A stretch of DNA of 64,000 bases from Thermococcus stetteri (GTDB lineage Archaea > Methanobacteriota_B > Thermococci > Thermococcales > Thermococcaceae). The stretch lies in the NCBI RefSeq assembly GCF_017873335.1, contig NZ_JAGGKB010000001.1, positions 62,001 to 126,000 on the forward strand, in the 5' to 3' direction. Made by a program: the position numbers and the translations under genes. Below, piece after piece: positions 1 to 64,000 of the stretch; positions within the stretch are counted from its first letter, which is position 1; each line of letters opens with the position of its first letter. A model generated the notes under the pieces. That model was not told the origin of the DNA and searched no databases. It saw only the letters and a list, made by a program, of their open reading frames with translations.

Positions 1-549
1 TTCTCCTCCTTCCTGTTCTGGGTAGGCGCAATGCTGTACTTTACCCAGTTTCCGGTTCTCCTTAAGTCGAGAGGCTTTGGTGCCACTCACCTCTACCTCA
101 TGAGCATAGGGAACTCCACCATATCGGCCTTCATGTACACCCGGGTCGGTGTAAAACTCAAAAAGAGCGGGGGCTATCCAGCCCTCATCAGGGGGCTCTC
201 AGTTAGATCCTTCGCCTTTTCCCTCCTGGCTATCTCTACACTGATTGAAGGACATGTCTTTGAAGTCCTCGCCTTCATCTCGTACTTCCTGGCGGGTTAC
301 ACGTGGGCATACATAGGAATCTCGACGACCTCGATAATCTCCCGCTTCGCCCCGCCTAAAGAGAGGGGTGCGCTGATAGGGACGTACAACATGATAAGCT
401 CACTGGGTGCGATAGCGGGGAACTTCCTGAGCGGCTTTCTAACGGAAGAGCTTGTTTTTACTGTGGATTTCACAGCCGCAACTGCTCTCCTCCTGGTTTC
501 GGTACTCCCCCTCCTCGACGAGAGGGTTAAAAGCAAAAACTCCAACTAA
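1..549 (+). CDS. MFS transporter, C-terminal part (5' end outside window)
   Basis: The frame is open from base 1, so this is the last ~182 codons of a longer protein; an internal Met at 31 is unlikely to be the start. The translation is a series of hydrophobic helices separated by short basic loops (for example R-V-G-V-K-L-K-K-S-G), as in the C-terminal half of a 12-helix major facilitator. The stretch containing S-R-F-A-P-P-K-E-R-G resembles the conserved MFS loop after an even-numbered helix. It ends 14 bases before the alcohol dehydrogenase start, so the two are probably co-transcribed. Substrate cannot be told. Confidence 0.75.
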   Translation, partial: FSSFLFWVGAMLYFTQFPVLLKSRGFGATHLYLMSIGNSTISAFMYTRVGVKLKKSGGYPALIRGLSVRSFAFSLLAISTLIEGHVFEVLAFISYFLAGYTWAYIGISTTSIISRFAPPKERGALIGTYNMISSLGAIAGNFLSGFLTEELVFTVDFTAATALLLVSVLPLLDERVKSKNSN

Positions 550-563
550 CTCTGGTGGCGACC

Positions 564-1703
564 ATGTTCTGGCTCAAGACGAGGATAATTGAGGGTGAGG
601 GCTCCCTTGAGAGCCTCAAGAACGAGACCAAGGGGCACGAGCGGGTTCTCATACTGGCCTCCGGTTCTATGAAGAGACACGGCTTCCTGAGCGAGGCAGA
701 GGACTACGTGAAGGAAGCCGGTGCTGAGGTTATGAGCATAGCAGACCTTCCATCGGAGCCGAGTGTCGAGGTCATCGAGGAGTTCCTGCCAAAACTGAGG
801 GAGGAGTTCCAGCCAGATCTTCTCGTGGCTATGGGAGGCGGTAGCGTCATCGACACTACCAAAGCCCTCAAAGTCTTCTACGATGCCCCCGAACTAGTGT
901 TTGAAGAAATAGCCTTCATCGACCGCTTTTCCAAGCCGAAGCCAGTGCCGAAACTCAGGACACCCATCATAGCGATTCCCTCAACGAGCGGTGCCGGAAG
1001 CGAGGTTTCCGCTGCCAGCGTCCTGAAGAAGAACGGGATAAAGTACAACATAGTAACGCCGGAGATAGCGCCCGACGCGGCAATCCTCGACCCGAGGCTC
1101 CCGAGGACGATGCCGAGGGAAGTCGCTAGAAACTCTGGCCTCGACGTTCTCGTCCACGGCATAGAGGCATACACCACTAAGGTCGCCGGACCATTCAGCG
1201 ACGCAATGGCGATCAGGGCGATAAAGACCGTCTTTGAGTGGCTTCCGAAGTCGGTTGAAGGCGACCCTGAAGCGAGGGCAAGAATGCACTACGCGGCTAC
1301 GATGGCCGGGATAGCCTTCCTCAACGCGAGACTGGGCCTAGCCCACGCGATGAGCCACAAGGCGGCATGGATAGGGCCTCACGGCTTGCTAAACGCGATA
1401 TTCATACCCTATGTTATGGAGTTCAATGCCGAGAGGAGCGAGTACGCGAGAAGGAGGTACGAAGAGATAGCGCGCGAACTTGGCCTCAAGAGCGCGGAGG
1501 AGCTGATAAAAGCCGTCAGGAAGCTCAACGAGCGCCTTGGGGTTCCAAAGCTTAACGAGCTTGTTGACGAAGAGACCTTTATAGCAAGGCTTGACGAGAT
1601 GGCGGAGAAGGCCTACCGCGACGGATTGATGGCCTTCAACCCGGTGGAGCCAAAGCCAGAGGAGATAAGGGAGCTGTACCTCCGGATATTCCGGGGTGAG
1701 TGA
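564..1703 (+). CDS. Iron-containing alcohol dehydrogenase
   Basis: A 379-residue group III (iron-dependent) alcohol dehydrogenase, which interconverts alcohols and aldehydes or ketones with NAD(P). Visible features are the nucleotide-binding GGGSVID motif near residue 90, the T-S-G-A-G-S-E block, and the metal ligands of the family: Asp and His in G-L-D-V-L-V-H-G, then His in L-A-H-A-M-S-H and His in G-P-H-G. Length is normal. ATG at 564 is preferred over an upstream in-frame GTG at 555 because GGTGG at 554-558 is then a ribosome binding site. It follows the MFS gene closely and converges on the next MFS gene. Physiological substrate unknown. Confidence 0.9.
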   Translation: MFWLKTRIIEGEGSLESLKNETKGHERVLILASGSMKRHGFLSEAEDYVKEAGAEVMSIADLPSEPSVEVIEEFLPKLREEFQPDLLVAMGGGSVIDTTKALKVFYDAPELVFEEIAFIDRFSKPKPVPKLRTPIIAIPSTSGAGSEVSAASVLKKNGIKYNIVTPEIAPDAAILDPRLPRTMPREVARNSGLDVLVHGIEAYTTKVAGPFSDAMAIRAIKTVFEWLPKSVEGDPEARARMHYAATMAGIAFLNARLGLAHAMSHKAAWIGPHGLLNAIFIPYVMEFNAERSEYARRRYEEIARELGLKSAEELIKAVRKLNERLGVPKLNELVDEETFIARLDEMAEKAYRDGLMAFNPVEPKPEEIRELYLRIFRGE

Positions 1704-1739
1704 GGAAGAGAAAGAACGGGGATAAAGAAAAGGGAGCCC

Positions 1740-3224
1740 TTACTCAACAACCACTTCTTTTTCTCTCCCTTCTTCAACCTCGCGTATTTTTCCACCCTTC
1801 ATTACCTCCACTATGGCGAGGATTAGGAGGGCCAGGAAGAGGTATATCCCAGCAGCCGTTCCGAAGAGCACCTCGTAGGCCTTCTCGGTCGGGAGCTTTA
1901 TTTTGAAGAAGGGTGGCGCTCCAGGTGGGTGGAAGAGGATATAGTAAGTGCTCATCACTGTTCCGGCTATCGCTGGCCCCCAAGTCGAGCCGAAGTTCCT
2001 GAAGAGGCTGTTGGCTCCAGTTGCAACCCCCATGACCCTCGGTGGGACCGAGAAGACCAGCACGTTGATGAGGGAGATGTTCATTAACGTTATTCCTGTT
2101 CCGACGATCGTTATCATCGCCACGAACGCCGGGAGGGACAGGCTCGTCGCGTACTTGGAGAGGTAGGCCAAGCTTGCGCTTGCTATCAATGCACCGGTCA
2201 TAGCTATCGGCTTTGCACCGACTTTTGGCATCAGCTTTCCGGCTAGCGGAGCAACGAAGAGCATCACTGCGGCCATTGGCGTCATGAGAAGCCCGCTCTG
2301 GAGTATCGTCTTCCCAAAGCCGTATGGTTTTGGCATCTGGAGGATGTAGGTGTTGGCCTGGCTCATCATCGAGAGGCCAAACGCCGCCAGCATTATGCCC
2401 AGGTTCGCTATGGCCGGGTTCCTTGAGGAGATTATGCCGAGGGGCAGGATCGGGTTTTCAACCCTCCTCTCCCAGAGGACCAGGAGGATTAAGCCCAATA
2501 TCCCAACTCCGAACAGTGTGAGCGTCTCCCTTGCCGTCCAGCCAACGTTGGGCCCCCTCGTGACGCCCACGAGCAGGGGGACGACGCCCAGGGTCAGGAG
2601 GAACGCTCCGATCCAGTCCACCTTTCCGGGGTTTATGTAGCGGCTCTCCCTGAGTATCTTCCACGCGAAGAAGAACATTAGGACTGCAAAGGGAGCGGCC
2701 GAGTGGTAGGTCCAGCGCCACCCGTAGTTCTCCGTGACCCACGCGCCAAGCGGGAGCGCTATGACCATTCCCACAGCGAACATCGCGCTTATCATACCCT
2801 GAACCTGAGGCACCATGCTCGGGGGGAATTCCTCGCGGACGAGGGCAAAGGCCAGCGGGAAGATCGCCATTCCAAAGCCCTGGATGGCCCTCGTGATGAG
2901 AAGCCACTGGAAGCTCGGCGCGAAGCCGTTGAGGATGACTCCCAGCGTATAAAAGCCGAGGGCAACCAAAAACATCTTCTTCTTTCCGTATATGTCTCCA
3001 AGTTTTCCGAAGAGGGCGACGCTGACGGTTCCGACGAGGAGGTATATCGTCAGAACCCAGCTGACGTTGTTTGGGTTTATCGCGAACTCCTTCTGTATCG
3101 TGGGTAAAGCGGGAGTTAGCATGGCCTCCGTGTACATGACGAGGAGCGGGAGGATGACAACCACCATCATAGCCTTTTTCGCGTAGGCTAAATCGTAGGT
3201 CTCTCCTTTCTCGACGACCTGCAT
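1740..3224 (-). CDS. MFS drug/multidrug efflux transporter, DHA2-like (14 helices)
   Basis: A 494-residue membrane protein with about 14 hydrophobic helices, the layout of the DHA2 (EmrB/QacA) family of proton-coupled drug exporters. The signature loop between helices 2 and 3 is present (G-K-L-G-D-I-Y-G-K-K-K), and the N-terminal helix carries the T-E-A-M-L-T-P-A-L-P-T-I motif typical of the family. The start at 3224 (MQVVEKG) follows GGTGGTG and discards an unlikely 85-residue extension of the frame. Its promoter is flanked by inverted ACCGACC/GGTCGGT boxes, suggesting control by a repressor, possibly TetR-like; no such regulator is in the window. Confidence 0.85.
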   Translation of the reverse strand: MQVVEKGETYDLAYAKKAMMVVVILPLLVMYTEAMLTPALPTIQKEFAINPNNVSWVLTIYLLVGTVSVALFGKLGDIYGKKKMFLVALGFYTLGVILNGFAPSFQWLLITRAIQGFGMAIFPLAFALVREEFPPSMVPQVQGMISAMFAVGMVIALPLGAWVTENYGWRWTYHSAAPFAVLMFFFAWKILRESRYINPGKVDWIGAFLLTLGVVPLLVGVTRGPNVGWTARETLTLFGVGILGLILLVLWERRVENPILPLGIISSRNPAIANLGIMLAAFGLSMMSQANTYILQMPKPYGFGKTILQSGLLMTPMAAVMLFVAPLAGKLMPKVGAKPIAMTGALIASASLAYLSKYATSLSLPAFVAMITIVGTGITLMNISLINVLVFSVPPRVMGVATGANSLFRNFGSTWGPAIAGTVMSTYYILFHPPGAPPFFKIKLPTEKAYEVLFGTAAGIYLFLALLILAIVEVMKGGKIREVEEGREKEVVVE

Positions 3225-3231
3225 CTTCACC

Positions 3232-3276
3232 ACCGACCTATCGAACGATATATCACTTATAAAGTTAGCGGTCGGT
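3232..3276 (-). promoter_or_regulatory. Promoter of the MFS gene with flanking inverted-repeat operator
   Basis: On the minus strand a TATA box (TTTATAA, plus-strand 3257-3263) lies about 33 bases before the MFS start. ACCGACC at 3232-3238 and GGTCGGT at 3270-3276 are exact 7-bp reverse complements. One covers the predicted transcription start and ribosome binding site, the other lies just upstream of the TATA/BRE. This geometry suits repression. The sequence is seen; the regulator is inferred. Confidence 0.55.
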
Positions 3277-3330
3277 AGGGCGAACCGGGTATGGGAAAAG
3301 AATAATAAGAGAGAAAGCCTACCCTCAAAT

Positions 3331-3543
3331 ATGACGGAAGTGGAGATCGTTGTGAAAGTGAAAGTTCCGGAGGGGCTGGATCCGGAGAAGATAGCAAAGA
3401 AGGCAAGGGTTCTCGCTGAGTGGGAGTCCATACGGGCCGCGGCGATAGGGACAGAACCTAAGAAGAAGGTGAAGCTCACGCTGAAGGGAACATCAAGGGA
3501 GTTCTACGATTTCCTGGAGGAAGGGCGGGATGATATACATTGA
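3331..3543 (+). CDS. VapB-like antitoxin (small, upstream of PIN toxin)
   Basis: A 70-residue charged protein starting MTEVEIVVKVKV and ending in D-F-L-E-E-G-R-D-D-I-H. It overlaps the following PIN-domain gene by 14 bases, the usual antitoxin-toxin coupling. I do not recognise a named antitoxin family; the call rests on size, charge and position. A TATA-like AATAATAAG lies ~30 bases before the ATG, so the mRNA may be leaderless. Confidence 0.65.
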   Translation: MTEVEIVVKVKVPEGLDPEKIAKKARVLAEWESIRAAAIGTEPKKKVKLTLKGTSREFYDFLEEGRDDIH

Positions 3544-4003
3544 TGCCAACGTGATCTACAACTATATAGTTCAAACCGAGCTGACGGAGTACGCTAAAAG
3601 CGTATTTGGGCAGCAAGAGCCCCTCGTCACATCCTGGACGGCTCTTAATGAGGCCACATACACACTATTCAGGAAGATCGCGAAGGAAAGAGGATTTAGG
3701 ACAATATATGATATAAAGAAAATGTCCATGGAAGAGCGCACCGAAATGCTGATGGTGGCATACGATGCTGTTCGGTTGCTGATAAGCGAAAGGAACGTTC
3801 AAACACTCCAAGAGCACCACGACATCCGGATAATACGAGAAGTCAGCAGGAGGTACGGGCTTCTTCCCTCCGATGCGGTAATCGCGGCAACGGCGATGGA
3901 GCATGGGGTCGAAAAGCTCGCAACGTTCGATACTGACTTCACTGCGGTTTCGAAGGTTTTTGATCTCGTCCCAGAAGAATACTGGAAGGAGCTACAGAAA
4001 TAA
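3530..4003 (+). CDS. VapC-like PIN-domain ribonuclease toxin
   Basis: A 157-residue PIN domain. The conserved acidic residues are visible: Asp in Y-I-D-A-N-V-I-Y, Glu in A-L-N-E-A-T-Y, Asp in P-S-D-A-V-I-A-A-T-A, and Asp in A-T-F-D-T-D-F. Together they form the Mg2+-dependent ribonuclease site of VapC toxins. The start overlaps the end of the small upstream gene. Target RNA cannot be told. Confidence 0.85.
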   Translation: MIYIDANVIYNYIVQTELTEYAKSVFGQQEPLVTSWTALNEATYTLFRKIAKERGFRTIYDIKKMSMEERTEMLMVAYDAVRLLISERNVQTLQEHHDIRIIREVSRRYGLLPSDAVIAATAMEHGVEKLATFDTDFTAVSKVFDLVPEEYWKELQK

Positions 4004-4321
4004 AAACAGATCGTACTTAGAGGCGGCAATCACCTCCGGATGATTTGGATCCCATTTCTTAGTGAATTCTTGGATTTAGTAATCGCCACATCTAATTCAG
4101 CTGCTTGACAATAGGGAGCCTCATGGGAGTGCGATTATTGATATAACTCTCGTCGGCAGGAAAGAACCCGCGATAAGCTGGCAGATGCCCCTGGAAAGGG
4201 AACGCCGAAGAACCTCGAAAGATGCATCGATGGGCTGTACTATGAGAACTCTCCCAGATACCCACCACTTTTGATATAAACCAACAGTAAAGTTCAAGAA
4301 CTCAGGATAATCCCTTAGAAT
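4004..4321 (+). other. Intergenic stretch with possible decayed coding fragment
   Basis: No intact gene. From 4083 to about 4276 one plus-strand frame stays open for ~60 codons without a start codon and reads like protein (…Q-L-L-D-N-R-E-P-H-G-S-A-I-I-D-I-T-L-V-G-R-K-E-P…). It may be the remnant of a gene. A TATA-like TGATATAAA at about 4272-4280 probably drives the helicase gene. I cannot assign the fragment to a family. Confidence 0.35.
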
Positions 4322-7108
4322 ATGCACCTCCTCCTCAAAAAGGCCATTAAAGAGCGCTTTGGAAGGCTCAACCGACTTCAACAGGACGCTTTCCGCGAGG
4401 TTAGTTCGGGGAAGAGCGTTCTGATCATAGCGCCGACCGGTTCCGGGAAGACAGAGGCAGCAGTTCTTCCCGTCTTCAACGAGATACTCGAAAACGGCCT
4501 GAGGCCGATTTCCGCCCTCTACATCGCGCCGCTCAAGGCCCTCAATCGCGATCTCCTTGAGAGGCTCGAGTGGTGGGGAAGGAAGCTCGGAATAACGGTT
4601 GAGGTGCGCCACGGGGACACCTCAGCCTACAGGAAGGCGAAGCAGACGAAGAATCCGCCGCAGATGCTGATTATAACTCCTGAAACCCTCGGCGTGATTT
4701 TGACAGTTAAATCACTCCGAAAGCACCTGGTGAATGTCAAGTTCGTCATCGTGGACGAGATTGCCGAGCTTGTAGATAACAAGCGCGGTGCCCAGCTCCT
4801 TCTCGGTCTTGAGCGCCTGGAAGAGATTGCTGACTTCAGAAGAATAGGGATGACTGCAACGGTGGGAAACGAGGACGAGGTAAGGGAGTGGCTGAAGGCT
4901 GATGTCATAGTCAAGCCGAACTGGAGGAAGGCCTACCGCTTCCACGTGCTCTATCCCAAACCGGAGGAAAAGGACGAAGAACTCGCCAGAAGGCTCAGTG
5001 TCTCTCTCGACATCGCGGCTCGCCTTAGGGTCCTATGGGAGATCGTCGAGGGGCACGGGAAGGCCCTTATCTTCACGAACACCCGCCAGTTCGCCGAGAT
5101 CCTCGCCCACAGGCTCAAGGCCTGGGGAAAGCCCGTCGAAGTCCACCACGGCTCCCTTTCGAGAGAGGCGAGGATAAACGCCGAGAGGGCCCTAAAAGAG
5201 GGAAAAATAAAGGCCCTGGTGTGCACTTCGTCAATGGAGCTCGGCATAGACATCGGCGACGTTGATGTCGTAATTCAATACATGAGCCCGAGGCAGGTAA
5301 ACCGGCTCGTCCAGAGGGCCGGAAGGGCAAAGCACAGGATAGAGGAGGTCAGCGAGGCCTACATAATAACGACGAACGTTGAGGACTACCTTCAGAGCCT
5401 CGTCATAGCGAAGCACGCCCTTGAGGGCCGGTTTGAACCCGTTGAGCCAATCGGCGGGCTTGACGTTCTGGCTCACTTCGTCGTCGGCCTTCTCGTCGAG
5501 TACAAGAGACTGCCGAGGGAGAAGCCCTACGAGATAGCAAGAAGGGCCTACGTTTACAGGGATTTGGGCTGGGAGGACTACCTCGATGCGCTCAAGGTGC
5601 TCGAAGATGCCAGGATAGTAGGCTACGATGAGGAGACAAACCAGCTCTACCTCAGGAGGGGGGCCTTCCAGTACTACTACGAGAACCTCTCGACGATTCC
5701 CGACGAGGTCTCTTGGAGGGTTTTCGATGCCAAGAGCGGGCACATCGTTGGAAGGCTCGACGAGAGCTTCGTGATGGACCTCGAAGAGGGTATGGAGTTC
5801 GTGATGGGGGGGAAGAGCTGGATAGTGCTCAAGATAGACGATGAGGCCAAGATCATCAAGGCGCGCGAGAGCCCGAGCATCGAGAGCGCCATACCGAGCT
5901 GGGAGGGCGAGATGATACCCGTTCCCTTCGGCGTTGCATTCGCCGTTGGCAGGCTGAAGAGGGAGCTGGCCTTTGACTTCAGAAACGCGCTTTCCCTTCT
6001 TGAGGGCGTGGAGTTCAGCGAGGAGGAGCTGAAAAGGGCATTTGATGAGATAAGGGGCAAACCCTTCTCGACGGACAGGGACATCTTCGTGGAGAGTACT
6101 CCGAAAGCTTTGATTATCCACGCGGACTTCGGCAACAGGGCTAACGAGGCGATAGGGAGAATAGTCCACTCACTCCTGATTCTCCGCTATGGAAGAGTTT
6201 TCTCAGTCAGGGCCCAGGCCCACGCGATAGTCTTCAAGACCCCCTTCCAGCTTAACCCCGAGGAAGTCAAGCACTACCTCTACCAGGAGCCGGGGAACAT
6301 TGAATTCATCGTGGCGAGGTCTCTGCGGGATTCCCACGCCTACCGCTGGAGAATGCTGAACGTCGCGAAGCGCTTCGGGGCCCTGAGGAGGGACGCGAAG
6401 ATAAGGAGGGTGGAGAGGCTCTTTGAGGGGACTGTCATTGAGCGGGAGACGCTAAACGAACTCTACCACGATAAGGTTGATGTGAAGACCGCCAAGCTGG
6501 TAATGGAGATGCTTAAAGCTGGAAGCCTCAGGGTAAAAACCGCCCTCAGGAGAGAGCCTTCAACGCTCGCGAGGTTGAACATGACTGTTGGAGGGGAGTT
6601 CCTGCTGAGCGGAGTCCTTGAGAGGGACGAAGTCCTTGAGCTGTTCAGGAAGAGGCTTCTCGACCATGAGGTCGTCCTGGTCTGTACCAACTGCGGCTGG
6701 CACTCAAAGACGAAGGTCGCCCGCTTGAGGAGCATAAGGGAAAGAGAATGCCCGCGCTGCGGCTCCAAGATGCTTGCAGTTGCTCACCCGATAGACGCGG
6801 AGGAGTTTTTGCCCGTCCTTGATAAGGTCAGGCACGGAAGGCCTCTTGAGAAGAGGGAGGAAAGGGTTTACAGGAAGCTGCTAAAGGCAGCTGATCTAGT
6901 GGATGCCTACGGCTTCGATGCGGTTCTGGCCCTAGCCAGCTACGGAACCGGGCCCGATACAGCCGCCAGGATACTCGCCCAGTACAGAGGTGAGGCCCTT
7001 CTGGTGGCGCTCATGGAGCGCGAGAGGGAGTTCATAAGGACGAGGCGCTTCTGGGTTGAGAAGAAGGGTGAAGAAAAGGCTGATAACAGTGATAGTCAAG
7101 GAACGTAA
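4322..7108 (+). CDS. Lhr-type superfamily 2 helicase
   Basis: A 928-residue ATP-dependent helicase of the Lhr group, acting on DNA or RNA-DNA forks in repair or RNA metabolism. In order: Walker A A-P-T-G-S-G-K-T near residue 38, Walker B V-D-E-I-A-E near residue 144, motif VI Q-R-A-G-R-A-K-H-R near 330, then the winged-helix and Lhr-specific C-terminal domains. A zinc-binding pair (C-T-N-C-G near 787 and C-P-R-C-G near 810) sits near the C terminus and may mark the archaeal aLhr1-like subgroup. An in-frame stop just upstream makes ATG 4322 the earliest ATG start. There is no clear ribosome binding site, so the leader is probably very short. Confidence 0.88.
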   Translation: MHLLLKKAIKERFGRLNRLQQDAFREVSSGKSVLIIAPTGSGKTEAAVLPVFNEILENGLRPISALYIAPLKALNRDLLERLEWWGRKLGITVEVRHGDTSAYRKAKQTKNPPQMLIITPETLGVILTVKSLRKHLVNVKFVIVDEIAELVDNKRGAQLLLGLERLEEIADFRRIGMTATVGNEDEVREWLKADVIVKPNWRKAYRFHVLYPKPEEKDEELARRLSVSLDIAARLRVLWEIVEGHGKALIFTNTRQFAEILAHRLKAWGKPVEVHHGSLSREARINAERALKEGKIKALVCTSSMELGIDIGDVDVVIQYMSPRQVNRLVQRAGRAKHRIEEVSEAYIITTNVEDYLQSLVIAKHALEGRFEPVEPIGGLDVLAHFVVGLLVEYKRLPREKPYEIARRAYVYRDLGWEDYLDALKVLEDARIVGYDEETNQLYLRRGAFQYYYENLSTIPDEVSWRVFDAKSGHIVGRLDESFVMDLEEGMEFVMGGKSWIVLKIDDEAKIIKARESPSIESAIPSWEGEMIPVPFGVAFAVGRLKRELAFDFRNALSLLEGVEFSEEELKRAFDEIRGKPFSTDRDIFVESTPKALIIHADFGNRANEAIGRIVHSLLILRYGRVFSVRAQAHAIVFKTPFQLNPEEVKHYLYQEPGNIEFIVARSLRDSHAYRWRMLNVAKRFGALRRDAKIRRVERLFEGTVIERETLNELYHDKVDVKTAKLVMEMLKAGSLRVKTALRREPSTLARLNMTVGGEFLLSGVLERDEVLELFRKRLLDHEVVLVCTNCGWHSKTKVARLRSIRERECPRCGSKMLAVAHPIDAEEFLPVLDKVRHGRPLEKREERVYRKLLKAADLVDAYGFDAVLALASYGTGPDTAARILAQYRGEALLVALMEREREFIRTRRFWVEKKGEEKADNSDSQGT

Positions 7109-7313
7109 CTGCTTCATCCCAATCTGTAGGTGTTACACGGTTTCTCCCGATTGGTACTATAATTGCCTTGTTTGATGCCGCATAAAATGACACAAAAATG
7201 AGACTTTATTACACACATCTAAGATAAAAGCAATGTAAGATGTTCCATACGCCGATGTATACCTTTGGTTCGGAGTAAACTTTATAAGCAGTATATGGAA
7301 ACTTTCTATCGCG

Positions 7314-7769
7314 GTGAGGGCAAGAATAGGGTCGGTGGTGAAGGTGGCCCTAGTATTGAAGAGAAAAACCTCCGACCAGGGTCCACTTGTGGATTACAGG
7401 GAACTCGACAGGTTACTTACTCAAGGCGACCATAAAAAGCTCCTTATAACAAGGAGACCACTTGCTAACAGCTCTCCCGATGATGTTGTTTCAGTCTGGG
7501 TAAGCAAGGCAAACCACCCCAAGGCCGTTAGCCCAACGGACCTGCACATACTGGAAAGCATCGTGTGGAAAGAACTTCAAAAAGGCACCAAGTCCGTAAT
7601 CCTGGACGCTCTAGAATACCTCATGATTGAAAACGGCCATGAAAGGGCTCTTAAGTTCGTCGGGAAGCTGAGGGATATGGCAATTCTGAACGGGGCGAAG
7701 TTCTACGTCACGGTCAGCGAAGGAATCGACGAAAAAACCCGTGTCATGCTCCGCAGAATAGTTGAGTGA
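7314..7769 (+). CDS. DUF835 domain protein
   Basis: Up to 151 residues, resembling the DUF835 domain common in Thermococcales, where it often ends signalling or membrane proteins; here it stands almost alone. No catalytic motif is seen. A TATA box (TTTATAA, 7281-7287) puts the transcript start near 7310, making GTG 7314 nearly leaderless. GTG at 7335 or 7338, after GGTGAGGG, is an alternative start. The gene sits just upstream of smc but smc has its own TATA-like GTTTATATA, so the two may be separately transcribed. Confidence 0.65.
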   Translation: MRARIGSVVKVALVLKRKTSDQGPLVDYRELDRLLTQGDHKKLLITRRPLANSSPDDVVSVWVSKANHPKAVSPTDLHILESIVWKELQKGTKSVILDALEYLMIENGHERALKFVGKLRDMAILNGAKFYVTVSEGIDEKTRVMLRRIVE

Positions 7770-7813
7770 AGTTTATATACTGTCGGCTCTTCTCCAAGAT
7801 TTAGGTGTGGGTG

Positions 7814-10800
7814 ATGCCTTACATTGAGAAAATTGAAATGAAAGGTTTCAAATCTTATGGTAACAAAAAGGTTGTAGTGCCGCTTGCGAGGGGTTTTACT
7901 GCCATAGTGGGAGCAAACGGTTCTGGAAAGAGCAACATCGGGGATGCGGTCCTGTTTGTCCTCGGAGGACTTTCAGCGAAGGCCATGAGGGCCAGCAGGA
8001 TAAGCGACCTTATTTTTGCAGGCTCAAAGGGTGAACCACCCGCCAAATATGCTGAAGTTGCCATGTACTTCAACAACGAAGATAGGGGTTTTCCAGTGGA
8101 TGAAGACGAAGTCGTAATAAAAAGGCGCGTCTATCCTGATGGAAGGAGTACGTACTGGCTCAATGGAAAGAGGGCAACTAGGAGCGAGATAATAGACCTG
8201 TTAAGTGCCGCTATGATATCTCCAGAGGGGTACAACCTCGTCCTGCAGGGCGACATAACTAAGTTCATTAAAATGTCTCCAATCGAGAGGAGGCTCATCA
8301 TAGATGAAATTTCTGGAATAGCCGAGTACGATGCCAAAAAGGAGAAGGCCCTAAAGGAGCTGAAGCAGACGGAGGAGAACCTCGCGAGGGTTGACCTCCT
8401 GATAAGGGAGGTAAAGGCCCAGCTCGACAAGCTTGAAAAAGAGCGCAACGACGCCCTCCGCTACCTCGACCTTAAGGAGAAGCTGGAAAAAGCGAGGGTT
8501 ACGCTCCTTCTGGCAGAGATAAAGAGGCTTGAAAAGTTCATTGAGGAAGGCGGATCGCGTGAGGAAGAAATTGAGGGGCAGATCAAGTCCCTCGAAGACA
8601 GGTTGAAGGGGATAGCCAAAGAGATAGTCGCGAAGGAAAAGGAACTCGCTGAAATAGAGCGTCAGCTTGAGGAGAAGAGCGGTGACGGCATTCTTGAGAT
8701 AACGAGGAAGATAAGTGAAGTCAAGTCAAAGATAGAGGTCGCTAAGAGGAACATAGAGAACGCGCAGAAGGAGATAGAGGAGAGCCAGAGAAGGCTTAGA
8801 AAATCCAAAGAGGAGCTGAAACACGTCTCTGAGGAGATAGAGAAGAGCAAGGGAGCGATAAAGCGCTGGGGGAAGAGGAGAGAACAGCTCCTCGTCCAGA
8901 TAAAGGAGAGGGAAACAGTCAGGAACGAGCTCGTTATCAAGCTTGGAGAGATAGACAAGCGCTTCTCCGAGGCCAGGGAGGAGTTCGACAAGGTAGTTGA
9001 GGAGCTTGAAGAGGCCAAAAAGGCGCTCTACATGAAGGAAGGAGACATATCTAAGTTTGAAGAGGAAATCAGCAGGGCCAAGGCCAGGATAACCCAGTTC
9101 ATCGCGAGGAGAAACCTCCTGAAGGAGAAAATAGCGGAGGCAAAAGCTTCCCTCGAAGCCAAGAGGTCGGAGCTGTCCCAGGTAGAGGGCAAAATCTCCA
9201 AAGCGGAGTCGAGGCACAGGAAAGCCGAGAAAGAGCTCGAAGAAAAAACAAGGGAGCTCCAGAAGGTGGAGGGTGAGCTGGCCAAAGCGAGAGAGGAGCT
9301 GATTAAAGCCGAGGCCCAGAGAGAAGTCAGGGGCAACAGGGCCGTCGAGTTCCTGAAGTCCCAGAGGATAGAGGGCCTGTATGGTACGCTTGGAGAGCTG
9401 ATAAGCGTTCCAAAGGGCGAGTATGCTTTAGCTGTTGAAGTCGCACTCGGCGGCAACTACGACAACGTCGTGGTGGAAGACGACAGGGTCGCTGAGAAGG
9501 CGATAAAGCTTATCAAGGAGAAAAAACTCGGAAGGTTGACGTTTCTCCCCCTCAACAAGATAAAACCGCGCTCAATGAGGGAGAAGCCGAAACTTGGAAT
9601 TCCAGCTATGGACGTCGTCTCCTACGACCCGCGCTTCAGGAATGCAGTTGCCTACGCCCTCGGGGATACCCTCATAGTGAACGACATGGACGAGGCGAGA
9701 GATGTTGGAATAGGAAAGGTTAGGATGGTCACCCTCGGTGGAGAACTCCTCGAGCGGAGCGGAGCGATAACCGGAGGCCACTACAAGCCAAGGGGCAAGC
9801 TTGGGGTTAACGTTGACGAGATAAGGAAGAGGGTCGAGGCCCTTGAGGGAAAGAAAGAGGCGCTGGAGGCCCAGGTGAACGCCCTGAAGGTAGAGGTTAA
9901 GGGGCTTGAGAACGAGCTTTTCGAACTCCGCATGAAGAAGAGCGAGCTTTCAAAGGACGTTCAGGTCATCCAGAAGGAACTCGACTCCTACCTTGCCGAA
10001 GACCGCTCCCTCAAGGAAGAGATTGAAGAAAACGAGCGCCTTATCTCCGAACTTGAGAAGAGAATAGAAGACGCGAAGGGCGAGATGGCAAAGCTCAGGG
10101 GGAGAATAGAGAGACTTGAGAAGAAGAGGGAGAAGATAAAGAAGGCCCTCGAGAACCCAGAAGCGAGGGAACTGAACTCAAAGATCAGAGAAGTTGAAGA
10201 GGAGATATCCAAGCTCAAGGAGGAGCTGAGCAGGGTTGAAAGCAAGCTCGAAAGCCTCGACTCGAGGATAAACGAAGAGCTCCTCCCAAGGAAGGCCGAC
10301 CTCGAGGAGGAGATAGAGGGCCTTGTGAACAAGATAAACGCCCTGAACGCCTACATCGAAGAGAATAAAAACGCCATAACAGAGCTTGAGAAAGAGCTTG
10401 AAGAGCTGAAGAAGGCCGAAGAGAACGTTAAGGACGAGCTCAAGGAGCTCCGCGACAGGAGAGAGCAGATAAGAGTGGAGATAGCGGAGCTTAGAAAGGA
10501 GAAGGACAAGCTTACCTCGAAACTTCAGGAGCTTAGGATAGAAGCTAACACACTCAAGGTCAGGCTGGCTCAGGTCGAGACAACCCTACAGGAGAAGAAG
10601 GCCGAGCTCAAGCACTTTGACCCGGCGCTCGTACGCTCGATAAAGGAAATCCCGCTTGAAGTTGAGAAGCTCAGATGGGACATTGAGAGGATGGAAGAAG
10701 AGATACGCTCGCTTGAGCCCGTTAACATGAAGGCCATCGAGGACTTTGAAGTGGTTGAGCGCAGATATCTTGAGCTGAGCAGCAAGCGCGAGCAGGTTCT

Positions 10801-11380
10801 GGCCGAGAAAGAGAGCATAGAGGAGTTTATACAGGAGATCGAAGGCCAGAAGAGGCAGTTATTTCTCCAGACCCTCAATGCGATAGCCAAAAACTTCTCA
10901 GAACTGTTTGCAAAGCTCTCACCGGGAGGAGAGGCAAAGCTCATCCTGGAGAACCCTGAAGATCCCTTCTCCGGCGGGCTTGAGATAGAGGCAAAGCCAG
11001 CAGGAAAGGACGTCAAGAGGATAGAGGCCATGAGCGGCGGTGAGAAGGCCATAATAGCACTCGCCTTCGTCTTTGCCATCCAGCGCTACAAGCCGGCACC
11101 CTTCTACCTGCTCGATGAGATTGACGCCCACCTCGACGACGCAAATGTCAAGCGCGTTGCCGACCTAATCAAAGAAGCTTCTCAGAACAGCCAGTTTATC
11201 GTGATAACCCACAGGGACGTCATGATGGCGCAGGCGGACAGGATAATCGGTGTTAGCATGAGGAACGGCGTTTCAAAGGTGGTCTCCCTCAGCCTCGAAA
11301 AGGCAAGGAAGATACTGGAGGAGATAAGAAAGAAGGATGAGGCCGAACACAGGGAGATGTTCGGCCGGCTGGAGGCGTGA
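7814..11380 (+). CDS. smc: Chromosome partition protein SMC
   Basis: A 1188-residue SMC ATPase that organises and segregates the chromosome with ScpA. Order: ATP-binding head with Walker A G-A-N-G-S-G-K-S near residue 33; a long charged coiled coil; a globular hinge near 515-660 (G-L-Y-G-T-L-G-E-L); the returning coiled coil; then the signature M-S-G-G-E-K near 1070 and Walker B F-Y-L-L-D-E-I-D near 1095. Start ATG 7814 follows GGTG; the frame's upstream GTG is not needed. scpA follows after 3 bases, so the two form an operon. Confidence 0.97.
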   Translation: MPYIEKIEMKGFKSYGNKKVVVPLARGFTAIVGANGSGKSNIGDAVLFVLGGLSAKAMRASRISDLIFAGSKGEPPAKYAEVAMYFNNEDRGFPVDEDEVVIKRRVYPDGRSTYWLNGKRATRSEIIDLLSAAMISPEGYNLVLQGDITKFIKMSPIERRLIIDEISGIAEYDAKKEKALKELKQTEENLARVDLLIREVKAQLDKLEKERNDALRYLDLKEKLEKARVTLLLAEIKRLEKFIEEGGSREEEIEGQIKSLEDRLKGIAKEIVAKEKELAEIERQLEEKSGDGILEITRKISEVKSKIEVAKRNIENAQKEIEESQRRLRKSKEELKHVSEEIEKSKGAIKRWGKRREQLLVQIKERETVRNELVIKLGEIDKRFSEAREEFDKVVEELEEAKKALYMKEGDISKFEEEISRAKARITQFIARRNLLKEKIAEAKASLEAKRSELSQVEGKISKAESRHRKAEKELEEKTRELQKVEGELAKAREELIKAEAQREVRGNRAVEFLKSQRIEGLYGTLGELISVPKGEYALAVEVALGGNYDNVVVEDDRVAEKAIKLIKEKKLGRLTFLPLNKIKPRSMREKPKLGIPAMDVVSYDPRFRNAVAYALGDTLIVNDMDEARDVGIGKVRMVTLGGELLERSGAITGGHYKPRGKLGVNVDEIRKRVEALEGKKEALEAQVNALKVEVKGLENELFELRMKKSELSKDVQVIQKELDSYLAEDRSLKEEIEENERLISELEKRIEDAKGEMAKLRGRIERLEKKREKIKKALENPEARELNSKIREVEEEISKLKEELSRVESKLESLDSRINEELLPRKADLEEEIEGLVNKINALNAYIEENKNAITELEKELEELKKAEENVKDELKELRDRREQIRVEIAELRKEKDKLTSKLQELRIEANTLKVRLAQVETTLQEKKAELKHFDPALVRSIKEIPLEVEKLRWDIERMEEEIRSLEPVNMKAIEDFEVVERRYLELSSKREQVLAEKESIEEFIQEIEGQKRQLFLQTLNAIAKNFSELFAKLSPGGEAKLILENPEDPFSGGLEIEAKPAGKDVKRIEAMSGGEKAIIALAFVFAIQRYKPAPFYLLDEIDAHLDDANVKRVADLIKEASQNSQFIVITHRDVMMAQADRIIGVSMRNGVSKVVSLSLEKARKILEEIRKKDEAEHREMFGRLEA

Positions 11381-11383
11381 TGT

Positions 11384-12049
11384 ATGGAATCCAGATTCGA
11401 GCCTGAGGTAACGCCCGTCGACATCCTCCTCCAGCTCGTTCAGATGGGAAAAGTTGATCCATGGAACATCGACATAGTTGACCTAACTGAAAAGTACATA
11501 GAGCGCCTTAGGGAGATGAAGGAGCTTGACCTGCGCATCTCAGCGAGGGCAATTCTGGCAGCTTCCATTCTTGTCAGGATGAAAAGCGAGGCCCTTCTCT
11601 ACTCCGACGAGGAGCAGGAAAACGGGGAAGAAGAAAAGGAGCGCATCCGGGTAGATGTTGAGCCGCTTGCACCGCCCTTGAGAAGGGCAGAGCGCTACTA
11701 CACCTTCGAAGACCTCATCGAGGCTCTCATGGACGCCCTTGAAGAAGCTGAGAGGAGGAAGCCGAGGAAGAGGAAGCGCGAGGAAGTCGAGGAGGAAATC
11801 TTTGTCGTTGATGACTTCCGTGTTGACATTGAGAAGCACGTGAACAGGCTGTATGAGATAGTCAGAAAACTCTACAGCGAGACCAGAGAGCCGATACGCT
11901 TCTGGGACCTCGTCTTTGATCCGCAGCCGAAGATAATAGCCAGGACTTTCCTCTACCTGCTTTTCCTGTCCAACATGGGAAAGGTAGACCTCCTCCAGGA
12001 GGAGCCTTTTGGAGAAATCCTGGTCGTCCCGCTGGAGGAAAACTCCTAA
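11384..12049 (+). CDS. scpA: Segregation and condensation protein A (kleisin)
   Basis: A 221-residue kleisin that bridges the SMC heads. The N-terminal motif ([10 protein letters not shown], then [10 protein letters not shown]) is typical of ScpA, followed by an acidic linker and a C-terminal winged helix. Its ATG lies 3 bases after the smc stop with GGAGGCG as ribosome binding site. No scpB is visible nearby. The 3' end overlaps the convergent gene by 4 bases. Confidence 0.93.
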
Positions 12050-12468
12050 CTCCTCTCCTCCCTTTTTGCGGGACGGAGGGTAATAACTAGGAAGGGAGGC
12101 TCGCTCCCTACGTAGAGGCTCTTCTTTTCTCTGTTCATGTAGAAGCAGTACTCACCCTCAGGAACTATCTCAATGAACTTTTCGGGCCTTGTAACCTTCG
12201 CAATCCTTCCGTCGAAATAAACGCACTCATAAGCGTCCATCATACCCTTAACGCGCTCAAGAATCTCGCTTTTTTGAAGCTTTTCACAGTCCAGGCGGAC
12301 ACACACGAGTGCTTTTCTCCCGTCTGTGAAGATTGATATTTCTTCATTGACATCGATCCTTCTTGAGCGGTCTAGAAACGCCCACAGCTCCGAGTATATC
12401 CTTTCGAGCCTTTTTCTCTTTGCGAGCCTCTTTGCGAGCCTCTCCCTTGCGTGCCTGGTGAGCAACAT
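12046..12468 (-). CDS. Conserved hypothetical protein
   Basis: A 140-residue basic protein starting [14 protein letters not shown]. The N terminus, [10 protein letters not shown], resembles the start of small DUF4258/toxin-like nucleases, but the rest is unlike them and no function can be named. It converges on scpA with a 4-base overlap and is divergent from the following membrane gene. Confidence 0.6.
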
Positions 12469-12597
12469 GGTGGGGCGTATTTTTTAGACCAAATTAAAAG
12501 TTGTTGGTTATGCAGTTACATAGGTAGATACATATGCAGGTTATAACTTCATCAAAAAGTATTTAAGGACCCTAACCAAGAGGGGACTGAGGCCGAA

Positions 12598-12996
12598 ATG
12601 TTGAGGACAAAGGGAAAGATTTATGGAGTAGCTTTTTTAGTGTTCTCACTCCTCGACGCGCTTACCACCTGGGTTGGAGTTCAAAGGGGCTTTTCCGAGG
12701 CAAATCCAATAGTTGCGAGCAGGCTTTCCGACCCAGCACTGTTCTTCGGGAGCTTTGCGCTGTTCACGGTCATTGGGCTTCTGGTGATATTCGCGTCAAG
12801 CTACATGAGCCGTTTTTCCAGAGTATTTGGATACTTCCCGCCACTGTTTATCCTGATGAGGGCACTGCCTGTCTTCAACAACGCATACCTTCTCGCAGGA
12901 AGGAACTCTGCGTTCCTATCGCTTCCAGCAGGCTTTCTAATCCTGCCGCTCACCAAGAACTCAGGAAAGCTTTTATCCTCTCCCACTAAGAGTTGA
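12598..12996 (+). CDS. DUF5658-like small membrane protein
   Basis: A 132-residue protein with about four hydrophobic helices. The N-terminal helix contains L-L-D-A-L-T-T-W-V followed by S-E-A-N-P-I-V, the pattern of DUF5658-type archaeal membrane proteins. Function is unknown. A TATA-like TATTTAAGG lies about 40 bases upstream. Its stop is next to the hef start, so it may be translated in the same transcript. Confidence 0.65.
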   Translation: MLRTKGKIYGVAFLVFSLLDALTTWVGVQRGFSEANPIVASRLSDPALFFGSFALFTVIGLLVIFASSYMSRFSRVFGYFPPLFILMRALPVFNNAYLLAGRNSAFLSLPAGFLILPLTKNSGKLLSSPTKS

Positions 12997-12998
12997 GT

Positions 12999-15428
12999 AT
13001 GCAGTACCTCAGAAGAGACCTCATAGAGCCCCGCGTTTACCAGGAGGTCATCTATGCTAAGTGCAAAGAGGCCAACTGCCTCGTTGTCCTTCCAACAGGA
13101 TTAGGAAAGACGCTCATAGCGATGCTCATAGCAGACTACCGCCTCTCAAAGTACGGCGGAAAGGTTCTCATGCTCGCTCCCACGAAACCGCTCGCGGTTC
13201 AGCACGCCGAGAGCTTCAAAAAACTCTTCAACCTCCTGCCCGAGAAGATAAACGTCCTGACTGGCGAACTGTCCCCAAAGCAGAGGGCTGAAGTCTGGAA
13301 GAACAGCGTCGTAATAACTGCAACGCCCCAAACTATCGAGAACGACATCCTAACGGGAAGGATATCCCTTGAGGACGTGGTTCTCCTCGTCTTTGACGAG
13401 GCCCACCGAGCAGTCGGGAACTACTCTTACGTCTTCATAGCCAAGGAGTACCTGAAGACAGCAAAACACCCGCTCTTTCTGGGCCTTACTGCCTCTCCTG
13501 GGAGCGACGAGGAGAAAATAAGGGAGATAGTCAAGAACCTCGGGATAGAGAGGATAGAAGTCCGGACTGAAAGCTCTCCCGATGTTAAGCCCTACGTCCA
13601 GAGGATAGCCTTCGAGTGGGTCAAGGTGGATCTTCCCCTCATCTACAAGGAAGTCCGCTCCATCCTCCGCGAGATGCTGAAGGAGAGCCTTAAACCCCTC
13701 GCCCAGTTCAAGCTGGTCTCGACGTATTCTCCCGACATCTCGAAAAAGGAGGTGCTCCAAGCCGGCTCGAAGATCAACCAGGAAGTGGCGAGGGGCAACT
13801 ACGAGCTCGGAAGGCTGAGGATGCACCAGGCAAAGGCCGTTAAGCTCCTTCACGCCCTTGAACTCCTGGAGACCCAGGGCCTCACAGCCCTTAGGGCCTA
13901 TCTGAAGAAGCTTAGGGAGGACAAGAGGACAAAGTCGAGCAGGGAACTCATGGAAGATCCGCGCATGAGGAAGGTCATCTATTTGCTCGTCCAGGCGAAG
14001 GAAGCCGGCATAGACCACCCGAAGATGGAGAGGCTGAAGGAGCTCGTTAAGGAGCAGCTCATGAGAAAGCCGAACTCCAAGATAATTGTCTTCACGAACT
14101 ACCGCGACACCGGGAAGAAAATCGTCGAGGAACTGCGTTCGATGGGAATATCAGCCGAGAGGTTCATCGGGCAGGCAAGCAGGAAGGACGACAGGGGGAT
14201 GAGCCAGAGGGAGCAGAAGGAAGTCCTTGATAGGTTCTCAAGGGGTGAGTTCAACGTCCTCGTGGCTACGAGCGTTGGGGAGGAAGGACTCGACGTCCCC
14301 GAGGTTGACCTCGTGGTGTTCTACGAGCCGGTTCCCTCGGCCATAAGGAGCATCCAGAGGCGCGGGAGAACGGGCAGGCACAGACCTGGAAGGGTCATCA
14401 TCCTGATGGCCAAAGGAACGAGGGACGAGGCCTACTACTGGGCTTCCCGGAGAAAGGAGAAGGGGATGTTCGATGCGATAAGGAAGATAGCGAGGGAGAT
14501 GGAGAAGTCCGCAAAGGCCCGCCCCGAGGTGAAGGAGAGTGAGGTCGTTAGAGTTGGTGAGAGTAAACCCAAGGGGAGTGCTGGCATGCCAAAGGGCAAG
14601 ATAACCCCGCTGGACGCTTTCCTGAAGCCTAAAAAGGCCGAGAAGACCGAGGTTAGGGAGAGCAAAGCGGTTGAAAAGGTTGCTCCCCCGGTCTCAGAAG
14701 AAAAATCGGCTGAGAAGTCGAAGGAAGCCGCTGAAGAGCTCCCAATAAAGCCCATCTTTGTGAGAAAGCCGAAGGGGATAGTGGTATACGTTGATTCCCG
14801 CGAGCTTAGGAGCGACGTTCCTAAGCACCTGAAGGAACTCGGTGCTGAAGTTGAGGTAAGAACACTCGACGTTGCAGACTACGTTGTGAGCGAAGAGGTA
14901 GGCATAGAGAGGAAGAGCGCCAACGACTTCATCCAGTCGATAATCGACGGGAGGCTCTTCGACCAGGTGGACAGGCTGAAGAGGGCCTACGAGAAGCCGG
15001 TCATAATCCTCGAGGGCAACCTCTACGGCATAAGGAACGTCCATCCCAACGCAATAAGGGGCGCGATAGCGGCGGTGACGCTTGACTGGGGAGTTCCGAT
15101 ACTGTTCTCATCAGGCCCAGAAGAGACCGCCCAGTTTATCTACCTCCTGGCGAAGCGCGAGCAGGAGGAGAGGAAGAAAGAGGTAAGGCTGAGGAGCGAA
15201 AAGAAGGCTCTGACTTTAGCAGAGAGGCAGAGGCTCATAGTCGAGGGCCTTCCGAACGTCTCGGCTACCCTTGCAAAGAGGCTCTTGAGGCACTTCGGCA
15301 ACGTTGAGAGGGTCTTCACGGCAACTGAGGAGGAGCTGAAGGAAGTTGAGGGGATAGGTCCGAAGAAAGCGAGGGAGATAAGAAAGGTCGTGACGGCCCC
15401 TTACATCGAGGACGAGAATAAAGCTTAA
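12999..15428 (+). CDS. hef: Hef helicase-nuclease for stalled forks
   Basis: An 809-residue archaeal relative of FANCM/XPF that processes stalled or branched replication forks. Helicase half: Walker A P-T-G-L-G-K-T near residue 31, D-E-A-H near 132, motif VI Q-R-R-G-R-T-G-R-H near 452. A charged low-complexity linker (~500-590) leads to an ERCC4 nuclease with V-Y-V-D-S-R-E near 596 and the catalytic E-R-K-S-x-x-D near 637. Helix-hairpin-helix motifs follow (~740-800). ATG 12999 is preferred over the TTG six bases upstream. Full length; no intein. Confidence 0.96.
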   Translation: MQYLRRDLIEPRVYQEVIYAKCKEANCLVVLPTGLGKTLIAMLIADYRLSKYGGKVLMLAPTKPLAVQHAESFKKLFNLLPEKINVLTGELSPKQRAEVWKNSVVITATPQTIENDILTGRISLEDVVLLVFDEAHRAVGNYSYVFIAKEYLKTAKHPLFLGLTASPGSDEEKIREIVKNLGIERIEVRTESSPDVKPYVQRIAFEWVKVDLPLIYKEVRSILREMLKESLKPLAQFKLVSTYSPDISKKEVLQAGSKINQEVARGNYELGRLRMHQAKAVKLLHALELLETQGLTALRAYLKKLREDKRTKSSRELMEDPRMRKVIYLLVQAKEAGIDHPKMERLKELVKEQLMRKPNSKIIVFTNYRDTGKKIVEELRSMGISAERFIGQASRKDDRGMSQREQKEVLDRFSRGEFNVLVATSVGEEGLDVPEVDLVVFYEPVPSAIRSIQRRGRTGRHRPGRVIILMAKGTRDEAYYWASRRKEKGMFDAIRKIAREMEKSAKARPEVKESEVVRVGESKPKGSAGMPKGKITPLDAFLKPKKAEKTEVRESKAVEKVAPPVSEEKSAEKSKEAAEELPIKPIFVRKPKGIVVYVDSRELRSDVPKHLKELGAEVEVRTLDVADYVVSEEVGIERKSANDFIQSIIDGRLFDQVDRLKRAYEKPVIILEGNLYGIRNVHPNAIRGAIAAVTLDWGVPILFSSGPEETAQFIYLLAKREQEERKKEVRLRSEKKALTLAERQRLIVEGLPNVSATLAKRLLRHFGNVERVFTATEEELKEVEGIGPKKAREIRKVVTAPYIEDENKA

Positions 15429-15452
15429 GTCCGAGAAGTGAAAGAGGAAAAT

Positions 15453-15521
15453 GCCCCCGGGAAACCGAGGGGGATGAGCGCCTCGGCGAGCCGTGATTCC
15501 CCTTCGCTCCCCGGGGGCACA
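15453..15521 (+). ncRNA. H/ACA-like guide RNA (pseudouridylation guide)
   Basis: The stretch folds as a single archaeal H/ACA unit. A 9-bp lower stem pairs 15453-15461 with 15510-15518. ACA follows at once at 15519-15521. An internal loop has strands aaaccga (15462-15468) and about ttcgctc (15503-15509). An upper stem GGGG/CCCC leads to an element with GATGA on one side and GTGA on the other, the two sides of a K-turn that binds L7Ae. It lies between hef and a small gene and has no reading frame. The target is unknown. Fold and ACA are read directly; the role is inferred. Confidence 0.75.
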
Positions 15522-15644
15522 TTCCCTCGATTCTTGTAGAAGGTAAGATATAACCTAGAGGAATATCTCCGCTGTTTTCACATAATCCATACTCATGAAA
15601 AAGGTTTTATATGTCTTTGTTCATAAAATAAAGTGGTGATACCT

Positions 15645-15884
15645 ATGCAAATCGTCGAAATAGACATGAAGCTCCCCTACAAAGAGAGGGGAGCAATATT
15701 GTCGAAGATCGTTTCCAAGCTCGGTGGTAGGATAAGGGACATACACTTCCACCCGCCCGACCCCACCGGTATTGGGGAAGTCAGGATGGAGATAGAGGTA
15801 GAAAACGGGAGGAGCGTAATCTCGGAGCTCAAGAGGCTCCTGAAGGGCGGCAGGTTCTCCTTCATGATACTCAGCGAGGCTTGA
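15645..15884 (+). CDS. Small ACT-like conserved protein
   Basis: A 79-residue protein (MQIVEIDMKLPYK…) with a beta-alpha-beta-like pattern and G-R-I-R-D-I-H-F-H, resembling a lone ACT-type ligand-binding domain. The ATG at 15645 is preceded by GGTGAT; the upstream GTG codons in frame are part of that site. A TATA box (TTTTATATG) lies about 40 bases upstream. Role unknown. Confidence 0.6.
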   Translation: MQIVEIDMKLPYKERGAILSKIVSKLGGRIRDIHFHPPDPTGIGEVRMEIEVENGRSVISELKRLLKGGRFSFMILSEA

Positions 15885-15920
15885 CTTTTGTCCTTCTTGT
15901 TTCCTTCTGCGACTTTGAGT

Positions 15921-17202
15921 CTAAGGGTTCCAAGTTCTCGCTAGCAGAATTAACGATACCAGTGAGAGCAACGCTAGAACTCCAACTCCACATATGCTCT
16001 CATTCTTGGACATTGATGAACTACTGCTTTCAGTCTTCCCACTTGTGGAACTGGGGTAATTAGTGTAATTCGTCTCCCTGGGAGTGGAAGTTGTAGAAGA
16101 TTCCACAGTCCAGTTCCCATGAACCGCCGGACAGGAACAGCAGTAAACATCCCGGTATTTGACGGGAGCGGGAGTAACTGTTACCCCCTCCTCGGACACG
16201 TGAATCAGCGGGAGTTCTTTAAGGGTGTTGTTCTCGTAGAGGTATATTAAAACGTTCATCGGTCTAGGAGGGTATTTTTTGGTAAGGTACGGGGGACTAA
16301 ATATGAATCTATAATCTCCGCTGTGAAACGTATAGTTATCCTCCACCCACATGCTTCCGTTGAAATAGGCTATTCCCCTGCCGGGAGGCACGATCAAAAG
16401 TCCATCTCCCATGGTTATCGCACAGGAGTCGTTAACAGGCTGAAGCCTTGACTTCAACCCTTCCTTCAGGGGAATTCTGTACTTTGATGAAACGACGATC
16501 CAGTCATCCTTAATTTTCAGGGGCAGACACTTCCTGTTCCTGAGAGTGAAGAAATCAAACGGTAGCAAGTTATGCAACCAGGCATCGTAAGGGTTGAACT
16601 TGTCCTCAAGGCTCAAATTCTTCTCGTTCCCAACGGCCACCAATTTAATGGATTCATCCACCCTGTACAAGCTTCTGTTTCCTATAGGATACTCGTAAAT
16701 CAGAACGTAAGGCATTGAAATGTTAAGGTCCCCATGCTGAGGCACTTCTCCAATCTTCTGGATTGCACCGTTGCAGTAGCGGATTACCGTTAAATGATCA
16801 GCGCAGGGAGGATGCTTCATTGGAAAACTCGTGTTGGCAGAGGCTGGAAGAAAAAGATACAGCCAGCCCTTATAAAAAGCCAGGGGCGGTAGCTCAAACC
16901 CCGAAAAAGCCATGTAATCAACGTAGTAGGCACCGCTCTCATTGACATAGAAGACGAAATATGTCCAAAGGTCAATGGGCATGAGCTCTGGTACATGTGG
17001 ACGAGATACTGGAAAAAGGCCGGCTTCTTCGTAATAATCGTATTCCACCCCCACGAGGGCCCCTTTGGAGTCAGCGTAGATCACGAAGGGCTGGAGCGAG
17101 ATCCCCAGGGATAGTTGGAGTACTCCTGGGCGGATACATTCTGGAGGGACAAGACAAGAAGAAGGAAAATTGAAAGCGCTTCAGCTGGCTTTAGCTTAGA
17201 CA
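15921..17202 (-). pseudogene. Secreted cell-surface protein with C-terminal sorting helix; frameshift after the signal peptide
   Basis: The main frame (17084 to 15921, 387 codons) is a Ser/Thr-rich extracellular protein. It ends in a spacer and a helix (I-C-G-V-G-V-L-A-L-L…A-R-T-W) resembling the CGP-CTERM sorting signal of Thermococcaceae. It has no usable start or leader. A signal peptide does exist in another frame from ATG 17202 (MSKLKPAEALSIFLLLVLSL), but that frame stops at about 17083. The main frame stays protein-like upstream (…G-V-L-Q-L-S-L-G-I-S-L-Q-P-F-V), so one base has been gained or lost around 17120-17150. Either the gene is recently broken or the sequence has an error. ATG 17202 overlaps the end of the upstream gene. 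Confidence 0.7.
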
Positions 17203-18086
17203 TAATCGCACACCCCTTTCAGGTATTCCAGGGCTTCCACCCTTACATCATAATAATAGGCCCTTCTTGGAGGCTTTCCGAGGACTTGGACGTAGTCGCA
17301 GGCCCTCTGGCGGTACACGGGGTTGGTGAGGACCGCCCCATCGCATTCAAACATGTAATATATGTTGTCAACGCCTCTGTAGTTGCGGAGGTTCTTTTTG
17401 GCATTATCAACGTATTCCTTCCACTGTTTTAGTGTGTCACTGTTGGCTGGGAGAAGCTTTCCCTGGTAGTAATTGGGTTGCAGAAACACCCAATCGAAGT
17501 AGTATGCGGCGTGGTGGTTGTATGATTTTCCGGAATTAAAGACTCTAAGACTCTTAATATCATCCTCAGAGGTTGTGTGCACATGCGGTATCCATATGAA
17601 CTCAAAGCCCGCTTCGTGTATCCTGTTGGCCAGTTCAGAGATCACGGTCTCCCAGGAAGCCCCCACTGCTTTGGCCTCGAACATCATTGGGCATTCGTAA
17701 TTCCAGTAGAACCCTCTGAGGTTGTAGTATGAAGACCTCATGAACACCTCGACCCATCGCTTCCAGTAGTCTGGCCCTCTTGGAGTGTCCGATCTGTACT
17801 TGTAGTAGGGTATCTCAACGTAGTAAGGCATGGTCACGTTCTCGCTCAGAAATTCCGAAAGGGTGTATGCATCTTCTCTTGGGTCACCCGTGTAGATTAT
17901 GTCCCTTCCTTCCTCATGGGGTTTCTTTTCACTAGTATCGAGGATAGCAAGGCTGTCAATCCCCACTTCCCTCAGCTTCTCCTGCACGGTGCTCATGGTG
18001 GTGTCTCCGTGATACTTCATGAGGCTCCCGAAGTCTCTTCCGTCCCAATTAAGGTACCACAATCCAGACGTTCTCCCGTATCTCAT
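17196..18086 (-). CDS. DUF4855-like, possible glycosidase-fold protein
   Basis: A 296-residue protein rich in aromatic residues. Motifs Y-Y-V-E-I-P-Y-Y, G-F-Y-W-N-Y-E, F-I-W-I-P-H-V-H and D-W-V-F-L-Q-P-N-Y-Y recall DUF4855 and barrel-fold glycoside hydrolases, with strand-end acids as possible catalytic residues. The ATG at 18086 follows AGGAG. There is no signal peptide, although the coupled downstream gene encodes a secreted protein. The last bases overlap that gene's leader start. Family call is by eye; activity is not established. Confidence 0.6.
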   Translation of the reverse strand: MRYGRTSGLWYLNWDGRDFGSLMKYHGDTTMSTVQEKLREVGIDSLAILDTSEKKPHEEGRDIIYTGDPREDAYTLSEFLSENVTMPYYVEIPYYKYRSDTPRGPDYWKRWVEVFMRSSYYNLRGFYWNYECPMMFEAKAVGASWETVISELANRIHEAGFEFIWIPHVHTTSEDDIKSLRVFNSGKSYNHHAAYYFDWVFLQPNYYQGKLLPANSDTLKQWKEYVDNAKKNLRNYRGVDNIYYMFECDGAVLTNPVYRQRACDYVQVLGKPPRRAYYYDVRVEALEYLKGVCDYV

Positions 18087-18211
18087 TTTACAATCTCCTG
18101 ATAGTCTTCAATATTACATACACAAATTGGCTCATAATGTTTTCTATTCCGATTTTAGATACGTTCTAAAATAGTAAGTAAAACTTGGAAATACAAGGGA
18201 GAAGAAAATGG

Positions 18212-18970
18212 CTATCCCTTAACGCCTCTGTTTAACTCTTCCAACTTTTCCCCAGCTTTTTCAATCGAGCCTGCCTTCTCTATCGCAGTTCCAGTAACGA
18301 CAATGTCTGCTCCAGCTTTTACAGCAGTCCTTGCCTGCTCCTCAGTTCGGATACCACCACCGACTATGAGAGGGACATCTATAACGCGCTTTACAAGACC
18401 TATCATCTCGGGCGGAACGGGCTGTGGCGCGCCACTTCCAGCTTCGAGGTAAACGAGCCTCATCCCGAGGTACTGGCCGGCTAAAGCGTAAGCTGCTGCT
18501 ATCTTCGGCTTGTGCCTTGGGATGGGCTTTGCATCCCCGACCCAGCCCACGGTTTCTCCGGGCTCAATGATCAGGTAGGCCATCGGGATCGGTTCTATAC
18601 CGTAGCGCTTGACCTGGAAGGCCCCCAATGCCTGGGCACCGGTTATGAAGAACGGGTTCCGCGAGTTAAGGAGGCTCATGAAGAAAATCGCATCGGCATA
18701 CTTGCTTATCCCGCCGTGTGAGCCCGGAAAGAGGATCACAGGAAGGTTCGAACTTTCCTTTATTGCCTTAACAACACTGTCGAGGACTTCCCCCTCGGCT
18801 CCAGTTGAGCCGCCGACCATTATCGCATCAACGCCAACCTCTTCACTCATTCTCGCCAGTTCTCCAGCGAGTTCTGGCGAAACGTCGTCCGGGTCGAGAA
18901 GAACGAAGTGGAGCTTTTCCTTTTCGAGCTTTTCATGGATGTAGCTTTCAACTTTTCCAAGCTTGAGCAT
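18212..18970 (-). CDS. Geranylgeranylglyceryl phosphate synthase
   Basis: A 252-residue TIM-barrel enzyme that joins geranylgeranyl diphosphate to glycerol-1-phosphate, the first ether bond of archaeal lipids. Key blocks: L-L-D-P-D-D near residue 24, G-G-S-T-G near 53, the Y-L-E-A-G-S-G-A substrate loop, and the phosphate-binding G-G-G-I-R-T and T-G-T-A-I-E. Length is typical. It starts 2 bases after the PIN toxin stop, so it is the last gene of that operon. Its substrate comes from the G1P dehydrogenase encoded at 44147-45202. Confidence 0.96.
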   Translation of the reverse strand: MLKLGKVESYIHEKLEKEKLHFVLLDPDDVSPELAGELARMSEEVGVDAIMVGGSTGAEGEVLDSVVKAIKESSNLPVILFPGSHGGISKYADAIFFMSLLNSRNPFFITGAQALGAFQVKRYGIEPIPMAYLIIEPGETVGWVGDAKPIPRHKPKIAAAYALAGQYLGMRLVYLEAGSGAPQPVPPEMIGLVKRVIDVPLIVGGGIRTEEQARTAVKAGADIVVTGTAIEKAGSIEKAGEKLEELNRGVKG

Positions 18971-18972
18971 AG

Positions 18973-19455
18973 TTACACCCCCATGAACTTTCTGATGTCA
19001 CCTTCACTCGTGGATTCGTCAATTAAGAGACAGTGCACGCCCAGACTATCAGCATGGGTGCACATAGGTCTGTCCCGGGTTATTAGAGAGTATCCCCTCT
19101 CAAGGGCAAGGGCCAAGAAATAGGTATCAAATCCAGAGGGAGCTTCAGTAGACGCTATGGTCTTAGCGGCATCATATAATTTCTCTTCACCAATGACTTC
19201 AAATGAGTTCTCAACGGCATTCCCAAGTCTCATCGCGAATTTTTGGTCGCCGCTCAGTCTTTTGGCAACACTGATAACCTCCACAACAGCAACTCTGGGG
19301 ACTGCGACTTTCTTGTCCTTGGAGAGAGCCAGCACAAGCCGGCACTTATCAAGAATTCCCATTCTTTGCTTCAATTGAGGATGATTCGAATTGTAAAAAA
19401 AAACCCCTATAATGACGTTTGTGTCAATAACGAACCCTCTTTCTCCCCCTAACAT
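18973..19455 (-). CDS. PIN-domain toxin, VapC-like
   Basis: About 160 residues. PIN residues are visible: Asp in F-V-I-D-T-N-V-I-I, Glu in V-V-E-V-I-S, Asp in S-G-F-D-T-Y-F-L-A and Asp in L-I-T-R-D-R-P. Start ATG 19455 (MLGGERG) is preferred over an upstream frame extension. It overlaps the antitoxin gene by 32 bases and lies 2 bases before the lipid gene, so it is transcribed with an essential function. Confidence 0.8.
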   Translation of the reverse strand: MLGGERGFVIDTNVIIGVFFYNSNHPQLKQRMGILDKCRLVLALSKDKKVAVPRVAVVEVISVAKRLSGDQKFAMRLGNAVENSFEVIGEEKLYDAAKTIASTEAPSGFDTYFLALALERGYSLITRDRPMCTHADSLGVHCLLIDESTSEGDIRKFMGV

Positions 19456-19627
19456 CGTCCAGCACTTCCTTGATATCTGTGTTAACGGGAATTCCCTTGA
19501 CACTCTCCATTAAGTCCCAGATTGTTTCTCCAACAATAACTTTAACCTTGGCTCCCTTGGGGAGATTAACTTTTTTTAGGGGCCTAAACTTCTCCCCATC
19601 ATAGACGGCCTCGATAACTGTCCCCAT
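19424..19627 (-). CDS. AF2212/DUF104-like antitoxin
   Basis: A 67-residue protein starting MGTVIEAVYDGEKFRPLKK, matching the small beta-barrel antitoxin family (DUF104, AF2212-like) whose start is almost always I-x-A-V-Y-x-x-G-x-F-x-P. It precedes and overlaps the PIN gene. Start ATG 19627 fits the family; the longer frame does not. Confidence 0.85.
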   Translation of the reverse strand: MGTVIEAVYDGEKFRPLKKVNLPKGAKVKVIVGETIWDLMESVKGIPVNTDIKEVLDDVRGRKRVRY

Positions 19628-19637
19628 AGTTTCCACC

Positions 19638-20066
19638 TTATTCAAATATCTCCTCAGCACTTTTAACGGTTTTCCAGCTGAGACCGAGCCTGGTGAGAAC
19701 TCCAACGAGAACCTTGTCAGGTTCTTCTTCGAAGCGGTAGAGGTTCGTACTCACCCTCACGTCTCCCGCTCCGAAGCCTTCCACTGGTTCCCCGAACTTC
19801 AAAACTTCAATTGAGAGTTTCTCCTCAAGCCTTTCTTCGCTAGGGATCAAGTACGCCCTTAAAAGCCTCGCCTCCTTAAGGAGGTAATCAATGTGCCAGT
19901 GAAGCCTCTTATCTTCTCTAAAGTGCCTCTCCACCCTCTTTTCGAGCGAGTTCATGGCAGAGCCGACGTAAACGTAGTAGCCTGCCCTTAAAGGGAACTC
20001 CCTAGCCTTAGTCTGTATAACTTTGTCAGCCTTCAGAAAAATCACGAGAAAGTATGAACCCTTCAT
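19638..20066 (-). CDS. GIY-YIG nuclease family protein (DUF123)
   Basis: A 142-residue protein of the DUF123 group of GIY-YIG folds. The signature appears as G-Y-Y-V-Y-V-G-S-A near residue 29, followed by R-V-x-R-H-F and the H-W-H-I-D-Y-L-L block. It is complete and begins the minus-strand operon that continues into the antitoxin 10 bases later. Biological role of the family is unclear, probably DNA processing. A TATA box (TTTATAAAG in the spacer) serves one or both divergent genes. Confidence 0.85.
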   Translation of the reverse strand: MKGSYFLVIFLKADKVIQTKAREFPLRAGYYVYVGSAMNSLEKRVERHFREDKRLHWHIDYLLKEARLLRAYLIPSEERLEEKLSIEVLKFGEPVEGFGAGDVRVSTNLYRFEEEPDKVLVGVLTRLGLSWKTVKSAEEIFE

Positions 20067-20129
20067 AGGTGGAGGTCTGCTACAGGGTTTATAAAGAGTT
20101 CCGCCAAGTCCTAAACAAAGGTGTTGGAC

Positions 20130-20537
20130 ATGGCCGAAGGGGAAAAGAGAGAAGTTAAAAAGCGTCCCGTTGACGAGTTTGCGTGGCAGGAATACGACAT
20201 TGAAGAGTTTAAAAAGACGTTTCCAGCCCTCGCAAGGGAGCTTGAAGAAGAGCCAGGACTGAGCATAGACGCCTACAGGATGTCCGAGGAAGAACTCATC
20301 GAAGAGGAAGAACTTGAGCTCCGGGACTTCTCAGGCTACAACCCGACGATAATTGACTTCCTGAGGCGGTGCGAGACGGACGATGAGGCCCTTGAGATAA
20401 TTAACTGGATGGAAGAGAGAGGCGAGATAACGCACGAGATGGCAAAGGAACTGAGGATAGTCCTGGCTAAAAAGGGAGTAAGGGCCTTCGGGCCGAAAAA
20501 GGAGTGGGGCTGGTACGAAAGGCACGGTAGGCACTAA
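20130..20537 (+). CDS. DUF2095 family protein
   Basis: A 135-residue acidic, helix-rich protein that I associate with DUF2095 of Thermococcales. It has no membrane helix and no known motif. ATG 20130 after AAAGGTG is chosen over the GTG nine bases upstream. It ends immediately before a convergent gene. Function unknown. Confidence 0.65.
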   Translation: MAEGEKREVKKRPVDEFAWQEYDIEEFKKTFPALARELEEEPGLSIDAYRMSEEELIEEEELELRDFSGYNPTIIDFLRRCETDDEALEIINWMEERGEITHEMAKELRIVLAKKGVRAFGPKKEWGWYERHGRH

Positions 20538-20984
20538 TCACTCTTCTATCCTCAGCTTGAGTGAGGTGTGTTCCTGCTTGAATTCTTCTATCTTCTCCAC
20601 AAGGTCATCGGCGGCGCTCTTCAGCTTCAGTGCTAACTCCTCAATCTCCCTTATCTTTTGGTCAAGTTCACGCTCTCTGGCCTCAACTTCTTCCATGGCC
20701 TTCGCAAGCTTCTCTTCTTCGCTCTTCTTGTAAACTTCGATGGAGAGCGTATCGTAGTCCCACACTATTGAGCCATCCTGGATGGAGAACTCGACATTTA
20801 TCCTGACAACGTCCTCTTTCTCAACACCGAGCTTTTGGAACTCCTCAAATATTCTGGAGTTCAGCTCACCGGCTGCCCTAACTACCTCCTTAGGATCGAC
20901 CTTCCCCTTAACGAGTGCAAAAAGCACCCTCCTGACCTTGTGGGCATAGCCACTGGCCCGGACATAGCCGGTGCTCAGCTTCAT
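20538..20984 (-). CDS. DUF2258 family protein with C-terminal coiled coil
   Basis: A 148-residue protein (MKLSTGYVRASGYAHK…). The first ~95 residues form a mixed domain (DUF2258); residues ~95-148 are a charged heptad-like coiled coil ending in L-K-L-R-I-E-E. ATG 20984 after GGTGATG is preferred to the longer frame. Function unknown; the gene is divergent from adenylate kinase. Confidence 0.65.
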   Translation of the reverse strand: MKLSTGYVRASGYAHKVRRVLFALVKGKVDPKEVVRAAGELNSRIFEEFQKLGVEKEDVVRINVEFSIQDGSIVWDYDTLSIEVYKKSEEEKLAKAMEEVEARERELDQKIREIEELALKLKSAADDLVEKIEEFKQEHTSLKLRIEE

Positions 20985-21041
20985 GGGCATCACCAAAAGT
21001 TTATTCAACTTAAGTGCACAAATATTTATTGGTGGTCACTC

Positions 21042-21716
21042 ATGAACATACTTATCTTTGGCCCACCAGGAAGTGGAAAGAGCACTCACTCAAGGACAAT
21101 AGTGGAAAAGTACAGCCTCGTTTATATCTCCTCAGGTGACCTAATAAGGAAGGAGATTGAGAGAAAGTCTTCCCTCGGAAGGGAGATGGAAGCATATCTT
21201 AGCAGGGGCGATTTGATTCCTGATACAATCGTTAATACTCTGATAATCTCAAAGCTCCGCCGGCAGAGGGAGAACTTCATACTCGATGGCTATCCACGGA
21301 CACCTGAGCAGGTGATAGTCCTTGAGAACTACCTCTTTGACCACGGCATTAAGCTGGATCTAGCCCTCGAGATCTTCATAGACGAGGACACGAGCGTTGA
21401 GAGGATATCGGGGAGGAGGATATGCCCGAATTGTGGGGCGGTCTATCATGTAAAGTACAATCCTCCCAAAGTACCTGGAGTATGTGACGTTTGCGGCTCT
21501 CGGCTCATCCAGAGGGCAGACGACAGGGAAGAAGTCGTTAGAAAGAGGTACAGGATATACACAAAGAACATGGGGCCTATAATAAAGTTCTACCGCGCCA
21601 AGGGGATATACGTAAGGGTAGATGGGGACGGGACAATAGGGGAAGTGTGGAAGCGAATACAGCCACTCCTAGATTATATCCACTCACGCGAAGAGAAGAG
21701 GAAGGAGCACGAATGA
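21042..21716 (+). CDS. adk: Adenylate kinase, zinc-lid type
   Basis: A 224-residue adenylate kinase that equilibrates ATP, ADP and AMP. It has P-loop G-P-P-G-S-G-K-S near residue 7, the AMP-binding D-G-Y-P-R-T, and a zinc lid with C-P-N-C-G and C-D-V-C-G. This is the bacterial-type monomeric form with a long lid rather than the trimeric archaeal AdkA. Start ATG 21042 (MNILIFGPPG) after GGTGG; the longer frame is spurious. Confidence 0.93.
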   Translation: MNILIFGPPGSGKSTHSRTIVEKYSLVYISSGDLIRKEIERKSSLGREMEAYLSRGDLIPDTIVNTLIISKLRRQRENFILDGYPRTPEQVIVLENYLFDHGIKLDLALEIFIDEDTSVERISGRRICPNCGAVYHVKYNPPKVPGVCDVCGSRLIQRADDREEVVRKRYRIYTKNMGPIIKFYRAKGIYVRVDGDGTIGEVWKRIQPLLDYIHSREEKRKEHE

Positions 21717-21721
21717 TAACA

Positions 21722-22462
21722 TCACAGCTTTCCAAAGGCCTTCATGATGGCCCTAACGTCCTCATTGCCGATGAGAGTCTCTACCTCTTTCTCCACAAGC
21801 TTGGCTTTTTTCATTGCCCTGGCAACGACCTTATCACTGGGGTCGAGGATCCGAACGGAGATACCCATAGGGCTCTTTATCAAGAGTTTGATGTACCTCC
21901 TGAGCTTTTCCTTCAGAGTCTCTGCAAGGGACTCTTTCTCCTTCTGCTCAATGGTCTCTTTTAACTTCACAACAAGAGTGGCCCGGCGTGGGAGGGAAGT
22001 GTCAACACTTAGAGTTAGTGAAGCTACAGGTATCCTCCAATCCCTTAGGAATATCATAACTCCTCTCCCAATCCGCCTAAATGGCCCTTCTAGCTCTGAT
22101 GGAACGTTGAGCACAAGCTTGGGTCTGTCTTGAGAGGTTTCACTCCTTTTCGATGACCCCTGCTCAACCCCAATTCCCTCAATAATGAAGGTTACACCGT
22201 ACACTTGCCCAATGGACTCGTTGGCTTCTCTGACGAGTTTTTCAATAAGCCCCTTAACCGTTGGCTCAACATCAATAGACCCGGCTAAACTGGCTTGGAC
22301 AACCCTAAGCCGGAATCTAAGGAATACGCTCTGTCCAACGGGATTAACATGAATCGAAATACCATCTAACTGTATCCCCAAAGAATCCAGAGCCTCCGAT
22401 ATTTTGGACACGAAGAGCCTCTGCATCAATGGGAGATACTTCTTGGGTACGACCTCTAGCAA
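21722..22462 (-). CDS. Hypothetical protein
   Basis: About 246 residues, mixed alpha/beta, with a variable middle (S-S-K-R-S-E-T-S-Q-D-R-P) and a charged helical second half. No family recognised. The longest start is a TTG at 22462 with a stop just before it; Met at 22426 is an alternative. It converges on adk and follows aglB on the same strand. Real because the frame is long and shows normal residue bias, but function unknown. Confidence 0.55.
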   Translation of the reverse strand: MLEVVPKKYLPLMQRLFVSKISEALDSLGIQLDGISIHVNPVGQSVFLRFRLRVVQASLAGSIDVEPTVKGLIEKLVREANESIGQVYGVTFIIEGIGVEQGSSKRSETSQDRPKLVLNVPSELEGPFRRIGRGVMIFLRDWRIPVASLTLSVDTSLPRRATLVVKLKETIEQKEKESLAETLKEKLRRYIKLLIKSPMGISVRILDPSDKVVARAMKKAKLVEKEVETLIGNEDVRAIMKAFGKL

Positions 22463-22591
22463 CTACATCGCCCAATATAATTACATGCTGTTCAGAATTT
22501 AAAGCTTCCGATTCTCGTTGTATAAAATCTAGCGGTAATTTGCAGGACTTGGAAAATATCCAAGAATAAAAGGAGAAATATTGGAAAATTT

Positions 22592-25500
22592 CTAATGGCC
22601 CTCCCACAGTACGTACTCCTTCTGGACCAGGAATATTGGCTCAAGACGCTGGCTGACGATTACAACCTTGTCTCCATACTTCTTTTTCAGCTCCTGGATG
22701 TAGGCACTGAAGAATTCTCTCGGGACACTGGCCTGACCGCTGATTACGTTGTCCCCTTTCTGAACCCTATCAAGTTCTTTGACTGGAATATACCCTATTA
22801 TGTCCATGTGAGGCTCCAAGTAGAAGGTGGGGTTATATATGTCGTTGCCGTGTGGTGCCACGTAATAATAGACCACACCTCTAAGAGTGAATTTCACACC
22901 CCTGTAGTCCTTTTCAAACGCCTCGGTGAGCTCAATCTTGCCACTCTCACCTGGCCTTAGTGGCATGCTCGGATTGGCGATCTTCCCATTGACGTACACT
23001 GGCCCGTTCGTGACGCCAACGGGACCTTCCTGGAGCAGGACGAAGCGGTACTTGTCCGCCTGCGGGATATTTACGGTGACTTCCACTGGAGTCTCGTTGA
23101 GGTGGTTGATGTTTAGGCCCCTAACGAGCACCTGCTTGTCAACAAGTTCCGTTCCATTGTACGCCTCAAACACTATAGTTCCGTTCTTTACGTCCCTTCC
23201 AAACGCTGAAATGTACAGCTTAAGCTTCTGCTCACCTGTGAGTGGAACAGTCGTGTTGCCTACCTTTATTTCAAGATCACCGCCGTCAATCGAGTCATAG
23301 ACCTTTGTCCAGGTTCCGTTGACAAGGGCCTCAATGCGATATATGGCAAACGGATTAAACTTGTAGACCCTAACACTTGGGTCGTAAATTCTATACTCGC
23401 TTCTCTTTAAGCGACCATTGTAACCAACGTACTGGAGCTTGAAGTTCGCAAAGAGCTTTTCAGCGTCATCCCCGTTGAGAGATATCGGAACGTTCAGTCC
23501 AAGCTGAACGTAGTTGCTGAAGGCCACCTTATCATAGGCTAGTATCCCCACAGGCCATATCCTGTTGTCCGCTGTCATGTAGGGGTATATGTAAAGCACA
23601 TAGGGGGATACCTGTCCATCGTTTTTAGTCATCCTACCGTTTATAAGATCCATAACAAGCTTGGGCTTTATGTACCCGCCGCTCACCTTAACGAGAACGC
23701 TCTTGTTGTCTGGAGAAACAATGTCCTTTGGATCTACGTATCCAAACATCGCATATCCTTCTCCGTGGGTTATTGCACCACCGAGGTATGCTATGGCGTT
23801 GAACTTTCCGAAGTCGCTCTGTCCATCGAAGGGGTCTAGGAAAGTTATCACGTAGTCATCTCCCCAAGCTTCCAGATCAACTTCCCCATTGTTTCCACTG
23901 TGGGAGAAGAACTTTGCTATGATGTACCTTCTGTCATAGCCATGACCACCGTCACTGACTGCCCTACGGTGACTTAATAGACTTGACTCTTCCCAGTAAC
24001 CATAGTCCCACCAGCTGAGAACCGTTGTGTACGGATCGCTGTTGTTCTTAATCCACAACAGTGCGTCGGTCCAGGCCTCTGGCACACTGCCAGGCATTTT
24101 TGGATTTATTGTCTTGTACGCGTCCATCATTCTATGCTGGTTGTCATAGGAGTAGCTCGCAGCAACGTAGGGCATTGGTATGAGCATCATTATCAGGAAG
24201 GCCGTGTAGAGAGCTTTCACAGTAAAGGTGTCCTTCATTCTCTCGACGTAGAGAAAGGCCTCACCCATCGCTATGGCAGCTAGGATGATTGCAGCCACAG
24301 AGGCCTGGAATGAGAAACGGACGGCCTGCTTGAAGAGGTAGATAGTACCGATGTAGTGGAACAATGGAATAAAGTGCTTGTAAGCTTCATAGGCTTCATA
24401 GTTGGACTCCTTCATATCCTTGTAAAACCTCCAGCTCATAACAATGAGCCCGAGAATAGAAAGTATGAAAATTATGCTGTCCCCATTCTCTGAGCCCTTG
24501 GGCTTGAGGCTGAACGTTGTTATTATGTATTTCCAGCTCGGAGTTTTGAGCTCCGCCACCGTCTGGTAGAGGGGGGTTGACTGAGTGGCGGCTTTAAGGA
24601 AGTTGAAGAGCGCCTTTCCAAAGTAGGCGTAGAACGCCAAAAATCCGGCAATTCCAATGCCAACTACTGTTCCAAGCCTGTGAATCCAGTCGGAGAAGTT
24701 CAGGAACTTTCCTCCGTACAGCATCACCAGCACGAGGATGGAACTTGCGATGAGGACTTCAAGTGAAAATACTAGGAAGCTCTTGATGCCGATGAAACCG
24801 CTTCCAGAGAGCAGGAGCCCAACCACAATGGAAAGGCCAAGAACTGGGTAGTACTCTATCACAAAGCGCCTGAGCTGTTCAGTTTTACCAACTATAAAGA
24901 ATATCACTGGGACTATTACAGCGGTCGCTAGCAGGATCATGGCACCCAATGGACTTCCGGCCCAAACGGCCATGTAGAATGGACTGATGAGTAAGAACAG
25001 TGCCAGTCCAAGGATCTTCTTCCAGTTCCAGCGCTCTTCGTCGAGGTAGAGGAGCAAGAAGTAGACTGTGAACAGGAAGAACATTACAAAAGGTCCTTCT
25101 CCACGGTTGTTGCCGGAGTAGGTTTTCGTTATTGCCCCCCAGAAGCCCGCCATTAAGGCGGCTCCCCAGAAGCCTGCCCAGTTTGAATGGAGCTTTTTAA
25201 CTACTAGGTAGATACCTATGACCATCATTGCCCCAACGAAGGGCGGCCAAACCTTAAACGCATCCAGCTCTCCAAGGCCAAAGAGAGCATGGGTGGCTTT
25301 ATAGAACATAGCTTGGACTGTGTAAAGTCCAAGGTAGCTACTTGGTTTTATTCCCATTGGCGGTTCTGCGTAGGCATAATACTTGGGGATCCACTCTTGG
25401 ATAGCCAGCTTGTACATTTCAAAGTGATAAAAGGTGTCTGGGTCAAGGAACAGCTTGAATTGCGAAGTCACGGCTCTGATCCTGTATCCGATGTACGCAA

Positions 25501-25615
25501 GCAACAGGACAAAAAGGGGCAGTCCGTACTCCTTGAAATAAGAATAGGTTCTAGGAAGAACCTGATCGTTTTTTGGGTTCTTCTTTTCCGATTTTTCTTT
25601 AATTTCAGTCTTCAT
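22592..25615 (-). CDS. aglB: Oligosaccharyltransferase AglB (STT3)
   Basis: A 1007-residue STT3-type enzyme that moves the lipid-linked glycan onto Asn of secreted proteins. A cytoplasmic charged N terminus is followed by about 13 membrane helices. The first outer loop holds the metal-binding D-P-D-T-F-Y-H near residue 60. The catalytic W-W-D-Y-G motif lies near 534, followed by an extracellular C-terminal domain of ~470 residues with beta-sandwich character. Start ATG 25615 follows GAGGTGATT. It lies 10 bases after glmS, so both are one operon. Confidence 0.95.
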   Translation of the reverse strand: MKTEIKEKSEKKNPKNDQVLPRTYSYFKEYGLPLFVLLLAYIGYRIRAVTSQFKLFLDPDTFYHFEMYKLAIQEWIPKYYAYAEPPMGIKPSSYLGLYTVQAMFYKATHALFGLGELDAFKVWPPFVGAMMVIGIYLVVKKLHSNWAGFWGAALMAGFWGAITKTYSGNNRGEGPFVMFFLFTVYFLLLYLDEERWNWKKILGLALFLLISPFYMAVWAGSPLGAMILLATAVIVPVIFFIVGKTEQLRRFVIEYYPVLGLSIVVGLLLSGSGFIGIKSFLVFSLEVLIASSILVLVMLYGGKFLNFSDWIHRLGTVVGIGIAGFLAFYAYFGKALFNFLKAATQSTPLYQTVAELKTPSWKYIITTFSLKPKGSENGDSIIFILSILGLIVMSWRFYKDMKESNYEAYEAYKHFIPLFHYIGTIYLFKQAVRFSFQASVAAIILAAIAMGEAFLYVERMKDTFTVKALYTAFLIMMLIPMPYVAASYSYDNQHRMMDAYKTINPKMPGSVPEAWTDALLWIKNNSDPYTTVLSWWDYGYWEESSLLSHRRAVSDGGHGYDRRYIIAKFFSHSGNNGEVDLEAWGDDYVITFLDPFDGQSDFGKFNAIAYLGGAITHGEGYAMFGYVDPKDIVSPDNKSVLVKVSGGYIKPKLVMDLINGRMTKNDGQVSPYVLYIYPYMTADNRIWPVGILAYDKVAFSNYVQLGLNVPISLNGDDAEKLFANFKLQYVGYNGRLKRSEYRIYDPSVRVYKFNPFAIYRIEALVNGTWTKVYDSIDGGDLEIKVGNTTVPLTGEQKLKLYISAFGRDVKNGTIVFEAYNGTELVDKQVLVRGLNINHLNETPVEVTVNIPQADKYRFVLLQEGPVGVTNGPVYVNGKIANPSMPLRPGESGKIELTEAFEKDYRGVKFTLRGVVYYYVAPHGNDIYNPTFYLEPHMDIIGYIPVKELDRVQKGDNVISGQASVPREFFSAYIQELKKKYGDKVVIVSQRLEPIFLVQKEYVLWEGH

Positions 25616-25625
25616 CTCAATCACC

Positions 25626-27434
25626 TCACTCAACGGTAACTGATTTGGCAAGATTCCTAGGCTTGTCGGGGTCGTTGCCCTTTAAAACTGCCAGGTGGTA
25701 AGCGAGGAGCTGGAGCGGGACGACATACACGATTGGACTTAATAACTCATCAACTTCAGGCATCTTTATTAGCACGTCAGATACCCTGCCGAGCTCTCCC
25801 CTATCCGAGAGGGAGATTATCATCGCCCCCCTCGCCTTTGCCTCTTCGATGTTGCCCACCATCTTTTCAAATACCTTCCCGCTAGGGCTTATAGCGACGA
25901 CTGGAACACCCTCTTCAAGCAGTGCGAGGGGCCCGTGTTTGAGCTCACCGGCGCTCAGCCCCTCGGCGTGGATGTAGCTTATCTCCTTGAGCTTGAGGGC
26001 ACCTTCGAGGGCGGTTGGGACGCTTACGCCCCTGCCAATGTAGAAGAAGTCCCGCTTGTCCTTAAGCGTTTCGGCCAGTTCCTTCAGCGACTCATCGTGC
26101 TTCAAGGCGAGTTCAACGAGGTTCGGGACTTTAATGAGCTCGTCTTCAAGCTTCGTGAGGTAGTCTTCACTCGCGGTTCCTAGAACTCTTGCGAGCTCTA
26201 TAGCGAGCATTGTGAGAACCGTTAGCTGGGTTGTGTAGGTCTTTGTGGCCGCGACTCCGATTTCAGGCCCGGCGTGGGTGTAGAGGGTTAAGTCAGCTAT
26301 CCTCGTTGCCATGCTCCCTACCACGTTGACTATCCCAAGGACCTTCGCTCCCTTCTTCTTTGCCAGCTTCATCGCCGCGAGGGTATCGGCGGTCTCACCG
26401 CTCTGGGTTATCGCTATCAGGAGAGTTCTGTCGTCTATCAGGTCTTCGAACTCGTACCTGAACTCGCTCGCCTCCTCAATGATTGGAACCTTTTTGGCGA
26501 GCCTCTGAAGGAGGTACTTTCCGACCAGAGCGGCGTGATAGGAAGTGCCCATGGCCACGAAGATGATTTTGTCGTAGTTTGCTATCTCCTCGGCGACACC
26601 CCTAATGACTTCCCTGTTGCCGTGGATTGCATCTTTGATCGCCCTCGGCTGTTCATATATCTCCTTCAGCATGAAGTGGGGATAACCGGCTTTTTCGGCC
26701 ATATCCAGCGTCCAGCTTATCTCGTGGACGGGTTTCTCAACAACTTCCCCCGTGTCGATCTTCTTGACAACGTAGGAATCCTTAGTTATGATTGCGTATT
26801 CACCATCATCGAGGAAAACCACTTTGTTTGTATACTCAAGAAAAGCCGGCACATCACTGGCCGCAAACATCTCACCGTTCCCAATTCCCAAGACAAGCGG
26901 ACTCTCGTTCCTGACGAGATAGAGCCTGTCAGGCTCGTCGGCGTAGATTATAGCCAGGGCAAAAGAGCCTTTAAGCCTCTTAAGGGCTTTCCTGAGAGCC
27001 TCTTCAAAGCTCTCCGAATCCTTTAGCTCCTCCTCAATCAGGTGGGCTATAACCTCAGTGTCAGTATCGCTCCTAAAGACGTGCCCCTTTTTGAGGAGCT
27101 CATCTTTCAGCTCCACAAAGTTCTCTATTATGCCGTTGTGGACGAGTACTATCTTCCCGGTGCAGTCCTTTTGGGGGTGAGCGTTAATGTCGTTGGGAAC
27201 GCCGTGGGTAGCCCACCTGGTGTGACCGATGCCCCTGTTACCTTCCATTTCAAGAAAGCCGAGCTTTTCAGTCAGCTCGTCTATCCTCCCGGCTCCCTTC
27301 CTCACGTCGAGGTTTTCACCGTTCCCCGTCACTACTCCGGCTGAATCGTAGCCCCTGTATTCAAGCCTTTTGAGCCCCTTTACAATAACTTCGCAGGCCT
27401 TTCTGGTACCTATGTAGCCAATGATGCCGCACAT
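25626..27434 (-). CDS. glmS: Glutamine-fructose-6-phosphate aminotransferase (isomerizing)
   Basis: A 602-residue enzyme making glucosamine-6-phosphate, the entry to UDP-GlcNAc. The mature start M-C-G-I-I-G-Y places the nucleophile Cys at position 2, which fixes ATG 27434 as the start. An N-terminal glutaminase domain (~1-230) is followed by two SIS sugar-isomerase domains (S-x-x-T-A-D-T and the S-A-G-E-L-K-H-G-P block). Co-transcribed with aglB. Confidence 0.96.
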
Positions 27435-27525
27435 GGCAACCACCTTTACTTCTCCCGCTGATAAGCTAGGAGAGTTAAAAGCTTTCTGGAAAAAGCATTT
27501 ATACTTAAAGTCCATCCATTACCGG

Positions 27526-27726
27526 ATGCCTATGGACAGGAAGCTCGACGAGTTCATCGGCGACGCCGTCCCGAAAACACAGCCCAAGGAAAAACCCACT
27601 CAGAGAAAAAAGCGGCTTAAGCCAACCAGACTCGACTCCTTCCTCCCGGAGGAGCACATAAACTACTTCAGAGACCTCAGAATCGGCTCAAAGAAGATAC
27701 GAAATGCAAAAATCGGGGAGTTATAG
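27526..27726 (+). CDS. Small basic conserved hypothetical protein
   Basis: 66 residues ([14 protein letters not shown]…), Lys/Arg-rich with a long basic stretch in the middle. A TATA-like CATTTATAC near 27495 puts the transcript start close to ATG 27526 (27532 is also possible), so the mRNA is nearly leaderless. No family recognised; a nucleic-acid-binding role would be a guess. The longer frame overlapping glmS is discarded. Confidence 0.5.
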
Positions 27727-28872
27727 CTCTTCCGCTATCACCGCTTTTTCACCAACTTTGAACACGAAAGCCCTCCTCTCCCCCTTGAGGTTCTCCTCGA
27801 TCTTCTTCCGGATCCTCCAGTACTCGCTTTCGGGGACGCTTATCCTAAGCGTTGCCTTCCCAAAGCCCTCCCTTCTTAGGAAGTCGTTTATCCTGACTGG
27901 ATGGAATGGGAAAACCCCAACGACACTGTACGTCCTCTTGAGGTAGGGGCTTGTAACTGGCTCGTTGCCGGTAGCGAGAACCCTTCTCTTTTCCCTGAGC
28001 AGCATTTTTGCCTCGACTGGGAGCCTGTGGAAGAGCTCGTTTATAAGGTCGGCGTAGTCCACGCTCTGGGGTATCTCGTAGAGGTATTCACCCGGCCTTT
28101 CAGTCCACTCAACAATGTTTTCAAGGGAGGGGTCGCTCTTAAGCCTTACCCCAGCAGGCAGGATTACGGCGCTCCTCTCGGCCTTCGCAAGGGGCTCCGT
28201 GTAAAACGTCAGCCTGTTCAGCGCCCCAAAGAGGTCTATGTACTCGAACTCCCCTTTCCACGGGACTTTCTCCCTCTTCATCTGCGGCGGAAGGTCAAAG
28301 ATAAAAGCTTCAGCCTTCTTTTTGTAGGCCTCATAGACCTTCAGCGGGCTTGGGAGGAGCTCCTCAAGGTTCCTCTCGGGGACCTCCGGCGGTCTCGCAG
28401 GATCGGAGAACACGACATCCGCGTTCACTCTCTCAACGGTCTCGGGTAGGAGAGAATCAGCGTTTATAAACTCAATGTTTGAGACCCCATACTTTTCGGC
28501 GTTCCTCCTGGCAAACTCTATCTTTAGTGGGTCAATGTCTATCCCATAGGCCCTTTCAACTTTCATAGCGTAGAAGATTAGCTGTATGCCAATGCCGCAG
28601 GAAACGTCGGCGATGCTCTCCACACCAAACTCCTTCAGTCTCTCAGCACGGTACTTCGCAACGACTTCGTGAGTGGCATAGCGGAGCCCCTCCATGTCCA
28701 TCCACAAGTCGTCCCTCGAGAACTTGTCCCTGGCTCTTATTCTGGCCCTGGCTATCTCTACTATCAGCTCCCAGTCCTTCCCGAGCCTGGTGTGGAGCTT
28801 TCTCTCGTCGTAGCCCTTCTTTATAAGTTCCTTGGCCTCTCTGATTTTCTCCTCTGTGACCTCCTCAAGCAT
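27721..28872 (-). CDS. SAM-dependent methyltransferase with THUMP-like C-terminal domain
   Basis: A 383-residue protein. Residues ~80-220 are a Rossmann methyltransferase: V-S-C-G-I-G-I-Q binds SAM, G-I-D-I-D-P follows, and D-P-A-R-P-P-E sits where the catalytic motif lies. The C-terminal ~100 residues resemble the THUMP-like domain of RNA methyltransferases. Substrate unknown, RNA likely. Its end overlaps the convergent small gene by 6 bases. Confidence 0.75.
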
Positions 28873-28931
28873 GTTGCAAGGTTCGGGGAGAGGCTTAAAA
28901 ACGTTGCCTGCTATGACTATTGGGGGTTAGA

Positions 28932-30344
28932 ATGGATAGGGAGAAAATAATCAGGGTCGTATTCGTCGCAGTTGTTGCTCTTACGATGATCGGAACGATC
29001 TGGTATTCGTACAGCTTTGCCTCGCGTCCAGACTTGAAAGACTACATTGGGGACGAGGTCTGGTACGTTCCTGCGACCAGAAACATCCTTCACAGGCTCG
29101 GTGTTAATGTCTTCTACGTCAACAACGGCTCGTATGGAGTGAACGTGGTGTTCTCAAACACGAGTGTTAAGATGGAATACATCAGCATTGCAGACTGGGC
29201 GGCATCGCTCAGTGGGGCCAAATATCGGAGGGAGTACATGAACTTCCCTGGAGTGTACTACGAGATCCCAGCCGAGAACTACAAAGGCTTCATCAAGAGA
29301 CTTGAATCCGATCTCCCAGAGGGAAGCTATGATGTAATCCCCGGGTTCCCCTATCCAGACAAGGAGAACATACACAAATACCTCAATACCGAGCACCCTT
29401 TCATGGGAAAAGACCTGATAATGATCTCTATGGTGCTTTTGGGGGATAAACCCATCTCCTGGAGGATTCCTGGGATAATAGAGTTTGCACTCATTGAGCT
29501 GGTCGTTGTCCTCGTCACGTATAGAGTAAGCAGGAGCTATATGGCATCCCTAATCGCGCTCCTTTTCATCGCCGCAGACCCAACGCTCCAGGCAACTGCC
29601 GTGACGGCAATGCTCGACATCCACGTGGCGTTCTTTGTCGCCCTCTTTGTCCTTGCTGTTGTTTACGGAAGGGAGCTCCTCTCGGCTGTGTTGTTAGGCC
29701 TTGCTGGAGCGACAAAACTCAGCGGTGCCTTCGGCTGGCCCGTACACCTGTGGAAGTGCCTGAAGAGCGAGAACTCGTTCCCCAAATTCTTCACAAAGGT
29801 CGCCATAATCCCCGGTGTCGTGTTTTTAGTTCCCGAGCTTCCCGCAATAAAAGCAATAGGGTTTGAGGAGTGGCTCAGGGAGTTCCTAGGCAGCTTTAAA
29901 TGGCACTTGAGCTACAAAGGGCCGAACCCAAACACTTCCCCGTTCTGGCAGTGGTTCATAGACTACCGCCCGTTCCCCTTCCACTTCAACCCCAACGTAT
30001 TTGCATCAACGGATCCCGTGCTCCTGATGGGAATGGTGGTCATGATCCTAGCTCTCCCCTGGGTCCATCGCAAAAAACCCAGAGTGAGCGAACCTTTCTT
30101 TATCTTCTGGAGCACAGTTGGCCTCTTTGCCCTCCAATACCTACTCGGAGGAAAGACCCAGTTTAGCTTTTACGCCACAGTGCTCGTTCCACCGGCCGCA
30201 GTTTCGATGGGAGTTTTCGTGAACGAGATAATAAAGTGGGAGGCCTTCAAGGAGTCTCTAGGGTTCTACACAACAAAAATCCAGGAAGTTATCCGGTCTT
30301 CATCAAGAAGGTTTATGCCCTCCGAAAATAGCGATCAAGAGTAG
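28932..30344 (+). CDS. Membrane glycosyltransferase, PMT/GT39-like
   Basis: A 470-residue multi-helix membrane protein. After one N-terminal helix, an outer loop has the acidic pair in Y-I-G-D-E-V-W-Y, typical of dolichyl-phosphate-mannose-dependent mannosyltransferases. About ten further helices follow, with a loop containing H-L-S-Y-K-G-P. It probably transfers a sugar from a polyprenyl phosphate outside the membrane. ATG 28932 after GGGGGTTAG is preferred over the TTG twelve bases upstream. Near aglB and glmS; acceptor unknown. Confidence 0.75.
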   Translation: MDREKIIRVVFVAVVALTMIGTIWYSYSFASRPDLKDYIGDEVWYVPATRNILHRLGVNVFYVNNGSYGVNVVFSNTSVKMEYISIADWAASLSGAKYRREYMNFPGVYYEIPAENYKGFIKRLESDLPEGSYDVIPGFPYPDKENIHKYLNTEHPFMGKDLIMISMVLLGDKPISWRIPGIIEFALIELVVVLVTYRVSRSYMASLIALLFIAADPTLQATAVTAMLDIHVAFFVALFVLAVVYGRELLSAVLLGLAGATKLSGAFGWPVHLWKCLKSENSFPKFFTKVAIIPGVVFLVPELPAIKAIGFEEWLREFLGSFKWHLSYKGPNPNTSPFWQWFIDYRPFPFHFNPNVFASTDPVLLMGMVVMILALPWVHRKKPRVSEPFFIFWSTVGLFALQYLLGGKTQFSFYATVLVPPAAVSMGVFVNEIIKWEAFKESLGFYTTKIQEVIRSSSRRFMPSENSDQE

Positions 30345-30999
30345 CCTGAGCCTCCTTCGCTTTTTTCTCACTCTCAATCTTTTCCACTATCTTCTTCAGG
30401 GTCTTCCAGCCTTTCCGCACGATAGGTGGAAACTCGCCATTCTCTCGATAATAGTGCTCAAGAAACGCCCTCGTTCTTGGGTCACTGGGATAGCCGGAGC
30501 CAATCTCCCCGTATTCCTCTCTGAGTTTTTCAATTGCTCTATCCCTCGTGACCTTCGCCAGAATCGAAGCCGCTGAAACGACGGGAAAGATGTCGTCGGC
30601 CTTGTGCCTTGCAACAACCTCCGCATCAAAGTTCAGCTTATTCCTAAGCTCTCTCGCAAAGCGCTCCTCGTCCACGTCGGCCGCGTCCGCATAGACAACA
30701 TTGGGCTTGATCCTGAGGGAGTTCAGGGCCTTCGCGAAGTTCTCAACCTCAAACTCGTTGAGCGTCCCCTCCCTGGAACCAATGATGTCTGGTCCGGCCT
30801 CAAGGATAAAGTAGTCGTCAAGAACTCCGAGTATTTCATCGAAAAGCTTCTCCCGCCTCTGTGGTGCCAGTTTTTTAGAGTCCCTAACCTTCAGTTCTTC
30901 GAGCTTTGGGAGGTTCTTCTCGTCCACCACGACCGCCGCTATTATCATCGGCCCGATAACCGGCCCCCTGCCAGCCTCGTCTATGCCAGCTATCTTCAT
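30313..30999 (-). CDS. rnhB: Ribonuclease HII
   Basis: A 228-residue RNase H2 that cuts RNA in RNA-DNA hybrids. The start MKIAGIDEAGRG carries catalytic Asp and Glu; Asp in Y-A-D-A-A-D-V-D and in H-K-A-D-D complete the site. Start ATG 30999 after AGGAGGTG. The tail is Lys/Ala-rich. It starts 5 bases after the ABC permease ends, so it may share the transcript. Convergent with the glycosyltransferase, overlapping by 32 bases. Confidence 0.95.
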   Translation of the reverse strand: MKIAGIDEAGRGPVIGPMIIAAVVVDEKNLPKLEELKVRDSKKLAPQRREKLFDEILGVLDDYFILEAGPDIIGSREGTLNEFEVENFAKALNSLRIKPNVVYADAADVDEERFARELRNKLNFDAEVVARHKADDIFPVVSAASILAKVTRDRAIEKLREEYGEIGSGYPSDPRTRAFLEHYYRENGEFPPIVRKGWKTLKKIVEKIESEKKAKEAQATLDRYFRRA

Positions 31000-31003
31000 C
31001 GAT

Positions 31004-31825
31004 TCACCTCCTGAAGAGAAGCCCGCCGTAAACAAAGCCGAGAATAATAGTCGCTATTCCGCTCGGGGGTATGGCCGTGAAGAACGCCAAGACCACAGAG
31101 GACAGCTGGACGGCGAGCGTCAGGAGGAGGCTTATTGCGAGCACCTTCTTGAGGTCGGAGCTGACCATCAGCGCTATCGCACCGGGGAGGATCGCCACGA
31201 CCTGGAGGGTTATGAGCCCGACCGTCTGGACTATCAAAGCCCCGATGACGCCAACGAGAACGTACAGGATCATGAGGTAGGCCCTGGCGTTCCCACCGTA
31301 GCTCTCGACTCCCTCTGGATCAAAGCTCAGGTAGAGAAAGTCCCTGTAGAGGAAGAGGAGGACGAAAAAGACCACCGCGCCGCCGACTATCAGAATGGTG
31401 AGGTCGTTTAAGGTCACGAGGAAGATGTCGCCTGTGAGGTATGAGACTATGTTCTGGGTCAGCGGGAAGTAGGGCCTCGTGGCCATGACCTTGTAGAGGA
31501 CGCCGAAGCCGAGAACCGTAAGCCCGGCGACGAAGCTGGAGACTATACCGACGGCGGAATCAGACGTGAAGCCCATCTTCTCCAGCTGGGCTATCAGTAT
31601 GACGAGGAGCGTTGTTATGAGGAGCGCGGTTATGAGGACGAGGCCGTAGTTGTTGAGCAGTAGGGCAAGTATCATTCCCAAAACTGCGCCAAAGAGGAGC
31701 GCGTGGAATAGGGCGTGGGTTAGAAAGGCCAGGCCCTTTGTGTTTATTATCGGGCTTAGAAGGCCGAGGAGGACGCTAACCATTATGCTCGCGAGGAGCG
31801 CCCTCAGGAGGAACTCGGGGATCAT
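31004..31825 (-). CDS. Metal ABC transporter permease (ABC-3 family)
   Basis: A 273-residue permease with about eight helices, of the ZnuB/MntB family that imports zinc, manganese or iron. The family block around G-L-I-T-L-Q-V-V-A-I-L-P-G-A-I-A is clear. Its ATG overlaps the ATPase gene stop by 4 bases. No substrate-binding protein is in the window, so the metal cannot be told. Confidence 0.88.
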   Translation of the reverse strand: MIPEFLLRALLASIMVSVLLGLLSPIINTKGLAFLTHALFHALLFGAVLGMILALLLNNYGLVLITALLITTLLVILIAQLEKMGFTSDSAVGIVSSFVAGLTVLGFGVLYKVMATRPYFPLTQNIVSYLTGDIFLVTLNDLTILIVGGAVVFFVLLFLYRDFLYLSFDPEGVESYGGNARAYLMILYVLVGVIGALIVQTVGLITLQVVAILPGAIALMVSSDLKKVLAISLLLTLAVQLSSVVLAFFTAIPPSGIATIILGFVYGGLLFRR

Positions 31826-32613
31826 CTCCCGCCACCCCCGCGGTGTATGTGGAAGTCCCCGGTTATGCAGTAGAGCTTTCCGCCGACCGGGATCACCTTT
31901 GCCATTGGGCCGTAGACGGACTTTATGACCTCATCAGTGAGCACTTCCTCGGGTTTTCCGAAGGCTATCAACCTCTTGTTTATGAGCATTACAAGGTCTC
32001 CAATCTCAAGGAGCGGGTTGATGTCGTGGGTTGTGATTATCATAGCTACCCCTCTCTCGCGCTTTATCTTGCTGAGGACGTTTGTGACTTCTGCCCTCGC
32101 GCTTGGATCGAGAGCCGAAAGCGGCTCGTCGAGAAGGAAAAGCTTGGGGTCGCTCATCAGAGCCCTCGCAAGGAGAACCCTCTGCTTCTGCCCGCCGGAG
32201 AGCTCGCGGAAGAGCCTGTCCTCAATTCCCCCGAGGCCCACAAAGGCCAAAACGCTCTCGGCTTTCTCTATAATCTCCGGCGGTATCTTGAAATGGACGA
32301 AGCCCCTCTTGTAGACGCCTCCCATGGCCACGACCTCAAGGGCAGTCAAGGGCACTCTCTCGTTCAGGCTCTGACTCTGGGGGACGTATCCTATCAGGTC
32401 CCTTGCCTCACAGGGCGATCTCTCAAACACCCTAAGCTCTCCCGTATATTCCCTGTGAAAGCACGCTATTGTTTTCAGTAGGGTCGTTTTCCCGGCCCCG
32501 TTTGGGCCTAGAAGAAGAAGGGTCCTACCCTCCTCCAGAGTGAACGTTACGTCGCTTAAGGCAGGATGACCGCCGTAGAGGATAGTCAAGTTCTCGGCTT
32601 CAACCGCTTTCAT
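31822..32613 (-). CDS. Metal ABC transporter ATPase
   Basis: A 263-residue ABC ATPase powering the permease next door. Walker A G-P-N-G-A-G-K-T-T near residue 35, Q-loop Y-V-P-Q-S-Q, signature L-S-G-G-Q-K-Q, Walker B L-F-L-L-D-E-P, and H-loop T-T-H-D. The C terminus (D-F-H-I-H-R-G-G-G-G-R) has His residues that could sense metal. Start ATG 32613. First gene of the operon, divergent from aIF1A. Confidence 0.92.
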   Translation of the reverse strand: MKAVEAENLTILYGGHPALSDVTFTLEEGRTLLLLGPNGAGKTTLLKTIACFHREYTGELRVFERSPCEARDLIGYVPQSQSLNERVPLTALEVVAMGGVYKRGFVHFKIPPEIIEKAESVLAFVGLGGIEDRLFRELSGGQKQRVLLARALMSDPKLFLLDEPLSALDPSARAEVTNVLSKIKRERGVAMIITTHDINPLLEIGDLVMLINKRLIAFGKPEEVLTDEVIKSVYGPMAKVIPVGGKLYCITGDFHIHRGGGGR

Positions 32614-32789
32614 TTTTCATCCCGTACTCCAATATTCGGTTCTCTTTTAAACCTTGATGTGCATCTAATGGACAGAGTTGGGAACTCCTTTTGCAAAAAT
32701 TTTTTAAAGTTCAATCGATAGGGTCTTTGGAGAATTTTTGCAGGGCTAAGCTTATAAGCCCTAATCACGACTCACGGGAGGTGATGCTC

Positions 32790-33143
32790 ATGGCTGGTAA
32801 AAAGAAGAACGACAGGCATGTTGAAGGTGATGAGGTAATCCGTGTTCCTCTTCCCGACAGGAAACAGGGACAGCTCTTTGGAGTCATCGAACAAGCCCTC
32901 GGAGCAGGATGGATGGACGTCCGCTGTGAAGACGGCAAGGTCAGGAGATGCAGAATCCCGGGCAAGCTCAAGAGAAGGATGTGGATGCGCGTTGGCGATG
33001 TGGTTATCGTCCAGCCCTGGCCGGTCCAGAGCGACGAGAGAGGCGATATAGTCTACCGCTACACTAAGACTCAAGTGGACTGGCTCCTGAGAAAGGGCAA
33101 GATAACCCAGGACTTCCTCAGCGGCGGCGAGCTCCTCTTCTGA
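32790..33143 (+). CDS. Translation initiation factor aIF1A
   Basis: A 117-residue OB-fold factor that helps load initiator tRNA on the small subunit. MAGKKKNDR start, then the OB fold with R-V-P-L-P-D-R and [12 protein letters not shown]. Start ATG 32790 after GGGAGGTGATG; a TATA box (CTTATAAG) lies near 32750-32757. It opens the long same-strand run through mcrC. Confidence 0.95.
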
Positions 33144-33173
33144 ACTTCCTCCGTTTATCAGCAGGGATGGAAG

Positions 33174-33950
33174 ATGAGGGAAGAGTTCCTTGAAAGGGAG
33201 ATCGAAGAAATCCTCGGCCTCAGGGATAGGAGGGAAAAGGACAGCGAGCTCTACAAGATAGCCAACGAGGTCTTCGACAGGACAACCAAAGAGACACTGG
33301 CTTATCTGCACAGGAGGGGGAAGATAGAAAGCCTCTACGGTGTAATCAGCACCGGAAAGGAGGCAAACGTCTTTGCGGGAGTTGACGGCGAGGGAAACAG
33401 GGTGGCCGTGAAGATATACAGGACCTACACGACCGAGTTCAGGAGAATATGGGAGTACCTCGCGGCCGATCCGAGAATCGGCTACCTTCCGAAAGACATG
33501 AGAAAGCTCGTCTTCGTGTGGACGAGGAGGGAGTTCAAGAACCTCCAGAGGGCCATAAAGTACGCGGTCAGGGTTCCCGAGCCGGTGATCTTTAGAAACA
33601 ACGTCCTCGTAATGGAGTTCATAGGGGATGAAGCACCGGCTCCGAGACTGAAGGACGTGGAGAGGGAGTTGAGTAGAGAGGACTTCGAGGGGCTTTACGA
33701 CTTCACGATGAGGGTTATAGAGCGCCTCTGGAAGCGTGGGGACATGGTTCACGGTGACTTGAGCGAGTACAACATACTCATCCACGACGGGCCGGTCGTG
33801 ATAGACTGGTCCCAGGCAACGGTTAAGAGGAACAGGATGAGCCTTGAGCTCCTGAGGAGGGACATAACCAACGTCTCAAGCTACTTCAGGAAGAGGGGCG
33901 TTGATGTTGAGAATCCGGAGGAGAAGTTCCGCGAGCTTGTTGAGGGGTGA
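33174..33950 (+). CDS. rio1: Rio1-type serine protein kinase
   Basis: A 258-residue atypical kinase involved in small-subunit maturation. Nucleotide loop S-T-G-K-E-A-N-V-F marks Rio1 rather than Rio2; V-A-V-K-I-Y is the Lys motif, H-G-D-L-S-E-Y-N the catalytic loop and V-I-D-W-S-Q the metal motif. It lies 30 bases after aIF1A and 4 bases before the KH protein, a ribosome-biogenesis trio. Confidence 0.94.
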   Translation: MREEFLEREIEEILGLRDRREKDSELYKIANEVFDRTTKETLAYLHRRGKIESLYGVISTGKEANVFAGVDGEGNRVAVKIYRTYTTEFRRIWEYLAADPRIGYLPKDMRKLVFVWTRREFKNLQRAIKYAVRVPEPVIFRNNVLVMEFIGDEAPAPRLKDVERELSREDFEGLYDFTMRVIERLWKRGDMVHGDLSEYNILIHDGPVVIDWSQATVKRNRMSLELLRRDITNVSSYFRKRGVDVENPEEKFRELVEG

Positions 33951-33954
33951 GATT

Positions 33955-34686
33955 ATGGACGAGTTTGAGAGGCTCCTTAGGAAGTACGAGCGCGTTGATA
34001 AGGACGGCAGGATTGAGCGTGAGGAGAATGATGAGGAGATCACCTTTACCGCTCTCGGCGAACAGGAGGAGTTCGTTAAAATCCCGAAGGAGAGGATAGC
34101 GGTACTCATCGGGAAGAAAGGACGGACCAAGAGGGAGATCGAGGAGAGGACCAAAACGAAGATAGAAGTGGACAGCGAGACGGGCGAGGTCTTCATAACC
34201 GCGACAGAAGAAACCAACGACCCGCTGGCAGTGTGGAAGGCAAGAGATGTAGTCATGGCCATTGGGAGGGGCTTCTCTCCGGAGAGGGCCTTCAGGCTCT
34301 TCAACGAGGGTGAGACCCTTGAGGTCGTGAACCTCACCGACATCGTCGTGGGCAACGAGAAGAACGCACTCCCGAGGGTTAGGGGCAGGATCATAGGGGG
34401 GAAGGGAAGGACGAGGGAAATAATAGAGGAGATGAGCGGTGCAGACATAAGCGTCTATGGAAAGACCGTTGCGATAATCGGGAACCCGATACAGGTTGAA
34501 GTTGCCAAAACCGCCGTTGAGAAGCTCGCAAGGGGTTCTCCTCACGGTGTGGTTTACCGCTACCTTGAGAGGAGGAAGAAGGACCTGGAGCTTGAGACCG
34601 CCACATACTACGAGGCCCTTGAGGGCAAACTGCCCGAAGACATTGATGAAGGTGATGAGGACGAATTTGAAGAAGAGGAGGAGTGA
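33955..34686 (+). CDS. KH-domain RNA-binding protein, Dim2/Pno1-like
   Basis: A 243-residue protein with two KH modules: I-G-K-K-G-R-T-K-R near residue 50 and I-I-G-G-K-G-R-T-R near 145. This is the archaeal aDim2 layout, which binds the 3' end region of 16S rRNA and works with Rio and aIF2. It ends in an acidic tail. ATG 33955 after GGGGTGA. Tight with rio1 and top6B. Confidence 0.88.
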   Translation: MDEFERLLRKYERVDKDGRIEREENDEEITFTALGEQEEFVKIPKERIAVLIGKKGRTKREIEERTKTKIEVDSETGEVFITATEETNDPLAVWKARDVVMAIGRGFSPERAFRLFNEGETLEVVNLTDIVVGNEKNALPRVRGRIIGGKGRTREIIEEMSGADISVYGKTVAIIGNPIQVEVAKTAVEKLARGSPHGVVYRYLERRKKDLELETATYYEALEGKLPEDIDEGDEDEFEEEEE

Positions 34687-34688
34687 TT

Positions 34689-36395
34689 ATGGCCGAGGCT
34701 AGTCAGCTCTTCAAGGAGTTTAAGATTCAGAGCGTCAGCGAGTTCTTCAGGCGAAACGCGGCAATGCTCGGCTACACGGGCAAGGTCCGCTCGCTGACGA
34801 CCCTCGTCCACGAGGCGGTAACTAATTCGCTCGACGCCTGCGAAGAGGCTGGAATCCCGCCCTACGTTAGGGTCGAGATTGAGGAGCTCGGAAACGAGCA
34901 CTACAAGGTCGTCGTCGAGGACAACGGTCCTGGAATCCCGGAGAAGTATATAACCCACGTTTTCGGAAAGATGCTCGCGGGAACGAAGGCCCACAGGAAC
35001 ATACAGAGCCGTGGTCAACAGGGTATCGGTATAAGCGGCGCCGTTATGTTCGCCCAGATAACGAGCGGAAAGGCCACACGTGTAATAACCTCAACCGGAA
35101 ACGACGAGATAATCGAGGCTTGGGTTAAAATAGACGTTGACAAGAACGAGGGTAAAATCGTCAAGAAGGAGAAACATCCAAACCCAAAGGGTTGGCGCGG
35201 GACGAGGATAGAGCTCGAGGTTAAGAACGTCAGGTACATGCGCTCGAAGCAGGGTGTCTTCTGGTACCTCAAGCTTACAGCTATAGCCAACCCGCACGCT
35301 CACATCGAACTCATTGAACCGGACGGAAAGCTCATAGTCTTCCCGAGATCGAGCGATTACATCCCTGAACCGCCAGTCGAGATGAAGCCTCATCCTAAGG
35401 GAGTCCTCACCGATGACGTTTACAGATTGGCCAAGAAGACGAGGAGGAACACAGTGAGAAGGTTCCTCATCGGAGAGTTCTCGAGGATAAGCGACAAGAA
35501 GGTGGACGAGCTTATTGAATACATAGCTGCCCTCAGGCTGATAAAGACCGTGGAGGACAAGAAGCTCCAGGAGCAGTACTACCAGAAGCTCATGGAGGGG
35601 CACGTCAAGGCCGTTCTCAGGGCCTTCAAGGGCTATACGAAGGTGGTCAAACAGGTCGCCAAGATGATGGAGAAGCCGCCCGAGAAGCTCACCTGGCACG
35701 AAGCTGAAGAGATAGTCGAGGCCTTCAAGTACATGAAGTTCCTCGCTCCGCCGACTCACGGTTTAAGGCCCATCGGCGAGGAGAACATCGAGAAGGGGCT
35801 GAAGGGAATCCTCAAGCCGGAGTTCGTGACCGCTGTTACCAGACCGCCCAAGGTCTACTCCGGTGGCATCCCGTTCCAGGTTGAGGTCGGGATAGCCTAC
35901 GGCGGCGAGATTCCTGCTGGATTTGACCTCTACCGCTACGCCAACAGGGTCCCGCTCCTATTCGACGCCGGTTCGTGTGTAACCACCCAGGCGGCCCGCT
36001 CCGTGGACTGGAAGAGGTACAAGATAGACGACCTCGACAGGGCACCGCTCGTCCTCATGATAAACGTCGTTTCGGTTCACGTCCCATACACCGGAACCGG
36101 AAAGCAGAGCATAGCGAGCGTTGATGAGATCTACAACGAGATACGTCTGGCTATAATGGACGCCGCGAGAAGGCTTCAGACCTACCTGAGCGGCAAGCAC
36201 AGGAGACTCGCGCAGGTCAAAAGGAAGAAGACCTTCGAGAAGTACGTCCCGGAGATAGCGAGGGCCTTGAGCATCCTAACTGGAGAGCCCGAGGAGAAGA
36301 TTAGGGAGTACTTCATCAGGTTTATCGAGAGCAGGTTTGCAAGTACAGAGGTTGAGGAAGTCCCGGTAGCTGAGGAGGTGGCCGAGAATGCCTAA
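34689..36395 (+). CDS. top6B: DNA topoisomerase VI subunit B
   Basis: A 568-residue GHKL ATPase subunit of topoisomerase VI, which passes duplex DNA through a double-strand break. ATP-binding blocks: [10 protein letters not shown] near residue 40, D-N-G-P-G-I near 79, G-Q-Q-G-I-G-I near 107; then H2TH and transducer domains. ATG 34689 is 2 bases after the Dim2 stop. It overlaps top6A by 8 bases. Confidence 0.97.
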
Positions 36396-37545
36396 GCGCA
36401 AAATCCACAGGGAGAGGCCCAAGGAGAAGTTCTCCTACGACCCCAGGAAAGTCCTGAAGATGCTCGACGAGCACGCGAGGAGGATCCTTGAGGACATCAA
36501 AGCCGGCAAAAACCCCCACTTCGACATTCCGATGCGCGGGCTGAGCAACGTTTACTTCGATGAGGAGACGAGGCTCATCAGAATGGGCGACAAGCTCTCA
36601 AGGCGCTACTTCCTCAACGTGGCCCACGCCAGGAAGTTCATGCAGACCCTGCTCATAATGGCCTACGTTAAGAGGCTCGTGAGCGAGGGCAAGCACGCGA
36701 GCCTCCGTGAAGCCTACTACGCCAACAAGCACACGATACCCGGGACGAGGGAAAACACCTTCGAGGACCAGAGCGAGAGCGACCCGATAATCGAAGACCT
36801 TGAGAGGATGTTCGGCGTTTTGAGGGAGGAGATGCACATAACCGCCGACAGGCGCGGTTACATCTACGGCGACATCGTCATCCGTGATGGGGAAGACGAG
36901 TTCAACGCGAGCAAGCTGGGAAGCGGTGGCTGGGCCGTTCCAGGAACGGTGGAGCACATACAGTTCCCGGAGATCAACGTTGACTACGCCCTTGTAGTCG
37001 AGACAGCGGCTATGGCCGACCGTCTCATCGAGGAAAAGTTCCCGAAGAGGGAGAACGCCCTCATCATCGCCACTCAGGGACAGGCCTCGCGTGGGGTTAG
37101 GCGTTTAATACACAGGCTCCACTACGAGGAAGGTCTACCCATAATCGTCTTCACCGATGGAGATCCATACGGTTGGTACATCTACTCGACCATAAAGCAG
37201 GGTTCGATAAACCTCGCATACCTCAGCGACAAGCTGGCAACTCCGGAGTCGAAGTTCGTGGGCATGACGATGGACGACATCAAGAAGTACGGCCTTGAGA
37301 ACGTCACCGAGAAGCTCAAGGGCATCCCGCCGAACAAGAAGGGCGGCCCAACGGGAGACTACAAGAGAATCTTAGAGGAGATGAACTACCCGTGGTTCCA
37401 GAACAAGGAGTGGCAGAGACAGCTCCAGCTCGCCCTCAAGTGGGGAGTGAGGATTGAACAGCAGGCCTTAGCCAACAAGTCCCTCGAGTTCGTCGCGAAG
37501 GAGTATCTCCCGGAAAAGATAAACAACGGTGATCTCCTGCCATGA
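36388..37545 (+). CDS. top6A: DNA topoisomerase VI subunit A
   Basis: A 385-residue Spo11-like subunit that cuts DNA. The catalytic Tyr lies in R-E-A-Y-Y-A-N-K-H near residue 110; the Toprim acids are in V-V-E-T-A-A and D-G-D-P-Y-G-W. Length normal, no intein. Coupled to top6B upstream and to DUF530 downstream by a 4-base ATGA overlap. Confidence 0.97.
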
Positions 37546-38786
37546 CGACGACGGAAGAACTGGTCGCCCAGGTCAACAAGATACTTGACGACATTGGCAT
37601 AGACCTGGGCGAGCTCTTCCAGGACTTCGACCCCGTCAGGTTAGCCCTAACTCTAAACCGCAACCTTTCCCTCCTCGAGGAGTTTGAGGAGGAGCTTGAG
37701 CGCAGGGTGGGTGAAGGCGGCCCCTCGGTTCCAATCAGGGACAGGAAGAACCGCGACCCGCACCTCCAGTGGCTCTACAGGAAGAGACACTACAGAACGC
37801 TGGCCCTGGAAAGGCTCCGCTCGGCAATAACAGCCCACAAAATCGCTTTAGCAATTCTCGACGCCAACTACACCTTTAAAAAAGGCGGCAGTGAGATTCG
37901 AGCGACCGATGTAAAGGACGAAAAGGTGAAGATCATCAGAAAGCCCTACAGCATCGGGAGAGTTGAGATACTGCCCCACCTAGCGTACTCTGGAGACGTC
38001 CTTAAGCTCCTCGCCAGGGAGAGCCTCTCCGTTAGGGATGCATTCAAGGAGATCAAGAGCAGGTTAAGGGAGCAGGGAATGGTTAAAACCAGGAGCATAA
38101 GGCTCGAGGTCGAGTACTTCGAGAACAACCGCCTAAAGAAGGCCCACGTCAGCCTTCCCGCCGATGCAGACATCGAGGCTGAACTGAGGAAGCAGTTCGG
38201 AAGGCGCTTCCGCTGGAGGGTCCTCAGCCTCGTGAAGACGAGGGGCGTCCTCATAAACAACCATTACACCGTGGACAACTTGGCCCTGGCCTATGCCTCG
38301 TTTAATCCCGAGAAGGGGCCTGAGCTGCTCGGACTCGACATATTCCGCTACTACTTCCTCACCTCTCCGGCCGACAGGGAAACTCTGGGGGTCTTTCCGG
38401 GGATAAAGGGCTGTTTGGACTGCCACTACTCAATCCTCGACCTGCCCTTTAGATGGGATCCGAACTTCAAAACGGGTCAGGGAAGCTTCTATGTCATAAG
38501 GAAGTGTGAGATGGAGGAACAGCTCGTCGGCAGGAAGAAGGACCTCAGCGGAGTTCCCAACTACCTCCTCGGCGGCGTCCTCCTCTACGGGATAAGCCAC
38601 TACGACGAGAAGAAGGTTGCGGAGATACTGGGAATCCCAGAGGACGAGCTTCTCGAAGCAATGAGGAAGTTCGTGATATCCGGCCTGTCCAGCGTGCTCT
38701 TCACCAAGGAAGAGGCGAAGAAGTTCGAGAAATTCATGCCGAAGAGCGACAAGGCGAAGCAGTTCCTCGCCCTCCTCCAGGGGTGA
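37542..38786 (+). CDS. DUF530 family protein
   Basis: A 414-residue archaeal protein of the DUF530 group. Helical N terminus, a central basic domain, and a motif with C-L-D-C-H-Y near residue 289 that could bind metal with a later Cys (R-K-C-E-M-E). Function unknown. Its ATG overlaps the top6A stop, so it is translated with topoisomerase VI and may act with it. Confidence 0.75.
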
Positions 38787-38790
38787 TGGG

Positions 38791-39210
38791 ATGAAGGTGA
38801 GAGTCAAGGCAAAGACCTACCCAGATCTGCTCCGAAAGCTGGAGGAGGCCCTCGACGAGGAGGTTACGGAGGTCTACGTCAACCTGAGACCGACCAAAGA
38901 GGTAGTCGTTAAAATCCTAGAGCACTCACCAAACGTCAGGAAGATCACATGCCCTCCCAGCCTTTACCCAAAGGTGTCCCAAAAAGTCATCATGGCCCTG
39001 AACCAGCTTGGGGTGGAGCTTTTACCCGAAAGCTACCCGAGGGGCAGGCCAAAGAAGTACGACGAGAAGACGGTAAAGCAGGTCGTTGAGATGGCCCGAA
39101 AGGGTATGCCAATGAAAGAGATCAGCAGAAAGCTTGGCATACCACTCAGAACCGTGTATTACCTTGCAAATCTATACTCTTCGTCCCACACTTCTTTTCG
39201 AGGGGAGTGA
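38791..39210 (+). CDS. DUF1699-like protein with C-terminal helix-turn-helix
   Basis: A 139-residue protein. The first ~80 residues match my memory of DUF1699; residues ~85-130 hold R-G-R-P-K-K-Y followed by a resolvase-like helix-turn-helix (M-K-E-I-S-R-K-L-G-I-P-L-R-T-V-Y-Y). The R-G-R-P piece is an AT-hook-like DNA contact. It lies 4 bases after DUF530 and overlaps mcrB by 4 bases, so it might regulate the McrBC genes. Confidence 0.65.
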   Translation: MKVRVKAKTYPDLLRKLEEALDEEVTEVYVNLRPTKEVVVKILEHSPNVRKITCPPSLYPKVSQKVIMALNQLGVELLPESYPRGRPKKYDEKTVKQVVEMARKGMPMKEISRKLGIPLRTVYYLANLYSSSHTSFRGE

Positions 39211-41369
39211 GTTTCTACACCATAAAATTATATAGGGGTTATCCCATAATATCCCGGTGGTTTCCTGTGGGCAGATTTGAGATTTCCAAAAATGCTCTGG
39301 AAAAAATAGCTGAGAGCCTCAGGGAGGAATACGAGGGAAGCAACGTCGATTACGTTATCGAGGACATGAAAATTTCGGAAAACGGTGAATACCTCTCGGT
39401 ACTGATAAGGGACGACTACGACTCCCGGTTTCTCCACATCTTTGACACGAAGGGAAATCCACTCCCGGGATGGAAGAGCGGAGTTGGGATTCCCTGCCAG
39501 GAAGATGTTGTTATTTTTCCCAGCGTTGAAAACGTGGCAGTCTTTATGAAGTGCGGAACCGGGGAAATAACACTCTACCCATTTCAGAACGAAAGTCCAA
39601 AGGAGAACGCCCTTAGAATAACTTTCTCAAGGCTCCCAATATACGTGAGTCTGACCAACACGGAGAGGGTAGTAATTTTCGGGGACATGAGGCTGGACTT
39701 CAACGCCCCAGCTGACCTGGAGGCCCTCTTCATACCGCGCCTTCAAGGAGGTTACGTGTTTTTCCATGCCATTTACGACACGGAAGGGGACGTGTATTTC
39801 CTCCATACCTTTAAGGAACCTGGAAAGAAGAACCCCGTGCTGAGGGTGGGGAGGATAAACTACCCACCTCACCCCTATTACTCCCCCCTTGAATTTTGGG
39901 ACGGAGTGGAGACGATCTCAGCTTATTCCCCAGCGCCACCAACAAAGGGGGCAATAGGCGACATTGTATTGAGGGATCAAGAACCAATCGGCGTTCTTGG
40001 GACGAAGCTTGGGAAGGAGCTGTACGTCCTCACCCCAAAGAAAGCCCGGATAATCCCGCTTCCAGGTGAGCTCGTGTTTACGAAATTCACCGAGAAGGGC
40101 CTCTTCCTGCTCATCGGCCAGTTCAGGGGCTATCTTTATGGGGGTTTCGTCACCTACGAAGACCTCCTCGAGAAGAACTCACTCAAGCTGGAAGACATTG
40201 AGGACAGAACGGTCTTCGGCAGGTACAATCCGGAAGCCGTTGATCCAAAGTTCTCTGGAATCTCAAGGGACGGGAACGTCCTCGTCCTAGGTAAATCATC
40301 GGGTAAACTAAGCGCCAGCGGCAGGTTCTACTACTACGTTCGCCCTGATTCAAACTATCTATACTCCTACGTGTCCACGGAGACTATCCCGGGGGAAGAG
40401 GAGGTTACCTACGATCAGTACACCCAGCTCGAAGAAGTGCTCAAAAGGTTTGGAGGGGTCATCCTTTACGGCCCGCCTGGAACCGGAAAGACAAAACTAG
40501 CCCTGGACCTCTCAAAGGGTGCCGACAGGGTTGAGGTCGTCACTTTCCATCAGTCATACAGTTATGAAGACTTCGTTGAGGGCTTCAGACCTGTCGAAAA
40601 GGACGGCAAGCTCCTCTACGTCGTTGAAGATGGAATACTGAAGAGGCTTGCAGTTGAGGCGATTTTCCACGGCCTCCATCCTAATTCTGGAGAAACTGAC
40701 TACGGGAAGAAAAAAGAGATCGTCCTCAACTACCTCCAAACTGGGAACGGAGCATTTAAACCGCGTGGGAAGTTCTACCTCATCATAGACGAGATAAACA
40801 GGGGGAACATATCTCGGATCCTTGGAGAAGTCATAACCCTCCTCGATCCGGATAAAAGGCTTGGGGCGGAGTACGAGACTAGGATAACCCTCCCATATTC
40901 AAGGGAGCCGTTCGCACTGCCGCCCAACCTCTATATAATCGGAACCATGAACTCAACTGACAGGAGCATTGCCTTCCTAGACATGGCCCTCAGGAGGCGC
41001 TTTGCGTTCCTTGAAATACTGCCCCGCCCAGAGGAGCTCGGTGATATCGAAGTCGGTGGTGTAAACCTCCAGCACCTCCTCTCAACTCTAAACAGGGTGA
41101 TCGAAGAGGAGCGCGGGAAGGACTACACGATAGGTCACGGCTACTTCAGGGAGGTCATAAAGGCGAAGCCGGAGGAGAGAGCAAAGGCCCTAAAGGACGT
41201 CTTCTACTACAAGATACTCCCACTGCTCCAGGAGTACTTCTACGGAAACTGGGAAACGATACGTCGCTCCCTGCCTGGATTCGGGTTCATAGATGAGAAG
41301 GGCAGAATAATCGAAATGGACGACGATGAGTTCATTGAAGCCCTGCGCAAGCTGGTGACCGAGAAATGA
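39207..41369 (+). CDS. mcrB: McrB-type AAA+ motor with unusual N-terminal domain
   Basis: A 720-residue protein. Residues ~415-690 are the McrB AAA+ domain: Walker A G-P-P-G-T-G-K-T near 422, Walker B D-E-I-N-R-G-N near 528, and the McrB signature G-T-M-N-S-T-D-R-S with A-L-R-R-R-F. McrB hydrolyses nucleotide to drive DNA translocation for the McrC nuclease. Residues 1-~400 show no known methyl-base-reading domain; they look all-beta with repeated turns (I-S-E-N-G-E-Y-L, I-S-R-D-G-N-V-L), as in a beta-propeller. The start is GTG 39207, overlapping DUF1699; AGGGG lies only 2 bases before it, so translation is probably coupled. mcrC overlaps by 4 bases. Confidence 0.9.
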   Translation: MSFYTIKLYRGYPIISRWFPVGRFEISKNALEKIAESLREEYEGSNVDYVIEDMKISENGEYLSVLIRDDYDSRFLHIFDTKGNPLPGWKSGVGIPCQEDVVIFPSVENVAVFMKCGTGEITLYPFQNESPKENALRITFSRLPIYVSLTNTERVVIFGDMRLDFNAPADLEALFIPRLQGGYVFFHAIYDTEGDVYFLHTFKEPGKKNPVLRVGRINYPPHPYYSPLEFWDGVETISAYSPAPPTKGAIGDIVLRDQEPIGVLGTKLGKELYVLTPKKARIIPLPGELVFTKFTEKGLFLLIGQFRGYLYGGFVTYEDLLEKNSLKLEDIEDRTVFGRYNPEAVDPKFSGISRDGNVLVLGKSSGKLSASGRFYYYVRPDSNYLYSYVSTETIPGEEEVTYDQYTQLEEVLKRFGGVILYGPPGTGKTKLALDLSKGADRVEVVTFHQSYSYEDFVEGFRPVEKDGKLLYVVEDGILKRLAVEAIFHGLHPNSGETDYGKKKEIVLNYLQTGNGAFKPRGKFYLIIDEINRGNISRILGEVITLLDPDKRLGAEYETRITLPYSREPFALPPNLYIIGTMNSTDRSIAFLDMALRRRFAFLEILPRPEELGDIEVGGVNLQHLLSTLNRVIEEERGKDYTIGHGYFREVIKAKPEERAKALKDVFYYKILPLLQEYFYGNWETIRRSLPGFGFIDEKGRIIEMDDDEFIEALRKLVTEK

Positions 41370-42799
41370 GGGACTTCAGGGTCGTGACCCTCTACGAGTT
41401 CGAGAACAGGCCCCTTTCCGAGTTGAAAGGCCTAGGGCTTCAAGCGACCGAGCGGGAGCTTATGAGGTTTACAGAAGCGGTGAACGCCCTCTACGGCGGC
41501 GACAGTCCCGTCTTTACCATCACCTATGACCCGAGGAGGGACGAGTACCACCTGAAGACCCATGGAAGCGTTGGGTTCGCCTACTACTTAAGCGGCGATG
41601 GGGTTGTGCTCGTGCAGGTACTTCCAAAACCCTTCAGGTACGACCGGGAAGACGGCCGCTCCCTACTCTTCTTTCTTCAGCTATTCAATATGTACTACCA
41701 AATGGGTCTCGAACCTAGCGAGATAAGGGAAATAGTGTCTGAATACGGCAGACAGAAGGCACTGGACGAAATTTTCAGGTACCTCTACGTCCTTATGCTA
41801 TCGCGAGCACTGTCCCGGGGGCTTTATTACGAATACGGGGATCTCGAAGAGAGCTCCCAGACGATTCGGGGCAAGATCCTAGTAAACGAACTCGCCCGGC
41901 GACCACCCTGGAAGGCAGATCTGCCGGTAAGGTACTCCCTTCTTCTCGAGGACAACCCTCTCAACAGGATTCTGAAGGGGGCCCTTGAAGTTGTCGTGAA
42001 GTCCGCCCGCCTCAGCGAGACGAGGAAAATTGGTGGGATTCTCCTCGACCTCTTTAGGGATGTTGATGATCCAAAACCCGGGGACTTTGAAAAGGTGTCC
42101 TTCAACCACCTGAACGAGAGGTTCAGAACTGTCTTCAGGCTGGCAAGGGTGATGTACTCCGGACTAGCCGCTGGAGGTTCGAGGAGGTTTCTCCCAGGGG
42201 TATTCATTAGGATGGACGAGCTTTTTGAGACGCTCGTTTACAGAACGCTGAGAACAGCCCTAGGGCCTGATGCGGAGGTCAGGTTCCAGGTGCAACTCCC
42301 CCACGTTATAAAGAACGCAAGTGAAATTGAGGCGAGGTTTGGGGCGCTCTTCATGATGGGCAACCCGCTCCCGGATATAGTCGTGAGCACCACTGAGGGA
42401 ACCTGCGTCGTTGAAGTTAAGTACAGAAACCTCTACGTGTATCACAGGGGTGAAAACAGAGCACATAGAAAACTCGTGAGAAAGAGTGACGAACTCTACC
42501 AAGCCTACACCTACTCCCGGCTAGTCAGCGAGTACTGGAGAGCCAGGAAGGTCCCTGTTCTCCTCGTGTACCCGAGGCTTGAAGGCACTTACAACCATTG
42601 GATACCAAACCTCTTCAGCGCGCGCATTGAGGACACCTTTGAGTTCTTTGACGGAACGAGGGTGGGAGTCTTTGGGTACGAGCTCTCGATGATAGGAAGC
42701 GAAATCCTGCTCAGGAGAAACTCCGTGGCAATCGATGAAGACACCGCCGAGAACCTAAGGTCATTCATCCTTGGACTCTGCTCATCGGGAGAGGTTTAA
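41366..42799 (+). CDS. mcrC: McrC-type nuclease subunit
   Basis: A 477-residue McrC. The N-terminal part is the McrB-binding region typical of the family; the C-terminal part is a PD-(D/E)XK nuclease with Asp337 in P-D-I-V-V and Glu350-x-Lys352 in V-E-V-K-Y-R. Catalytic residues are intact, so it should cut DNA when driven by McrB. Its ATG overlaps the mcrB stop by 4 bases. No methyltransferase gene accompanies the pair, as expected for a modification-dependent system. Confidence 0.9.
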
Positions 42800-42833
42800 A
42801 AACCCGCCAGCCTTACTGCCCCTGGGTGAGAGA

Positions 42834-43637
42834 ATGTTCGTCGAGACACAGGAAGAAGTTCCCGAAATCAGAGAGCCGCTCCGGAGAGTCGGCATAACCA
42901 ACCTCAGAACAGTCGCCAAGATAAACTGGAAAGGGAGGGAGTACACCTTCCTTCCTCTTATAGAGGTAACCATCGATGTTCCACCGGAGAAGAAGGGCAT
43001 ACACATGAGCAGGCTCGTCGAGAGCATAACGGAAGCGATGAGCGAAGCGGTTGAAGAGGAAGTGGCAAAAGTCCACAGCTCCCTTGAGGAGCTTGGAAAG
43101 AGCGTCATAGAGAGGCTCGAAGGGAAGCACCCGCACAAGATGGCGGAGGTCTGGATCAAGACCCACCTCATCATCCCGAGGACAACTCCGGCCAGCAAGA
43201 AGACCAGCTACGAGCCCTACGACGTCGAGGTCGGCGTCATAAAAAACGAGGACGGCTCATTCGAGAAGGTTCTCAGAGTGAGGGTGATAGGGAACACGGC
43301 CTGTCCTCATGCCATGGCAAACAACAACGGCAAGACACACATCCAGAGGGCCATTGGCGAGCTAGAGATAAGGGCGCCCTTTGAGGAGGAAATCCCGCTC
43401 GAGGATATGATAAACGTCGTCGAAAGCTCCTTCAGCCACCCGACCTACACGCTCCTGAAGACGGTGGACGAGAACGCCGTAGTTCAGGGAATGTACAGAA
43501 ACCCGAAGTTCGTCGAGGACGTTGCCAGGGAAATATTCGCAAAGGCGAAGGAGAAATTCAAAGGCAGAATCCACGTGAGGGTCATCAGCAACGAGAGCAT
43601 CCACAAGCACGACGTCATAGCGGAGACGTGGAGCTGA
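42834..43637 (+). CDS. mptA: GTP cyclohydrolase MptA
   Basis: A 267-residue GTP cyclohydrolase of the FolE2/MptA family, first step of the archaeal pterin (methanopterin-like/tetrahydropterin) route. The metal site block [13 protein letters not shown] is clear. Start ATG 42834 after GGTGAGAGA; a TATA-like TTTAAAAA at ~42798 lies in the short gap, so it may have its own promoter although it follows mcrC by 34 bases. Confidence 0.9.
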
Positions 43638-43688
43638 ACTCCTCTTTTCTCTTCATTTCAGGCCAAAAATGTAATAAGAAGAGATAAC

Positions 43689-44123
43689 TCACTCCTTCTT
43701 CCTCATGACCTTGGCTATCTTGTAGGTCTTGCCGTTGCACTCGACCTCTCCGGTTATCTCGATTATCTTCACGCTGTCCCCGTCAAAGAGTCCCTCCGGT
43801 TTGAAAAGATCCCTTTTGTCAAGCTCGGGACAGTCCTCGAGCTTCAGCGTTATCACTGACCCTACTACCGCCAGCCTCGGCTCTATCGCCACCTCTATGC
43901 TCGGCTCGACTACCTCCACTACCCTGACCTTTCCCTCGTGCAACGGACAGGAGTGGGAAGGCATGCTCCTTACCCTGAGAATCTTATAGCGCCTTCCCGG
44001 CTCAAGGTTGCCGACACAGACACCCGCGAGCTTGCAGGTCTTGCAGGGCTCGGCCGGACCATAGAATATGAACTCAACCCCCGGTTTTGCGAGCTTTTCT
44101 CCAACTAACGTGATTATGGCCAC
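43689..44123 (-). CDS. UPF0179 family protein
   Basis: A 144-residue protein of UPF0179. Four Cys form a likely metal site: C-K-T-C near residue 29, C-V-G, and S-H-S-C-P-L. Start is the GTG at 44123 (first residues A-I-I-T-L-V) because GGAGGTG precedes it by the right distance; the longer frame is discarded. It follows G1P dehydrogenase closely. Function unknown. Confidence 0.8.
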
Positions 44124-44146
44124 TTTCAACACCTCCTGATGGATGA

Positions 44147-45202
44147 TCATATAACTCCAGTGATTTTAGCGGCCTTTTCAGCCGCTTCCCGAGTCAGCCC
44201 ATCCTTTCCGAGGATGGTGTAGCGCTCGGGCCGTATGGTGTGGGCTATCGTCAAGGCCTCGATTATAATTTCCGGGTCGATTCCAAGTTCGTATGCGTTA
44301 GTAGGTGCGCCGACCCTCTTTAAGGTTTCCCTAACGCGCTCCCACTTCATCCCGTGGAGGTAGGCCATGATAATCGTCCCGACGCCTGTCTGCTCACCGT
44401 GGAGAGCAGGCTTCTCTAGGAGCATGTCGAGGGCGTGGCTGAAGAGGTGCTCAGCGCCGCTGGCAGGCCTGGAGGAGCCAGCTATGCTCATGGCCACACC
44501 CGTGGAGATGAGTGCCTTTATGACCTTCCTGACAGACTCCTCGTTTCCGAGGCGGATTATGTCGGCGTTCCTCATCACCATCTTGGCGCTCATGAGCGAG
44601 AGGGAAGCCGCGTACTCGCTGTAGTATTCCCCCTTTATCCTGTGGGCAAGCTGCCAGTCCCTTACGGCGGTAAGGTTGCTTATCGTGTCGCCAACACCAG
44701 CCGCTAAGTAGCGGTAGGGAGCTGTCTTGATGATTTTGACATCGGCTATTACCGCCACGGGCGGGACGGCTTTAATTGAGGTTTTTGAGCCGAGGTCCCT
44801 TATGGAGGCGTTAGCACTGGCTATGCCGTCGTGAGAAGCGGTTGTTGGAAAGCTTATGAAGGGAACGCCCGTTTTGAAGGAAGAGAGCTTAGCAACGTCT
44901 ATTATGCTCCCGCCGCCAACGGCTATAACCCAGCCGATGCCTTCGTCCTTAATCTTTTCAATTGTCTTCTCGACTTCTTCCATCGTTGCGCCTTTTCTGA
45001 TGGTTAAGGAGCTCACCTCATATGCGGATTTTATCGCTTCCTCAACGTCCTTACCCGCGATTTCTCTGGTTTTTGGGCCGTAGATTACGAGGGCTTTTCC
45101 AGTAAGGCCTATCCTCCTAGCAACACTAACGACTTCTCCCGTGAGGTTCTCGCCCAGAAGTACTTCCCTCGGGAGCTGCATGAGATGAATCCTTCTCTCC
45201 AT
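44147..45202 (-). CDS. egsA: Glycerol-1-phosphate dehydrogenase
   Basis: A 351-residue enzyme reducing dihydroxyacetone phosphate to sn-glycerol-1-phosphate, the backbone of archaeal lipids. NAD site V-G-G-G-S-I-I-D near residue 95; zinc ligands Asp in S-H-D-G-I-A region, His in S-G-A-E-H-L-F-S-H, and His in L-H-G-E-Q. Normal length. Followed by UPF0179, divergent from DUF63. Supplies the GGGP synthase encoded at 18212-18970. Confidence 0.95.
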
Positions 45203-45270
45203 TTTTATCGCCGAAAAACTATTGGTGGGAAAAGCTTTAAGGCTATCGGAAGACTTCCTACGGTGGTCGA

Positions 45271-46080
45271 ATGGGAGTTGGGGAGTTTTTTTACAGGTAT
45301 TTTGTGGAGCCCATAAAATACAACCAGGGCTACAACCCAGTTAATACCCTTGTCTATGCGATAATCCTTGGGATAATGGTTCTCATCCTCTACAAGATGC
45401 TGAAGAGAATGAGGATAAAGATAGACGACCGCTTTTTCCTCGCGCTGATACCCTACATAGTCCTCGGCCCTCTGATGAGGGCCATAACCGATGAAGGCCT
45501 CCTTCCAAGAACGTATCTAACGGTCAGCCCCGGCGGCTACTTTGTTATAGCGGGCTTTGCGATAGCTTCCCTCTTTGCAGTATGGAGACACCTGGGCCCG
45601 GATGAGAGACTTTACCCAATATACCAGGACTTCGGCTGGGTGCTCGTCGGCGGGCTGGTTTTCATTGTCATTATCAACTGGGGGAAGCTCTCAGTCAAGT
45701 GGGAGTACTTCAAGTACTTTATCCCGAGCTTAGTGATCTCCGAGGCCTTCATCTGGGCGCTGACGAAGAAGTTCAAGCTGATAGCCGATAACAGCGTCCT
45801 CTTCTACACCCATTTCTACGATGCGACCACGACCTTCGTCGGGATCCAGTTCTTTGGATTCTGGGAGCAGCACGTACTTGCTAGGAAGCTCATAGACTTA
45901 ACGGGAACTCCAGCTGTAATGTACCTTGAGAAACTCCTGGTCTTAATTCCGGTCGTTTACATACTTGACAGGATGATGGAGGGTGAAGACCCCGAACTGA
46001 TGAACTTCGTCAAGCTTGCGATATTCATTCTCGGCTTCGGCCCCGGGACGAGGAACCTGCTCATAGCCTTGCTGGGGTGA
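45271..46080 (+). CDS. DUF63 family membrane protein
   Basis: A 269-residue membrane protein with about seven helices, matching archaeal DUF63. Conserved H-F-Y-D-A-T-T-T and the E-Q-H block lie in the second half. Function unknown. ATG 45271; the next gene starts 4 bases after its stop, forming a three-gene operon ending with the rhomboid gene. Confidence 0.8.
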   Translation: MGVGEFFYRYFVEPIKYNQGYNPVNTLVYAIILGIMVLILYKMLKRMRIKIDDRFFLALIPYIVLGPLMRAITDEGLLPRTYLTVSPGGYFVIAGFAIASLFAVWRHLGPDERLYPIYQDFGWVLVGGLVFIVIINWGKLSVKWEYFKYFIPSLVISEAFIWALTKKFKLIADNSVLFYTHFYDATTTFVGIQFFGFWEQHVLARKLIDLTGTPAVMYLEKLLVLIPVVYILDRMMEGEDPELMNFVKLAIFILGFGPGTRNLLIALLG

Positions 46081-46084
46081 TATT

Positions 46085-46855
46085 ATGGAGTTCAACTGGA
46101 GTGAGGTAGCACTTGGAACCGCTAAGGAGCTTAAGGAGAAGATAATCCCGCTCTTCGGGACGAAAAAGGCAGGCGAGAACGTCGGGACGAACGTGAGCGG
46201 AGACGTTACAAAGTACGTGGACAAGGTCGCCGAAGACATCATACTAAAAAGGCTCGTCCCTCTGGGAGTGAACGTGGTCAGCGAAGAGGTTGGAGCGATT
46301 GACAACGGGAGCGACTACACAGTCGTGGTTGACCCCCTCGACGGCTCCTACAACTTCTCCGTTGGGATACCAATCTTCGCCTTCAGCATGGGAGTTTTCA
46401 AAGGGAAGAAGCCAGTTTACGGTGCAATCTACGAGTTCCTGACAAAGAACTTCTACGAGGCGAAGCCCGGGGAGGGAGCATACCTCAACGGGGGCAGGAT
46501 AAGGGTGAACGAGCCTGAACCTGGAAAGGAAGCCCTGAGCTTCTACACACGCGGAAGGTGCCTCGGCCTCGTCAGGAAGGTGAAGAGAGTCCGCGTGCTC
46601 GGGGCCATCGCGGTGGAGCTTGCCTACGTTGCGAGGGGCTCCCTCGATGGGGTCTTCGACATAAGGAACTACGTTAGGCCGACTGACGTCGCCGCCGGCG
46701 TCCTCCTCGTGAGGGAAGCGGGCGGAATAGTGACCGATGAGAGGGGAAGGGAGTTCGAGGTAAAGCTTAGCGCGACTGAAAAGACCAACGTAATAGCCGT
46801 CGCGAACGAGAGGCTCCTGAAGACGATTCTGGAGGTGATCGAGAGTGGGCCTTGA
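46085..46855 (+). CDS. Inositol-1-monophosphatase / class IV fructose bisphosphatase
   Basis: A 256-residue Mg2+-dependent phosphatase. Metal residues are in S-E-E-V-G, D-P-L-D-G-S near residue 83, and the late R-P-T-D-V-A-A-G. Archaeal members often act on both inositol monophosphate and fructose-1,6-bisphosphate, so the true substrate cannot be settled. It overlaps the rhomboid gene by 11 bases. Confidence 0.9.
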   Translation: MEFNWSEVALGTAKELKEKIIPLFGTKKAGENVGTNVSGDVTKYVDKVAEDIILKRLVPLGVNVVSEEVGAIDNGSDYTVVVDPLDGSYNFSVGIPIFAFSMGVFKGKKPVYGAIYEFLTKNFYEAKPGEGAYLNGGRIRVNEPEPGKEALSFYTRGRCLGLVRKVKRVRVLGAIAVELAYVARGSLDGVFDIRNYVRPTDVAAGVLLVREAGGIVTDERGREFEVKLSATEKTNVIAVANERLLKTILEVIESGP

Positions 46856-47465
46856 ACACTACTTCCACCGCTACGGGAGGGCGACCTTCACGCTCTTCCT
46901 CATCAACGTCGCCGTTTACATTATCGAGGCTCTATTGAGCGGCGGGAACTTTCTGAGCATTAAGGGCGGCGTTCTGGCGCTCCTCGGCCAGTTGAACTAC
47001 GCCGTCTTGCACTACGGCTACTGGTGGCAGCTCTTCACGGCGATGTTCGTTCACGTCAACATAATCCACATCTTCTTCAACATGTACTTCCTCCTAACGA
47101 TGGGGAGACAGCTCGAAGGGGTTCTCGGCTCGAAGAGGGTAGTGCTGACTTACATCGTCTCTGGCCTAACCGGAAACGTCCTGACGCTCTTCCTCATGCC
47201 TCCAATGACCCTCAGTGCTGGTGCAAGCGGTGCCCTCTTTGGAATAGTCGGGGCGCTGATAACTATAAGCGGCGTCGTGGGTGGGAACATGCAGGGGGCA
47301 TTGATGAACGCATTCTTCCTGTTCCTGATAAACAGCGTCCTGCCAAAGGTCAACGCCTTCGCCCACCTTGGCGGCCTCGTCGCGGGCATCTCGATAGGCT
47401 ACTACTACGGAAAGGTCATCAGGAGAAAGCTCATGTGGCAGTACGCCTACGGTGACTATTGGTGA
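46845..47465 (+). CDS. Rhomboid-family intramembrane serine protease
   Basis: A 206-residue protein with six helices. Catalytic Ser in G-A-S-G-A-L-F-G and His in A-H-L-G-G are present, with the N-terminal H-I-F-F-N-M-Y-F loop. So it should be active and cut membrane proteins within the bilayer. Start is GTG 46845, inside the end of the phosphatase gene. Confidence 0.92.
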   Translation: MGLEHYFHRYGRATFTLFLINVAVYIIEALLSGGNFLSIKGGVLALLGQLNYAVLHYGYWWQLFTAMFVHVNIIHIFFNMYFLLTMGRQLEGVLGSKRVVLTYIVSGLTGNVLTLFLMPPMTLSAGASGALFGIVGALITISGVVGGNMQGALMNAFFLFLINSVLPKVNAFAHLGGLVAGISIGYYYGKVIRRKLMWQYAYGDYW

Positions 47466-47520
47466 TGCCGAAAGATTTAAAAATGCCCTCCTTGAGGTAT
47501 AGGACGAGCGCTCGGGAAGT

Positions 47521-47628
47521 GCCGGGGTAGCTTAGCCTGGTCAGAGCGCTCGGCTCATAGGGCCGCTCCCCTTCGGGGGAGCCTGAGAAACCGAGAGGTC
47601 CGGGGTTCAAAGCCCCGCCCCGGCACCA
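47521..47628 (+). tRNA. tRNA-Met (CAT), elongator, with intron
   Basis: Acceptor stem GCCGGGG pairs with CCCCGGC at 47618-47624; discriminator A and encoded CCA follow (47625-47628). Anticodon stem CTCGG (47549-47553) pairs with CCGAG (47591-47595); anticodon CAT is at 47556-47558. The T arm holds GGTTCAA. An intron follows position 37. The acceptor lacks initiator features; the intron fits elongator tRNA-Met of Thermococcales. A TATA-like TTTAAAAA lies near 47475. tRNA-Ile2 with CAT is the alternative, less likely. Confidence 0.93.
47560..47589 (+). other. tRNA-Met intron (30 nt)
   Basis: The 30 bases between position 37 (A47559) and position 38 (A47590) of the anticodon loop. It contains a GC hairpin GCTCCCC-TTC-GGGGGAGC and would form the bulge-helix-bulge cut by archaeal splicing endonuclease. 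Removal leaves a standard seven-base loop CTCATAA. Confidence 0.88.
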
Positions 47629-48269
47629 CAACAAACTTCGCCTGTGCGAAGTTTGATTAAGGTTTGTAGCTCTTTTCTAAAAAGCAGTTCTATGTGATTT
47701 TCTCTTTGAATGGTTGCTTCGAATGTGAGAACTCTTAAAATACCTCAATAGGGTTTAACTCTAAAAATCGACTCCCAAGGGGGTCAAGGAAATGCAAACT
47801 CTCGCCTGAAAGTTTCTATCTGAATGGTTCTCCTTCTGAAGTGGCGCTTATAGTGTAAAATCCCTGAACACGGCCATTTTCGAAAGGAGCTACAAACTTT
47901 GATGAAACTTTGCCCAGCAAAGTTTCAGCGCTGGCGGAATGTCCTTTGACTGTTCTAACTCACCTGTTTGAAAGGTTAATGTCCTGCATTCTCGCTCCCT
48001 TTTGGTAGATTCTCGCCTAATAAGCAATTAAAGGGTTTACTCAGAGTATAACGCCCAAAGGGCGTTAAAAAGGAAGAAAAACCGCATTTCTCTGCCTATC
48101 TGTCAAAGAGAATCTAACTGCAAAAGCTCCTAACTGGCATTCAGTCTCTAGACTGAATGTTAGATACCAAAGGAAATGCACTGATTACTTTTTTCTTCCG
48201 AAGTCTTGCTCAGGTACCCAAACTGTTTCTTGCGAAAACCTTTTCTGGAAAAGTGCATATTCTGTCCCG
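47629..48269. other. Gene-free, hairpin-rich stretch behind tRNA-Met
   Basis: No convincing gene on either strand over 641 bases. Perfect or near-perfect hairpins at 47632-47655 (10-bp stem), 47903-47927 (11-bp stem, CCA loop), 48049-48067 (TAACGCCC/GGGCGTTA) and 48138-48159 (CATTCAGTC/GACTGAATG, outer CTAAC/GTTAG). A weaker one lies at 47770-47785. An 11-bp inverted repeat GTTTGTAGCTC (47662-47672) / GAGCTACAAAC (47887-47897) spans part of it. Short words such as TCTCGCCT recur. It could be a decayed integrated element or a structured RNA. Confidence 0.6.
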
Positions 48270-48632
48270 ATGAAGATAATCAAAGTCCCCTCCAAAGACA
48301 GCATCGGGGTGATACCCTACGGCTCCCCTCCCGAGGTCGAGCTTGAGATAGAGGTTAAGCAGCGGAAGGGCGAGCTTGTTCTCTGGATAACCAACCCGAA
48401 CACAACCAAAGTCGAGATTGACAACGAGGTGGAGCTTTACGAGTTCATAGGCTACTGGCAGAAACTTGACCCCGGAATTATCTTTCTAAAAAAGAGGATC
48501 GTCCTTATTCCGGGTGAGACAATCGAGCAGAAGCTCCCCCTGGAGCTCCCTCCGGGCAGATACAAGGTCGTTAAGTACGCCTACCTGAACGGGGCAAGGG
48601 TTAAGGTGGAAAAGGAGTTCACCGTCCGTTAG
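48270..48632 (+). CDS. Conserved hypothetical, Ig-like beta protein
   Basis: A 120-residue protein (MKIIKVPSKDSIGV…) with strand-rich pattern and P-G-E-T-I-E-Q-K-L-P-L-E-L-P-P-G-R-Y near the end, typical of a small Ig-like sandwich. No signal peptide or membrane helix, so probably cytoplasmic. No named family. It lacks a clear ribosome binding site and overlaps the convergent XPD gene by 14 bases. Confidence 0.6.
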   Translation: MKIIKVPSKDSIGVIPYGSPPEVELEIEVKQRKGELVLWITNPNTTKVEIDNEVELYEFIGYWQKLDPGIIFLKKRIVLIPGETIEQKLPLELPPGRYKVVKYAYLNGARVKVEKEFTVR

Positions 48633-50532
48633 ACCAGAACCTTTTAAGGTAGAGCCTCATAGTTTGGAGCGTCACCGGCTTCATGGTCTCGGTCATCCAG
48701 TCGGGAAGGTCCTTTCTTATGCTCCTCCAGAGGACGCGGTAGTCGAGGATTACAATGCTCCCCTTCTCCTCTGCAGAGCGGTGAACCCTTCCCGCTGCCT
48801 GGACGAGCTTTCTGTGGGCTGGAAGGTAGTAGCCGTAATACTTGCCCTTTCCTGGGAACTTCTTCTCAAAGTACCTTATCTGGGCCTGAACCCTCGGCGT
48901 TGGCCTCGCGTATGGGATTCCGACAAGGACAACGCCGTTCATCTCGTCGCCAGAATAATCCTGTCCCTCGCTGTTCCTTCCTCCCATCACGCCGAGCAGA
49001 ACCGCACCGTTGGCTTTCGCATGGGCCTTGAACTGGGCTATCATGAGGTCGTTCTCCCTCGATGAGACCCCTTGCTGTTCAACGAACACGGCCTTTCCAG
49101 TTTTTTCAAGCCTCACATCGAGATTGGCAGAGAGGAGGCCCTGAAGAACCTCATAGGAAGCCGTGAAGACGCCGACGTTCTTTGGAATGAGCCTCGCCGC
49201 TTCCACTATGTACTCCACCATCTTCCTGTAAGCCTGGAGCGAGCGTTCGTCTCCCCTCGTCGAGACGTCCTTTGCAACCAGCACCTGGGCGTTCTCCTTC
49301 TTTACCATCCTCGGAAACTTCTTCATCCTGGCGTTTTCAATGCCCATAACGTCCCTGAAGGCCTCAAGGGGTGTCAGCGTCCCGGACATGAATATCGCAC
49401 TCTGGACTTCCCTAATAAAGCTCAGAGCTCGCGACGGGTCGAGGGCGACAAGCTCGAGGCTCATACCCTTCTCCCTCGTCATCAGGAAGAGGTAGTCGTC
49501 CCTACCGATGAGAGAGAGCCAGAGGAGAAGGAACTCGCCGACCCTGCCGACGTAGCTCCTCGGCGGCTTGCCCTTTTCTATGCGGTCCTCCCTTATGGCG
49601 TCTCCAACGGAAACCATCTCGTTGAGCGTCTTAACGAGCCAGCGCTCGTTTATTCCCAGAATTCCAATAACATGGGCAAAGACCAGCTTGGGCTGTACAG
49701 GGGCCTCTTCGACGTCTCTCTCGGCCAGCTTCTCGGAGTACAGCTTCTCAAGACCCTTCCCGAGGATGCTCAGAAAGTTCGCTATCTCGTGCTCCCTGTA
49801 CTCATCGGCCTCCTTTATCGCCCTGTTTATCGTGTGTATGCTGAGCCTGTCACTTAAGGCCGAGATCGCCTGGTCTGGAAGGTTGTGAGCTTCATCAAAG
49901 ATGATTATGAGGTCGGAGTAGTCAACGCCGAGCGAGCTTATCAGGCTCTCCCTTATGCTTGGACTGAGGGCGTAGAGGTAGCTGGCCACTATAACGTCGG
50001 CCTTCTCAGCTATCCTCTTGGTGATGTCGTAGGGGCACAGCTCAAGGGTCTCCGCGTAGTTGAGTATCTCAGCCGGGTGGCTCGGCTCTGTCAGGAAGAA
50101 CCGTATTACCTCCTCAAACTCGGCCTTTTTCTTCTTCTCGTTCTCATAGAACGGGCACTTTCCCAATTTCTTCAGGTTCTTGCAGACAATCATGGCGTTG
50201 TAGGCGTCGGTTGTGAACTGCCTGAGATAAGTGTGAAGGCACAGCTCCTTCCTGCTCCTCAGCTCGACGCCGGAGACGGGCTTTTTCCTGTGGATGGCTT
50301 TCAGCTCCTCGATTACTCTGTCCATTTGCCTGTGGGTTCTAGCCAGGTAGAGAACCTTGTAGCCGTACTCTTTGGCGAAAGGAAGAACACCGGCAAGAAC
50401 GCTGATGGTCTTTCCAAATCCAGTAGGAGCCTCAACTATCGCGTTCTCGCCGTTCTTAACGGCCTCGCTGATGAGGTCTATGAACTCCTTCTGGTTCGGT
50501 CTGAGCTTCTCGTAGGGAAAGTACTCACTCAT
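48619..50532 (-). CDS. XPD-family DNA helicase (Fe-S)
   Basis: A 637-residue 5'-3' superfamily 2 helicase. Walker A E-A-P-T-G-F-G-K-T near residue 37; D-E-A-H in F-D-E-A-H-N near 208; motif VI Q-A-A-G-R-V-H-R near the end. Four Cys for the 4Fe-4S cluster are present (E-L-C-L-H, I-V-C-K-N, G-K-C-P-F, E-L-C-P-Y). Start ATG 50532 (MSEYFPYEKL) is chosen; a 27-residue extension of the frame is unlikely. Role in repair or transcription-linked unwinding. Confidence 0.94.
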   Translation of the reverse strand: MSEYFPYEKLRPNQKEFIDLISEAVKNGENAIVEAPTGFGKTISVLAGVLPFAKEYGYKVLYLARTHRQMDRVIEELKAIHRKKPVSGVELRSRKELCLHTYLRQFTTDAYNAMIVCKNLKKLGKCPFYENEKKKKAEFEEVIRFFLTEPSHPAEILNYAETLELCPYDITKRIAEKADVIVASYLYALSPSIRESLISSLGVDYSDLIIIFDEAHNLPDQAISALSDRLSIHTINRAIKEADEYREHEIANFLSILGKGLEKLYSEKLAERDVEEAPVQPKLVFAHVIGILGINERWLVKTLNEMVSVGDAIREDRIEKGKPPRSYVGRVGEFLLLWLSLIGRDDYLFLMTREKGMSLELVALDPSRALSFIREVQSAIFMSGTLTPLEAFRDVMGIENARMKKFPRMVKKENAQVLVAKDVSTRGDERSLQAYRKMVEYIVEAARLIPKNVGVFTASYEVLQGLLSANLDVRLEKTGKAVFVEQQGVSSRENDLMIAQFKAHAKANGAVLLGVMGGRNSEGQDYSGDEMNGVVLVGIPYARPTPRVQAQIRYFEKKFPGKGKYYGYYLPAHRKLVQAAGRVHRSAEEKGSIVILDYRVLWRSIRKDLPDWMTETMKPVTLQTMRLYLKRFWSNGR

Positions 50533-50578
50533 GGGAAAGTGTTTTAACTGGCCCGTTTTAACCTTTGCCGTGATGGTG

Positions 50579-50839
50579 ATGGAGGAGCGGTGGGAAAAAA
50601 TAGCAGAGTACATTGTGGAGGCAGCCCTTATAGCCTGGCTAGGATATCTCTTCCTCTACCAGAACTACCTGCTCTACCACTGGCACCGCGGCCTGCCCCT
50701 TCCAAGTAGAACTCCCTACGCGATCCTTGGACTCATCATGGGTGGTGCTTTTCTGGCCTTAGAGCTGTGGCGTAACAGGACGTTATTTCTTGAGAAGAAC
50801 GTCTCTACAGGCATGCAAGGGCAGGGTGAAGACCAATAA
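50579..50839 (+). CDS. Small two-helix membrane protein
   Basis: An 86-residue protein with two hydrophobic helices (around I-A-W-L-G-Y-L-F-L-Y and A-I-L-G-L-I-M-G-G-A). No family recognised. ATG 50579 follows GATGGTG; ATG 50573 is an alternative. It is divergent from XPD, with its start close to XPD's own start, so the promoters overlap. Confidence 0.5.
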   Translation: MEERWEKIAEYIVEAALIAWLGYLFLYQNYLLYHWHRGLPLPSRTPYAILGLIMGGAFLALELWRNRTLFLEKNVSTGMQGQGEDQ

Positions 50840-50873
50840 AGAACTAGTAACTTTGGAGGTTATAAAGAAGAGA

Positions 50874-51107
50874 TCAAAGCTCGAGGCTGAGCCTTCTGAC
50901 GACCGGGTCTTCGGCCTCTTCCGGCTTTATCTCCTCGATGCTCTCGATCCATATCTTGCTCCTCGGAACCCTGTGCTTGCTCCCGATGTCGGAGTAAACA
51001 AGCTCCCTGACATGTTCCTCCTTGAGTGCCCTGTATTCCTTGGTGAAGGGCTGTTTCTTCCCGAGCCTTTCAAAGGTACCCTTGACGCGGAAAACCTTGA
51101 CCTCCAT
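50874..51107 (-). CDS. Ribosomal protein L18Ae (LX)
   Basis: A 77-residue archaeal L18Ae/LX ([15 protein letters not shown]…), ending V-R-R-L-S-L-E-L. The K[10 protein letters not shown] core is typical. AGGTGTAAAAAATG precedes it. Part of the minus-strand translation group L39e-L31e-aIF6-L18Ae. Confidence 0.93.
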
Positions 51108-51159
51108 TTTTTACACCTCCTTCCTCCGCCACTACTCAGGCCATTTTTTAAGCTTTGCT

Positions 51160-51849
51160 TCAATCAAGGAAGCCGAGGGCTTCTTCAATCTTAACTATCT
51201 CAGGACCAGTCGTCAGATGCCCGACAACTACACCGTGTGAGTTGGCGAGCATGCAGGAGCCGACGAATGGAACGCCCATGTTGGCCGTCCCCACGTAGAT
51301 GTCAACGCCGAAGAGGTCGCTGAGCCACTCGAGCTCCTCGTCGGTCACCTCCGGGTGGACGAGCCCGCCCCTGTTCGTGACGACTCCGACGCTGCCGACC
51401 GAGTGGTAGCTGGCTATCATTCCCCTCTCGACCTCTTCAACCCCAAGGATGTCACCGATGGCCTTCGCCTCTTCCCTCGTGAACTCCTTGCTGACGAGGG
51501 CAGCCCTGTCGTTGGTCAGAATGAGATTGCCGAGGGCCGTGAGGCGGCTCTGGAATGGAACGACGTCCATGTCGATGCCGAACTCTTTGAGGGCAGTCTT
51601 GATCCCGTCGAGCTCGGCGTCCCAGATGTACCACGGGACTATGATGGCATTGGAGTTGCCGGCGGCGAATATCCCAACTATCCTCGACTTCATTATGCTG
51701 GTCTCAATGATCGGGACCTTGAGAACCTCTCTCAGGACTTCCAGCTTCTTCTCACCCAGCCCCTCGCGGACGAGGAGCACCCTATCGGTGGCAAGACCAT
51801 AAACACCGAGGTATGGGGAGTTTTCAAAATCGAGCCTCTCTATGTGCAT
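51160..51849 (-). CDS. Translation initiation factor aIF6
   Basis: A 229-residue pentein-fold protein that binds the large subunit and keeps it from joining the small one. Five repeats of about 45 residues are visible, with G-N-S-N-A-I-I-V-P and A-N-S-H-G-V-V-V-G in different repeats. Sits between L31e and L18Ae on the same strand, the usual archaeal order. Confidence 0.95.
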   Translation of the reverse strand: MHIERLDFENSPYLGVYGLATDRVLLVREGLGEKKLEVLREVLKVPIIETSIMKSRIVGIFAAGNSNAIIVPWYIWDAELDGIKTALKEFGIDMDVVPFQSRLTALGNLILTNDRAALVSKEFTREEAKAIGDILGVEEVERGMIASYHSVGSVGVVTNRGGLVHPEVTDEELEWLSDLFGVDIYVGTANMGVPFVGSCMLANSHGVVVGHLTTGPEIVKIEEALGFLD

Positions 51850-51876
51850 CTCGTCACCTCTAAAAAGTGGTTAAAA

Positions 51877-52149
51877 TCAGGCGAGGGAGACCTTGGCTAT
51901 CCTCTTCCCCTCGCTCTCCTCAACGACGACCTTGACGCGGAGCTTTCCAGGTGGCTTCTCAGCGCCGCGCTCCCAGATCTTCTCGTTGACGTCTGTGCCG
52001 ATTATGACCTCGTCGGCCTTGGCGTGCCTTGCTATCCACTCGCGGACGAAGCGAGCGGCCCTGGGCGCCCTCTTCCAGCGGGGAACCCTCTTCTTGATCT
52101 TGTTTATCGGGACGACGAATACGACTTCCTCACCGGGCTTGATCGGCAT
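51877..52149 (-). CDS. Ribosomal protein L31e
   Basis: A 90-residue L31e ([15 protein letters not shown]…) with [13 protein letters not shown] and [12 protein letters not shown], which match the family. GGTG precedes the ATG. 27 bases before aIF6, 10 bases after L39e. Confidence 0.95.
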
Positions 52150-52159
52150 TTACACCACC

Positions 52160-52315
52160 TCACTCCTTAAGCTTTGTTCTCCTCCAGTGCCTCCTCTTAG
52201 GATGAGTGAGAACTTTTCTGTTGGTCTTTACGATCACCCAAACAGGGACGCGCCTGTTCTGTTTGGCGGCCTTAGCAAGTCTGAGCTTCTTCGCAAAGGG
52301 CTTGTTCCTTGCCAT
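52160..52315 (-). CDS. Ribosomal protein L39e
   Basis: A 51-residue basic protein read by hand: it begins [16 protein letters not shown] and ends [11 protein letters not shown]. The R-V-P-V-W-V motif and total length are those of L39e, which lines the exit tunnel. GGGGGTG precedes the ATG. First gene of the L39e-L31e-aIF6-L18Ae operon. Confidence 0.95.
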
Positions 52316-52400
52316 AGTTACACCCCCTCCTTTGCCTGTTCATGCTTTGGGAATCCGTTTTTAAGCTTTTTTGTGTTCATCGTTAGGGCGGCGCAAGGCA

Positions 52401-52991
52401 TCAATCCGGAACCACGTGGTGCTCCCTGCATCTAGCCTCGTAGCTCTCCCTCCCGCCGACGAGGATAACAGGCGAATTCCTCGGGGCAGGTTTCCCATCT
52501 ATCAGCCGCTGGCTCCTTGTTGCGGGTCTTCCGCAGACGGTGCAGATCGCCGTCAGGTAGACTATGTTGTCAGCCCTGACTAAAAGCTCCTTTGTTACCG
52601 GAAAAGGGTCGCCCTTGAAATCGAGGTTTAGACCACTGGCTATAACGTAGATACCCCGATCTGCAAGCTCGTTTAAAGCCTCGACAACCGACATCGGGAA
52701 GAACTGAACCTCATCTATACCTATGACTTCGTAGCCCTCATTGAGCGTGATCTCCTTTATCTGCTCCACCCCTTCCTCAGTGGTTGGCACTACAAAGGCC
52801 TCATATCTAAGACCGTTGTGAGCCACGACTTCCCTTTCGGAATAGCGGTTGTCTATGGCCGGTTTGAACAAAGCGGCCTTTCTCTTGGCGAAGATCTGCC
52901 TCTCGACCCTTTTGATCAGCTCGGTGGTCTTTCCAGCGAACATTGGGCCCGTGATGACCTCAAGAAACCCGCCCGGGTGCATCGGTTTCAC
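52401..52991 (-). CDS. tdk: Thymidine kinase
   Basis: A 196-residue type II thymidine kinase (salvage of thymidine). P-loop G-P-M-F-A-G-K-T-T near residue 15, D-E-V-Q-F-F near 93, and a zinc site with C-T-V-C-G and C-R-E-H-H. Start ATG 52991; ATG 52982 (MHPGG) is also possible. Confidence 0.93.
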   Translation of the reverse strand: MKPMHPGGFLEVITGPMFAGKTTELIKRVERQIFAKRKAALFKPAIDNRYSEREVVAHNGLRYEAFVVPTTEEGVEQIKEITLNEGYEVIGIDEVQFFPMSVVEALNELADRGIYVIASGLNLDFKGDPFPVTKELLVRADNIVYLTAICTVCGRPATRSQRLIDGKPAPRNSPVILVGGRESYEARCREHHVVPD

Positions 52992-53029
52992 CGCTGATGA
53001 TGGAGAGGAGAGAGTTAAAACGGTTTGGG

Positions 53030-53449
53030 CTAGACTTTCTTCACGATCAGCTTAACGCCATCGACCTTGATGACCTCAACAGTATCTCCGACTTTGAGCT
53101 CCTCATCGCTGAGCGCTATCCACTTGTCCCCTTCGAGCTCGACTAGATAGTGGTCTTCCGCTACTTTAACGACTCTTCCCCTCTTCCCCACCAGCTCGAA
53201 GGTGTACTTCTTCTCCTTTTCTCCAATGTCCACTACGTCTTTTCTTATGTACCTGCCGACGAGAATGTAGGCGAGAACACCGAAGATGAGGGCGACCACA
53301 AAGCTCTCCGTGAAGTTCCAGCCAAAGCCGAGGAGTATCCCAAGGACGGCAAAGGTAACTCCAATGGGCGTAATGAACGCGGTAACCATCATGTCGAGCA
53401 GGATTATTAACAGGCCAAGGATGAGGAGAAAAATGGAAAGGGGGTCCAT
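53030..53449 (-). CDS. NfeD-like membrane protein
   Basis: A 139-residue protein. Residues ~1-65 hold two or three hydrophobic helices; residues ~80-139 form an OB-like NfeD domain (G-K-R-G-R-V-V-K-V…L-K-V-G-D-T-V-E-V). Short form without the protease domain. It follows the stomatin gene after 6 bases; the two families are commonly paired. Confidence 0.88.
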
Positions 53450-53455
53450 AGGCCC

Positions 53456-54412
53456 TCACTCCATCAAGTCTTTAAGCTTTTCAGCGTCATCTCCACCGTC
53501 CCCATCTTCTTCCTCTGGTTCCTGCTTCTCGCTCTTCGGTGGTTGTGGAAGCGGCATCTCCTTGACCTTCTGGAGAATTCTCAGCAGACCGATGAGAGCC
53601 TCTGTATCGTACGGGACTATGAGGTTGCCGTACTTGGCGAGGTCTGGGAGCTTCTCGATGTACTGGAGGGTCAGATACTTCTCGTCGGCCATCCTGAGGG
53701 CCTCGAGAACCTTCCTGATGGCCTGCGCCTGACCTTCCGCTATGAGTATCTGCCTCTGCTTCTCACCCTCCGCCTTCAGGATGGCTGCCTGCTTCTGACC
53801 TTCGGCCTCTCTTATGGCGCTCTCCTTCTTACCTTCAGCCAGGAGTATCATGGCCCTCTTCTCCCTCTCCGCCGTCATCTGCTTAGCCATTGCCTCTTGG
53901 ATGTCCTTCGGCGGGTCTATCCTCTGTATCTCGACGCGGGTTATCTTGACGCCCCAGCGGTCGGTTATCTTGTCCAGCTCCTCCCTCAGGCGGGCGTTGA
54001 TTATGTCCCTGCCGGAGAGAGTCTCATCGAGCTCCATCTCACCGATTATGGCACGCAGGTTGGTTTGAGCGAGCTTGACGATGGCCATCAGGAAGTTGCT
54101 GACGTTGTAGACGGCCTTTATCGGGTCGATTATCTGGTAGTAGACAACGGCATCGACGGTTACGACGACGTTGTCCTTACAGATGACCTCTTGGGGAGGA
54201 ACGTCGATGACGTGCTCCCTCATGTCGACCTTCTTAACATGCTCCATGAAAGGTATTATAAAGTGCACTCCAGGATCAAGGATTCTGTTGAACTTTCCGA
54301 GCCTCTCAACGAGTCCCTTCTCGTAGGGCCTGATTATCTTGACGCCCAGCAGCAACAGCAGAAGCAGAAACAGACCCAAGACGAATATCACAACTGCGGC
54401 AAAGCCAGCCAT
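53456..54412 (-). CDS. Stomatin/SPFH-domain protein
   Basis: A 318-residue protein with one N-terminal membrane helix (~3-25), then the SPFH/Band 7 domain (V-I-R-P-Y-E-K-G-L-V-E-R-L-G-K-like start) and a charged coiled coil rich in A-E-G-Q/K repeats. The tail is acidic. Assembles on the membrane; a nearby stomatin-cutting protease is common but only the short NfeD is here. ATG 54412 after GGAGG. Confidence 0.9.
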   Translation of the reverse strand: MAGFAAVVIFVLGLFLLLLLLLGVKIIRPYEKGLVERLGKFNRILDPGVHFIIPFMEHVKKVDMREHVIDVPPQEVICKDNVVVTVDAVVYYQIIDPIKAVYNVSNFLMAIVKLAQTNLRAIIGEMELDETLSGRDIINARLREELDKITDRWGVKITRVEIQRIDPPKDIQEAMAKQMTAEREKRAMILLAEGKKESAIREAEGQKQAAILKAEGEKQRQILIAEGQAQAIRKVLEALRMADEKYLTLQYIEKLPDLAKYGNLIVPYDTEALIGLLRILQKVKEMPLPQPPKSEKQEPEEEDGDGGDDAEKLKDLME

Positions 54413-54530
54413 TACCACTACCTCCTGAAATTTTCAAACTTCCTGTATGTTGAACTGCTTATAAGGCTTTCCCGGGTATGGGAAGGGCTACTTTTTAAAC
54501 CCCCCGCGTATGTGGGAGAGGGTGAGAAAA

Positions 54531-56426
54531 ATGGGAAGACCGGTCTTCCTTGGAAAGGCTTACATAAACTGGTGCGAGAAGTGCAACGTCCCGCTCATTG
54601 GTGATTCCTGCGCAGTTCACAGGAAGGAAGGAGTCTTCAGGCTCAACATCACCCCGCCAGGAGACCTGCGCTTCGCCTTCGAGAAGGACATCGAGTTCAT
54701 CCGCTCAGTCTTTATGGAGCACTACGGCGTTGACATCGGTGAAATCCTTGAAGGAAAGATCGTCCTCTTAAACAAGCTCCCGAGCGAGGACGACGCCTAC
54801 GAGATAATCCTCGACGGCTACGTTTTTGGCTATGTCAAGTACGACCCGCTTGGGCTGAAGTGGCATGCCGGGCTGAAGGTCGAGGGGGCCATTGCCCTCT
54901 GGAAGCGCTTTGGAAAGGGCATGAAGAAGTGGGTGATCGTTGACAGGGGGGCTGTTGAGCCGATAAAGAAGGGCGCAAACCTGATGGCCGTCGGCGTGGT
55001 CGAGGCCGAGCCGAGCATAATGATTGGAGATGAGGTCATACTCGTAACCGAAGACGGGGAAGTCTTTGCCACCGGAATAGCGAAGAAGGACTACGACGCC
55101 CTGATGAGGGGAGAGAGGGGAACCGGCGTAAAGCCGAAGAGGCAGAAGACGGTAAACTACCGCGAGGGCAAGAAGGCAACGATGGAAGACGTCCTGAAGG
55201 CTAACAGCATAGCGCTGGAGGAGAAGGTCGTCAAGAGCAGGGAGTTCATGAGGAGGGTTGCCAACAAGTACTCCGACCTTCCGAAGGCGGTTGCCTTCTC
55301 CGGTGGGAAGGACAGTTTAGCTGTTCTCGGTCTGGCGCTGGAAGAGTTTGGAACCGACTTCACCGTCTTCTTCAACAACACTGGCATCGAGTTCCCGGAA
55401 ACGGTTCAATACGTTGAAGAGCTGAGGAAGGAGCTTGAGCCTAAGGGAGTTAGGTTCATAGTGGCCGACGCCGGCAACGCCTTCTGGAGGGCCTTGTACG
55501 TCTTCTCGCCGCCGGGGAGGGACTACCGCTGGTGCTGTAAGGTGACGAAGCTCGGGCCGATCACGATGGCGATAAAGGAGAACTATCCTAAAGGCGTCAT
55601 AATGTTCGTCGGCCAGAGGAAGTACGAGAGCATAAAGAGGTTCAAGCAGCCAAGAATTTGGAGGAACGAGTGGGTGCCCAACGAGATTGGGGCTTCTCCG
55701 ATCTTCCACTGGAGAGCCATAGAGGTCTGGCTCTACATATTCAGCAGGAAGCTGAAGTACAACCCCCTCTACGCTCGCGGTTTCGACAGGATAGGCTGTT
55801 TCCTCTGCCCGAGCGCTTCCTTAGCTGAGTTCGAGAGGCTTAAGAGGCAGAAGCCCGAACTCTGGGAGAAGTGGAGGAAAGCCCTTGAGTACTGGAGGAG
55901 GCGCTTTGGCCTTCCAGAGGAGTGGGTGACCTACGGTTTCTGGCGCTGGAAGAAGCTCAGCAAGGGCGAGAAGTCAATAGCACGGAAGCTGGGGGTTGAC
56001 ATTCCGGAAGAGCGCTCGTGGGAGCCTGTGAAGGTTCAAATCGAAGAGACCGGCGATGGCTACGAGCTGACATTTAACACAGTCCTTAACAAGAAGAGGC
56101 TCCTTGAGGTGGCTCCAATCCTCGGAGAGGTAGAGGTTGAGGGCGACGTTATCAGGGCGGGAGAAGTTGAGTTTTTCACCGGCACGAGAAGGGCTAAAGC
56201 ACCGAACGAGGAAGAGGCCCGGAGCGCCTACTACCTCGTCAAGAGGTCCTATGAGTGCGTCGGCTGCGGCGTCTGCGTGGGCAAGTGCCCTGAAAATGCG
56301 CTGAGCATTGATGAGAGAAGCAAGAAGATAGTCGTTGACTGGGACTCCTGCACCCACTGCAGGGAGTGCATGGATGTCTGTCCGCTGTTGAAGATCAAGA
56401 ATCCCGAGGAGGGGAGCCAGCTTTAG
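54531..56426 (+). CDS. PUA / PP-loop (PAPS-reductase-like) / ferredoxin fusion
   Basis: A 631-residue multidomain protein. Order: N-terminal Cys cluster (W-C-E-K-C-N … D-S-C-A-V-H); a PUA-like RNA-binding domain (~130-200); a PP-loop ATP pyrophosphatase domain with S-G-G-K-D-S near 255, as in PAPS reductase and thiolation enzymes; a further Cys-rich segment (R-W-C-C-K; G-C-F-L-C-P); and a C-terminal two-cluster 4Fe-4S ferredoxin (C-V-G-C-G-V-C…C-P, C-T-H-C-R-E-C…C-P). The PUA suggests RNA, and a thiolation-like reaction would fit, but sulfate-type reduction cannot be excluded. Start ATG 54531 after GGTGAG. Confidence 0.8.
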   Translation: MGRPVFLGKAYINWCEKCNVPLIGDSCAVHRKEGVFRLNITPPGDLRFAFEKDIEFIRSVFMEHYGVDIGEILEGKIVLLNKLPSEDDAYEIILDGYVFGYVKYDPLGLKWHAGLKVEGAIALWKRFGKGMKKWVIVDRGAVEPIKKGANLMAVGVVEAEPSIMIGDEVILVTEDGEVFATGIAKKDYDALMRGERGTGVKPKRQKTVNYREGKKATMEDVLKANSIALEEKVVKSREFMRRVANKYSDLPKAVAFSGGKDSLAVLGLALEEFGTDFTVFFNNTGIEFPETVQYVEELRKELEPKGVRFIVADAGNAFWRALYVFSPPGRDYRWCCKVTKLGPITMAIKENYPKGVIMFVGQRKYESIKRFKQPRIWRNEWVPNEIGASPIFHWRAIEVWLYIFSRKLKYNPLYARGFDRIGCFLCPSASLAEFERLKRQKPELWEKWRKALEYWRRRFGLPEEWVTYGFWRWKKLSKGEKSIARKLGVDIPEERSWEPVKVQIEETGDGYELTFNTVLNKKRLLEVAPILGEVEVEGDVIRAGEVEFFTGTRRAKAPNEEEARSAYYLVKRSYECVGCGVCVGKCPENALSIDERSKKIVVDWDSCTHCRECMDVCPLLKIKNPEEGSQL

Positions 56427-56471
56427 GCAGGTTTATAAACCATCTTCCCTTCTTTCCTTCCGGTGAGAGGA

Positions 56472-57083
56472 ATGGAAGAGCTGTTCATATGTCCCGAGTG
56501 CGGTAGCGAGAACGTTGAGGTCATTAAGGAGAGGGGGAGGGAGCTGACCCTTCGCTGTAACGACTGCGGTTACGTCTGGCACGTCACCCTTCCGAAGTTC
56601 AGGAAGGTCCCTCTCATAGTCAGCAAGCACGAGAGGAGCTTTAAGAGCGAGGCAGAGCTTCCCGAGGGAGAGGAGATAGCAGTCGGTGACATCGTCGAGA
56701 CTGAGAACGACGAGGTTAGGATAACCGGAATAGAGCTTGAAGGCGACAGAAGGGTGGAGAGAGCCCGGGTTGAGGAGGTCCAGACCCTCTGGGGCGAGAG
56801 CCTCACCTATCCGAAGGTCATAAAGGTCTCCATTTACCTCCCGAAGGGCATCACACAGGCCTTTAAGGTAAAAGTGCCCAGAAACGAGGAGTTCGTCGTT
56901 GGGGAGGTCATTGAAGTCGAAGGCTACACCTTCAGAGTGGAGAAGATAAAGACTGAGAGGAAGATGCTCCACCACGGGAAGGCCAAGGCAGATGAGATTG
57001 TGGCCATAATGGGCCACCACATACCGAAGGCAAGGGCCAGAAGGAGCCTCGAAATATACCGGGGCTATGATGAGGAGTCTTGA
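56472..57083 (+). CDS. HVO_0476-like zinc-ribbon protein
   Basis: A 203-residue archaeal protein. A zinc ribbon with C-P-E-C-G and C-N-D-C-G opens it, followed by OB-like or beta-rich segments. Resembles the HVO_0476 zinc finger family. Start ATG 56472 follows GGTGAGAGGA; the GTG nine bases upstream is part of that site. Its last codons overlap a C/D box RNA (57067 on). Confidence 0.78.
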   Translation: MEELFICPECGSENVEVIKERGRELTLRCNDCGYVWHVTLPKFRKVPLIVSKHERSFKSEAELPEGEEIAVGDIVETENDEVRITGIELEGDRRVERARVEEVQTLWGESLTYPKVIKVSIYLPKGITQAFKVKVPRNEEFVVGEVIEVEGYTFRVEKIKTERKMLHHGKAKADEIVAIMGHHIPKARARRSLEIYRGYDEES

Positions 57084-57116
57084 CCTGACTATGATGATGA
57101 GCTTGGCCGCTCCTGA
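57067..57116 (+). ncRNA. C/D box guide RNA
   Basis: Four boxes in order: C ATGATGA 57067-57073, D' CTGA 57085-57088, C' ATGATGA 57091-57097, D CTGA 57113-57116. Guides are 57074-57084 (11 nt) and 57098-57112 (15 nt). Flanks ACCG (57058-57061) and CGGT (57120-57123) can close a terminal stem. By the five-nucleotide rule it would direct 2'-O-methylation of A in GUCAAGACUCC and of the fifth base, G, in GAGCGGCCAAG. It begins inside the 3' end of the zinc-ribbon gene. Boxes and spacing are read directly; targets are not checked. Confidence 0.88.
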
Positions 57117-57227
57117 GCGCGGTATTTTGGAAAAATTTTCGCCCAATTCATTTTTTATCCAATATCCCCCTATATATTAAGCAAAAGGTTATAAATCGCA
57201 TAAACAAGCTTGTAATGGGTGAGAAAA

Positions 57228-58412
57228 ATGCTAAAGACTAAAATAAAGCAAGTTGACGATGCTCTCGGCGGAGGAATGGTAGAAGGTTCTGCTGTCGCTT
57301 TCGTTGGCTCACTAGAATACGACAACATAGTTCTCATGCACCAGGTCACTTTAAACGCGCTAAAGGATGGAAAAAAGGCACTTCTAGCGACGTTTCGTCA
57401 GGCCCCGGACACCCTGCTCAGAGAGGCAGAACACAACGGGATCGACTATGCCCCTTTCATTGAGAAGGGCTCTCTGGTAATCCTGGATGGATACACCAAC
57501 CTCTATGCCCCTGGACTAAAACAGGGAGAGAACATCCTCTCCAATCCATTGGATATCGGGATTACGACTGCAGTAATTAGGGACAGTCTTTCGAAAGGCA
57601 ACTTTGAAGTCCTAATTATTGACGACCTAACGGCACAGTACACCCTTCAGCCGAATCCAAAGGGCTACATAAAGACATTAGTGCGACTGATAAACTCAGT
57701 GAAGTCAATGGGAATAACGGCCATGACAGCCCTCTGCAAGGATGTGTTTGAGAAAGTTGATTTGGCTGCGGTCCTGATACCCTTTGACTACGTCTTTGAA
57801 GTGTCCCAAGGAAGGATCAAAATACTGCGCTCCCTTAAACCTTTGAGAACGGCAAACCCCATTTTCCAGTACGTAAGGACTCCGGAGGGAATAAAACTCA
57901 TACTGGAAGAATACGCCACAGTGGAGAGCATCAAAAAGAGACTGAAAGCAGAATCTGACGGAACCCTGTGGCTCGACTGGGATAGAGTGGAGATAATCAC
58001 CGAGAGCAGTGAGAGGGCAACAATAGAGACCGCTTACGAGTTCCTAGGGCCGGAGAAAGGCAAGGAGTTCCTGTACCTCTGGGGCAAGAAGCAGTTTATT
58101 GGGCTCGGAAAAGACGCGAGAAAACGCACCAACAGTCTAAAGTCGGCACTCGAAGAAATAGTGCTCTTAACGCGCTCCAGCGGGGGCGGCATCCTAGAAA
58201 TCATGGAAATCAAAGACGACCTAATATTGATAACGGGCAAAAACCTCTTCCCCAGAAGCAAAGGCTCTGCCCTGCCCTACCACGTCCACTACGCCGGCTC
58301 AATCGCCCAGTTCCTAACGGAGTTCACCGGAAAGAAGTGGGAAGGCAAGGAAACGAAGTGCGAGGCCATGGGTGCCGACCACTGCGGGTTTGTCTTTTGG
58401 CCCGTTGAATAG
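57228..58412 (+). CDS. KaiC/RecA-like protein with V4R domain and degenerate P-loop
   Basis: A 394-residue protein. Residues ~1-215 have the KaiC/GvpD-like RecA fold, but the usual GxxxxGKT is replaced by F-V-G-S-L-E-Y-D-N-I-V near residue 25; the Walker B-like L-I-I-D-D-L remains. The C-terminal ~130 residues resemble a V4R small-molecule-binding domain, ending in T-K-C-E-A-M-G-A-D-H-C-G-F. Likely a sensor without ATPase activity. ATG 57228 after GGGTGAG; a TATA box (GGTTATAAATC) lies ~40 bases upstream. Confidence 0.72.
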   Translation: MLKTKIKQVDDALGGGMVEGSAVAFVGSLEYDNIVLMHQVTLNALKDGKKALLATFRQAPDTLLREAEHNGIDYAPFIEKGSLVILDGYTNLYAPGLKQGENILSNPLDIGITTAVIRDSLSKGNFEVLIIDDLTAQYTLQPNPKGYIKTLVRLINSVKSMGITAMTALCKDVFEKVDLAAVLIPFDYVFEVSQGRIKILRSLKPLRTANPIFQYVRTPEGIKLILEEYATVESIKKRLKAESDGTLWLDWDRVEIITESSERATIETAYEFLGPEKGKEFLYLWGKKQFIGLGKDARKRTNSLKSALEEIVLLTRSSGGGILEIMEIKDDLILITGKNLFPRSKGSALPYHVHYAGSIAQFLTEFTGKKWEGKETKCEAMGADHCGFVFWPVE

Positions 58413-58485
58413 CGAAACCCTTTTAAGCGGTCAGCCTGAGTCGGTGGTGCAAACAGATGAACGATGAGGTTTCGGAGGGATGAAG

Positions 58486-58857
58486 ATGGCGAAGCCGAGC
58501 TACGTGAAGTTTGAGGTTCCACAGGAGCTTGCCGAGAAGGCCCTTGAGGCCGTTGAGATCGCAAGGGACACCGGAAGGATAAGGAAGGGCACCAACGAGA
58601 CCACCAAGGCCGTCGAGAGGGGCCAGGCCAAGCTCGTTGTCATAGCCGAGGACGTTGACCCTGAGGAGATCGTTGCCCACCTTCCGCCGCTCTGCGAGGA
58701 GAAGGAGATCCCATACATATACGTCCCGAGCAAGAAGGAGCTTGGAGCGGCCGCTGGCCTTGAGGTCGCCGCTGCAAGCGTTGCCATCATCGAGCCGGGT
58801 AAGGCCCGCGAGCTCGTTGAGGACATCGCTATGAAGGTCAAGGAGCTCATGAAGTGA
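58486..58857 (+). CDS. Ribosomal protein L7Ae
   Basis: A 123-residue K-turn RNA-binding protein that is part of the ribosome, of C/D and H/ACA RNPs, and of RNase P. The R-K-G-T-N-E-T-T-K motif and L-P-x-L-C-E-E-K-x-I-P-Y are typical. It would bind the two guide RNAs found in this window. ATG 58486 after GGAGGGATGAAG. Confidence 0.96.
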
Positions 58858-58937
58858 GCTCCTTTTCCTTCCTTACATTCACGAAAAGGTTTAAGGTCAT
58901 CCCTGCGAGGAGAGTTTTGGATTTAGGGGTGTGAGGT

Positions 58938-59150
58938 ATGAGCGACGAAGGATACCCTGCTGAGGTTATTGAGATCGTCGGCAGGACCGGCGTTACCGGT
59001 GGCGTTACCCAGGTCAAGGTTAGAATCCTCGAAGGCCGCGACAAGGGTAGGGTCATAAGGAGGAACGTTAAGGGGCCGGTCCGCGTCGGTGACATAGTCA
59101 TACTCAGAGAAACCGAGCGTGAGGCCAGAGAGATCAGGAGGAGGAGATGA
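58938..59150 (+). CDS. Ribosomal protein S28e
   Basis: A 70-residue OB-fold protein ([18 protein letters not shown]…) with [12 protein letters not shown] and a Glu/Arg-rich C terminus ending R-E-I-R-R-R-R. Typical length. Its end overlaps the frame of L24e by 4 bases (L24e starts 3 bases past the stop by the preferred ATG). Own promoter possible upstream (GGTTTAAGG). Confidence 0.96.
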
Positions 59151-59152
59151 AG

Positions 59153-59356
59153 ATGGCCCGCTGGAACGTCTGCTCCTACTGCGGAAGGGAGTTCGAGCCG
59201 GGAACCGGCAAGATGTACGTCAGGAACGACGGCAGAGTCCTGTTCTTCTGCTCAAGCAAGTGCGAGAAGCTCTACTTCATGGGCAGGAACCCGAGGAAGC
59301 TCAAGTGGACCAAGGCCTTCCAGGAGGCCAGGCTCCAGAGGGCCAAGAGGAAGTGA
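59153..59356 (+). CDS. Ribosomal protein L24e
   Basis: A 67-residue zinc-binding protein ([17 protein letters not shown]…). Zinc ligands C-S-Y-C-G and C-S-S-K-C are present. ATG 59153, after GGAGGAGATGAAG. Last gene of the ribosomal trio; ndk, usually next in this cluster, lies 3.6 kb further on. Confidence 0.96.
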
Positions 59357-59372
59357 TTTCTTTCTTTTTTGT

Positions 59373-59496
59373 TTAGTAATTTTGATGCAATGTATTCTTT
59401 TGCCAATTCTTAATGTTAGAAGAACGAAACGGTTAAATACTATAAACACATTACTATTTTTGAACAACCCTGAGGGAGGCAAATGCAAAGGGAGAT
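59373..59496 (+). repeat. 124-bp direct repeat, copy A (promoter and leader)
   Basis: Bases 59373-59496 match 60753-60876 at an exact offset of 1380 with three differences (near 59392, 59400 and 59403). The repeat holds a TATA-like GGTTAAATACTATAAA, the leader with GGGAGG, and the first codons (ATGCAAAGGGAGAT). Homology of the coding part then falls off sharply. Confidence 0.93.
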
Positions 59497-60631
59497 GGTG
59501 TGGTTTATACTTGGAGTTCTGGTTGGAAGTCTGTTCTTTGTCTCAGCATACCCAACGGACAGGGAAATCCAGTACAGCGCCCCAGTGATACAGAAGATTG
59601 CTGGAAGCAACTACACCGCCTACGTTCTCTACCCCAAGAACGGTCTGCCTTTGAGTCCACAGTTCCTGAAGCAGACGATTCCAAGGCTCGTTGAGAAAAG
59701 CGCTCCCAACGCGAAATGGCACGTTTATGCCGTTCCAGAACTGCCAAAAGGCTCAGTCATAACCGGCTACGGGATAAAAGTGACTGAAGACGGAAGGGTT
59801 GATATTCTGATCACGGCGACGGGAGAAGATGCTACCATCCAGGCTGAAAAGGTTAAGAATGAGCTTTTACAGTGGAGCAGGAAGGCACCAGAGTTCAAAC
59901 CTGACATAGTTCCAAAGGAGAAGATCGGCGTTCCAAAGGGCTGGGAAGTCAAAACTGTGGACAGCAACGGAAACGTGAGGGTTTACAGCGGTGAGAGTTC
60001 GCCGTACTGGCATGAGATAGGCTCAAGTACAATCCACAACGAGTGCCCACCTGCAGGAAATGTTTATGCGAGGACGTATTTTTACCAGTTAGAAAATGAC
60101 AATGATCCTCAGAGGAATTATTTCCTAGCTGCATCAGGACCAAATGGAGAAGGGGTTTATGAGATAGATCCTGGCTATGGCTTGTGGTACAACGGGAATC
60201 ACAAATATGATACCTACCACACCGACACTGCTAAGATAATCAACAAATGGGGTCTGGACTCCTCAATAGACCCCCTCCTTGAGGTTATAAAGCCGGTTAA
60301 CACCATATACGGCCATACAACTACGACAGTAACGATAGGGTATTCCCCGTTCATATCATTTACTGTCACCGTACCCGACTCAAAAATGACACCAGTGGCT
60401 GATAGAAGCACACAAACTGCAACGTGGATTTTGGATTTTGACTCGGATTCTAACGATGCAAAGTTCACTTTTGGGACAATGGTTGCTTCGGAGGGTAGTG
60501 TTGGCCAAGCAGAGTTTCATGATGGCAACTGGCATGACATAGTCGATATAACTCTCTGGGCACGCTTCAGAAAGCACTGGTACTATCACTACGATGTGCA
60601 AGCAGGGGTTAAATGGAGTCTTAAAGGGTAA
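59483..60631 (+). CDS. Secreted protein of unknown function
   Basis: A 382-residue protein with an N-terminal signal peptide (MQREMVWFILGVLVGSLFFVSA) and a mature part without membrane helices. Residues ~170-382 are aromatic- and Thr-rich, mostly beta, and end K-W-S-L-K-G; no C-terminal anchor is seen, so it may be released. No family recognised. It lies in the island between L24e and ndk. Start ATG 59483 with GGGAGG four bases before. Confidence 0.7.
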   Translation: MQREMVWFILGVLVGSLFFVSAYPTDREIQYSAPVIQKIAGSNYTAYVLYPKNGLPLSPQFLKQTIPRLVEKSAPNAKWHVYAVPELPKGSVITGYGIKVTEDGRVDILITATGEDATIQAEKVKNELLQWSRKAPEFKPDIVPKEKIGVPKGWEVKTVDSNGNVRVYSGESSPYWHEIGSSTIHNECPPAGNVYARTYFYQLENDNDPQRNYFLAASGPNGEGVYEIDPGYGLWYNGNHKYDTYHTDTAKIINKWGLDSSIDPLLEVIKPVNTIYGHTTTTVTIGYSPFISFTVTVPDSKMTPVADRSTQTATWILDFDSDSNDAKFTFGTMVASEGSVGQAEFHDGNWHDIVDITLWARFRKHWYYHYDVQAGVKWSLKG

Positions 60632-60752
60632 CTAAAACAATTATATCTGTTTTTCCCTTTTTAAAGGCCCGGGAGATGGATGAGGAAAACTGCTATTCTG
60701 AAGCCCTGCTTCTGAAGGGTCAAGCCGCCATTTCTAACTATTCTTTCTTTTC
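60632..60752. other. Spacer between the two secreted genes
   Basis: About 120 bases with no gene. It contains a weak C/D-like arrangement (GGATGA, then two CTGA) not good enough to call. A T-rich tract (TTTTTCCCTTTTTAAA) just after the stop may end transcription. Confidence 0.3.
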
Positions 60753-60876
60753 TTAGTAATTTTGATGCAATATATTCTTCTGTCAATTCTTAATGTTAGA
60801 AGAACGAAACGGTTAAATACTATAAACACATTACTATTTTTGAACAACCCTGAGGGAGGCAAATGCAAAGGGAGAT
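60753..60876 (+). repeat. 124-bp direct repeat, copy B (promoter and leader)
   Basis: Second copy of the repeat at 59373-59496, 121 of 124 bases identical. It drives the interrupted secreted gene. Beyond the fifth codon the two genes differ in DNA, although signal peptides are alike in protein (M-Q-R-E-x-V-W). Confidence 0.93.
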
Positions 60877-61180
60877 CGTATGGCTACTTGTTGGCATTGT
60901 TCTGGGGAATCTGCTGTTAGTATATGCCAGCAACCCAGCCACGAAGTGTGGAAGTGGTGTAATACCCGCTCTTTGGGCCAAAGTCTCCAGCAACTACAGC
61001 ATCCAAGGTCCTTTTAACTGGACGCCGAGGCCCATTTCAAAGAAGCTACCTGCGGAAGTTCTTAAACTTGCAAAATCAAAGTATCCGACTCTTAGAGACG
61101 CCACCTACATTGTAACGCTGATAAATAAGGATGCAAACTATTCCATCCTTGCGGCGGGTAGTGACTTTTTCTTTTTTAAC

Positions 61181-62630
61181 AAGCCTCGCCCTTCAGTGCG
61201 AGGTACGGTGCTTGGTAGATTGACGCTCGATAAGGAAAGCAATCTTTTTTAAAACCCAAAAACCATACCATAACATTAGAATGAAGCGAGCAGTAACAGT
61301 CAAACTCCAACCCTCAAGAGAACAGGAGAAAACACTCTTCGAGTTAGCTCACGCTACAGCAATAATCTGGAACAAACTCAACTACCAGAGACTCAAACAA
61401 TTCAAAGAATTCGGCAAAATAGATTTCTCAACAACTGAAAAAGAAGCTTATCACGAGTTCAAGAACTGGATTGGCGGCTCAACAGTCCAACAATTAGCCA
61501 GAAAGAACGCCGAAGCGTGGCGATCATTCTTCTCCCTCACCAAAAAGAAAAAGTCTGGAGAACTGCCCGAATGGTTTAAACCAAAACCACCCCAATTCGT
61601 TAGAGAGGAGAACAGCAGAAAACTCTTCGTAATCCCCCTCAGGAACGACCAGTATCGGATTGAGGAAAATATTATTGAGTTGAGGAGACTTGGAAAATTC
61701 GGCAAGGTTAGAATTCAGTTCAAGGGAAGAATACACTTGAAGGGCAAACAAGGAAGATTAGAAATAACTTACGACCCTGTTAAGCGGAAATGGTATGCTC
61801 ACATAAGCTACACGGTGGAAGAAAAACTAATCAACGACGAGTGGATGAGAGTTCCAAGGCAACCTTTAGGAAACCTTTCAGCGGGAATTGACTTGGGAGT
61901 GAACAATTTAATGGCTGTTTACGTCGAGAATGGTGAGAGTTTTCTTGTGAATGGGAGACCACTCAAAAGCATTGACTTTTACTGGAGGCGAAAAATTGCA
62001 GAGTATCAATCCAAAATCAACAAAAGCGGAGCTAAGAAGAGTAGGAATCTCTCCAGAATGCACGAGAAGGCCAAACTTCAGGCTAAGCACTACATTAACA
62101 CGGCGGTAAGACAAACAGTTGAGAAGCTCTATTGTCTCGGTGTTTCAAGGATTGTGGTTGGATATCCCAAGGGAATTGCCAGAAACTCTGATAAGGGCAG
62201 GAAGCAGAATTTCCTTCTCTCTCACGTCTGGCGGTTTAATTACGTTATTAAACGTTTAACAGAGGTTGCTGAAGAGTATGGTATTTCCGTTGTTGTAGTT
62301 GGTGAGGCTTTCACTTCTCAAACCTGCCCTCTCTGTGGTCAACGCCATCCTAATGGAAGAATTTTTAGAGGTTTGTTTAAGTGCCACAGGGAGGGCGTTG
62401 TCATGAATGCGGATTTAGTTGGTGCTTTTAACATTTTGAAGAAGGCAATAAAAACCATAACCCCGAGCCTCCCCGCTTTAGCGGGGGGTAGGGGTAATTG
62501 GCCGGAGACCCGGCCAGAGGGGTCGAAGACCCGTTTTAACTTGGGTCTGAATGGAACCCCTCAAACCTTCCCGTCATTGGCGAGGGGTTGATTCGTTGGA
62601 ACCCTCGCCCTTCAGGGCGGGGAGGAGGTC
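61181..62630 (+). mobile_element. IS200/IS605-family element carrying only tnpB
   Basis: About 1450 bases. The left end has hairpin CCTCGC-(8 nt)-GCGAGG (61184-61203). The right end has hairpin CCTCGCCC-TTCA-GGGCGGGG (62603-62622). Both share CCTCGCCCTTCAG. No terminal inverted repeats and no target duplication, as in IS605. No tnpA transposase is inside, so mobility needs one supplied in trans. Ends are set by the rule that the interrupted gene rejoins in frame; a shift of a few bases at both ends together is possible. Confidence 0.82.
61281..62591 (+). CDS. tnpB: TnpB RNA-guided endonuclease
   Basis: A 436-residue TnpB, the ancestor group of Cas12. N-terminal basic/helical region, then a RuvC domain: Asp in G-I-D-L-G-V-N-N near residue 204, Glu in V-V-G-E-A-F-T-S, and Asp in M-N-A-D-L-V-G-A. 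The zinc finger is C-P-L-C-G…F-K-C-H-R-E-G, so the fourth Cys is replaced. All catalytic residues are present, so it should cut DNA. The last ~45 residues (P-S-L-P-A-L-A-G-G-R…) have odd composition and probably read through the guide-RNA scaffold. Confidence 0.93.
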   Translation: MKRAVTVKLQPSREQEKTLFELAHATAIIWNKLNYQRLKQFKEFGKIDFSTTEKEAYHEFKNWIGGSTVQQLARKNAEAWRSFFSLTKKKKSGELPEWFKPKPPQFVREENSRKLFVIPLRNDQYRIEENIIELRRLGKFGKVRIQFKGRIHLKGKQGRLEITYDPVKRKWYAHISYTVEEKLINDEWMRVPRQPLGNLSAGIDLGVNNLMAVYVENGESFLVNGRPLKSIDFYWRRKIAEYQSKINKSGAKKSRNLSRMHEKAKLQAKHYINTAVRQTVEKLYCLGVSRIVVGYPKGIARNSDKGRKQNFLLSHVWRFNYVIKRLTEVAEEYGISVVVVGEAFTSQTCPLCGQRHPNGRIFRGLFKCHREGVVMNADLVGAFNILKKAIKTITPSLPALAGGRGNWPETRPEGSKTRFNLGLNGTPQTFPSLARG

Positions 62631-62650
62631 AGAGAAGAGAATGCGGTTCA
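62455..62650 (+). ncRNA. Putative omega-RNA of TnpB with guide
   Basis: At the 3' end of tnpB the sequence is GC-rich and full of hairpins (CCCCGCTTTAGCGGGG at 62472-62487; GGCCGGAGACCCGGCC near 62500-62515; the right-end hairpin at 62603-62622). In known TnpB systems this strand gives the scaffold RNA, and bases just past the right end are the guide. Here the guide would start at 62631 (agagaagagaatgcgg). The 5' limit is not defined. Confidence 0.55.
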
Positions 62651-62778
62651 ACTGACTGGATACAATCTCAAAAAGCTCCCTAAAGAATTACTTAAGCTTG
62701 AGCCCCTCAAAGTCGTGAGAAGAATCAAAATGATAGCTCCCAAACAGGCCGGCACCTCTATGTTTGACTAAGATACTT

Positions 62779-62940
62779 ATGGGACTTGGACTCAAAGAGG
62801 AGAAGTTCGAGTATGAGATAACAACCACAGAAGGGCAAAGGTGGATTGTCCAGGTTAACGGAAAGGGCGTCCCTGTGGGATTGGAAAATGTCCCAAAAGA
62901 GAGCAGGCATCCAAAGGTTATTGTTGCAATTGAAGCCTGA
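62779..62940 (+). CDS. Small hypothetical protein
   Basis: A 53-residue frame read by hand: it begins MGLGLKEEKFEYEITTT and ends V-I-V-A-I-E-A, strand-rich. It lies 7 bases after the interrupted gene's stop in another frame. No clear ribosome binding site; it could be a real small gene or the frameshifted tail of the gene before it. Confidence 0.35.
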   Translation: MGLGLKEEKFEYEITTTEGQRWIVQVNGKGVPVGLENVPKESRHPKVIVAIEA

Positions 62941-63012
62941 GATTAAACCGGTTTTTTATTTTTCGGGCAAAAAACCTATTAACCACCGGGGCAATTAACC
63001 CCGGTGCTGCCG

Positions 63013-63537
63013 ATGGCCGAGAACAAGATAGAAAGAACCCTCGTCATTCTGAAACCCGATGCCGTCGTTAGGGGCCTTATGGGAGAAATCATCAGCCGTT
63101 TTGAGAAGCGCGGCCTCAAGATCGTTGGAATGAAGATGATATGGATAACGAGGGACCTTGCCGAGAAGCACTACGAGGAGCACAAGGGCAAGCCCTTCTT
63201 CGAGCCACTCATAGACTACATAACCAAGGCTCCAAGCGTCGTCATGGTAGTTGAAGGAAGATACGCCATAAGCGTCGTCAGGAAGATGGCCGGAGCAACC
63301 GACCCAAAGGACGCTGAACCAGGGAGCATAAGGGGCGACTACGGCCTCGACGTTGGAGACGCAATCTACAACGTCGTCCACGCCAGCGACAGTCCAGAGA
63401 GCGCCGAGAGGGAAATAAACCTCTACTTCAAGCCCGAGGAGCTTTTTGAGTACTGCAAGGCCTCCGACTGGTTCTACCACACCCACGCGAGGGTAAAGAA
63501 AGAATATCTGGACAGCATGGACTGCCTTGAGCGCTGA
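63013..63537 (+). CDS. ndk: Nucleoside diphosphate kinase
   Basis: A 174-residue enzyme balancing NDP and NTP pools. K-P-D-A near residue 13, R-x-M-x-G-A-T in the middle and the phosphohistidine motif N-V-V-H-A-S-D-S. Slightly longer than the usual ~150-160. ATG 63013 preferred over GTG 63004, which is part of GGTG. It commonly follows L24e in Thermococcales; here the accessory island separates them. Confidence 0.95.
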
Positions 63538-63538
63538 T

Positions 63539-64000
63539 TTAGTCCACTACAATGTCGAGCTTCCCCTTCTTTTTCCTTATAAAGTCCGAGTACTCCTTTA
63601 TAACTTCACGGCATTCCCCGGGAAGCCTTTTATTCGCCCTGCTGACTGCAACCTTTCCGAGGAGCAGGAAGGTCATCAAGACGACGATACCGTAGAGGGC
63701 TATTGCAAGGGCGCCCCTCGGAACAAGGAAGAGAAGCGTTGCCGGGAGGAACCCAACGATTAAAATCGCAAACTTTATCGCTGAGCTTGGAGTTGGAGCC
63801 ATCAAAGTGCATTCCGCAAGCTCCCTGGAACGGGGAAATTCTTTGAGGACTGCTCCCCCGATGAAGAGCATTCTACCATCCCTAAAGACCATCATGCTCT
63901 TCTCGTCGGTGTAAACCTCAGCTCCTTCAAGGAAGTCCGTCCTTTCAACCCTAAGGAACTTTATAGAGCTTCCCTCCCTGGGCCAGGCAAAGAGTGTGTA
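63539..64000 (-). CDS. Membrane protein, C-terminal part (5' end outside window)
   Basis: The frame is open to base 64000, so at least 153 residues, not starting at the Met at 63895. Two hydrophobic helices (K-F-A-I-L-I-V-G-F-L-P and A-L-A-I-A-L-Y-G-I-V-V) follow a soluble segment; the tail is basic, ending K-L-D-I-V-V-D. No family recognised. It converges on ndk. Confidence 0.6.
   Translation of the reverse strand, partial: YTLFAWPREGSSIKFLRVERTDFLEGAEVYTDEKSMMVFRDGRMLFIGGAVLKEFPRSRELAECTLMAPTPSSAIKFAILIVGFLPATLLFLVPRGALAIALYGIVVLMTFLLLGKVAVSRANKRLPGECREVIKEYSDFIRKKKGKLDIVVD

Follow-up and report, generated by a model that had tools for sequence, protein, structure and literature searches.

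The window, a stretch of 64,000 nucleotides from Thermococcus stetteri, contains a complete McrBC pair at 39267-42799, in which McrB is the AAA+ motor and McrC the nuclease. The features of the window described here are all on the plus strand. The McrB-type GTPase gene (39267..41369) encodes 700 amino acids from a GTG start. Its open frame extends upstream to another GTG at 39207, where the preliminary description had placed the start. GTG 39267 is the most likely start because conservation across the orthologues begins there in their alignment, GGTGG is located upstream of it, and the mass of the T. kodakarensis KOD1 orthologue from the equivalent codon, 79.68 kDa, agrees with the 79.7 kDa listed for TK0795 (PMC7325993). 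GGTGG (39256-39260) resembles a ribosome-binding site, and TTATATA (39228-39234) resembles a promoter; these elements of the 39228..39260 region were found by reading the sequence, as consensus matches alone.

The AAA+ GTPase core of McrB (40470..41009) was delineated by alignment with the T. gammatolerans McrB (6ut3, E 2.5e-70). Walker A (GPPGTGKT, 40470-40493), DEINR (40788-40802), the MNSTDR signature (40947-40964) and the sensor II/arginine finger RRRFAF (40992-41009) all align between the two proteins, and the carriers conserve the motor motifs. The McrC gene (41366..42799) encodes 477 amino acids and matches PF10117 (E=2.4e-71) and the T. gammatolerans McrC (6ut5_G, E=1.2e-27). Its PD-(D/E)xK nuclease motif is intact, with PD at 42371-42376 and EVK at 42413-42421. 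PD...ExK is present in all 20 orthologous McrC sequences that cover the region; the 21st sequence is truncated where its contig stops. Walker A/B and MNxxDR in the AAA+ domain, next to an McrC with PF10117 and PD-(D/E)xK, argue for membership of the McrBC family, and the earlier reading that both proteins are intact by motif holds. The two were also described as fused. However, they are separate genes, with a four-base overlap between the start of McrC and the stop of McrB.

Three segments precede the motor. The first is an N-terminal helix (residues 8-22, 39288..39332) in the AlphaFold2 (AF2) model. It is followed by a predicted β-propeller domain of about seven four-stranded blades (residues ~24-370, 39336..40376; AF2 models and Foldseek). 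The linker between propeller and motor (40377..40451) is modeled with low confidence (pLDDT < 50 at residues 373-390), is variable in the alignment and is probably flexible.

The genes on both sides are outside the system. On the left is a core gene with a helix-turn-helix (HTH) motif and a sub-cutoff DUF1699 match (38791..39210). It is located downstream of the topoisomerase VI genes where examined. We considered it as a third component of the system and rejected this, since it is found in 90 of the 94 Thermococcaceae genomes. On the right is a gene (42834..43637, start by inspection) that we read as MptA-like, which is also the right neighbor in the carriers and, where visible, in most of the non-carriers examined. 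Where contigs reach, the pair occupies the slot between these two core genes; in some non-carriers they are only about 50 bases apart. The slot in several genomes also holds an apparently membrane-anchored protein of ~260-300 residues with a conserved GYPY..SWTHWEHE motif, with or without McrBC (loci L071, L072, L088, L085, L035, L044, L036 and L042).

The propeller domain was found in 21 of the 94 Thermococcaceae genomes, all Thermococcus, as 21 open copies that are each located ahead of this McrB motor. Close relatives of carriers are without the pair. On a tree of the two neighboring genes, presence changes at least 9 times, and 7 of the changes are forced by well-supported branches. The copy in genome G042 belongs to the clade of the window copy while its neighboring genes group elsewhere (p-AU 5e-5). 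These phylogenies clearly point to horizontal transfer of the pair, including into G042. The trees of the N-domain, motor and McrC broadly agree, indicating that the three travel together. The patchy presence and the transfer into G042 make the pair resemble a mobile accessory defense cassette that is kept in one slot. A scan of 85,000 species, which missed most of the known carriers, gave no match with a single-sequence query. With an alignment query it gave four loci, all Thermococcus, again missing most known carriers, and the scan is insensitive beyond the phylum. Relatives of the N-domain were found neither in the viral contig scan nor in the phage and plasmid searches. L027 (G042:C3), a long G042 protein whose repeats resemble PEGA and WD40, matches the N-domain at chance level (E 0.5).

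Whole-domain searches of the ~370 residues ahead of the motor gave no match to a family in Pfam, NCBIfam, PADLOC or PHROGs. Across the 21 members there was no convincing Pfam match, and the DUF3578, YTH/EVE, SRA and PUA readers were not found. Sequence comparison with the PDB gave nothing convincing either; the weak profile matches were antibody chains, which we regard as chance. The structural models are more informative. The AF2 model from the window protein and four homologues is all-β (pLDDT 88, pTM 0.86), and in it four-strand units repeat after the N-terminal helix. The strand count gives about seven such units, which suggests a seven-bladed propeller. When the PDB was searched with Foldseek, 116 matches had E ≤ 0.001 (best E 5.6e-7, probability near 1), and the best 50 of the 116 are propeller proteins, including WD40 proteins, prolyl oligopeptidase, the clathrin terminal domain and Cdc20. 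A second model, from a homologue that is 41% identical, is also all-β and matches propellers again, with the last blade less certain. The prediction that the N-domain folds into a β-propeller, a circle of four-stranded blades, is therefore supported by two models and the fold searches. The preliminary description had read this region as propeller-like and unlike the known modified-base readers; the models bear out the former, and the family searches together with the predicted fold bear out the latter.

Another all-β fold would be the alternative to this assignment. The first alignment was shallow (5 sequences), its five models range from pLDDT 65 to 88, and TM-scores to solved propellers are no higher than about 0.5. 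However, the two runs with different query proteins concur, the matches listed by both fold searches are propeller proteins at probability near 1, and the four-strand pattern repeats. A wrong assignment is thus highly improbable, and the low TM-scores indicate that the N-domain is no close relative of any known propeller.

The charge and loop conservation of the predicted propeller bear on its ligand. The N-domain is acidic, with pI < 7 in 20 of the 21 members. The loops of the predicted top face are somewhat more conserved than those of the bottom face (permutation p 0.009, with residues taken as independent and the faces assigned from secondary structure only). Together these weak arguments hint at a local ligand site and not at a broad DNA-binding surface. 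A different reading is that the propeller itself recognizes DNA, through a modified base, damage or DNA structure, in which case the pair would be an McrBC of the usual kind, dependent on modification or structure, that has a reader of new fold. DNA-binding propellers exist, DDB2 being an example. Six Lys/Arg residues of the N-domain are invariant (K95, K247, K328, R48, R54 and R319), and the characterized McrB N-domains bind nucleic acid (PMC7680126). The acidity and the lack of matches to known reader families argue against it.

The motor also differs from its relatives at the position following Walker A (40494-40496). In the T. gammatolerans McrB a Trp at this position stacks on the guanine (PMC7680126), and Trp is found in most other McrB proteins of the family. 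The window McrB has Lys, and its propeller-bearing orthologues vary among Lys, Gln, Met, Tyr and His. The GTP preference of the propeller McrBs may therefore be different from that of the Trp-bearing proteins.

One of the carriers (G024) is almost certainly T. kodakarensis KOD1, and its pair TK0795-TK0794 (McrBC1). This match rests on locus order, gene sizes and protein mass: the G024 copy adjoins topoisomerase VI, which is TK0798/TK0799 (PMC6401487), and the pair measures ~3.53 kb, compared to a published deletion of about 3.5 kb (PMC13385129). McrBC1 is located at the same locus as the window pair and is about 90% identical to it. Deletion of TK0794-TK0795 raised transformation by replicating plasmids, including those from dam-/dcm- E. 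coli, and integrative plasmids gained hardly anything (PMC13385129). TS902, which is without the pair in a background without the two Type II systems, was the best transformer; given unmodified pTS543, about one in 1000 of its cells was transformed (PMC13385129).

These experiments also bear on whether the propeller reads modified DNA. Unmodified plasmid transformed better, as expected for such a reader. However, the gain was ~100-fold in all strains, including the strain without both McrBCs, and the authors infer another modification-dependent nuclease (PMC13385129). Part of the modification effect thus lies outside McrBC, and the plasmid result alone does not define McrBC specificity. In addition, strain trends were alike for the dam+/dcm+ and dam-/dcm- plasmids, so the deletion had a similar effect on both, and no m5C was detected in the host (PMC13385129). 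The transformation results with dam-/dcm- plasmid tend to argue against a strict requirement for modified DNA, and the KOD1 knockout is compatible with a trigger that is not a modified base. Overall, a propeller that reads DNA itself is possible but rather unlikely.

The deletion of TK0794-TK0795 lowered growth as well (PMC13385129), so a role other than defense is possible. The propeller might be a docking or localization module for the chromosome, topoisomerase or replisome, in a complex that mainly maintains DNA and restricts plasmids secondarily. The constant location near the topoisomerase VI genes fits such a module, as does the detection of TK0795, together with Top6B, in isolated chromosomes (PMC7325993). 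However, co-sedimentation of this kind is only weakly informative, and the same list contains ribosomal and membrane proteins (PMC7325993). The horizontal transfer of the pair and its restriction to 21 of 94 genomes, with close relatives lacking it, are also unlike a maintenance gene. We consider a maintenance role improbable.

KOD1 has another McrBC. Locus L105:1756-5674 in the same genome and L104:1795-5701 in G014 encode an McrBC with a different N-domain of ~390 residues, similar in length to that of the window pair and with a blade-like sequence. The position of L105 and the size of the published deletion fit TK1009-TK1010 (McrBC2), which likewise limits transformation (PMC13385129). The N-domain of this type is propeller-like by sequence alone, and the profiles of the two types are only marginally alignable (hhalign E 0.014, score 26.2, compared to at most 21.8 for 40 column shuffles and 15.4 for the reversed profile). 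A tree of the motors alone unites the two types to the exclusion of 12 other McrBs of the family (support 99). Both have MNSxDR, whereas the other McrBs scanned have MNTxDR. The tree and the common signature suggest that propeller McrBs may form one clade, and T. kodakarensis may possess a propeller McrBC of each type. Other Thermococcaceae McrBs (L102, L103, L096 and L099-L101) are very long, with extensive N-regions and open frames of up to 1121 codons. L103 matches EVE (E 3e-5) at residues 468-582, beyond its Walker A (~428) and hence inside the motor domain.

Among solved structures, T. gammatolerans McrBC (6ut3-6ut8) is the closest to the window pair in both motor (E about 1e-70) and McrC (E about 1e-27), and it shares motifs and genus. 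It reads 6mA through a small YTH domain (PMC7680126), whereas the window McrB has the ~370-residue predicted propeller. The E. coli K-12 McrBC is the same motor-nuclease pair, which informs the mechanism by homology, but reads methylcytosine with DUF3578. A known modified-base reader ahead of the motor, by which type IV systems are recognized, was not found in the 21 members by Pfam, and this position is occupied by the predicted propeller. Three further systems also have similarities (PMC12707154, PMC11090510, PMC7159879). LlaJI has an McrB-like AAA+ protein with a B3 N-domain that recognizes an unmodified site. CoCoNuTs combine an McrB-like AAA+ protein with coiled coils and an NxD signature; we rejected this class for the window pair, as its signature is MNSTDR (MNxxDR) and its N-domain is all-β without a coiled coil. 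MoxR-vWA-propeller ternary systems have a propeller near an AAA+ protein, borne by the vWA protein. This class was rejected too, since the window pair has housekeeping flanks and no vWA protein, and its propeller is on the motor protein.

We found no description of a propeller McrB in the open-access literature. The main text of an McrBC census (PMC11090510) mentions neither WD40, propeller nor Thermococcus. The study of the T. kodakarensis deletions treats both McrBCs as 5mC/5hmC readers; it does not discuss the N-domain or mention a propeller (PMC13385129). The observation made in the preliminary description is confirmed, and its interpretation as an undescribed defense system is partly supported: plasmid restriction by the pair was already known in T. 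kodakarensis, and the propeller is undescribed in the papers searched.

The data are best explained by a DNA-restricting McrBC with a specificity module of about seven propeller blades, probably recruited through a protein or protein-DNA ligand, and we consider this reading reasonably likely. By homology, the McrB subunits would form a GTP-driven ring through their AAA+ domains. The propellers would project from the ring, tethered by flexible linkers, and bind some feature of the invader's DNA. This feature would most likely be a protein or protein-DNA complex and not a flipped-out modified base. Such a ligand is favored by the acidity of the domain, the top-loop conservation, the roles that propellers usually play and the restriction of dam-/dcm- replicating plasmid. 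The ring would then engage McrC, whose PD-(D/E)xK domain would cut the DNA, as in homologous systems. The pair would be a barrier to plasmids and probably to viruses. More tentatively, the propeller in this archaeal McrBC clade could read a protein or protein-DNA mark, such as a plasmid replication protein or a viral protein, so that the nuclease is triggered without a modification or sequence site.

If the propeller is the reader, the recent work in T. kodakarensis, which assumed 5-methylcytosine reading and in which deletion of the orthologue gave the best-transforming strain, would be read differently. The strains, plasmids and genetic system are already in hand, so the question is directly testable. 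The McrB readers characterized so far are small nucleic-acid-binding domains, and a propeller reader, if true, would broaden the range of signals open to restriction nucleases.
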